Source: a virus. From it: a stretch of DNA of 29,413 nucleotides. The notes beneath the pieces are model-generated. The model was not told where the DNA came from, did no database searches, and saw only the letters and a list, made by a program, of their open reading frames with translations. Of the stretch, positions 1 to 29,413 are shown piece by piece. Location of the stretch: the IMG/VR virus record IMGVR_UViG_3300027676_000004, positions 1 to 29,413 of that record. One strand, 5' to 3'. Position 1 is the first letter of the stretch. Each line of letters opens with the position of its first letter. Made by a program: the position numbers and the translations under genes.

Positions 1-1899
1 GAATGCATTACTTTTATAGGTAAAATAGACCCATTCGTTGATAAAGTCCCGCTGCGCTGTGATCTGTTGCGCTCCATTGTTCAATAGATTAAATTGGAAG
101 ACCTGATCGGGGATCTCCAAGTCTATCCTTTGCGACGCCACTTGAGAAGTAATAGTGATGCCCTGATTGCCAACAGTATAAACCCCCCTGTCCAGAGTGA
201 TAGAAGAAAAACTCGAAATACAGCCATACTCTGAATTGATTGTGAAAAAGTTAAAAGGAATTAAATCGAGCCCTGTAAAGACGAACCGAGACTGTTTGTT
301 GCTGAAACTGACGATCAACACGTCTTCGTTGGGAGATACGCTAGTAATTGGCTGAGGCACGCCGGCTGTGATATCGCCTCCAAATCCTGTCACATCTGAA
401 AAATAAGCGCTTGCTGCTGCTCCTTGATTGATGGGGGTCAAGATGGGATTATAGACGGTTTTTGGCGACGTAAGCGCAGCGAGAGACCCTGCAAAAGAAG
501 CAGTATAATAAGGCGTTCCGTTCTGACTAAAGATCACCGTGTCTTGCAGATAAATTTGAGAGTTGGCTGTGGATGTTTGAATCACTGGGCCAAAAAATAG
601 CAGCCGATCTTTAAAGCCCAAAATCATCTGGGCCCCCACCAGGTAATATTGTCCTGCTGGAGAGTCGTCTATGGAAAAAACGCTGCCAACCGAAAGAGGG
701 GGAGCGAAGTTCACCCATCCTTTATGTCCATTGAGGACAGGAGCGGTGACGCTTCCATTGGTTGGGTCTCCATCATACCAGCGAATACAATCTTTCGTGG
801 TGTCGGAGCGATTGGTGAGATATTGGACGATGCCTGGAGTGTAGGTATCTGTTGCAAGATTGGCATAAGGGAGCTTGATCTCAACGGTAAGAGAAGCAAA
901 TGTCCCGCTTGTAGAAATGACATACCCCGATTGAAAGTTAAGCGTGGCTGCATTGGCAGCACTGCTTGCACCGAATTCATTCAAAAAGACAAAGTCCCCC
1001 ACCACAAGAGGACAGTTTGTGATCACAAGGGTCAGCGTCGTCGCTGTTTGGGCAGAGAAGCTAATAGAAGCCTCGGGAGCATATTGCATCCCGATATTTG
1101 TCGTGGTAAAAGGAGCTGTCACGCCATTTGTAACCCAAAAAGCCCCTTCGTAATTCGTGGACCAATATTGTTGATAATCTTGCCCATTCCAAGAAGTAGG
1201 CGTTACAACTGTTTTTGCAAGATAACTAGGATAATTGTAAGGGAAAATGGCGGCTGGGTTTTTATAGAAGCTCACATCGTAGATGTTGTAGGGAGAAGAG
1301 GTGAGAATGTTGTAGGAATAGGTGGGATCAAAGGCTAACGTTCCTGGGAAATTATTGGCTCCCATGACGAGATCTTCCAATCCCAAAACAGGAAGATCGG
1401 GATAGTATCTAAAAACAGCCGTGACTGTACTTCCTGCTTGAGCAGGGATCAGAATTGCCCCTGTCGCATAATCAATTGTATTGGGACCGCCTGTCCCTGT
1501 GGGGGTCAGATAGCCGTCCATGGTGGGATCGGTATAGGTAACCGGGCCTGTGGAACCGACAATGGTCACGCTGCCAGGGATGATGTTTCCATTCGCTTGC
1601 AATGCGACAGACGTAGGAGGCATCGTCGCATTTAAATAAGGGCCTGTAAGAAGGTTTCCATTGCCAGATCCATCCAAAGTAATTTTGTAAGGAGGAGAAG
1701 GCCCCGTATAAGGCTGCAATGTGGAATTGAAGTATCTCTCGAGACGATTAAGGGCTGTCGTGCCACGTTTTCTTTTAACACGACCGCGCCATTGATAGGC
1801 ATTGATTAGGATAGGGAAGGAATCATTGTCGATAAAAAAAGGCTCTTGATCTGTCCTTATCCCCTGCTGAACAGGGCCGACAATGATTTTCTCGCCCAT
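1..1899 (-). CDS. P22 gp10-like DNA stabilization / tail hub protein, partial (3' end off window)
   Basis: The frame is open from an ATG at 1899 to base 1, giving 633 codons with no stop, so the C-terminus lies outside the window. The N-terminus (MGEKIIVGPVQQGIRTDQEP, then residues ILINAYQWRGRVKRKRG) matches what I recall of packaged-DNA stabilization proteins of P22-like and crAss-like podoviruses, which plug the portal vertex and join head to tail. The rest is Gly/Thr/Ser/Asn-rich and beta-like, as expected for a virion protein. The ATG lies two bases after the stop of the upstream tail gene, so the two are probably co-translated. The family call is from memory of the N-terminal motif and is fairly firm; the exact role is inferred. 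Confidence 0.75.
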   Translation of the reverse strand, partial: MGEKIIVGPVQQGIRTDQEPFFIDNDSFPILINAYQWRGRVKRKRGTTALNRLERYFNSTLQPYTGPSPPYKITLDGSGNGNLLTGPYLNATMPPTSVALQANGNIIPGSVTIVGSTGPVTYTDPTMDGYLTPTGTGGPNTIDYATGAILIPAQAGSTVTAVFRYYPDLPVLGLEDLVMGANNFPGTLAFDPTYSYNILTSSPYNIYDVSFYKNPAAIFPYNYPSYLAKTVVTPTSWNGQDYQQYWSTNYEGAFWVTNGVTAPFTTTNIGMQYAPEASISFSAQTATTLTLVITNCPLVVGDFVFLNEFGASSAANAATLNFQSGYVISTSGTFASLTVEIKLPYANLATDTYTPGIVQYLTNRSDTTKDCIRWYDGDPTNGSVTAPVLNGHKGWVNFAPPLSVGSVFSIDDSPAGQYYLVGAQMILGFKDRLLFFGPVIQTSTANSQIYLQDTVIFSQNGTPYYTASFAGSLAALTSPKTVYNPILTPINQGAAASAYFSDVTGFGGDITAGVPQPITSVSPNEDVLIVSFSNKQSRFVFTGLDLIPFNFFTINSEYGCISSFSSITLDRGVYTVGNQGITITSQVASQRIDLEIPDQVFQFNLLNNGAQQITAQRDFINEWVYFTYKSNAF

Positions 1900-1900
1900 C

Positions 1901-2509
1901 TCATATCACCATGAATCCGAAGAACATATTGTTTACCCCGCTAGTTTGTCCGCTCAATGTGATGCTGGTCGTTGTTCTGGTAATAGTCCTTGGGATAGCG
2001 CTTTCCACGTCAAAAAATAAATAATACGTGGCGTATGGAAGAGCGGCAGCGAAGGTGATGACTATTTGGGAAGTGCCAGCGGATGGAGCCGTTTGAACGA
2101 TGCCGTTCATTGAAGCGATATTTACAGAGAGCGTATTGAGAATGGGAGTAATATTCCCAGGAGCCGTTAGACTCTGAAAAGCCGTCATGCACTTAACGAA
2201 CGGCAAGTACCCGTTGATTTGCGCTCCAGAAGAGGGCTTGGCTGCTGTGTAGGTTTCCAAGTATGTCGTCGCATTCCCGAATGATTTGGAATAAAGTTGT
2301 GTCTGATTGGCATTGAGTGCTGGATCGCTGCCTGGCACTGTGAAAGTAACGCTCACATGAGTCCCATTCGGGAATTCATCATCGTTAAAGGTGATATGAT
2401 CGACGCCCCAAATCTGCGCATTGGCATCATTATTCACCTGCATGAGAGGCTGGTCATCCGAGGGATCATTAGGCCCATTAGGAATGCCTAGAGTATAAGT
2501 AATCGTCAT
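1901..2509 (-). CDS. small podoviral tail-associated protein
   Basis: 202 residues, beta-rich. The start is taken at the ATG at 2509 because it overlaps the upstream stop (ATGA) and because the protein then begins MTITYTLGIPNGPNDPSDDQ. This beginning, followed by a segment like WGVDHITFNDDEFPNGTHV, resembles a family of small virion proteins found next to gp10-like genes in podoviruses. Residues from about 90 on contain repeated Thr/Ser/Ala stretches. An upstream in-frame start at 2611 would overlap the previous gene by about 100 bases and adds residues with no recognisable character, so it is not preferred. The function is inferred from position between the gp4-like and gp10-like genes; the structural role is not proven. 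Confidence 0.65.
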   Translation of the reverse strand: MTITYTLGIPNGPNDPSDDQPLMQVNNDANAQIWGVDHITFNDDEFPNGTHVSVTFTVPGSDPALNANQTQLYSKSFGNATTYLETYTAAKPSSGAQINGYLPFVKCMTAFQSLTAPGNITPILNTLSVNIASMNGIVQTAPSAGTSQIVITFAAALPYATYYLFFDVESAIPRTITRTTTSITLSGQTSGVNNMFFGFMVI

Positions 2510-3669
2510 GTTGAACCCTGACCTATGTTGTTGTAGTTGCTTTGTCCTTGAAGATCCGAGAAGATCGTCGGCGTTCTTGTGCTCGTAAATTGCCGCTGGC
2601 TTCTTTTCCAAACCAACGTCTCTTGTTCTTTGAAGAGAGGCTCATAGAACATGAACTGTTCATTGTCGCCCGTATCCGCTAGGATCTTCCTTGCAGCGCC
2701 TCTAGCGATATACTCTGCCATATAGCCAAACGGGATCGCTGCGGTTGTATTTAAGAAGGCGCAAGGGCTCAAATAGGCGTCCAACTCGATGAGATAAGAA
2801 ATGTCTGGAGGAGGTCTGACTTCTAGAATGTTGTTATAGAACAAAATGGCACGAGGAAGCCCTTGTTGATAGAAATAGCATTGTGCTTGGATATTGTTCC
2901 CAGGAGGAATGACAGTTGGGAAAATCACATTGGCAACGCCCGTGTTATAGTTCACGGTGTTTAACATTGTGGTATAGCCACCAGCAAGACCAGCATTGCC
3001 AAAAGGAGCTAGGCCTGGGGTCATCAGAAGGCCGTAGGTATCGCCTCCCGTGTCCCCCGCAAGGAATTGCCCGCTGTCCGCAACCGTGACGTTTTTCCCA
3101 TTGTTATCTGTAGAAATGAAGTAAACGGCGGAATAAACGGAGGTAACTGGGATAGTTGTTTGAAAGGTATTCGTGTAGATCGGATCGGTGTTAGAGCCAT
3201 ATTGCACGATCCCCGACATATCGATATGTCCAGGAAGCGCAGGGAAATAAGGCAGCGTGATGATATAAGGTTCATTTGTCGGTTGTCCTGTTCCTATCGC
3301 TGCGGGATTGAGAGATTGCAGATAATTGGGCCATAGATTGTAGAACGTGTTTCTTTCTGTGTAGAAAGGCATCTGGATGCCATTGACGAAAGCGGGCGTC
3401 GTGAATCCTTGATAAAGGGGATAAAGCCCTATCATTTGATTGCCAGGCTCCGTCTGCACGCTATAGAGGGGCATGTTGTACTGAGTGAAGCCAGGCGTCG
3501 TTTGGAACTGATACTTCGTCTTGAGATCAAAGAGTTGGATGCGGGCGTCCACATCCATCAGCCAGAAACGGTTAATGTAATCGATGATTAGATTGTCCGT
3601 GATCTGGGCATTGGAAGGAGTTTTGATGATCCTTCGGACGTAGGTGATGATGTCCTGAAGAAGATTAAT
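2506..3669 (-). CDS. P22 gp4-like head-tail adaptor / tail tubular protein, probable ATT start
   Basis: 387 residues when read from an ATT at 3669; the first ATG (3558) would remove 37 codons. The extra N-terminus (NLLQDIITYVRRIIKTPSNA, then a segment with DYINRFWLMDVDAR) continues the typical beginning of this podoviral tail family, so the upstream start is preferred. An AGG-containing ribosome binding site lies about six bases before the ATT, and the ATT overlaps the stop of the preceding gene (ATTAA). The C-terminal part has the family-like pattern YIARGAARKILADTGDNEQF and KRSQRQFTSTRTPTIFS. The protein would form the ring or tube below the portal. The family is recognised from memory; the ATT start is an inference. 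Confidence 0.72.
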   Translation of the reverse strand: MNLLQDIITYVRRIIKTPSNAQITDNLIIDYINRFWLMDVDARIQLFDLKTKYQFQTTPGFTQYNMPLYSVQTEPGNQMIGLYPLYQGFTTPAFVNGIQMPFYTERNTFYNLWPNYLQSLNPAAIGTGQPTNEPYIITLPYFPALPGHIDMSGIVQYGSNTDPIYTNTFQTTIPVTSVYSAVYFISTDNNGKNVTVADSGQFLAGDTGGDTYGLLMTPGLAPFGNAGLAGGYTTMLNTVNYNTGVANVIFPTVIPPGNNIQAQCYFYQQGLPRAILFYNNILEVRPPPDISYLIELDAYLSPCAFLNTTAAIPFGYMAEYIARGAARKILADTGDNEQFMFYEPLFKEQETLVWKRSQRQFTSTRTPTIFSDLQGQSNYNNIGQGST

Positions 3670-3811
3670 AAATTACCTCGTTTCTCCCATATCTTTTGAT
3701 CCCTAGCCATTTGCGAATATTTCGAGTGCGGCAATCGCACCAGTATTTCCCTTCCCAATGGCCGCAATCTGCTCGGTGTTTTGTCAGCTTTTTCTTAGGA
3801 AGCTGCCTCAA
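3665..3811 (-). CDS. 48-residue Cys/His mini-protein (TTG start)
   Basis: A very short frame starting at TTG 3811, where the stop of the upstream gene (TGA) overlaps the start as TTGA. It reads LRQLPKKKLTKHRADCGHWE and then GKYWCDCRTRNIRKW, ending two residues after NEV. The C-x-x-H and C-x-C pairs could bind one metal ion, and the protein is strongly basic. Its TAA overlaps the ATT proposed as start of the next gene. The exact fit between two neighbours, with a start/stop overlap at each end, is the main support. I know no family for it. Confidence 0.5.
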   Translation of the reverse strand: MRQLPKKKLTKHRADCGHWEGKYWCDCRTRNIRKWLGIKRYGRNEVIY

Positions 3812-4383
3812 AACCCGCTAGCCCCCATAAAAATCGACTTCTTCTCTGAAACCGGATAAGCGTCGAGTCTCTGTATGGTTTTATCTACGGACATTGATCC
3901 GTGATAGATCACCCCGCTTCCCTGCTCTCTAACTGTGTCTGACATGAAAAAGCGGTGATACACAGCCCCTTTGATCCGCTCGGCGAGATATCTAGGCCCA
4001 AAGACAGGTATATTGACAGGAACTTCCCACCATTCCGCAGCAATCCCGCCATAAGGTTTTGTCCAAAGCTCGATCGATTCGCCGACGATTTCCTTATTTT
4101 CTGCGATGAATTGGACGTATTGCTTATCTGCTTCCCAATCCTTGCGGAATGCCTCATTGAACTTGTCTTTTCCCATGATCGAGCGCTTAGGCGTCAGATA
4201 GACCGCATTGACCTTGGCGGCCATCTCTTTCATGGAGAGTTTGGTCTGAGGCTCAGACTCTTCCTTAGGGGCGGCAGCCACCTTGTCTAAGGTCATTTCC
4301 TTGATGCTTTCTTCCGTCTTCTGAAGTTGATCGGCGACTTTTTCTAATTCTTTCTTTGCGTTGATAGGTTCTTTTTCTGTCAT
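3808..4383 (-). CDS. hypothetical protein, coiled-coil N-terminus, in virion module
   Basis: 191 residues with a clear ribosome binding site (GAGGACATC before ATG). Residues 1-55 are charged and rich in Lys/Glu (MTEKEPINAKKELEKVADQL), consistent with a coiled coil or disordered arm. The second half has aromatic motifs (AAEWWEVPVNIPVFGPRY) followed by AERIKGAVYHRFF. It lies between the beta-rich FCCH-like gene and the gp4-like tail gene in the same leftward operon, so a structural or assembly role is likely, but I do not recognise the family. Confidence 0.6.
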   Translation of the reverse strand: MTEKEPINAKKELEKVADQLQKTEESIKEMTLDKVAAAPKEESEPQTKLSMKEMAAKVNAVYLTPKRSIMGKDKFNEAFRKDWEADKQYVQFIAENKEIVGESIELWTKPYGGIAAEWWEVPVNIPVFGPRYLAERIKGAVYHRFFMSDTVREQGSGVIYHGSMSVDKTIQRLDAYPVSEKKSIFMGASGF

Positions 4384-4455
4384 GATGTCCTCGCATTTGA
4401 TGTAGTACTAAACTTTTTAATACATGTATTTAAGAGGGAAATCAATAAAGATTTT

Positions 4456-4878
4456 TTAGGAGGGAGAAATATTGATGAAGCTGCCAGGGATAGACGTCCC
4501 CGTATTGGATCTTCCAGAGGAATTCGTTGTGCCGTTGTTTATATCTCCTATAGCTAGGATTTGAGGCTGAGTGGTGTTGGAAGTTGGATTGGCTGTAAAG
4601 ACGTCAAAATTCTGGGAATAGATGCTTAAAACGACTTGATTGGCGGCAGGGATCGATAGGACATAGCCCGTCTGTTCGTTTAGCTGCCTGCATCCGTACA
4701 TTTGAGGGATAATCAATCGAACCAACTGCCCGATCACATAGTTATGATTGACCGTTGTAGTCACGGTTGTTGTCTGTCCCAAACCAATTGCCGAGATATT
4801 GAACCAATTGGGCGCATAGTATTGCGGATTAATCGGCGGGTTGCTTTCTGGCGGGACAGGCCCGATAATAAAACTCAT
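4456..4878 (-). CDS. small FCCH-like beta-rich virion protein, short paralogue of the next gene upstream
   Basis: 140 residues. The middle (TTTVTTTVNHNYVIGQLVRL, then IPQMYGCRQLNEQTGYVLSI) can be aligned with about residues 195-300 of the 364-residue protein at 4919-6013, including the shared pattern QPQILAIGDINNGT versus FPQMIAVGDVNTGG. The two therefore look like products of a duplication, this one keeping a single domain. The H-x-(Y/L)-x-(I/V)-G turn is typical of what databases call ubiquitin-activating E1 FCCH domain-like repeats in phage structural proteins. It probably decorates the capsid or belongs to the tail. A terminator-like hairpin separates it from the upstream gene. Confidence 0.6.
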   Translation of the reverse strand: MSFIIGPVPPESNPPINPQYYAPNWFNISAIGLGQTTTVTTTVNHNYVIGQLVRLIIPQMYGCRQLNEQTGYVLSIPAANQVVLSIYSQNFDVFTANPTSNTTQPQILAIGDINNGTTNSSGRSNTGTSIPGSFINISPS

Positions 4879-4883
4879 AGATT

Positions 4884-4912
4884 CCTAAAATAAAGGGGGC
4901 ATTTCTGCCCCC
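4884..4912 (-). terminator. intrinsic terminator between the two FCCH-like genes
   Basis: Read leftward: stem GGGGGCA, tetraloop GAAA, stem TGCCCCC, followed by a T-rich tract (TTTATTTT). The seven-base-pair GC-rich stem and the U tract are classic. It lies between the stop at 4919 and the next start at 4878, so it probably attenuates rather than ends the operon, giving more transcript for the capsid and 364-residue genes than for the tail genes. Confidence 0.75.
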
Positions 4913-4918
4913 AGGTTA

Positions 4919-6013
4919 TCAACCAAATGTCGCATTCCAGTAGATAACGTTTCCGTTGGCGCCTACCAGAGAAGAAGAAGCGTCTGATACAGCCGCTCCC
5001 ACTCCAACGATAAAGCCTTGGGATGTGTTATTTACGAAAGCTCCATTGATTGCAGGGCCGTTGATGGTATTGAAACCATTGACGACAGGAGGAGGATACA
5101 GCTGAGATCCGCTAGAAATAGCGGTTCCGCCCGTATTCACATCGCCCACTGCAATCATCTGCGGGAATGTCACCCCTACCATCTGAGCAACCGTTAGGTT
5201 GGTATTGAAGGCGGTATATCCCGTAGAATTGATGCTCACAACCACAGTCGTCGAGTTCGTTACCGAGACAACGTATCCATAGATCGGAGATCCAGGGATT
5301 TGGTTGTCTGGCAGAGAATTCAACTGAGTAGTTCCCCATTGCTGAGGAATTCTAAACGCCACTTCACTGCCCACAAGCAAGTTGTGAGGAGTTGTGGTGA
5401 CGATAGTGGTCGTGGTACCGGTTGTGATCGCTTCGATGAAAGACACGCCAGGAGCGTACAGGAAAGGATAAAGCACCTTTTTCACTGTGGCGCCGGCTGG
5501 AGATGCCGACAAAGCGGTATAGTTAGAGCCTGCTCCAGGCCATACTACAGAGAAGTGATTGGCATCGCCAACAGCACTAATCACGAAAGGTATACCGGAA
5601 ATTTGAGGCATACCAGTTGTAGAGGATTGGAAGAGTCCTTGAAATACCACGATGTCGCCTACGGAATAACCGTGGGCAGTCACGTTGAAGACGATCGGGT
5701 TAGCGGCCGTCGCACCAATGATTTGTTGCGAAGGACCATATTGTAATGAAAGTCCTGCTGAGAACGTGCTGATCCCATTGCTTGTGACAACGCCAGTTGT
5801 CAAAACGGGAGTTACGTTAAACAGGTCTACCGCTGCAAATCCTTGACCCATCAAAGCGTTCCAATAAGCTTTTGGAATGCCATGGTTGGCGGGAGTTGCA
5901 AAGGCTGAATAGTTATATAACCATACCTGATTCGGCTGAAACGGCAGGTTGATATATTGTGTTCCACCCGTAGAGGTGAAAACTCCGGACGCTTGTCTTT
6001 GATATTCAGTCAT
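4919..6013 (-). CDS. FCCH-domain-like capsid/tail accessory protein
   Basis: 364 residues with a strong ribosome binding site (AAGGAGGGACTT before ATG). It is Thr/Ser/Gly/Val-rich and beta-like. Two FCCH-like repeats are visible: near residues 105-170 (TAHGYSVGDIVVFQGLFQ, then ISGIPFVISAVGDANHFSVV) and near 195-270 (TTPHNLLVGSEVAFRIPQQW, then YGYVVSVTNSTTVVVS). Such repeats are common in phage virion proteins and are thought to be small beta domains for decoration or attachment. It lies directly downstream of the capsid gene, eleven bases away, as decoration proteins often do. The fold call is from memory; the role is inferred. Confidence 0.65.
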   Translation of the reverse strand: MTEYQRQASGVFTSTGGTQYINLPFQPNQVWLYNYSAFATPANHGIPKAYWNALMGQGFAAVDLFNVTPVLTTGVVTSNGISTFSAGLSLQYGPSQQIIGATAANPIVFNVTAHGYSVGDIVVFQGLFQSSTTGMPQISGIPFVISAVGDANHFSVVWPGAGSNYTALSASPAGATVKKVLYPFLYAPGVSFIEAITTGTTTTIVTTTPHNLLVGSEVAFRIPQQWGTTQLNSLPDNQIPGSPIYGYVVSVTNSTTVVVSINSTGYTAFNTNLTVAQMVGVTFPQMIAVGDVNTGGTAISSGSQLYPPPVVNGFNTINGPAINGAFVNNTSQGFIVGVGAAVSDASSSLVGANGNVIYWNATFG

Positions 6014-6024
6014 AAGTCCCTCCT

Positions 6025-6453
6025 TTAAGGTCCAGCGCTAGACGAGAGTCTAGTGCTTAGAAGGTTACGAATGCCTGTATCTTGGGTGATCGCTTGCGCT
6101 TGAGCAAACTTCACCGCCAGAGTGGCGTTTTGGGCTAACATGCCGGAATAGTAAGGATCGCGATAAATCAAGTTCATGGAATATCCATCTTGATTTATGT
6201 GCGTGATCGCTTGCTTGCCTAATACAGTGTTGTAATAGACATCGCCGCCGTTTTTGGACGTTCCACGTGAAACAGGCGCCTCAGAACTGGTTAGTATTCG
6301 GATATTGAATACGTTTCCATACTCGGAAGGCAGCGCTGACGTGTTGGTAGGATAGTCCCATTGGTTCTTGAATCCAGATCCAACAAGGCTATCAAAATCC
6401 GTTTGCAGCTCAGTCGAACTCAACATGAAATATGATGAGCGGACTGGGCCAGT
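6025..6453 (-). CDS. major capsid protein, N4-gp56 type, exon 2 (C-terminal 142 residues)
   Basis: Starts at the ACT codon right after the proposed intron. Read from there it begins TGPVRSSYFMLSSTELQTDF and continues with segments such as WDYPTNTSALPSEYGNVFNI and EAPVSRGTSKNGGDVYYNTV, typical of the C-terminal half of N4-gp56-family capsid proteins. Joined to exon 1 it gives RFG|TGPVR, which is the continuous family motif as I remember it, and a 323-residue product of normal length. Taken alone, the first ATG of this piece would be at 6456 inside the intron end, with no good ribosome binding site. So it is best read as a spliced exon and not as a separate gene. Confidence 0.75.
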   Translation of the reverse strand, partial: TGPVRSSYFMLSSTELQTDFDSLVGSGFKNQWDYPTNTSALPSEYGNVFNIRILTSSEAPVSRGTSKNGGDVYYNTVLGKQAITHINQDGYSMNLIYRDPYYSGMLAQNATLAVKFAQAQAITQDTGIRNLLSTRLSSSAGP

Positions 6454-6970
6454 CAATCTGTTACTTTTGTGACCAACCTTCCGGAATTTCCAGATAATTG
6501 GCGGGGACTTTCTCTACTTATCCCTCTCTATGTTTCCATAGAGTTCAGAGCACCGCATCTCTCTTTCTGTTATTAGACCAAATTTGCAATTAGATCCATA
6601 TTCAGAAGAAGAGTCTTCTCGCTTGCTACGTTCACGGTCCGATTTTTCAATCGGTTCCGCCTTGTTGTCGCCGTCAATATCCTTATCTCTCCACAAAGAA
6701 CCGCCAGAATTGCGGAATTGCCGCGCTTCTATCATCTTTCGGTCCACTTCGTTGAGATCTAAGTTATCATGCATAAATTGCCTAGTGCGCCAAGTACCAT
6801 TGTGTTTGTCTAGTACCGCCATACAGAGGTCGCAGAATTTATAAAATTCGCAAGCCTCTATCACCACGGTAAATTCGCCTCTATCGCACTGACATTTATC
6901 ACATGTTAAATTCATATTACGCTGCGAGTTCCAAGTCAATCAGAGAAGATTTTACTTCGGCACACATTTT
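6454..6970 (-). ncRNA. probable group I self-splicing intron in the capsid gene (517 nt)
   Basis: The exon 1 end ATTCGGT can pair with GCCGAA nine bases into the intron: UUCGGU/GCCGAA, six pairs with the U.G wobble exactly at the 5' splice site, which is the hallmark of a group I P1 helix. The intron's last base is G, also as required. Removing 6454-6970 restores the capsid frame and motif. Near the 3' end there is a perfect hairpin CTCTATG-GAAA-CATAGAG followed by AAGTAGAGAAAGTCC, resembling P8 and the S element, and a further hairpin CTGGAAATTCCGG like P9. I could not assign P3 and P7 by eye, so the group I class is well supported at the ends but not proven in the core. Confidence 0.68.
6514..6915 (-). 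CDS. intron-encoded zinc-ribbon protein of unknown function
   Basis: 133 residues from the ATG at 6915; a TTG at 6939 would add eight. It starts MNLTCDKCQCDRGEF and shows C5-x-x-C8, C10, C22 and C28-x-x-C31, suggesting one or two bound zinc ions. After this come a charged helix (DLNEVDRKMIEARQF) and a Ser/Glu/Arg-rich tail. Its start lies one base after the TAA that ends capsid reading in unspliced message (TAATATG), so it could be translated by re-initiation from unspliced RNA. Position suggests a homing endonuclease or maturase remnant, but no HNH, GIY-YIG or LAGLIDADG motif is clear. The 3' part overlaps the putative ribozyme core. Confidence 0.45.
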   Translation of the reverse strand: MNLTCDKCQCDRGEFTVVIEACEFYKFCDLCMAVLDKHNGTWRTRQFMHDNLDLNEVDRKMIEARQFRNSGGSLWRDKDIDGDNKAEPIEKSDRERSKREDSSSEYGSNCKFGLITEREMRCSELYGNIERDK

Positions 6971-7513
6971 ACCGAATCTGTCCATACCTTCGATACCAGA
7001 CATGAACTTGTACGCATTGTTCGTGTCTAATGTCGTGGCGACTAAGCTAAAATCAGATACCCCAAGGTTAGTTGGGTTATCTCCATTGCTTCCGCCTCCA
7101 GCATAAATTTGGCTAGCAGCAGAAAGAATGTAATCGCGGAGGATCAAATCCTCTGCTTGACGCATCGCAACTGCAAGCCTCTCGGAGACCCAGGCGAGAA
7201 CGCCCTCTTGGTCTTGCAAGATAACTTGTTCGTTGATGATACAGCCAGTTCCAAAAAACGCCATCTGCGCGTCTATAATATCGCGCTGTGGCACCTGCGC
7301 TGGGGGATCAATCCCCGAGTTCCCCAACTGAACTGTTGGAGGAACCAACGCTTTTGGTCTCATGAAACGAGCTGTCGTCCCGGCGTTAGGTGGCATCGAC
7401 ATCTTGTCGCAGACCAAAATGTAGTTCATGGTAGGCGTCGGCACATACAACATCGCAGGAGCTAAGCTCTGCAAGATGAGAGGGCCGAGATTACCGGTCG
7501 TAGTAATTGACAT
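6971..7513 (-). CDS. major capsid protein, N4-gp56 type, exon 1 (N-terminal 181 residues)
   Basis: Start at ATG 7513, preceded by GAGGTAATC. Family features: MSITTTGNLGPLILQSL at the N-terminus, then NYILVCDKMSMPPNAGTTAR and FMRPKALVPPTVQLG, which is the conserved beginning of N4-gp56-like capsid proteins with the HK97 fold. The middle has QDQEGVLAWVSERLAVAMRQ and AEDLILRDYIL. Without splicing, reading would continue into the intron and stop at 6917 after 198 residues, making a truncated capsid protein. It lies downstream of the scaffold-like gene, as usual, though a rightward cassette is inserted between them. Confidence 0.8.
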
Positions 7514-7577
7514 GATTACCTCAATTGTCAATTAGTCCTTCTTGATCTTCAGTTCACGGTGACGAACCCGTTTTTTC

Positions 7578-7591
7578 GTTCTATTTAGAAC
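7578..7591. promoter_or_regulatory. 14-bp palindrome upstream of the capsid gene
   Basis: GTTCTATTTAGAAC is a perfect six-base inverted repeat with a two-base centre, 65 bases before the capsid start. It could be an operator or the base of an RNA hairpin. Further upstream, around 7618-7640, CGACGAA and TTCGTCG form another seven-base inverted repeat. Apart from these, I see no convincing gene in 7514-7772; a rightward frame there (7604-7870) has no recognisable protein character and overlaps the next real gene. Confidence 0.35.
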
Positions 7592-7741
7592 ATCCGATTT
7601 CGAGTGGGTTATGACCCCGACGAAGGCCAATTTCGTCGTAGCGATATCGCTCGCATGGGCGTAGATAGGCAGCGATCTAGATACGCGCCTAGTTCTGTTA
7701 ATAGTAAAGAAATAATTTTAGATCAAGTAATTAACGAGATA

Positions 7742-7750
7742 TGGTATAGT
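7742..7750 (+). promoter_or_regulatory. extended -10 promoter for the rightward 7773-8207 cassette
   Basis: TGGTATAGT: an extended -10 (TG-N-TATAGT) 23 bases before the MDW-family start codon. No good -35 is seen. A similar TGGTAGAAT stands 22 bases before the related gene at 14251, which suggests a shared promoter type for these cassettes. Confidence 0.45.
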
Positions 7751-7772
7751 AGACGCCAAATGGAGATAAATT

Positions 7773-7952
7773 ATGGACTGGACACAAGTTTTAGCTATTT
7801 TAGGATCGAATATTCTCCTTTTTTTATGGGCTCGCACAGAAGCCAATCAAGATCGCAGACAATTTCTTGATCTTCTAAAGGGGATTCAACAAGAAATAAA
7901 AGACTTTCATGGAAGACTGTGTGCTATTGAGGAGAAAAATAGGAATAAATAA
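7773..7952 (+). CDS. MDW-family small membrane/coiled-coil protein (copy 1)
   Basis: 59 residues, below usual gene-calling size. ATG at 7773 with GGAGATAAATT in front. N-terminus MDWTQVLAILGSNILLFLWA is a single hydrophobic segment; the rest (EIKDFHGRLCAIEEKNRNK) is a charged helix. It is clearly related to the next gene: both begin MDW, share a hydrophobic segment of the same length, and share DFHGRLC(A/V)(I/L)EE. Proteins of this layout are common in phages as holin-like or moron products, and I recall similar DFHGRLC proteins in bacterial genomes, but the function is not known to me. The stop overlaps the next start (TAATG). Confidence 0.65.
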   Translation: MDWTQVLAILGSNILLFLWARTEANQDRRQFLDLLKGIQQEIKDFHGRLCAIEEKNRNK

Positions 7953-8143
7953 TGGACTGGTTTCAAGTTTTAACAATCGCGGGTTCAACAATAGGCGCCT
8001 GCTGGGTGATGCACAAAGAAAACATGAAAATGCATCAGGAAAGCGCCAAAGAAATGAAGGATTTCCACGGGAGGCTTTGCGTACTAGAGGAAAGATACCT
8101 TCAAATGATGCAGCGCTTTCTAGAGAAAAAAGAGGGACAATAG
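7952..8143 (+). CDS. MDW-family small membrane/coiled-coil protein (copy 2)
   Basis: 63 residues, beginning MDWFQVLTIAGSTIGACWVM and ending with a charged helix that contains EMKDFHGRLCVLEERYLQMM. It is a tandem paralogue of the preceding gene and is translationally coupled to it by a one-base overlap. A single membrane span at residues about 5-22 and a coiled-coil tail are predicted by eye. Its last codons and TAG stop lie inside the 5' acceptor and D region of the tRNA gene, so the mRNA and tRNA share sequence. Confidence 0.65.
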   Translation: MDWFQVLTIAGSTIGACWVMHKENMKMHQESAKEMKDFHGRLCVLEERYLQMMQRFLEKKEGQ

Positions 8144-8207
8144 CTCAGTTGGTCAGAGCAGCGGACTCATAACCCGTTTGTCGCGGGTTCAACTCCCGCT
8201 TGTCCCA
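8134..8207 (+). tRNA. tRNA with anticodon CAU (Met elongator or Ile2)
   Basis: Full cloverleaf: acceptor GGGACAA (8134-8140) with TTGTCCC (8200-8206), D stem GCTC/GAGC, anticodon loop CTCATAA with CAU at 8168-8170, T stem GCGGG/CCCGC with loop TTCAACT, discriminator A at 8207. The anticodon stem has one A-C mismatch next to the loop. The G1-C72 pair argues against a bacterial initiator tRNA, so it should be elongator Met or, if lysidine-modified, Ile for AUA codons. CCA is not encoded. Confidence 0.93.
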
Positions 8208-8325
8208 TTTAACAATCCTTTTATATAGGCATCATTGGTTATGCAGACAGCCCGTTCAAATCTAAACAACAGGGTCCTTTCCCCATCATTGTTTGATTTT
8301 TTGCGTCTTTTTGACCGTTTTTCTC

Positions 8326-9027
8326 TCAAAGCCTAATTCTCTTCTGCAATTCTTTCATCTTCGCATAAGCATTATTTCCTTCAGCTGGAGAATAGTCTTT
8401 GCCTCCTGAAATCGCCCCATAAGCAGGAGATGCCACGCCCGATGGTTGATAGTAGGGAGACTTCCTGTTTTGATCGATCTTGTCTTGAATAGAAGATTGA
8501 GGCTCTGGCGCCTTATGAAGACCAAGGAGCTTGATATTGCGATAAACCAACTTGTTGCGCTCGAATCCATCGGGCATTTTTGCAATGGTGTCGACAAGCT
8601 CTGGATCTTTTTCATGAAGAGTCTTTGCGTGCTGAATCACATCATAGTAATCCGAGTTCTGCTTCATCCACTCCTCTTGCCTAGCTTGATCTAAACGCGC
8701 CTGAACGATCTTCTCGATCTTGGCTTCCGTATGCTGCTCGTTCTCTTGTTTAAATTTGGTGAATTTCTTATTCAATTTCTTCTTGTCCACGTAAGGATCG
8801 GCATCATCGTCATCATCCTCTTCCACTTGTGGCATCGATTTAAGCGCCTGTTGCGTCAACCTCTCTACCTCTGCAAGCCGCTTCTCCGCTGCTTCGCGTT
8901 TCGTTCTCTCTTCTTCTCTGCCGAGGCGTTCAGCTTCCATCATTTTACGAATTTGGACTAGAGAGTCTTCCTTCGTCGGTTTCGCATTGTCTTGTTGCGA
9001 TGTGTTTTCTTGTGCAGGTATTGCCAT
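8326..9027 (-). CDS. capsid scaffolding-like protein
   Basis: 233 residues, very hydrophilic and rich in Glu, Lys and Gln. Residues about 25-65 form a strong coiled coil (RKMMEAERLGREEERTKREA); then an acidic run DDDDDAD near residue 75; further helices follow (KIEKIVQARLDQARQEEWMK); the tail is Gly/Ser/Pro-rich and ends with a basic helix KMKELQKRIRL. This composition, and the place between portal and major capsid genes, fit an internal scaffolding protein that directs procapsid assembly through its C-terminal helix. No sequence family is recognised, so the call rests on composition and position. Confidence 0.6.
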   Translation of the reverse strand: MAIPAQENTSQQDNAKPTKEDSLVQIRKMMEAERLGREEERTKREAAEKRLAEVERLTQQALKSMPQVEEDDDDDADPYVDKKKLNKKFTKFKQENEQHTEAKIEKIVQARLDQARQEEWMKQNSDYYDVIQHAKTLHEKDPELVDTIAKMPDGFERNKLVYRNIKLLGLHKAPEPQSSIQDKIDQNRKSPYYQPSGVASPAYGAISGGKDYSPAEGNNAYAKMKELQKRIRL

Positions 9028-9042
9028 TTTCTATCCTTTGTG

Positions 9043-9054
9043 TTGACATTGACA
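9043..9054 (+). promoter_or_regulatory. overlapping TTGACA boxes in the divergent gap before 9112
   Basis: TTGACATTGACA gives two consecutive -35 consensus boxes in the 84-bp gap between the leftward scaffold-like gene and the rightward gene at 9112. No good -10 lies at the right distance (ATGAAT or TATTTG are the best), so this is only a possible promoter. Confidence 0.25.
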
Positions 9055-9111
9055 ATTTAAATCTTTATTTGATGAATTAGCACAAAGGCATTTTGGAGGC
9101 AACCCCTACCT

Positions 9112-9687
9112 ATGAAAATCAATAGATTAGAAACCCATGATCGTTTGCTTGAATTTAAGAAACAAGCCGATTACATTTCCCAAGGAGCGCAGGATTGCAT
9201 CAAAAATCGACCAGAGGAATTCGAAAATTACCCGTTTTATATCTTTGCCCATAAACGAGAGATCAATATAGACGAGAGATTCAGCATCGCCGTGGATTGT
9301 CGGATCCCATTGGATCAGGTCCCCACCCATCGGATGATTTGGATACCCAGGCTAAAGAAACCAGAGGCGCAGATCAATTCCATCCTGCTCAAGCACTATC
9401 CCAAAGAAGACGTCATAAACGTGATTTGGATGATTCCGGAGCCTGAGCTGTGGGATGAGTATCTGACGGGTAAGATGTGCGAAAATAAGACCGTTTCTGA
9501 CAGCGTACGCTTGTTTAAGACGGACAAGAAGAAGTTAGAGGCCGACGAACCAGATGATTTGTCGGATGAGAAGGTGAAAGAGATCTATCGAAAAATTGGG
9601 ATAAGACAGAAACCTAAACGACCGATTTGGGAGGCGTCCCAAGCTGCTTCCTCGTCACCGGCCGATAGCCAACAGAATCACTCCTGA
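9112..9687 (+). CDS. hypothetical protein, rightward, in the virion module
   Basis: 191 residues; ATG at 9112 after GGAGGCAACCCCTACCT. Mixed charged protein with no signal peptide or membrane span. Visible segments: ETHDRLLEFKKQADYISQGA, then IFAHKREINIDERFSIAVDC, PTHRMIWIPRLKKPEAQIN, VIWMIPEPELWDEYLTGKM, and a Ser/Ala/Gln-rich tail. I do not recognise the family. It is transcribed against its neighbours, and its last 74 bases overlap the leftward gene at 9614-9811 tail to tail. Confidence 0.65.
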   Translation: MKINRLETHDRLLEFKKQADYISQGAQDCIKNRPEEFENYPFYIFAHKREINIDERFSIAVDCRIPLDQVPTHRMIWIPRLKKPEAQINSILLKHYPKEDVINVIWMIPEPELWDEYLTGKMCENKTVSDSVRLFKTDKKKLEADEPDDLSDEKVKEIYRKIGIRQKPKRPIWEASQAASSSPADSQQNHS

Positions 9688-9811
9688 CCCTACCAATCTT
9701 GGCTTTTAGGCCAGTCCCATAGTAATCGCCCATGCCGAACTTGGTATTTTCGGTATGCGATTCTACAGAGGATTTCTTATCCCCTCTTATCTTCGGACTG
9801 AAAGATTTCAT
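9614..9811 (-). CDS. small conserved-looking phage protein ending TPPKSVV
   Basis: 65 residues. The core GMGDYYGTGLKAKIGRVRSD and the ending RKQLGTPPKSVV resemble short proteins I recall from many phage genomes near the portal, with a glycine-rich basic middle and a TPPKSLA-like end. That likeness is the reason for keeping it despite its 35-base overlap with the upstream start and its 74-base antisense overlap with the rightward gene at 9112-9687. Function unknown; probably a virion-assembly or packaged small protein. Confidence 0.55.
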   Translation of the reverse strand: MKSFSPKIRGDKKSSVESHTENTKFGMGDYYGTGLKAKIGRVRSDSVGYRPVTRKQLGTPPKSVV

Positions 9812-10028
9812 TAGGCGAAAAGCATTTAGATTGTTGAGGGATGGGTCCAGCTTCGTAAGACGAAGCTTTTTCTTTGCCTACAGGGTTTCTATGGCCCACG
9901 CCATAGTCATTGCCAGCAGATAAGAAGCCGGAATGGGCTTGGTCTTTGGTAGGCGCGTTATAACTCCAAGGCCATCTGCCGTTCTTTTTCTGTTTAGGGG
10001 CCGTGGGATCGGCTAGGATTTTCTTCAT
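9777..10028 (-). CDS. small hydrophilic phage protein
   Basis: 83 residues, starting MKKILADPTAPKQKKNGRWP. It is rich in Pro, Lys, Asn and Gly with no hydrophobic core; the middle reads SGFLSAGNDYGVGHRNPVGK. It sits in a leftward run of small proteins (10461, 10028, 9811) between the methyltransferase and scaffold genes, and composition suggests a disordered virion-associated or assembly protein. A cluster of GTATAACC-like repeats lies immediately upstream of its start. No family is known to me. Confidence 0.5.
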   Translation of the reverse strand: MKKILADPTAPKQKKNGRWPWSYNAPTKDQAHSGFLSAGNDYGVGHRNPVGKEKASSYEAGPIPQQSKCFSPNEIFQSEDKRG

Positions 10029-10030
10029 AA

Positions 10031-10086
10031 CTTATACCTACTTATGTACGGTTATACTAGGGTTATACTGCACTTTAGGTATAACC
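10031..10086. repeat. four GTATAAC(C)-type repeats before the gene at 9777-10028
   Basis: Copies at 10031-10038 (CTTATACC), 10050-10057 and 10061-10068 (both GGTTATAC) and, inverted, 10078-10086 (GGTATAACC). The second or third copy can pair with the inverted one to give an eight-base stem. In the rest of 10029-10236 there is only a weak 36-codon leftward frame with a GTG start near 10148 (ends at TAG near 10040) and a GGTGG/CCACC hairpin. I see no convincing gene there. Confidence 0.5.
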
Positions 10087-10236
10087 GCCCGCTTCCAGTT
10101 TATCGGCGGATCTTTAAGGGCTACCGCCTCTAGGTGGTATATTCCCACCTTCTACCATGCAGGTGGCGCCCGTCTTGTTAGGTTCGAGCGCACCTTGATG
10201 CTTTAACGTCCGAAGTCACGACGGAAAAAGGAGAAC

Positions 10237-10461
10237 TTAGTTCCTGTAGCCAGTCTTAATAGCGTGGCTTTTTACCTTCCCGATGCCCATATTCTGATCT
10301 CTATGGATCTGTTCTGTAGTATCAGGATATTCAGAGCCTAAATGCCCTGCCCCTTCAGCCGACATTTCGGCTTTTGTTTTGTGGGGGCCATCCGGAAGAA
10401 CGCTGTTCTTCCCAGGACCACCCATCCACGATTTATGATCATCTATGCGTCTGCCCGACAT
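10237..10461 (-). CDS. small hydrophilic conserved-looking phage protein
   Basis: 74 residues: MSGRRIDDHKSWMGGPGKNS, then LPDGPHKTKAEMSAEGAGHL. Many phages carry a short protein of this kind (DDH-S-WMG, LPDGVH-like) in the virion module; I recall the pattern but not a function. It is Gly/His/Lys-rich and lacks a hydrophobic core. A well-formed sigma70-type promoter lies about 31 bases upstream of its start codon (10492-10519), so it heads a transcription unit with the two small genes and scaffold to its left. Confidence 0.6.
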   Translation of the reverse strand: MSGRRIDDHKSWMGGPGKNSVLPDGPHKTKAEMSAEGAGHLGSEYPDTTEQIHRDQNMGIGKVKSHAIKTGYRN

Positions 10462-10491
10462 ATATACCTCTTAGGGTTCCTTATTCTCTAC

Positions 10492-10519
10492 ATTATAACT
10501 TTAAAAAAATGTTTTGCAA
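10492..10519 (-). promoter_or_regulatory. sigma70-like promoter, leftward
   Basis: -35 TTGCAA, 16-base spacer that is T-rich, -10 TATAAT. It points to the gene at 10237-10461. The same unusual -35 TTGCAA recurs in the leftward promoter at 25573-25601. Confidence 0.7.
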
Positions 10520-10529
10520 ATCCTTTTTA

Positions 10530-10694
10530 CTAATTCGAAAGGCCCCACCTCTGCATGATGCGCCTATCCATTTCGTTAGGAGCAAATCGCATGTTCCTTC
10601 CATAGCCTCGCCGTTTATTTTTAGGAGAGCAATATTGAATGAGAAGGTTTGCTTCTCTTGCGATGTACTCTGCCGTGTATCTTTCGTCGATCAT
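10530..10694 (-). CDS. 54-residue basic phage protein
   Basis: Too short for usual gene lists. ATG at 10694 overlaps the methyltransferase stop (ATGA), so it is translationally coupled; an in-frame ATG two codons earlier is possible. It starts MIDERYTAEYIAREANLLIQ and then becomes Arg-rich (KNKRRGYGRNMRFAPNEMDR). The beginning looks like a short helix-turn-helix or capping helix; the Arg-rich part may bind nucleic acid. I do not know the family. It is followed by the promoter of the next unit. Confidence 0.55.
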   Translation of the reverse strand: MIDERYTAEYIAREANLLIQYCSPKNKRRGYGRNMRFAPNEMDRRIMQRWGLSN

Positions 10695-11836
10695 GAACAT
10701 ACCTCAAATAAATCCATTTGTGGGGAGACTTCTTCTTGATGACTTTGCAGGCGCGCCCTTGCGATCTCGCAATATTCGGGCTGCTTCTCTATGCCAATGG
10801 CGTTGAAGCCGAGATGCTGAGCTGCTAGGATTGTGGTGCCGGAGCCGGCAAAGGGGTCGAGAAGAATACCGTCTTTTGGGGGCATGACGAGTTTGATGAG
10901 GTATTCCATGAGGCGCAGGGGTTTGACGGTTGGATGATAATTTTTACAGATTTTCTTAAAGCGGTCCCTATCATTCCCTTCATCATCAATAGGCATTGCT
11001 CCGCCACACCCCGTTTGACATGCGACATCAGGAAGCCATTCCAACCCCGCATTCCTCTCGCTACTCGAAGCCTTGGCGCAGTAGAAAAAGCGGGAGGCAC
11101 CGCCGGAATCGGTATGGCCTGTTGAACGCATATACTTTCGACTCTTCGCCCAACCGTATAGCTCTCCAGAAACCTTGGTTTCGTGATTTATCGAATCAGC
11201 TGATTTACTTATACCACTCTGCTCATCCAACATCTTTCCCGACTCCTCATCTAGAATGACATTGGCCGGCCAGCGGCCTTTTCCATCATGCGAAGCCTGT
11301 TGCAGCTCGCCTTCCCCATTTAACCCTCCAGCCAGAGTGCCAGCTTTATATTTTCTAGTACCAGCAGCTCTCTTGTCTTCAGGAATTCCAATCCTCACCC
11401 CATCAATATTAATCCCCGCCTGTCCCCATTTCTCTGCGTTTTGCGCGAAGGTGCCGTCGCAGGGTTTCATGGCGAGGATGATGGGCTCGTAGGCGGGCTT
11501 TAGGGCTGTGCCAAATCCTTCGATTCCGAAGCGATTATGCGACTTCGGAAATCCAGATCCATATACCCACATCAAACAATCCCTAACTTCCCATCCCGCA
11601 TCTTCGATAGCACAAGTCAGCCTGTGATATGTCCTAGTTCCCCCAAACGCCAATAAATGAGCGCCTGGCTTGCATATTCTTAACGTTTCTTTCCAGATAT
11701 CATCGTGAGGAAGCCCCGCATCCCAATGCTTTCCCATGAAACCAAGGCCATAAGGGGGATCTGTGACAATTGCGCTGATCGAGTTATCCTCCATTTTGCG
11801 CATCTCCTCCAAACAATCCCCGCAAATGATCGTCAT
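10691..11836 (-). CDS. site-specific DNA methyltransferase, beta-type (DPPY before FxGxG)
   Basis: 381 residues. Catalytic motif DPPYGL at residues 26-31 and, near the C-terminus, the AdoMet-binding motif DPFAGSGTTILAAQ, with NYHPTVKPLRLMEYL just before it: the beta order typical of N6-adenine or N4-cytosine methyltransferases. A long insert between the motifs (about residues 130-290) should hold the target-recognition part. No restriction enzyme gene is near, so it is an orphan phage methylase, likely protecting the genome from host restriction or modifying DNA for packaging or regulation. It overlaps neighbours by ATGA on both sides, tying it to portal expression. Family firm; target base and site unknown. 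Confidence 0.9.
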   Translation of the reverse strand: MTIICGDCLEEMRKMEDNSISAIVTDPPYGLGFMGKHWDAGLPHDDIWKETLRICKPGAHLLAFGGTRTYHRLTCAIEDAGWEVRDCLMWVYGSGFPKSHNRFGIEGFGTALKPAYEPIILAMKPCDGTFAQNAEKWGQAGINIDGVRIGIPEDKRAAGTRKYKAGTLAGGLNGEGELQQASHDGKGRWPANVILDEESGKMLDEQSGISKSADSINHETKVSGELYGWAKSRKYMRSTGHTDSGGASRFFYCAKASSSERNAGLEWLPDVACQTGCGGAMPIDDEGNDRDRFKKICKNYHPTVKPLRLMEYLIKLVMPPKDGILLDPFAGSGTTILAAQHLGFNAIGIEKQPEYCEIARARLQSHQEEVSPQMDLFEVCS

Positions 11837-12012
11837 TTACTATTCTCTTCACTGCATCCATTCATACAAATCCAAGCAAAAGCCTCTCTGCCGATAATTG
11901 GACTTTTATGCGATCCGCATACCTTGCAAATGGGCTCATCCACTACATTGCCTTCTGAATCACACAAGCGCATGTCTGCCCAACATGCGCTTCCGCCATA
12001 CTCCGACTCCAT
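11833..12012 (-). CDS. 59-residue Cys-rich mini-protein between portal and methyltransferase
   Basis: ATG at 12012, one base after the portal stop; TGA overlaps the methyltransferase ATG. Sequence features: C10, C17, then C29-x-x-C32 (PICKVCGSH) and C49-x-x-x-C53 (WICMNGC), consistent with a zinc ribbon. It lies in an exact head-to-tail arrangement with its neighbours, which supports it being real. It could act with the methyltransferase or bind nucleic acid; no family is known to me. Confidence 0.6.
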   Translation of the reverse strand: MESEYGGSACWADMRLCDSEGNVVDEPICKVCGSHKSPIIGREAFAWICMNGCSEENSK

Positions 12013-12013
12013 A

Positions 12014-14134
12014 TTATTGCCCTTGTGCTTGTTGCTGCCCTTGCATCCCTTGTTGCGATTGAGCCAGCAATTGGTTCACAAACTCATTGCTCATCGCAGT
12101 GCGCTTTGCATCCGCTTTTTCTGCATCTTCTTTCCTTTCTTGCTGGTAGTCGAAGCTTTCAAGCTGTCCCATCTTGAGCATAGTCTCGATCTCGCCGTAT
12201 TTGGCAATGACATCAACCATTTTTTCCAGCGCTTCCATTTTGTCCTTCGTGGCGAGGGCTCTATTCCTAGTGATCTCGCTAAGGCGCTCTTCAAAGAGCC
12301 CAATATCAGCCTCAGCCCTACCGTGGCGTTCCCTAGCAGTAGCCAGGTTGGCCATCGCTTTTGACATGAGTTCTTTGAGTTTTGCTTCTTCGAACGCGTG
12401 TTGGATGTTTTGTGCCTCATTTTGCATTGCCTGTGCTTGTTGTTCTTGTTGTTGGAGGAATTGAATCGCCTCTTGCTTACCGGAGATGTTGAGTTTAGGA
12501 ATGATCATCGACGGAGGGAACACCTCCCTGCCGAATCTCTCGTTGATCTCGAACATCTGCTGCGCTTGCGTATTCTGTTGGGTAGGGGTCAGCTCGCCCT
12601 CTTCCACGATCACCTGGAATTTCGAGAACACCTTCGAATAGAAGAAAGGACTAGGTTCCTCGCCGATCATCAATCCAACTTTGGGTGCCTCCCAATTGTT
12701 CAGGACGATCTTCAATAACCGATCACCCAACAGTTTTAGGGATAAATCCCACTGATCGAAGTATTTTTGCAGGACCATCAGATTGGCAGCCTGCTTAATC
12801 ATCGTTGTAAGGGTCGAGGCTTGCTTATCGTTCTGAGCCGACCAATTCTCCAGGTCAACGCCCGATGTCGCAAAAATGAGGCTGCGCATTTGATCTGCAA
12901 GGGCCATATCGGATTCGGGGACACCAGACGGCATGATCTTTTCGCAGTCCGTCATCTCATAGCCTTCATTGATGATAATATCCCAGCCTTGGCCCGCCTT
13001 CTTGAGATTGTCTTCATTGGCAACGGCGCTTACTTTGCGCTTCCATCCTGCATTGATCGTCGCCTCGGAAATGTCATGATTCAAAATAATTCTACGATTC
13101 ATCAACCAGTTAGCATCGCGCATAGTGCGGACCAGCCCGCGCACGCGAAGATCGTAATAGTTGTTATGTGGTTCGTAGTTCCAAAAGACGGGGATAAATG
13201 GACAATCGTCGAAGCCTAGGGGATTGTCGCCCTGATACATCAGTTGATCGTTCAGGACAACGGCGAGCTTCCAGCAGGGAACCTCGACCGTTACAGGCTC
13301 CATGTCGGGGATATTGTAAAGGATCTGCTCAAGCTGCCCATCGCCTCCCGCATAATCGAAGAACTGGTTGCGTTGGCGCGAATAGAGCCTTTTCTTTTTC
13401 TTCTTCCATTTATACCAGACATAGGAGAGAACCATCAGGTCGTTGCGACTCATATTATAATTCTCCGGAAGAAAATAAAACGACCCAAAGCGCTGCGGCG
13501 TGCCAGCCATCGGTGCAATGTTTTGCAGCTTATCGGGGAATCTGTCTTCGGCCTCTTTTTTGGATATGTACTCTTGGCACCAGACAAATTGCGCATCGCT
13601 CATGTCATAGTTTCGGAAATAGGGATCGACGAGGAAACTGTTGTATTCCCAGAGTTTTACTTTCAGCTGACCTTGCGCTTGGTCCTCCCCGCTATAGTCC
13701 AAGTAAGGCTGCAACAAAACCAGGCCGGTGATTGCTGCCTGTTCACATGCTCTAGAAAACTGTTCGTGAATTCCTTCGGCATTGCAAACATGTGTTATCA
13801 ACTTGTTGTATTGGTCCGTCGTCTGAGAATCTGCGCCTTCACAGGGGATATAGTTCATTTGTTTACGATGCTGTCTCTGATAGCCCGTAATCATGTTTAT
13901 GGGCTGCTGTAGTATGTTGAAATAGAAGTTCTGGTAAGAGAAAGAGGGGGTGAAATTGAAGTAGCGATTTATGAAGGTTTGCGAACCTGCATAAAATAAA
14001 GTGTCAATGTTTGACTGGTTCCACCTCGCTTGCTCTATGGGCTGGAATTTACTGTAGAGATTATCCAACCACTGGCGCACATTTCCTTGATTCGGTTCAA
14101 GTGCATTGTTCCAAGGGGGATAGTAGAAGGACAT
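12014..14134 (-). CDS. portal protein, P22-like
   Basis: 706 residues, close to the 725 of P22 gp1. It begins MSFYYPPWNNALEPNQGNVR, and the segment with INMITGYQRQHRKQMNYIPC is the typical early motif of P22-like portals. The wing and stem parts follow (NWLMNRRIILNHDISEATIN; ATSGVDLENW). The C-terminus is a long Gln/Ala/Glu-rich helix ending in QQGMQGQQQAQGQ, matching the barrel helix of such portals. The dodecamer forms the DNA entry vertex and binds terminase. The start has TGGAG four bases upstream. Strong call. Confidence 0.88.
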   Translation of the reverse strand: MSFYYPPWNNALEPNQGNVRQWLDNLYSKFQPIEQARWNQSNIDTLFYAGSQTFINRYFNFTPSFSYQNFYFNILQQPINMITGYQRQHRKQMNYIPCEGADSQTTDQYNKLITHVCNAEGIHEQFSRACEQAAITGLVLLQPYLDYSGEDQAQGQLKVKLWEYNSFLVDPYFRNYDMSDAQFVWCQEYISKKEAEDRFPDKLQNIAPMAGTPQRFGSFYFLPENYNMSRNDLMVLSYVWYKWKKKKKRLYSRQRNQFFDYAGGDGQLEQILYNIPDMEPVTVEVPCWKLAVVLNDQLMYQGDNPLGFDDCPFIPVFWNYEPHNNYYDLRVRGLVRTMRDANWLMNRRIILNHDISEATINAGWKRKVSAVANEDNLKKAGQGWDIIINEGYEMTDCEKIMPSGVPESDMALADQMRSLIFATSGVDLENWSAQNDKQASTLTTMIKQAANLMVLQKYFDQWDLSLKLLGDRLLKIVLNNWEAPKVGLMIGEEPSPFFYSKVFSKFQVIVEEGELTPTQQNTQAQQMFEINERFGREVFPPSMIIPKLNISGKQEAIQFLQQQEQQAQAMQNEAQNIQHAFEEAKLKELMSKAMANLATARERHGRAEADIGLFEERLSEITRNRALATKDKMEALEKMVDVIAKYGEIETMLKMGQLESFDYQQERKEDAEKADAKRTAMSNEFVNQLLAQSQQGMQGQQQAQGQ

Positions 14135-14178
14135 AGTACTCCAGGTATGCTAACCTCGAGTAATATATTAAATATTTT

Positions 14179-14187
14179 ATTATATCA
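14179..14187 (-). promoter_or_regulatory. extended -10 promoter for the portal operon
   Basis: Read leftward: TGATATAAT, a perfect extended -10 (TG-N-TATAAT) 45 bases before the portal ATG, in a very AT-rich stretch. No clear -35. It is back to back with the rightward promoter at 14221. Confidence 0.55.
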
Positions 14188-14220
14188 ACTAAAGATCCTA
14201 TAGAGAGGAATAGAGGGAAA

Positions 14221-14229
14221 TGGTAGAAT
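14221..14229 (+). promoter_or_regulatory. extended -10 promoter for the 14251-16005 cassette
   Basis: TGGTAGAAT, 22 bases before the ATG at 14251, nearly identical in sequence and spacing to TGGTATAGT before the MDW gene at 7773. A ribosome binding site (TTGGAGGGTTT) follows. Confidence 0.45.
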
Positions 14230-14250
14230 AGATGAGAAATTGGAGGGTTT

Positions 14251-14433
14251 ATGGATTGGACACAAACGATATCAATACTTAGCGCATTTGCCGCTGGCTT
14301 TTTATATCTTGCAAATCGAATAGCAAAAGTTGATGAAAAAATCAGCAGCGTTGATCAAAGGCTGTCTAGGTTAGAAGGCGCTTTCGATGAAAGAGGCAAA
14401 TGGGAAAGTCGAAAAATCGCGGGAGATAAATAG
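14251..14433 (+). CDS. MDW-family small membrane/coiled-coil protein (copy 3)
   Basis: 60 residues: MDWTQTISILSAFAAGFLYL is one hydrophobic span, then a coiled coil with heptads (VDEKISSVDQRLSRLEGAFD) and a basic end. The MDWTQ start and overall layout match the proteins at 7773 and 7952, but the DFHGRLC block is missing and replaced by a plain coiled coil. It leads a rightward cassette placed between portal and the methylphosphoesterase-side genes. It may be a holin, a regulator of lysis, or a membrane moron; the sequence alone does not decide. Confidence 0.6.
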   Translation: MDWTQTISILSAFAAGFLYLANRIAKVDEKISSVDQRLSRLEGAFDERGKWESRKIAGDK

Positions 14434-14436
14434 TCA

Positions 14437-14652
14437 ATGAGCCTATCCCTCTTCCTCATCATTTTTACAAATTTTCTCATTTCCTTTTGGAGTCTATTTG
14501 CCATTACAGCCTGGATGAGGAAAGAACTGCATTTTTTGCGTGCGTCTTTGAAAAACGACCAAAGAGAACTGCTTTCCCAAATAGACTCCGTTAACGACAA
14601 GCTAAGGGAAATGAACAGTCGCCTATTGGAAATAGAAAGGAATAGGAAATGA
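14437..14652 (+). CDS. small membrane protein with coiled-coil tail
   Basis: 71 residues. MSLSLFLIIFTNFLISFWSL and onward to about residue 28 is a single strongly hydrophobic segment, followed by a charged helix (QIDSVNDKLREMNSRLLEIE). It is four bases downstream of the stop of the MDW-family gene and has the same architecture, though it lacks the MDW start. The pair could act together in the membrane, as holin/antiholin pairs do, but no lysin lies in the window. Its stop overlaps the start of the HTH gene. Confidence 0.6.
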   Translation: MSLSLFLIIFTNFLISFWSLFAITAWMRKELHFLRASLKNDQRELLSQIDSVNDKLREMNSRLLEIERNRK

Positions 14653-15113
14653 CAGGGAAAGCTAATAGAAAATTCTTGTCTTTAGAGGAAAGAGAAACCA
14701 TCGAACGTTTTTTAAGTGAAGGCCTGAGTGTTTCCGCGATCGCACACATTATGAAAAGGCCTCCCTCAACTATTGGGTTCGAAGTCAAAAAAAATAGCAA
14801 AGACGGAGTTTATACAGCAGCGGTCGCCCATGTATTGACTCGTGCTAGAATATCCAAACGAGCGGAATCTGCATCTTTCCCACCGAGCGCAGTTAAACTT
14901 CTCGAACAAGGAATAAACAGCGGATGGTCGATCAGGAAAATAGCTGATATCTCAGGAATTGCTCAATTTTCCGTAAAAAAATATATCGACTTAAAAAAAG
15001 AAAACCAAGAAAAAGAAATGCGCAATTCACTTGAGATGCGAATAGCCGCTCTTGAACAACAAATTAAAATACTTTTCGAAATAATTAAGGAGAAACATGT
15101 CAAAGGTTCTTAG
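14649..15113 (+). CDS. IS30-like helix-turn-helix DNA-binding protein
   Basis: 154 residues. Residues 8-50 (FLSLEERETIERFLSEGLSV, then AIAHIMKRPPSTIGFEVKKN) match the N-terminal HTH of IS30-type transposases and related regulators (LS-x-x-ER-x-x-I, S-x-x-x-IA, PSTI, E-x-x-x-N). A second HTH-like part is near residues 85-112 (GWSIRKIADISGIAQFSVKK). The C-terminus is a coiled coil. There is no DDE catalytic domain, so it is not a transposase but probably a regulator. Overlaps by ATGA upstream and by 17 bases with the ParB-like gene downstream, suggesting they work together. Confidence 0.7.
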   Translation: MTGKANRKFLSLEERETIERFLSEGLSVSAIAHIMKRPPSTIGFEVKKNSKDGVYTAAVAHVLTRARISKRAESASFPPSAVKLLEQGINSGWSIRKIADISGIAQFSVKKYIDLKKENQEKEMRNSLEMRIAALEQQIKILFEIIKEKHVKGS

Positions 15114-15828
15114 CACAACAGATTATTCGATATTCAAAAAACACGAGAGCAACAGGGAACTCAGCCCAACAAATATAAAAACCCTGAAATTTTCAATCCA
15201 AGCTGCAAATATGCTTGAATTTAGACCGATTTTAGTAGATTCAGATATGCGCATAATAGACGGACAGCACCGTTTAGAGGTGGCCAAACAGCTAAATATT
15301 CCTATTTATTATCAGATCAATATTGACGCGACACACGAAGATATCATGCTGCTAAACAACAACCAGAAAAGGTGGGTGCTTCCGGACTACATTCACTATT
15401 ACATATCGAGGGGGAACCAGGAATACGGGAGGTTAGATGAATTTTGTAAAAAACATGCGGTACTTCCCTATCATGCTTTAAGCGTTTTTGGTCCAATGGG
15501 AGAAAGCAATATGGGGTTGTTTAAAAGAGGGAACTTTAAATTTCCTGATGAAAAGCGAATAGAGAAGGCGGAAGATCTCATAAAACAAGGACAGCGGGTA
15601 ATACAAACGATAAATGCATACTGCCTGGACGCGAAACCGGTTGCTATGTCTACAAAATTCAGAGACGCTTTATATAAAATATTAACCATGGACGGATTAA
15701 ACGTAGATACGCTATGCGCCAAAATCGTGCAAAAATTCAATCTGATTCGCAAATGCCCCGATATTCACGGGTACTACTGCATGCTTAGGGATATCTATAA
15801 TTGGAATAATCGAGATCCGATTGGTTGA
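15097..15828 (+). CDS. ParB/DGQHR-type nuclease-like domain protein
   Basis: 243 residues, with AAGGAG before the start. The segment FRPILVDSDMRIIDGQHRLE at about residues 42-61 is the ParB N-terminal domain signature (DGQHR at 55-59), followed by VAKQLNIPIYYQINI. ParB-like domains bind CTP or act as nucleases, and phage or plasmid versions serve in partition, regulation or defence. The C-terminal two thirds is helical with no HTH I can define. No ParA-type ATPase lies nearby, so classical partition is not supported by the window. Coupled to the HTH gene. Confidence 0.75.
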   Translation: MSKVLSTTDYSIFKKHESNRELSPTNIKTLKFSIQAANMLEFRPILVDSDMRIIDGQHRLEVAKQLNIPIYYQINIDATHEDIMLLNNNQKRWVLPDYIHYYISRGNQEYGRLDEFCKKHAVLPYHALSVFGPMGESNMGLFKRGNFKFPDEKRIEKAEDLIKQGQRVIQTINAYCLDAKPVAMSTKFRDALYKILTMDGLNVDTLCAKIVQKFNLIRKCPDIHGYYCMLRDIYNWNNRDPIG

Positions 15829-15855
15829 CAGAATGAACTTGGAGAGTGAATACAG

Positions 15856-16005
15856 TTGAACATTTACGATATATTAGCGGTTACCATAGCCGCCGTATCT
15901 GCTTCATGTTTTTCTAAAAATATTATGCAGTATATGGCAATATTTTTAAGCGTTCTATTTTCAGTTTATAGGTTATATTCTTATTTTACATTCCCCGATG
16001 AATAA
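15856..16005 (+). CDS. 49-residue membrane peptide (TTG start)
   Basis: A frame from TTG 15856 to TAA 16005, preceded by GGAGAG. It reads NIYDILAVTIAAVSASCFSK, then two hydrophobic parts (MAIFLSVLFSVYRLYSYF), and ends TFPDE. Almost the whole peptide is hydrophobic, so one or two membrane spans are expected. The stop abuts the end of the convergent gene at 16006. Possible last gene of the rightward cassette. The TTG start and short length keep the confidence low. Confidence 0.4.
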   Translation: MNIYDILAVTIAAVSASCFSKNIMQYMAIFLSVLFSVYRLYSYFTFPDE

Positions 16006-16737
16006 TTATCCTGTTTGATCGCCTTCCCGATGAGGAACTATTATCATTTTCTGTCTATCTTCATCATAATGATAATCCGCGGGAACATGCTCTGGCAAGT
16101 TAACAGGTGGGAGAAGAGGAACGGGAGGCAGTGTAGGAGGCAAGATGATCGTAGGAGAAATAGTCGTTGGAGCGATTATAGGAGGAGCAATGGTCGTAGT
16201 AGCCACCCACTGCATTCTAGTTGAGGCCTGAATAGATGAAGACGCGTGAGTGGTAGGGGAAAAACTCAGGGAACCATAGTTGCTACCAGAAGAAATTTGA
16301 GAAGTGCTTTGAGGTAAAAGCTGCGAAAAAGACTTTGCAATTCCCCTTACCATCATGATCACGCTGAAAACAAAACAACACGTCTTAGTTGTTTTCTCTA
16401 CACACTCCTGCGTTTCTTTACTCATCATGCCATCTATCGTTTCTTGAAGATGATATTGGAACCTTTGCAAACAAGGAAGCTTGTCTAATTCTTTTATTCT
16501 ATCCTTTTCAGCCTGCTCAATTTTCCGCTCAGCTTCAAATTTTAGCCAATTTTGATTGGATCTATGAGCCAACATAAACAATTCTTTGATATCTTGAGGA
16601 AACGTATTCATGATGAGATAGGGCTCAAAATTCGTTTCATCAGGCTGCGCGTAATACAGATCTATCTCCGAATGCCATGACCACTCATTTTTTGCTAATC
16701 CAATAGATTGCGCGTCACCATATCGTTGAACAGACAT
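16006..16737 (-). CDS. hypothetical membrane protein with Thr/Pro-rich C-terminus
   Basis: 243 residues. N-terminal 110 residues are charged (LAHRSNQNWLKFEAERKIEQ) and likely cytoplasmic; a Cys-containing hydrophobic segment follows near residues 114-132 (TKTCCFVFSVIMMV); then Ser-rich and strikingly Thr/Pro/Ile-rich repeats (PPIIAPTTISPTIILPPTLP) before a hydrophilic end. The layout suggests a single-span protein with an extended proline-rich stalk outside the membrane. I know no phage family like it; a superinfection or host-surface role is possible but speculative. It has its own strong promoter, as morons do. Confidence 0.6.
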   Translation of the reverse strand: MSVQRYGDAQSIGLAKNEWSWHSEIDLYYAQPDETNFEPYLIMNTFPQDIKELFMLAHRSNQNWLKFEAERKIEQAEKDRIKELDKLPCLQRFQYHLQETIDGMMSKETQECVEKTTKTCCFVFSVIMMVRGIAKSFSQLLPQSTSQISSGSNYGSLSFSPTTHASSSIQASTRMQWVATTTIAPPIIAPTTISPTIILPPTLPPVPLLPPVNLPEHVPADYHYDEDRQKMIIVPHREGDQTG

Positions 16738-16767
16738 ATAACTCCCATGTTATAATAATTTTAAAGC

Positions 16768-16797
16768 ATTATATATAAACGTTATAAATAAGATCAA
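16768..16797 (-). promoter_or_regulatory. sigma70-like promoter for the gene at 16006-16737
   Basis: -35 TTGATC, 18-base spacer, -10 TATAAT, about 30 bases before the start codon. A ribosome binding site (GGGAGT) follows. This makes the downstream gene an independently expressed unit. Confidence 0.65.
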
Positions 16798-16814
16798 GGA
16801 GAATGCGCAGCCCC

Positions 16815-17021
16815 TTATGTAAGGGGTGTGACATGCCCGCACCCTCCTGGGCCACTATTCTTTTTGCAATTAGGACACAAGACATCCCCACTGCCCGAAA
16901 AAGCAATGACGAATACATATCCTTCGCCTTCGTCTTTTAGTATCTTCGTTAACTGCAAGTATCCCATCACGCCGTCATCATGATTGCAGCATATTATTGA
17001 GTTAACCTCATGTTTCTTCAT
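16815..17021 (-). pseudogene. C-terminal part of an interrupted gene, Cys/Gly-rich end
   Basis: 68 residues from the ATG at 17021: MKKHEVNSIICCNHDDGVMG, then YLQLTKILKDEGEGYVFVIA, ending with a possible zinc site (LCPNCKKNSGPGGCGH). No proper ribosome binding site precedes this ATG; the frame runs open upstream into the palindromic element (to 17117). The gene that starts at 17435 runs into the other side of that element. I infer one original gene split by the insertion, but two unrelated genes cannot be excluded. A CCCCTTA/TAAGGGG hairpin covers the stop codon. Confidence 0.45.
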
Positions 17022-17375
17022 CTTATTTGACGGCGTGGAAACCCAGTCCTTTAGGACTGGGAGGAAATGCCGCTCCTTCTTGTATTTTTTTCTTTCCTGT
17101 GTTAAACTTTTGCACATTCTAGGGTGTGCAACGGCATTAAATGTCTCCGCCTCGGGATTTTTCCCGACCCTAATTTTTAAGCCTTTTTTGGCTGGCGCAA
17201 GAAACAGACGCTCAAATCTGAATCTTGCTCAATCTATCGGTTGAGCAACGGGCGAGAGAGCCTAGATGCTCGAGGTAAGCCGTCCGTAATGTGGGCCCAT
17301 TGGGCACCATAAATCACCGCCTTTCGAGGTTGGGTGTCAAAAAGCTTTCGGCTTTAGCCGAGAGTTGTTTACAAG
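17022..17375 (-). mobile_element. small palindrome-rich element resembling IS200/IS605-type ends, no transposase
   Basis: No convincing gene, but dense hairpins: perfect CCCAGTCC-TTTA-GGACTGGG at 17042-17061 flanked by GGAAA and AGGAAATGCC; CTTTCGGCT/AGCCGAGAG at 17345-17364 on the other side; and inside TTGCTCAA/TTGAGCAA and TCGGGA/TCCCGA. Subterminal imperfect hairpins with a GGCATTTCCTCCC motif beside one of them are what I remember of the right end of tnpB-type IS200/IS605 elements and their omega RNA. Neither tnpA nor an intact tnpB is present, so it would be a non-autonomous or decayed copy. The ends are estimated to about ten bases. Confidence 0.45.
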
Positions 17376-17435
17376 AAGGTGCAGCTCCTCGCAAAACATC
17401 TTTCCCATTTCCTTTAAATCTTCGCGACCAGTCAT
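17337..17435 (-). pseudogene. N-terminal part of an interrupted gene
   Basis: ATG at 17435 overlaps the stop of the phosphoesterase gene (ATGA), the usual coupling here. It reads MTGREDLKEMGKMFCEELHL and LVNN, and then enters the left palindrome of the inserted element, where it ends after 32 residues. The good coupling and helical start suggest a real gene cut short by the element. Its remainder may be the frame at 16815-17021. Confidence 0.45.
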
Positions 17436-18097
17436 AAGACAACCCTTATCGGCTTATTCACCGGCTCATATCGTTCATTGACGTGAGAGGCATTAACCCT
17501 TATTGGAATGACAGCATCTTCGCATATGCCATATCCTTCATGAATATGTCCGCAAATGTGCAGTTTTATACGGCCACCTTTTAAGTAATTCTTCTTTGAC
17601 CATAGCCGCAGGGAGGCGGAGCCAACCCAAGGCCCGTCCATGGTTTTGTCTAAATATGAAAACATCGGCGTATGGGTAACAAGAATGTCGATATCATCGG
17701 GAATGAGCGCCCATTTCTCCGCGAGCTGCTTTTCCGTATCCAACGTAAACGCCATACAATGTGGATTCATGCCTTTAAACTTCATCGTCCAGGGAGATCC
17801 CCATATTTTGAGGCCTTCGAATTCTGTACCAGAGTCGCACAAGTATTCATGTCTTTCAAATTCTTTCTTTCCTATTTTCAACATGTATTTTTTAGGTTTT
17901 TCTCTGATAAGAAGATTATCGTGATTGCCAGTTATAAATATTTTCTTTTTGTATCGTTGATTTGCAAGCCATTCATCAAAATCATCAACTTCTTCTTGTG
18001 AATCCTCACCCGTCAAATCTCCCGCTATAATGAGCAGATCGCCGCCTTCGAGCTGCGGGTAATGACCATGAAGGTCAGCAATGCAATCAATGATCAT
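17432..18097 (-). CDS. calcineurin-like metallophosphoesterase
   Basis: 221 residues with the five family motifs in order: DLHGH at 8-12, GDLTGE at 26-31, GNHD at 57-60, THTP near 148, and GHIHEGYG near 185. These supply the Asp, His and Asn ligands of the two metal ions. It is a short single-domain enzyme, probably cytoplasmic, of the kind that cleaves phosphodiesters in nucleotides or nucleic acids; the substrate cannot be read from sequence. It begins four bases inside the upstream small gene (overlap 18094-18097) and is coupled to the broken gene downstream. Family call is firm. Confidence 0.92.
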   Translation of the reverse strand: MIIDCIADLHGHYPQLEGGDLLIIAGDLTGEDSQEEVDDFDEWLANQRYKKKIFITGNHDNLLIREKPKKYMLKIGKKEFERHEYLCDSGTEFEGLKIWGSPWTMKFKGMNPHCMAFTLDTEKQLAEKWALIPDDIDILVTHTPMFSYLDKTMDGPWVGSASLRLWSKKNYLKGGRIKLHICGHIHEGYGICEDAVIPIRVNASHVNERYEPVNKPIRVVL

Positions 18098-18285
18098 CTC
18101 GGGTCTTCCTCATACATTTCCATCCGATAGACAAAATTCCCATCTTGATCCATGGCATTGGGAGTCAGAATAACCCACCAAATCAATTCCTTTGACCCGA
18201 CGCGAAAGTAAAAAGAACGCGTCATAGGATTATAGTTAACCATCCCCATTTCTGTATAAAGAATCGGAATCCCAGGCTCGAACAT
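18094..18285 (-). CDS. 63-residue hypothetical protein
   Basis: Starts MFEPGIPILYTEMGMVNYNP at ATG 18285 (a GTG one codon earlier is possible), with AGGTAGG upstream. A beta-rich short protein (SFYFRVGSKELIWWVILTPN) with acidic end. Its last bases overlap the phosphoesterase start, so it is part of the same operon. No family recognised. Confidence 0.55.
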   Translation of the reverse strand: MFEPGIPILYTEMGMVNYNPMTRSFYFRVGSKELIWWVILTPNAMDQDGNFVYRMEMYEEDPR

Positions 18286-18294
18286 CACAAATAC

Positions 18295-18495
18295 CTACCT
18301 TTTCATTTCCCTTGCAAACTCTAATCTATACAAAATACCCTCTGGAAGGTCACCATTCAACTCAACAGGCACTAGAACAGCAAAGACCCCGTCGCCCATG
18401 TAAATGACGAAGGACGGGGTTCTGCCATTCTGTTGAGAAACTTCTTCCATTCTCGGAAGATCCACTTTTGGGACATCACAATATTGGCAAGTCAT
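18295..18495 (-). CDS. 66-residue hypothetical protein with N-terminal CxxC
   Basis: The start is taken at ATG 18495 (MTCQYCDVPKVDLPRMEEVS), since GGGAGG lies seven bases before it and the upstream stop overlaps it as ATGA; an ATG four codons earlier lacks such a site. A single C3-x-x-C6 pair is present, then a beta-rich core (TPSFVIYMGDGVFAVLVPVE) and a basic helix. Possibly a small metal- or nucleic-acid-binding protein. No family recognised. Confidence 0.55.
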   Translation of the reverse strand: MTCQYCDVPKVDLPRMEEVSQQNGRTPSFVIYMGDGVFAVLVPVELNGDLPEGILYRLEFAREMKR

Positions 18496-18722
18496 TTCGC
18501 CTCCCATCTTTTTTTATAAAACTCCTTCGCCCGTTCCATATCCCCACAAAACTCTTCAAAAGAACTACCACTCCCCAAATAGGTGTTAATCAGTATAGAA
18601 TAAACCGCCGAAACCCAAATATTGGGCTCAAACTCGGGGTGCGCCTCCACAACTTCCCCAAATAGTTCACAAGCCCTTTGAGCTTCTTCTTGATCCGTTT
18701 TTTTTGGGCGTCTTTTCTTCAT
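18492..18722 (-). CDS. small helical protein, possible member of the three-helix family
   Basis: 76 residues from ATG 18722 (GAGGGGG upstream). A basic start (MKKRRPKKTDQEEAQ) is followed by three helices: ACELFGEVVEAHPE, then NIWVSAVYSILINTYL, then FEEFCGDMERAKEFYKKRW. This pattern, helix, small-residue helix, Ser/Gly turn, helix with F-x-x-x-M and a late Tyr, matches the small proteins at 21994, 22362, 22592 and 24784. It overlaps the upstream gene by 56 bases. Confidence 0.5.
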   Translation of the reverse strand: MKKRRPKKTDQEEAQRACELFGEVVEAHPEFEPNIWVSAVYSILINTYLGSGSSFEEFCGDMERAKEFYKKRWEAK

Positions 18723-18873
18723 TTTCCCCCTCATTAAGTTCAATCAAAAACTCGGCAATAACTAGCGTCAATCGATTAACGCGCCGCTGGTGAATATCGT
18801 AATCATCCGTTTTCTGCGACATCTCGTAAAGTACTTTGATTTTATCTAGATTGTGTTGATCTTCTTTGTCCAT
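18667..18873 (-). CDS. 68-residue hypothetical helical protein
   Basis: Begins MDKEDQHNLDKIKVLYEMSQ with a weak AAAGGGAA site upstream. Helical and charged; the segment RVNRLTLVIAEFLIEL is amphipathic. The last third is Lys/Glu/Ser-rich and overlaps the next gene. It lies just downstream of terL and the small membrane gene. No function can be given. Confidence 0.5.
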   Translation of the reverse strand: MDKEDQHNLDKIKVLYEMSQKTDDYDIHQRRVNRLTLVIAEFLIELNEGENEEKTPKKNGSRRSSKGL

Positions 18874-18994
18874 TGTACATTCCCTTTAAGCATAGATAAA
18901 CGCATTTAGGTAAATAAAACAGAATACAAGCGATAAATAAAGTGAAATAAAATGGGAACAAAAATAAGATAGCGAGGCATTTCCATATTTTCAT
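18842..18994 (-). CDS. 50-residue membrane protein directly after terL
   Basis: ATG at 18994 overlaps the terL stop (ATGA). The peptide begins MKIWKCLAILFLFPFYFTLF and continues hydrophobic to about residue 36, so one long or two short membrane spans, then a basic tail with RRSTQSR. Cys at 6, 23, 31 and 35. It overlaps the next gene by 32 bases. Supported by the coupling and the clear membrane character; role unknown, possibly holin-like. Confidence 0.5.
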   Translation of the reverse strand: MKIWKCLAILFLFPFYFTLFIACILFYLPKCVYLCLKGMYNGQRRSTQSR

Positions 18995-20271
18995 CTAAAC
19001 CCCGGCGTTTGTATTTGCTCGTAGGGATCTTTCACAGCAGGCTTATATGTTTGCACCTTATGCGTCGCCATGGCATACCTAAGCGCATCTACCGCATGAT
19101 CGTTCTTTTTGATGGGCTCATCCCATCCCCTTTCAGCAGCCTTATTATCCCACACATAGCCTTCGATCTCTTTGATAAGATTAGGGCATTTATCCATCAC
19201 CAAAAGCGCGCCGCGCTTCATTTCAGAAGTCATGATTCGTATTCCGTCTTCGACATCGTTGTTAGCATCTATCGTATGAATTCCCCGTTTTCTTAGTTCT
19301 AGGCGGAATGAGGCGGCGCTGGGATCTATATAAACCATCCGAACCCCATAGGGCTCCAAAAACCGCTGCACGTCATCAGCGTACTCACTGTTTGTTTTTT
19401 GTCGATGCATTTTTTTAGAGTCCCAATAATACTCATCTTCTACCCACGCAATCTTGCCAGTTTGCGTCGCTCTGCCCGTTGACACCCCAACAAGAACACA
19501 GGCGAACGCATTGCTCGTCCCATAGTCAATACCAGCAACGAAATACTCCGCGCCCGTTGGGGGGCGTGGGATTACATACAAAGAACGGTCGAAAAAATCG
19601 AATATCGCGCCCTCAGCAAGACACCATAGCCCTAGATAGTTCCGCTTGAAAAAAAGGCCGCTTACGGAGTTTTTAACCCTATTCTTATAGGCCTCGTCGA
19701 GAAACGGGTTATCGTTGATCGTGAAGTGCATCGCGAAGTAGTCTTTGTTGCCTCGGTCCGCCTCATCAATCCACTGCTTCAGCTTATGAGCAGGATGCGA
19801 CGGGTTCATCGAAGCGAACCCCATCGAATGAGGATTCGATAGACGGGTGTCGATCATCTCAACGATGGATTCGGGATAGAGCGTCATCTCGTCGCAATAG
19901 ACGCGCGACATGGTTTTGCCCTGGATCAGGCCGATAGAGCCTTCGTCTTTAGCCCCAATCGTCCCTATTGTCTTGTCCATGAATAGGAGCTCGCGCTTAT
20001 GATCGCTCCATACGCAATGCGGCTTAAAAATAGATAGCGGGTCATTATCCCCGCGCGCTTCTAGAAGAAGCGAAATAGCATTGTCATAGATCGTTTTAGA
20101 GGTTTTGCCGATCATCCAGATTTGAGAGTCGGGACAATCGAGCAAGGATTGCATGAATGCAAACAAAGTTCCGACGGTTTTGCCAGAACGCACAGCGCCA
20201 TGGGCGAGATTCCATTTCGCACGCGCTTTTAGAAAGAACTCTAACTGCTTAGGGGATAGTGGATAAGACAT
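18991..20271 (-). CDS. terL: terminase large subunit (PBSX/Terminase_3 type)
   Basis: 426 residues from ATG 20271, chosen because GGAGGTG precedes it; four further codons are possible. ATPase part: Walker A GAVRSGKT at about residue 25, Walker B in SRVYCDEMTL, then coupling motif SMNPSHPAHK. C-terminal nuclease part: AGIDYGTSNAFACVL, then YIDPSAASFRLELR and NDHAVDALRYAM carry the acidic residues that bind metal. It packages DNA into the procapsid by the portal. Its place first in the leftward virion operon, after two small genes, is typical. Strong call. Confidence 0.93.
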   Translation of the reverse strand: MSYPLSPKQLEFFLKARAKWNLAHGAVRSGKTVGTLFAFMQSLLDCPDSQIWMIGKTSKTIYDNAISLLLEARGDNDPLSIFKPHCVWSDHKRELLFMDKTIGTIGAKDEGSIGLIQGKTMSRVYCDEMTLYPESIVEMIDTRLSNPHSMGFASMNPSHPAHKLKQWIDEADRGNKDYFAMHFTINDNPFLDEAYKNRVKNSVSGLFFKRNYLGLWCLAEGAIFDFFDRSLYVIPRPPTGAEYFVAGIDYGTSNAFACVLVGVSTGRATQTGKIAWVEDEYYWDSKKMHRQKTNSEYADDVQRFLEPYGVRMVYIDPSAASFRLELRKRGIHTIDANNDVEDGIRIMTSEMKRGALLVMDKCPNLIKEIEGYVWDNKAAERGWDEPIKKNDHAVDALRYAMATHKVQTYKPAVKDPYEQIQTPGFR

Positions 20272-20329
20272 AGACACCTCCATCCACTTGCCCTTATCTA
20301 ATTATAGATAAAATTTCAATCCTTCCATT

Positions 20330-20536
20330 TCACTTTGCATTATGTTGACTTAATTTTACGGCCATTTTGTAAAGGAAAGCAGAAGTATTCACAAGCGCCT
20401 TCACCATCCCCATGAGGAAAACAGCCTTAAAAACCATCAATCGCCAGTATATTGCCTCTCTAGCTCCGTCCGCTTTATACCCAAGCCAAGCCGCCAACAA
20501 ACAAGCCAAGACGAAACCCAAAAGAACCCAAGTCAC
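20330..20536 (-). CDS. 68-residue membrane protein, holin-like layout
   Basis: Starts at GTG 20536, overlapping the upstream stop (GTGA). MTWVLLGFVLACLLAAWLGY is one hydrophobic span; LMVFKAVFLMGMVKALVNTS a second; the end is basic (KMAVKLSQHNAK). Two spans with a short linker and charged end match class II holins in layout, but there is no endolysin nearby, so this is only a suggestion. Confidence 0.55.
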   Translation of the reverse strand: MTWVLLGFVLACLLAAWLGYKADGAREAIYWRLMVFKAVFLMGMVKALVNTSAFLYKMAVKLSQHNAK

Positions 20537-20694
20537 CCAACCGCCCTCTTTTCTAGCTCCATGATCTTCTCCTTGAGCTTATCCCTATTTGCATGGTAGC
20601 CCTTCCGGACGCGATTGTCGATTTCTTTTAGCCTTTTCAATTCCCTCAACATGATTAGCGCTTCGTCCTTTTCGAATAAATCTAACTGTATCAT
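20532..20694 (-). CDS. small coiled-coil protein at the head of the leftward virion operon
   Basis: Begins MIQLDLFEKDEALIMLRELK and continues as a highly charged coiled coil (KEIDNRVRKGYHANRDKL), ending LEKRAVG, about 53 residues. The listed span is not a clean multiple of three by my count, so one boundary may be off by a base, or the frame may be broken near 20580. The start codon follows directly on a terminator-like hairpin whose GGGGG could act as ribosome binding site. Confidence 0.45.
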
Positions 20695-20720
20695 AAAAAA
20701 ATTCCCCCGCAATGGGGGAA
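20694..20720 (-). terminator. hairpin with U tract abutting the first start codon of the virion operon
   Basis: Read leftward: TTCCCCC, loop ATTGC, GGGGGAA, then seven T and the ATG at 20694. Seven GC-rich pairs with a U tract look like an intrinsic terminator, but placed in front of a gene. GGGGG of the right arm is also the only ribosome-binding-like sequence for that ATG, so the hairpin may control both termination and translation. Confidence 0.6.
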
Positions 20721-20822
20721 GTGTAAATTTTAATGGAGATTTTTAGCTATTAAAATAAACATTTACTCTTTCGTTAATCCACAGGAAATAGTACATTCGT
20801 GTAAACGCCGCTAGGGGGGAGA
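20721..20822. other. divergent gap between leftward virion genes and rightward early genes
   Basis: AT-rich 100-base stretch that must hold promoters for both directions. I see TAAAAT- and TTTACT-like boxes but no pair at good spacing. A G-rich ribosome binding site (GGGGGGAGA) precedes the rightward ATG at 20823. Confidence 0.4.
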
Positions 20823-21392
20823 ATGACGCCAGACGAGTTTAGACTCACAGAAGAAAAATTCGATATAGAATTGAGCACCGTTTCCTACCACAACCCAGAA
20901 ATGAAAGCGCATGTATATGGCCAAGGCGAATGGACGCACGAGCCCGACGAAGTGTTTTTTCTCTATAAAGATTTCCAATGCAGAATAAAGAGGAACTATT
21001 GCGGCGCTTGGTGCGGGTATGTTTGTATAGGAGACAAACACCCCTGGCGAAACATGAAATACGAAGAGATCCCCGCAGAGGTGCATGGCGGGCTGACATA
21101 CGGCGAACTAAACACGTACCATGACATGTACGAAATAGGGTTTGATTGCGGCCATTCGGGGGATTTAATGCCGTCTTTTGAAAAGAGTAAAAAAGAGGTG
21201 GCCTCTCAATGGACCATCAAAAGCTCGCTAACAAACTCACAGCAAGAAGAAATCGACCGCCATATAAAAGAATATCGACTAAAGCATCCGCCTGTATATC
21301 GCAACTTCGCCTTTTGCATAGAAGAGTGTAAAAGTTTAGTTAACCAGGCAATTGAAACCATAAATAAGGGAGATAAAGCTGATGGATCATGA
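20823..21392 (+). CDS. conserved phage protein with GFDCGHSGD motif
   Basis: 189 residues, strong ribosome binding site. The pairs DKHPWRNMKYEEIPAEVHGG with LTYGEL, and YEIGFDCGHSGDLMPSF, form the pattern HP..., HGGLTY, GFDC-x-H-x-GD that I recall in a widespread protein of phages and mobile elements with unknown function. His, Asp and Cys residues in these motifs might bind metal. The end (FCIEECKSLVNQAIETINKG) is the usual helical finish. First gene of the rightward early-type operon; the next gene overlaps its end. Confidence 0.7.
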   Translation: MTPDEFRLTEEKFDIELSTVSYHNPEMKAHVYGQGEWTHEPDEVFFLYKDFQCRIKRNYCGAWCGYVCIGDKHPWRNMKYEEIPAEVHGGLTYGELNTYHDMYEIGFDCGHSGDLMPSFEKSKKEVASQWTIKSSLTNSQQEEIDRHIKEYRLKHPPVYRNFAFCIEECKSLVNQAIETINKGDKADGS

Positions 21393-21657
21393 ACAAAACG
21401 AGAGTAGGCGCCAATGTGTTTCACAGGCGGAAAGGGAAATAAAAGAGGTGATAATCAAAATTGGATTGAGCCCTCTAGAAGCGTCTGCTATCTTCGCCTG
21501 CATCATTGCGGAATTTGTCTACATGGGTCCAAGAGAAAAACAAGGGGATTTATACACTACCTTTTTAATGTCTCTGGGATTAACGCTTCATGTTAATTTA
21601 AGCGACGATGACAAATTAGATGTGAAGACGTACCGCTCACAAACTCATGAGGAATAG
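21382..21657 (+). CDS. small helical protein
   Basis: 91 residues, start MDHEQNESRRQCVSQAEREI with GGGAGATAAAGCTG upstream. Helices with small and hydrophobic residues follow (IIKIGLSPLEASAIFACIIA, then FLMSLGLTLHVNL). The helix-turn-helix-turn plan loosely fits the three-helix proteins downstream, although the last helix is atypical. Overlaps both neighbours by about ten bases. No known function. Confidence 0.55.
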   Translation: MDHEQNESRRQCVSQAEREIKEVIIKIGLSPLEASAIFACIIAEFVYMGPREKQGDLYTTFLMSLGLTLHVNLSDDDKLDVKTYRSQTHEE

Positions 21658-21997
21658 AGCCAAGTGCCGCCTGTGCGGCGATATCCTAGAAAGCTTCCAT
21701 GAACATGATCGAGTTGAATGCAGCTGCGGTGAAATAGCCATTAGCGGCGGCACCGTTCGTTATGAGCTCGCTTATCGAAACTTGGAAAACTTCCTTCGAC
21801 TAGATGATAACGACCAAGAAACGCCCGTAAAAAGCGAAATAGGGGTTTCATCACCGGAAGAAAGAAGAGATCACCTTCTCTATTCCCTCAAAACATACAT
21901 CGAATACGAGGGGAACGGCGATCAAACGCGACCTATTCAAATGTACGAGTTTAGAACACTGCTTCAAATTATTTACGATATATTGAAGGTTAAATGA
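21647..21997 (+). CDS. zinc-ribbon protein, DUF7695-like
   Basis: 116 residues. The N-terminus RNRAKCRLCGDILESFHEHD, then VECSCGEIAISGG, carries two Cys pairs (C-x-x-C-G-D and C-x-C-G) and the pattern IES-x-x-x-HD, typical of a small family widespread in phages that I remember as DUF7695. The C-terminal half is charged and helical. Likely a zinc-binding accessory protein; function unknown. ATGA overlap with the next gene. Confidence 0.65.
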   Translation: MRNRAKCRLCGDILESFHEHDRVECSCGEIAISGGTVRYELAYRNLENFLRLDDNDQETPVKSEIGVSSPEERRDHLLYSLKTYIEYEGNGDQTRPIQMYEFRTLLQIIYDILKVK

Positions 21998-22242
21998 ATA
22001 TAGACAAAGAAAAAGAAGCCGACATGAAAGTAGCTTCCGATGCCGGCGTTGCGCTAATCATTTGGATAGTCGACCAAAATCTATCTGAGCTAGCTGCAAT
22101 AAGCGCCCTTACATTCGCTTTTTTTACAGTGAGTGCTAGCTCAGGTATATCTCCCGAAAGGTTTAATAAAAGAATGAACGGGCTTGGTGAAAAATATAAA
22201 CGTTTTCTAAAAGATTTTCCCAATGAAAATGAACCAGGATAA
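21994..22242 (+). CDS. three-helix small protein (family member)
   Basis: 82 residues. Helix 1 around KEADMKVASDAGVALIIWIV; helix 2 LSELAAISALTFAFFTVSAS; turn GISPERFN; helix 3 KRMNGLGEKYKRFL. The turn SPERF and the following F/Y-rich helix also occur in the protein at 22592 (VSPERFKEYMDAL). These suggest a diverged duplication. Function unknown; the hydrophobic middle helix could insert in a membrane or form a bundle. Confidence 0.6.
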   Translation: MNIDKEKEADMKVASDAGVALIIWIVDQNLSELAAISALTFAFFTVSASSGISPERFNKRMNGLGEKYKRFLKDFPNENEPG

Positions 22243-22372
22243 GTTCGCTTCCGTAGTCGAGGATGTAGGCACTCAGATTATGCATTGGCTTGCTAACTCT
22301 AAAACCCCGCATCCCGTCGCTGCAGCTGCACTCGGTCATGTTATATTAAAGGGGAGGGGCGATGGACAATGA
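22223..22372 (+). CDS. 49-residue small helical protein
   Basis: ATG at 22223 within the end of the previous gene; TGA overlaps the next start. Reads MKMNQDKFASVVEDVGTQIM, then HWLANSKTPHPVAAAALGHV and ILKGRG. It matches the first two helices of the neighbouring family (a helix, a short loop, an Ala-rich helix) and lacks the third. Too short for most gene callers; tight packing between two neighbours supports it. Confidence 0.5.
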   Translation: MKMNQDKFASVVEDVGTQIMHWLANSKTPHPVAAAALGHVILKGRGDGQ

Positions 22373-22595
22373 CAGAGAAAAGCAACTGATAAATATCTGC
22401 AATAAGATCGCGCAGGTGTTGTCAGAAGAAAAGTGCAGTGGTGGTGAGATTTTCATCGTTCTTATGACGCTGTATCTTGAGACACACAACAGAATGGGAA
22501 GCTCCCTTGCTCATATCAAGAAATCAATGAAAGAAGCGCTAAAGCAGTACGAAGAATGGCCTAAAGATTCTTCGAAAGAGCCAGGGAAAGAATGA
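22362..22595 (+). CDS. three-helix small protein (family member)
   Basis: 77 residues, with GGGGAGGGG upstream. Helix 1 EKQLINICNKIAQVLSEEK; helix 2 GGEIFIVLMTLYLETHNR; turn MGSSLAHI; helix 3 KKSMKEALKQYEEW. The same order and lengths as in the proteins at 21994 and 22592, with weak sequence identity (hydrophobic positions and a late Tyr-Glu). Overlaps the next start by four bases. Confidence 0.6.
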   Translation: MDNDREKQLINICNKIAQVLSEEKCSGGEIFIVLMTLYLETHNRMGSSLAHIKKSMKEALKQYEEWPKDSSKEPGKE

Positions 22596-22816
22596 TGGAC
22601 GACGAAAAAGATGAGAAAATAATAGAGGCATTTGAGGCCGTGAATCTTCTATTTTGGGAGAGAAAATTGACGATTGAAGAGGCCTTACGCGTAGGAGCGA
22701 GAATTCTTCTTCTTGGATCAGCAGACGGAGACGTTAGCCCAGAGAGGTTTAAAGAATATATGGATGCCCTTTGTAGGGATTATGAAGACCTTATTGCTTC
22801 GAAAGATAATCCCTAA
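22592..22816 (+). CDS. three-helix small protein (family member)
   Basis: 74 residues. Helix 1 DEKIIEAFEAVNLLFWERK; helix 2 TIEEALRVGARILLLGSAD; turn DVSPERFK; helix 3 EYMDALCRDYEDLI. Shares SPERF with the protein at 21994. Last gene of the rightward string; its final 26 bases overlap the end of the convergent small-terminase-like gene, so the two transcripts collide. Confidence 0.6.
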   Translation: MMDDEKDEKIIEAFEAVNLLFWERKLTIEEALRVGARILLLGSADGDVSPERFKEYMDALCRDYEDLIASKDNP

Positions 22817-23288
22817 TCTGCTCTTGGATTTTGCCGCTCGTTTCTAACGCTTTTTTCTCTGCTATTTTCTGTTCTTCGTTGTCGATTGATGTTTTGAGCG
22901 CCGCCATCTCTTTATCATATGATTTTAGCGAATCGTCATACGTTGCTTGATAGCGATTATAGTGCACGACGTGCACTTCTTTCCCTAGCTTCATAGCAAG
23001 TCTATTTGCTATTTTATTGCGCGCCATGTTATAAATATATTCGAATTCGGGGTATTTTCCCTTTAACCATTGTATTGTTTGAAAGGTAATATAATTATCG
23101 CCAATGAATCCAGCGAAACAGATAGATGTATCCTTGTCCATCCATTCGATGAGATTAGCCGCTAAAGCGCAGGTTTCTTCAACAGTCCACACTTCGGGAC
23201 GGCCTGCATTTTGAGCATATTTCCAGATGTCATTCCCTTTTTGGAAGCGTGTCTTAATGTCACCGCGCTCTTTCTTTTCTTCGCTCAT
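22791..23288 (-). CDS. probable terminase small subunit-like DNA-binding protein
   Basis: 165 residues. Order of features: Lys-rich start, GRPEVWTVEETCALAANLIE near residue 29, then WMDKDTSICFAGFIGDNYIT (an HTH-like unit), WLKGKYPEFEYIYNMARNKI, and a coiled-coil C-terminus. This is the layout of small terminase-type proteins that recognise the packaging site: HTH N-terminus and helical oligomer part. It is far from terL, in the leftward early module, which is unusual. The alternative is another regulatory HTH protein. Confidence 0.5.
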   Translation of the reverse strand: MSEEKKERGDIKTRFQKGNDIWKYAQNAGRPEVWTVEETCALAANLIEWMDKDTSICFAGFIGDNYITFQTIQWLKGKYPEFEYIYNMARNKIANRLAMKLGKEVHVVHYNRYQATYDDSLKSYDKEMAALKTSIDNEEQKIAEKKALETSGKIQEQIRDYLSKQ

Positions 23289-23289
23289 A

Positions 23290-23475
23290 TCACCACATAA
23301 ACTTTATTTTAACAGTCACTTCGTCGAGGCCGTCGCCAAATTCTTTTGTGATTGCCTCTACCAGGGAAATGAGTTTCGGGTCGTCTTTATTGAGCATGAT
23401 ATCGGTATTGTATGCGAGGTGCTTGTGTTGCAGTTTTTTCTCTTCGTTTCTAGCGACGATGGATATCTCGATCAT
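23290..23475 (-). CDS. 61-residue small phage protein
   Basis: MIEISIVARNEEKKLQHKHL, then LNKDDPKLISLVEAITKEFG and a beta-like end VTVKIKFMW. The pattern of an N-terminal strand, a central helix and a C-terminal strand ending in W is one I recall for small proteins near phage recombination genes, with no known role. Two bases separate its stop from the start of the next gene. Moderate support. Confidence 0.55.
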   Translation of the reverse strand: MIEISIVARNEEKKLQHKHLAYNTDIMLNKDDPKLISLVEAITKEFGDGLDEVTVKIKFMW

Positions 23476-23527
23476 TTGGCCCTCTAAACCTAGTCTGGAT
23501 CATTTTGGTGACGTTGCCGAAATGGTC

Positions 23528-23647
23528 CTATTTTTTCTTCTCGTGCTTTTTAAAAGCCTTTTCTTCTTTGTGGTGCATCGTTTCTTTGTGATGCTCTTTT
23601 CCTTTGTGCATCTCTTTCTTGCCTTTTTCTTCTTTATGCTTCTTCAT
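23528..23647 (-). CDS. 39-residue Lys/His/Glu-rich peptide
   Basis: ATG at 23647 to TAG at 23528. It consists almost only of Lys, His and Glu (MKKHKEEKGKKEMHKGKEHH, then KETMHHKEEKAFKKHEKKK). Short phage peptides like this exist and may bind nucleic acid or metals. No clear ribosome binding site and extreme composition: it could also be chance in a purine-rich stretch. Confidence 0.35.
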   Translation of the reverse strand: MKKHKEEKGKKEMHKGKEHHKETMHHKEEKAFKKHEKKK

Positions 23648-23675
23648 GATTAAGAGTCCTTGTTTGTTGTTTCAA

Positions 23676-24047
23676 CTAATTTTTTACCATACCAGAAATG
23701 AAATTATTCGCCGCGTCAATTTTTCTTCGGTAGCGTGGATTGCGCAGGAAATATCCCATTGCCTTGACCTCTTCGAAATACCATTTCCCATAACGTTTGC
23801 AGCAGAATCCTTTAAACTCCCCATTCCTGCAATATTTTGTGAGGGTATTAGGAGAAACGAATAGATAGGCTCTGGAGAAAGCTTCGGGGAATGTGTATCC
23901 CTCGGGGAGGGCATTCATAGAGCTTTCTTCGCTAGGATCGTCTAATAAATACTCGCCGATGGCTATTGCCAAATACCCTAATGCGCTGATTTTCGCGTTG
24001 GGCTCCTTAGCGACATAGAGTCTTTTTTTAATCTCTTGTAAATTCAT
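23676..24047 (-). CDS. excisionase-like / winged-HTH DNA-binding protein
   Basis: 123 residues. The C-terminal half, PEAFSRAYLFVSPNTLTKYC then RNGEFKGFCCKRYGKWYFEE, fits the MerR-like or Xis-like HTH_17 pattern: helix, turn, helix, and a wing with GKWYF. The N-terminal half is a helical part (GYLAIAIGEYLLDD). It could be a directionality factor or regulator. ATG overlaps the preceding stop (ATGA). Confidence 0.55.
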   Translation of the reverse strand: MNLQEIKKRLYVAKEPNAKISALGYLAIAIGEYLLDDPSEESSMNALPEGYTFPEAFSRAYLFVSPNTLTKYCRNGEFKGFCCKRYGKWYFEEVKAMGYFLRNPRYRRKIDAANNFISGMVKN

Positions 24048-24196
24048 GACTTCCCCTTCTTTGGAATTTTCGCGCCAGATCGCCGCGCTTCGGATAAGGC
24101 TATCGCGACCGCCTGTTTTTGCGGCTTGCCCGCGTTTTTTTCAGTGCGAATGTTCTCGCTCACAGCTTTCTTGCTGGTTCCTTTTTTCAATGGCAT
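24044..24196 (-). CDS. DUF6496-like 50-residue basic protein
   Basis: MPLKKGTSKKAVSENIRTEK, then NAGKPQKQAVAIALSEARRS and a basic end. MPLKKG-S-KK, NIR and GKPQKQAVAIAL-x-x-AR are characteristic of a short family found in many phages and bacteria, recalled as DUF6496. Its role is unknown; the basic, helical sequence suggests nucleic-acid binding. Coupled to the next gene by ATGA. Firm family likeness despite the length. Confidence 0.75.
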   Translation of the reverse strand: MPLKKGTSKKAVSENIRTEKNAGKPQKQAVAIALSEARRSGAKIPKKGKS

Positions 24197-24205
24197 AAAT
24201 CCCCT

Positions 24206-24406
24206 TTAATAATCGTCTAGCCAAAATTCGTCATCGTCGTCGTCTGCCGTCGCTTCTTCGACGCGCACTCCGATGTGATATTTTCGGCGGTTCAAAAAAG
24301 CAAAGCCCTCGGTCATTTTGCCCAAATTGATCTTGTCGATCTCTTTAGGCTTTAAAATGATGTCGCAATAAAACTCGCCTTCAACTTGCTCTAAAATTAC
24401 TCTCAT
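24206..24406 (-). CDS. 66-residue protein with acidic C-terminus
   Basis: Begins MRVILEQVEGEFYCDIILKP, beta-like, and ends with an acidic patch (DDDDDEFWLDDY). Starts inside the last codons of the RusA-type gene (overlap 24381-24406). An acidic tail of this type can bind basic or single-strand-binding proteins, as in other phage recombination accessory proteins, but this is inference. No family recognised. Confidence 0.5.
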   Translation of the reverse strand: MRVILEQVEGEFYCDIILKPKEIDKINLGKMTEGFAFLNRRKYHIGVRVEEATADDDDDEFWLDDY

Positions 24407-24803
24407 ATTCTTCGAGTGAATATACCTTTATTGAAACCGCTCCTTTTTCTCCGTATATCTTCTCAGAAATATTTTTAGCAACAAATCGATCATCTTCGAA
24501 CAAAATATTTTTTATGCAGTCCTCATAGAACTTGTAGAGATTGCTGGTGTCGCAGCGGGTGGGGCGAACTCGGCCAGCCAACATTGATGGGATATTTTTC
24601 TTTGGGGTAGATTTGGGGATCTTCTCGCGAAATAGCATATCGACGACGACAAAGCCCGGGATAGGCTTGTCTTTGTATAGGGATTTAACTTGCAGGATAG
24701 TCCATTGCTTTTGCTTGTTTTTGGGATTGTAAGAGAATCCGTTGCGCAAGATCACGGGTGCTGACCAGGGAACGGGATCTGTTTCAATCTCTAGAGATAG
24801 CAT
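24381..24803 (-). CDS. rusA: RusA-type Holliday-junction resolvase
   Basis: 140 residues, as usual for RusA. Key pattern: PVPWSAPVILRNG near the start, RPTRCDTSNLYKFYEDCIKN at about 80-99 and FEDDRFV at 102-108, carrying the three acidic metal ligands (D85, ED at 94-95, DD at 104-105), and KIYGEKG after. It resolves branched DNA made in recombination or replication. The classical D-x-D-N is D-T-S-N here, a common variant. Overlaps both neighbours in the leftward operon. It would act on products of the RecT/exonuclease pair encoded on the other side. Confidence 0.85.
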   Translation of the reverse strand: MLSLEIETDPVPWSAPVILRNGFSYNPKNKQKQWTILQVKSLYKDKPIPGFVVVDMLFREKIPKSTPKKNIPSMLAGRVRPTRCDTSNLYKFYEDCIKNILFEDDRFVAKNISEKIYGEKGAVSIKVYSLEEYESNFRAS

Positions 24804-25020
24804 TTCTAGATAAATTCATGTACTCTTGTCCATCGTCGAGGATTTTATGGGCATGTTCGTAAGCCTTTTGGGGATCAGTCGTATGTTCAGCGATATAGGC
24901 AACCGCCGCAGCCAGAGCTCTTACAACAAGCGGCCCATTCTCTTTACATGCCTCTACCGCTTTTTCCATGATGTCAAAAACAATTATTTTAAACTCGTCG
25001 TCGCTTATTTTATCTTGCAT
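24784..25020 (-). CDS. small helical protein, possible three-helix family member
   Basis: 78 residues from ATG 25020, with GGGAGAGAG upstream; a longer start inside the XRE gene is not preferred. Helix 1 DEFKIIVFDIMEKAVEACK; helix 2 LVVRALAAAVAYIAEHT; turn TDPQKA; helix 3 YEHAHKILDDGQEYM. Same plan as the proteins at 22223-22816, though on the other strand. Function unknown. The end overlaps the RusA-type start. Confidence 0.5.
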   Translation of the reverse strand: MQDKISDDEFKIIVFDIMEKAVEACKENGPLVVRALAAAVAYIAEHTTDPQKAYEHAHKILDDGQEYMNLSRNAISRD

Positions 25021-25219
25021 TTTCTCTCTCCCATGGTGCATTGATTTCTTCATAAGACACTCTGTTGTTTAGCGCTTTGCGTATTTTAATCGCAATCGGC
25101 AGAGAGATGGGCCGCCGGCCCGACACGTAATTATACATCGCGCTATCACTGCACCCTATCATAGCGGCGAATTCTTTGATCTCGATCCGTTTAAAATTTA
25201 AATATTCCTTCAGCTCCAT
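25010..25219 (-). CDS. XRE/Cro-type helix-turn-helix regulator
   Basis: 69 residues. MELKEYLNFKRIEIKEFAAM, then IGCSDSAMYNYVSGRRPISL and PIAIKIRKALNNRVS show the lambda-repressor-like HTH: helix 2 KEFAAMIGCS, recognition helix SAMYNYVSGRR. It lacks a C-terminal dimerisation part, so it is Cro-like. Placed second in the leftward operon from the divergent promoters at 25573-25644, it probably regulates that switch. Family firm. Confidence 0.82.
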   Translation of the reverse strand: MELKEYLNFKRIEIKEFAAMIGCSDSAMYNYVSGRRPISLPIAIKIRKALNNRVSYEEINAPWERENAR

Positions 25220-25220
25220 T

Positions 25221-25544
25221 TTATGACTTCTCCTGGATTTTTTTTCTTTCTTCTAGCAATTTTCTTCGCTTTTCATCAATTTTTTCTTTTGCTAAATTAA
25301 TTACTTCAACTAATACTTCTGTGAGAAGTTCTGAAACAGCGAAATTGTTCCATTTCCCAATTAAATCATCATATAAATTAAGAATAATATCCATTTTTGC
25401 ATGGTCTACAATTTCTTCGAAAGATTCGGGGGTGCAAGGAGACTCGGAAAATTGACTAGAAGCCCTTAAAAAATCCTCTTTTGTCTTATAATATACTCCT
25501 CGAAAGCCGAATTCCCATTCTTCATGAAGCTTATCCTTTCCCAT
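25221..25544 (-). CDS. 107-residue helical protein, first gene of the leftward operon
   Basis: The start is set at ATG 25544 (MGKDKLHEEWEFGFRGVYYK) because AAAAAGGAGG precedes it and a good promoter lies just upstream; longer frames would cover that promoter. An aromatic N-terminal part, then helices (VDHAKMDIILNLYDDLIGKW; ELLTEVLVEVINLAKEKIDE) and a Lys/Glu coiled-coil end. Unknown function; promoter-proximal position suggests an early-expressed gene. Confidence 0.6.
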   Translation of the reverse strand: MGKDKLHEEWEFGFRGVYYKTKEDFLRASSQFSESPCTPESFEEIVDHAKMDIILNLYDDLIGKWNNFAVSELLTEVLVEVINLAKEKIDEKRRKLLEERKKIQEKS

Positions 25545-25572
25545 TTTTTCCTCCTTTTTACGTTTGTACCAG

Positions 25573-25601
25573 AGTATAGCAGACGATTTTTTTTCTTGCA
25601 A
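25573..25601 (-). promoter_or_regulatory. leftward early promoter
   Basis: -35 TTGCAA, 17-base spacer, -10 TATACT, then a strong ribosome binding site and ATG at 25544. Drives the leftward operon with the XRE gene. Back to back with a rightward promoter. Confidence 0.75.
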
Positions 25602-25614
25602 TCGCACATTTGTG

Positions 25615-25644
25615 TTGTAGAAAAATACGAACGTGGAATATAGT
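25615..25644 (+). promoter_or_regulatory. rightward early promoter
   Basis: -35 TTGTAG, 18-base spacer, -10 TATAGT, about 70 bases before the start at 25714. Drives the recombination and replication genes. Confidence 0.6.
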
Positions 25645-25651
25645 GATGGTG

Positions 25652-25686
25652 TTTTCGAAAGAAAACCCCCTGGCTGTAACCAGGGG
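25652..25686 (+). promoter_or_regulatory. two adjacent leader hairpins in the rightward early transcript
   Basis: GTTTTC-GAAA-GAAAAC, directly followed by CCCCTGG-CTGTAA-CCAGGGG (25667-25673 with 25680-25686). No U tract follows, so these are not a plain terminator. They lie between promoter and ribosome binding site (AAAAAAGGTAAC) and may stabilise the message or bind a regulator. Confidence 0.5.
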
Positions 25687-25713
25687 ATAGGACAACAACC
25701 AAAAAAGGTAACA

Positions 25714-25929
25714 ATGAACAATTCAGACGATAGCATACTCGTATCTTTTTCTCACATTAAAAACTTATCTCTTGCTCTTGATCAAACAAGAGCTGCTCTT
25801 TATCGAGTCGCCTCCGGTTACGTAGATACTGCTAGATACTTGGATGAAGCAATAGCCCTATTGAAAGGAAGTGGGGAAGTTCTTCGCGTGTCAAAAAATT
25901 GCTCAGATGGCAATAGTAAAGACAAGTAA
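25714..25929 (+). CDS. 71-residue hypothetical protein, first gene of the rightward early operon
   Basis: Start ATG 25714 (MNNSDDSILVSFSHIKNLSL) with AAGGT upstream; a longer frame from 25633 would cover the leader hairpins. Helical, with ALDQTRAALYRVASGYVDTA and YLDEAIALLKGSG. No family recognised. Confidence 0.55.
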   Translation: MNNSDDSILVSFSHIKNLSLALDQTRAALYRVASGYVDTARYLDEAIALLKGSGEVLRVSKNCSDGNSKDK

Positions 25930-25953
25930 ACATTTTAGTATTTAGGAGACTAT

Positions 25954-26112
25954 ATGATAGAAAGACTTTTGGAACCTGATGCCATTGACCCAGATTACGC
26001 CTGCCCATTTTGCAAGCAACAAGTGGAATCGTGGGGGTACAGCTGGTATTGCAGCGAATGCGATGAAGAATATTCCCATGCGATGCCTTGCGAAGGAGAA
26101 GCCGATGAGTAA
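25954..26112 (+). CDS. 52-residue zinc-ribbon protein
   Basis: ATG at 25954 with AGGAGACTAT upstream. MIERLLEPDAIDPDYACPFC then SWYCSECDEEYSHAMPC: two C-x-x-C knuckles (CPFC and CSEC) 15 residues apart, a clear rubredoxin-like zinc ribbon. Acidic otherwise. Short proteins like this in phages often bind DNA or protein partners. Overlaps the next start. Not in standard gene lists because of its length. Confidence 0.65.
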   Translation: MIERLLEPDAIDPDYACPFCKQQVESWGYSWYCSECDEEYSHAMPCEGEADE

Positions 26113-26272
26113 CGAAACTCTCTTAGCATTAAAAGAGCTAGAAGAAGAGAAAGACGCCGCTTGCGAAAGAGCGCTTTCTCAAATCAGCTATCTAGAATCA
26201 ACATTAAATGAAGCGCAATTGGAAATTAAGCAGCTTAAGTCTTTCTTAATAGATTTAAGATGTTATCATTAA
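26105..26272 (+). CDS. 55-residue coiled-coil protein
   Basis: ATG 26105 inside the end of the zinc-ribbon gene. MSNETLLALKELEEEKDAAC, then ERALSQISYLESTLNEAQLE and IKQLKSFL is one continuous coiled coil. Probably an oligomerising accessory of the recombination operon. Start choice rests on GAAGGAGAAGCCG, seven bases upstream. No function known. Confidence 0.55.
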   Translation: MSNETLLALKELEEEKDAACERALSQISYLESTLNEAQLEIKQLKSFLIDLRCYH

Positions 26273-26292
26273 ATTAAAGGAACAAAAACAAT

Positions 26293-27042
26293 ATGACAAT
26301 CATCACTAAAATTGAAGAACAAAAACAAGAAATGGATTTATATAAAAATCTAGCTTCTGCTGCCGCTAAGTCTGGTAACTATGCGGGATTAAACGAGATG
26401 AGCCTTCTCAACATCATGCTTTCCGCTAAGGATTTTGGAGTAAGCCCGATGAAGGCGATCAACGGCTCTTTCTATGTGGTCAACGGGAAAATCAGCATGA
26501 GCACTGCGTTGATGTCCGATCGGATCAGGAAAGAGGGCCACAGCATTAAAATACCCGAATGGACAGATCAGAAATGCGTGATTATTGGCGTTAGGAAAGA
26601 CAATGGGGACAGCGTGAAGTTTGAGTTCAGCATGGAAGATGCGACAAAAGCCGGCCTCACCAATTCCCCAACGTGGAAAAAGTACCCTAAGCACATGCTT
26701 TATAATCGAGCGATGTCCACGCTAGCCAGAGTTCTGTTCCCCGATGTTGTAGGCAATTGCTATTCAGAGGATGAGAGAGAGGAGATTAAGGGGCCTATTA
26801 AAAGCTCTCCCAGCGCTAAATCTGAAGAAATACAAGTTATCGAAGTCCCTGTTCAAATTGAAGACGCAGAATTAACAGAAGAGCAGCGCATCCAGCTGGC
26901 TGAGTTGACTCTAGGGGATGATGTGCTTGAGAAAAAGATCTGCAAGCATTTAGGGATAGAGAATATCTATCAAACGCCGGCTAAAGACTTCGATAGGGTC
27001 GTTAGCTACATCGAAAAATACAGAGAAAAAATAGGAGCTTAA
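26293..27042 (+). CDS. recT: RecT-like single-strand annealing protein
   Basis: 249 residues; AAAGGAACAAAAACAAT before the ATG. Features: SLLNIMLSAKDFGVSPMKAI, then NGSFYVVNGKISMSTALMSD, and near residues 122-156 AGLTNSPTWKKYPKHMLYNR with AMSTLARVLFPDVVGNCY: the R-A-x-x-x-x-x-R-x-x-x-P-D-x-x-G pattern of the RecT/Redbeta group. It anneals complementary single strands after end resection. Followed two bases later by the exonuclease gene, the classical pair. C-terminal part is acidic and helical. Confidence 0.85.
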   Translation: MTIITKIEEQKQEMDLYKNLASAAAKSGNYAGLNEMSLLNIMLSAKDFGVSPMKAINGSFYVVNGKISMSTALMSDRIRKEGHSIKIPEWTDQKCVIIGVRKDNGDSVKFEFSMEDATKAGLTNSPTWKKYPKHMLYNRAMSTLARVLFPDVVGNCYSEDEREEIKGPIKSSPSAKSEEIQVIEVPVQIEDAELTEEQRIQLAELTLGDDVLEKKICKHLGIENIYQTPAKDFDRVVSYIEKYREKIGA

Positions 27043-27044
27043 GA

Positions 27045-27881
27045 ATGAACAGAGAAGAATGGTTGAAATGGCGACGGATCGGGAGCAGCGATGCTCCCGC
27101 TATCATGGGTGTTAGTCCTTGGGCTACCCCTTATCAATTGTGGGAACAAAAGGTATCTGGCATGGAAAGGGAATCCAACTCCGCCATGAAAAGGGGCGTT
27201 GAGATGGAAGAGACGGCGCGCCGCAGCTTTGAGAAAAAAATGGGCGTCGAAGTCTTTGCTAAGAGGATGGAGCATCCGAGTATCGAGTTCATGACGGCTA
27301 CCTTGGATGGGATCGATATCGACAATAGAGTCTTGGTTGAGATCAAATGCCCCAATCGAGAGGATCATGCGCTGGCGTTGAGAGGCAAGGTTCCAGAAAA
27401 ATATATCCCGCAGCTACAACATCAGCTTGCCGTTACCGGCCTCGACGGGATGTACTACTTCAGCTTTACCGGCGAAGATGGTTGCATCGTGGAAATTCCC
27501 CGGGATGAAAGCTATCTACAACAGATGATCGAGGAGGAAGAAAAATTCTGGAGGTGTATCCAAGATCATAAAGCGCCCGCATTAACGGAACGCGACTATG
27601 TACAGATGGGCGACGACAACGAATGGCATACGCTCTCATCCCAATGGGTTCAGGTATCCAGAAATCTAAAAAGCCTTGAAAAGGAAGAAAAGGATCTAAG
27701 AGATTCGCTTATCGGACTGGCACAAAATAAAAACGCCCAAGGAGCTGGGGTAAGGTTGACGCGGTTTCCCACCCAGGGTCACGTAGACTACCTTAAAATC
27801 CCCGAGCTCCAGGGCGTAAACTTGGATATCTATAGAAAGGAGCCGTACATGAAATGGAGGATATCAGAGACCAAAAATTAA
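27045..27881 (+). CDS. YqaJ / lambda-type exonuclease
   Basis: 278 residues. Motifs: RIGSSDAPAIMGVSPW (11-26), KRGVEMEETA (49-58), TATLDGIDID (D88), LVEIKC (E99, K101) and IPQLQHQLAVTG (121-132): the PD-(D/E)XK exonuclease of the YqaJ family, with ligands D88, E99 and K101. It resects double-stranded ends 5' to 3' to expose strands for RecT. GGAG eight bases before ATG. Full length for the family. Strong call. Confidence 0.9.
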   Translation: MNREEWLKWRRIGSSDAPAIMGVSPWATPYQLWEQKVSGMERESNSAMKRGVEMEETARRSFEKKMGVEVFAKRMEHPSIEFMTATLDGIDIDNRVLVEIKCPNREDHALALRGKVPEKYIPQLQHQLAVTGLDGMYYFSFTGEDGCIVEIPRDESYLQQMIEEEEKFWRCIQDHKAPALTERDYVQMGDDNEWHTLSSQWVQVSRNLKSLEKEEKDLRDSLIGLAQNKNAQGAGVRLTRFPTQGHVDYLKIPELQGVNLDIYRKEPYMKWRISETKN

Positions 27882-27920
27882 AATACAGTGACTTTTTTTA
27901 TTTCGGCGGTTAGCCTAGGG

Positions 27921-28063
27921 TAAAAAAAATGCCCCCACTCCGTACAAAGAAAAAGGGGGCAAGAGAGAACGCCTTGTATAGAGGACGTAGTTATCTTAAT
28001 CGAACCCAGGAATTCTTGGGAATAGAAAAAGAAAATTAAATCTCTTGCCGACGGAGTGGGGGC
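27921..28063 (-). ncRNA. candidate small RNA or switchable leader built on a nested inverted repeat
   Basis: Outer arms GCCCCCACTCCGT (27931-27943) and ACGGAGTGGGGGC (28051-28063) are perfect over 13 bases; inner arms GGCAAGAGA (27958-27966) and TCTCTTGCC (28041-28049) perfect over 9. Read leftward the 3' arm is followed by eight T, so the closed stem would also be an intrinsic terminator; a local GCCCCC/GGGGGC hairpin (27955-27960 with 27931-27936) is an alternative. Read rightward it is the leader of the replication genes, and GGGGC at its end can pair with GCCCC beside the ribosome binding site. No gene lies in 27882-28086. Confidence 0.5.
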
Positions 28064-28086
28064 GCCTAACCCACAGGAGGCCCCGA

Positions 28087-28350
28087 ATGCTAGTTTATAG
28101 ACCCAAATTAAACTCGCTCTCATGTCCATCTATTATACGCCATGAAGACATTATAGAATTAGGATGGAAGAAAGCGGTCATACTAGGACACCTCCCCCAA
28201 TGTTTTAATGGGGATGGATCTCATCCAGACGAAGAAGAGCTTTATAAATTTTTTAGAATATTCCCCAAGAAAACCTTCTATAAACTATTAAAAGAGCTAA
28301 TAGCCGACGGGCATCTCAAATATCTTAAAGATGGAGGGAAAGATGAATAA
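28087..28350 (+). CDS. winged-helix-like replication-module protein
   Basis: 87 residues from ATG 28087, with AGGAGGCCCCGA upstream; the longer frame lies in the hairpin region and is not preferred. IIRHEDIIELGWKKAVILGH, then DEEELYKFFRIFPKKTFYKL and LKELIADGHLKYL fits a winged helix with a recognition helix KTFYKLLKELI. Probably DNA-binding, upstream of the replication protein and overlapping it by eight bases. Confidence 0.6.
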   Translation: MLVYRPKLNSLSCPSIIRHEDIIELGWKKAVILGHLPQCFNGDGSHPDEEELYKFFRIFPKKTFYKLLKELIADGHLKYLKDGGKDE

Positions 28351-29275
28351 CAATCCCCATCTGGAAGATTCGATCATTCAAAACTGTCCCGACGAACCGG
28401 AAATCCCATGGTTCCAGGTCCCCCGCTGTTTTATTCGAAACCCCAACCTGTCTTTGGAAGCGAAGGGCCTAATGACCTATTTAATGAGCCATCACGAAAA
28501 TTTTAACATCTCCATTCCTTGGGTGATAAAGACTCAAAAAATATCTAAAAATAAAATGTATAGAATCTTGAACGAATGTATCGAAGAGGGATATTTAAAA
28601 AGAGAAACCTACTTAGAGCGAGGCAAAAAGAGGTATCGATATTTGATCTCCAAAACGGGAAGATTCAAAAAATATTTGCTGTGTCCCCAAAAACAGGATA
28701 CTGAAAAACAGGATACTGAAAATGGGGACGCTAAGTTAGACCAATCTCTTAAGTTAGACCAATATAAAGAAGAAGAAGGGGAGGGGGCTAAACGCCCACC
28801 TCCTTTGGCTGCCCCCCCCAACCCCAAAAAGAAGAAAGAGGTCGAAGAGAAGATCGAGGTCGCCCCGCATGTGTTCCTAACACCCTCTCAGGAGAATGCC
28901 CTTAAAACGCGTTTAAATGGCCAAAATATCGAGTTGAAGGCCTTGTACCTCAAACTATCAGACTGGAAGATTGGAAAGCAAAATTTCAGGTCTAAAAGCG
29001 ATTATTTAACGATTGTCAATTGGGTGATCGATGCGGTCAGGGCAGATAAGCAAGGTTCATCTAAGCCGATTAAAGAAAATAATATAGAGTTTTGTAAAAA
29101 AATAGCAGAAAGGTTTCCAGAAAAAATCAAGTCAGGTGATATATACGTAGGCTATAAGTATGTGGATTTTAATTTTGGTCAGAGAATTGAGCAAGTGGGA
29201 TTCGAAGAAAACGGATTCAAAGAGCAATGTATAAACCTTTTAAGGAAAATGAATCTTCCCGTGGATGGGCTGTGA
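28343..29275 (+). CDS. phage replication protein, winged-helix N-terminus (DnaD/O-like)
   Basis: 310 residues; start at ATG 28343, with GGAGGG upstream (an ATG four codons earlier lacks a site). Residues about 25-110 form the initiator-like winged helix: WFQVPRCFIRNPNLSLEAKG, LMTYLMSHHENFNISIPWVI, KNKMYRILNECIEEGYLKRE. A long disordered linker with tandem repeats and Pro/Lys/Glu runs follows (residues 115-170), then a C-terminal helical part (NYIV-like NWVIDAVRADKQ). This is the architecture of phage replication initiators that load a helicase; no helicase or polymerase is in the window. Role is inferred from domain and place. Confidence 0.65.
   Translation: MNNNPHLEDSIIQNCPDEPEIPWFQVPRCFIRNPNLSLEAKGLMTYLMSHHENFNISIPWVIKTQKISKNKMYRILNECIEEGYLKRETYLERGKKRYRYLISKTGRFKKYLLCPQKQDTEKQDTENGDAKLDQSLKLDQYKEEEGEGAKRPPPLAAPPNPKKKKEVEEKIEVAPHVFLTPSQENALKTRLNGQNIELKALYLKLSDWKIGKQNFRSKSDYLTIVNWVIDAVRADKQGSSKPIKENNIEFCKKIAERFPEKIKSGDIYVGYKYVDFNFGQRIEQVGFEENGFKEQCINLLRKMNLPVDGL
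28691..28763 (+). repeat. in-frame tandem microrepeats in the replication-protein linker
   Basis: AAACAGGATACTGAA occurs twice in tandem (28691-28705, 28706-28720; encodes KQDTE twice), and AAGTTAGACCAAT twice with period 18 (28733-28745, 28751-28763; encodes KLDQ twice). Both periods are multiples of three, so expansion keeps the frame. Typical of slippage in a disordered linker. Confidence 0.8.
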
Positions 29276-29283
29276 AAAAAACT

Positions 29284-29412
29284 TTAGGATATCAAAGCGC
29301 CACTGAAGGTAGTTACGTTTACGCTCGGGTATTCAGCTTGAACACCGACGGTTTTGGTACTGCCCGCAATTGTGATAACGACGCTGACGGTTCCTCCGAT
29401 AGGGAGTTTTAT
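29284..29412 (-). CDS. C-terminal end of a leftward gene cut by the window edge
   Basis: Read leftward, an open frame from the edge (29412) to TAA at 29284 ends with IKLPIGGTVSVVITIAGSTK, then VNVTTFSGALIS. The Thr/Val/Gly-rich, beta-like sequence matches the virion proteins at the other end of the window. The gene begins outside. The frame is not the same as the gene cut at base 1, so the two ends do not simply join as a circle. Confidence 0.6.
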   Translation of the reverse strand: MKLPIGGTVSVVITIAGSTKTVGVQAEYPSVNVTTFSGALIS

Positions 29413-29413
29413 C

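Follow-up and report, generated by a model that had tools for sequence, protein, structure and literature searches.

Group I introns of phages are usually regarded as neutral parasites, in which an early stop codon merely halts the ribosome. In capsid genes, such introns are already known from mycobacteriophage LittleE and from the major head gene of lactococcal phage Tuc2009, and those of the LittleE capsid gene and the BAKA minor tail gene have been spliced experimentally; a degron is not described in the accessible portion of this paper (PMC3706429). Jug phages harbor many group I introns of about 206 nt per genome, located in essential genes, and the accessible portion of their description likewise contains no account of a capsid degron (PMC12363816). 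In yeast HAC1, the tail that results from translation into the unspliced intron is a C-terminal degron acting as a fail-safe (PMC5114014). A search of the open-access PMC literature yielded no account of a prokaryotic or phage intron that encodes an ssrA-like degron. The DNA analysed here, referred to as the window, is a stretch of 29,413 nucleotides (IMG/VR record IMGVR_UViG_3300027676_000004), and its insert of 517 nt is probably a self-splicing group I-type capsid intron with an in-frame degron directed against protein fragments made from unspliced mRNA.

The major capsid gene on the minus strand of the window (7513..6025) is split by this insert (6970..6454). Exon 1 (6971..7513, residues 1–181, MSITTT...MDRFG) ends with GAC AGA TTC GGT, its last base being 6971, and exon 2 (6025..6453) restarts at 6453 with ACT GGC CCA GTC CGC (TGPVR). 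The closest 80 of 224 capsid relatives in IMG/VR were compared. In 65 of these best 80, which align to exon 1 without gaps at 88–95% identity, the two exon halves are joined gaplessly at an empty site. Inserts of 312–827 nt occupy the same junction in 13 of the best 80, three of which (L040, L041, L056) have another insert 34 residues downstream; the other two of the 80 are one sequence with a 3-nt difference and one that is truncated. Excision up to a terminal G at 6454 restores the frame of the intact relatives. Together with the gapless empty sites, this confirms an earlier note on this DNA, which had placed the insert inside an N4-like major capsid gene. The same note had considered an intron in such a gene to be rare, which does not agree with the finding that about 16% of close relatives carry one, with up to five per gene (the maximum, in L248), nor with the spliced capsid-gene introns reported for LittleE and Tuc2009 (PMC3706429). 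A target-site duplication was considered in view of ACAGATT at both edges of the insert, but it does not serve as the main explanation: this repeat is absent from other copies, and the sites differ.

The protein of an intact relative matches PHROG 1357, 'major head protein' (E=1.2e-13); searches of Pfam and INPHARED with the capsid protein gave no match. A model of the capsid protein was computed with AlphaFold from 28 diverse aligned sequences (pLDDT 64.6, moderate confidence), and Foldseek comparison of this model with the PDB returned capsid chains of phage N4 as top matches (E=1.4e-11). The previously proposed N4-gp56 label is therefore correct, and the product of the interrupted gene is an N4-gp56-type major capsid protein with a predicted N4-type capsid fold. 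Rfam also detects a tRNA gene with anticodon CAU in the window (8134–8207, +; 70 bits), whereas the structural genes lie on the other strand.

Sequence comparison supports the insert as a group I-type intron with P1 including a U-G pair, P3, P4–P6, P7, P8 and a terminal G, all elements lying on the minus strand. The exon side of P1 (UUCGGU, 6971..6976), with the U-G pair at the 5' splice site, faces the internal guide sequence GCCGAA (6956..6961); in a search across the family, P1 is present in 133 of 133 capsid copies with a mean of 7.1 bp, the U-G pair being a condition of this search. P3 (UCUUCUC, 6943..6949, and GAGAAGA, 6614..6620) was read from the sequence and displays two-sided changes across copies, and P4 (CUUG, 6932..6935, and CAAG, 6661..6664), read in the same way, is covered by the structure count for the family given below. 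Pairs of the P6 domain (GCGG...CCGU, 6634..6660) covary in the family, as do those of P7, formed by G(U)AGCA with one bulged base (6624..6629) and UGCUC (6548..6552). Compared with the family-type GACUA/UAGUC, P7 of the window intron is exchanged to GAGCA/UGCUC by a set of compensating changes. The conserved 3' end (6454..6468) consists of AAAAGTAACAG followed by ATTG with the terminal G, and AAGTAACAG is invariant in an alignment of 38 short cores (A1), which spans about 190 positions and includes P3, P4, P5, P6, P7, P8 and two 3' hairpins. With the P3/P7 pseudoknot included, a fixed structure was scored on this alignment over 1546 cells and 41 pairs, with 500 shuffles as reference. In this count 97.8% of the 1546 cells are paired, and 26 of the 41 pairs display two-sided changes (259 cells). 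None of the 500 shuffles matches any measure of pairing or covariation, and pairing falls to 38–49% in controls with slid partners. By helix, the paired cells amount to 100% in P3, 99.5% in P7 and 98% in P8, all with two-sided changes, and to 100% in P4, 95.6% in P5 and 100% in P6, where five pairs are changed on both sides.

A covariance model derived from other copies (R1) detects the intron as its sole match in the window (E=2.6e-14); it matches 13 of 13 intron-carrying capsid loci and none of the intronless capsid genes. The Rfam group I model RF00028 matches neither the window intron, even at E<=10, nor the intact copy of 183 nt in L149, and it finds the introns of LittleE, BAKA and Tuc2009 weakly (27–43 bits). 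The earlier note had named the lack of a group I hit as grounds for dismissal. Since RF00028 is silent although the covarying structure is that of a group I intron, this test is too weak for the purpose. The P1 helix UUCGGU/GCCGAA with its U-G pair, the terminal G and the group I type proposed in that note hold, and P3 and P7, which it had left unassigned, can now be assigned with covariation. A group II intron (GTGTG near the 5' end of the insert) was considered as well and rejected, as there was no match to a group II model of Rfam and the P3/P7/P8 core covaries.

Scans for intron-internal motifs yielded about 228 different copies; most of them are located in this capsid gene, in which about 69 sites are occupied. 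Gene and frame could be fixed by two-sided homology for 143 of them: 133 lie at many positions in this capsid family and the other 10 mostly in the portal gene, a capsid share that is biased because, although the scans were not selected for genes, the assignment requires homologues in a locus set rich in capsid genes. The remaining 85 copies flank the capsid family (34), a P22-coat-like gene (31) or nothing recognised (20). In the record of a podovirus from Manatee Spring (MW202674), an intron of the family splits the annotated P22 coat gene; the portal-gene and P22-coat-type introns mostly stop early and have no tag. This is a large and previously uncatalogued family carried by environmental tailed phages. 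To judge from these sequences, the insert is one of the small group I introns that repeatedly entered head genes of tailed phages, mainly this capsid gene. In lake phages (L131, L164, L175, L182, L183, L218), copies lie at or just past the end of a P22-coat-like gene whose product ends with ...LVA; the intron may be situated between genes there. An isolated Desulfovibrio phage (OR395405) has an intron of the family where a reading frame with an intein ends; judging from its sequence, this frame resembles anaerobic ribonucleotide reductase. In the record of Desulfovibrio phage 7757 (L379:584-3861), the frame with its intein is followed by the family intron and then by a further ORF (MKCSICDSEARYPNGG...).

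Several copies contain reading frames of their own. In the window, an open frame of 133 aa with a Cys-rich start (MNLTCDKCQC) runs on through the core (6514..6915, minus strand); it has no match in Pfam or PHROG and is probably not a homing endonuclease. Many copies, among them L026, L027, L028, L040 and L070, have comparable mini-ORFs in a core loop behind GACAACAAGGGGCAAGATTATG; they are often rich in CxxC motifs and end at CAGCCTGA, and the one in L070 corresponds to a DUF551 protein (E=6e-5). Long copies (the intron of L038, and L076:5624-6139 on the minus strand) have an antisense ORF of LAGLIDADG type (AYLAGIIDGEGSLL).

Exon 1 remains open across the splice site. Its translation continues into the intron as GKMCAEVKSSLIDLELAA (...KSSLIDLELAA; tails are given here up to the stop codon), terminated by TAA at 6919–6917 in the P5 loop. 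This in-frame tail (6970–6917, minus strand; KMCAEVKSSLIDLELAA) is itself a conserved feature, which the earlier note overlooked, and it would provide the truncated protein with an ssrA-type C terminus, LAA or a close variant. Other family tails with a stop in the P5 loop are LELLAA, LECLAA, LELLTAA, LELLEAA and LEFLIAA, and those with a stop at the P6/P7 boundary include AEQYALAA, AEQFALAA, AGEYLHAA and QAKAA. LAA is the most frequent ending, and AGEYLCAA is also found among the tails.

The relation of tail and frame was evaluated for the 143 copies with two-sided homology, with upstream flanks cut at the preceding intron; the 31 P22-coat-type copies were left out, because some appear at the very end of the gene or just after it. 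Where the frame is open, so that exon 1 reads the tail, 80 of 108 tails end with AA, as opposed to 1 of 35 where an earlier stop closes the frame (p=1e-14). AA endings amount to 4/214 in out-of-frame readings of the same introns, 4/107 in the next in-frame segment and 5.5% in ORFs of at least 150 aa from the same loci. P5-loop tails mostly have GCN GCN as their last two codons; each of the four third bases occurs there, and each of the three stop codons is used as well. Independent pairs with one open and one closed member were taken from a tree of the 3' domain that was computed with the tail left out. This tree yields 10 such pairs with good support, in which the tag differs in the same direction 7.9 times on average and in the opposite direction 0.0 times (p=0.008). 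The copies are related to one another, a limitation that is met by this comparison of pairs and by counting sites. About a quarter of the open tails end otherwise (VA, AFS, AIS, TC), and a few long tails are tagless. Tails that end in P6 make use of core RNA, in which GCAGCGTGA encodes AA and the stop, and therefore the tag could be partly structural there. Separately, a few introns with early stops in P1 have tag-like tails (GYLQAA, QYAA, ALAA), namely L260 and L298 (in a gene with homologue L271, 400 aa), L232 and L283.

The position of an intron in the gene is related to its frame as well. Past the first 39 capsid residues, the frame is kept at 52 of 61 sites (1/3 expected, p=8e-17), as against 0 of 8 sites within the first 39 residues, where the product is a tiny peptide. 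The open sites are distributed over insertion phases 0 (n=33), 2 (n=13) and 1 (n=6), and the distance from the 5' splice site to the core offsets the phase, with 30/33 nt in phase 0, 31/28 nt in phase 2 and 32/29 nt in phase 1. A frame that is kept late and dropped early is the pattern that would be expected of a device for removing capsid fragments.

C-terminal tags of the ssrA type (LAA or xAA) are recognised by ClpXP-type proteases, as established for E. coli. From the data presented here, we infer that the intron splices, that some unspliced mRNA is translated, that a protease recognises the tail and that the arrangement is of benefit. The spliced mRNA would give rise to the intact capsid protein. 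On unspliced mRNA, a ribosome would keep the frame of exon 1 while passing P1, P3 and P4, reach the P5 loop (P6 in other copies) and stop after a short tail ending with LAA or similar. Such a tail would mimic the bacterial ssrA/tmRNA degradation tag, by which a ClpXP-type protease probably destroys the truncated capsid fragment that would otherwise be left without splicing and may poison assembly. The earlier note had supposed that splicing would limit the supply of capsid protein; the in-frame tail suggests that removal of what failed splicing leaves behind is under selection. We further lean towards the broader proposition that introns in phage virion genes carry a host-matched mimic of the tmRNA tag as a fail-safe, which would be independent of phase, dropped for short fragments and evolved repeatedly.

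The tail could alternatively belong to an ordinary group I intron, its in-frame stop freeing the ribozyme to fold and its LAA being an accident of conserved RNA. In-frame stops are indeed known in bacterial group I introns, where they are interpreted as ribosome stops (PMC3984707), and the tail overlaps P3, P4 and P5, with the final AA and stop of P6-type copies being core RNA. However, stops could come far earlier, as in the closed copies and in Tuc2009 (FPAWS), and ribosomes that pass P3 and P4 should impede folding rather than allow it. Moreover, LAA in the P5 loop is almost restricted to the translated frame (80/108 versus 1/35) while its codons vary synonymously, and we regard an accident of this kind as unlikely.

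Conservation of the frame would also fit a useful short capsid isoform with the tail as a part of its function. Some phages do have capsid proteins with alternative C termini. However, insertion occurs in about 69 bins of position and phase in the capsid, so that the fragments differ in length and share the tail alone, and an isoform of this type appears highly improbable. The same low probability applies to a remnant that does not splice and divides the capsid into two working polypeptides. Splicing of the intron is a prediction here, and a TTG start codon is located just upstream of exon 2, both of which would be compatible with two polypeptides; but all copies retain a covarying ribozyme core, P1 is kept in 133 of 133 capsid copies, the junctions are exactly in frame and a single capsid gene may have up to five inserts. 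Under the preferred reading, that of a degron in the unspliced message, the translated part of the intron is apparently selected as protein.

Of 84,980 prokaryote species scanned, three gave genuine matches to the intron, all of them MAGs (L248, L250, L254), named Parachlamydia, Chlamydiia and 'Acidobacteria', the last being placed in the phylum of the Chlamydiia bin. Because all three genuine carriers among prokaryote assemblies are Chlamydiota bins, this data suggests that the tailed phages with these introns infect environmental Chlamydiota. The tmRNA tags of the three MAGs end with LMAA, LVAI and FLQAA, and sixteen other tmRNA tags of Chlamydiota all end with AA (e.g. GEYLQAA, FYLEAA). Endings within the phylum include YLQAA, FLQAA, LEAA and ALAA, and the intron tails AGEYLHAA and AGEYLCAA are close to GEYLQAA. 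The likely link to Chlamydiota would mean that this phylum has tailed phages.

If true, the proposed device would explain in a simple way why introns can be tolerated in the most abundant and assembly-critical protein of a virus. As Rfam misses the family, split phage capsid genes are probably mis-annotated in metagenomes. The window intron shares with those of LittleE, BAKA and Tuc2009 (JF937101, JF937090 and NC_002703) its group I type, the location in a virion gene, the U at the 5' splice site and the terminal G, and LittleE has in addition an antisense LAGLIDADG-type ORF as in L038 and L076. These introns differ from the family of the window intron in being found, if weakly, by RF00028. 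The model R1 gives no match in LittleE, and the introns of LittleE and BAKA are seemingly unrelated to this family. Read in frame from exon 1, the LittleE intron (L388:315-875) gives VATAAA and the BAKA intron (L389, around 800-900) DDLAAAAA. These Ala endings are possibly due to chance, because both tails are encoded within a GC-rich, palindromic hairpin; if they are not, the device arose more than once. Tuc2009 differs in its early stop (FPAWS) and has no tag. Jug phages, likened here by description, are gut phages whose introns were found with subtype models (PMC12363816).

With tmRNA (ssrA) tagging, the window intron shares a C-terminal ...LAA or YLxAA on incomplete proteins; its tag is encoded by an intron in the mRNA itself and would require neither trans-translation nor a stalled ribosome. 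The degron, if it acts as proposed, would be a prokaryotic counterpart of that in the yeast HAC1 intron, as in both cases a short C-terminal tail stems from an unspliced intron. The HAC1 system is eukaryotic, with Ire1-dependent splicing and recognition by Duh1, and has no sequence relation to the present one, in which a phage ribozyme is combined with a bacterial ssrA-like tail.
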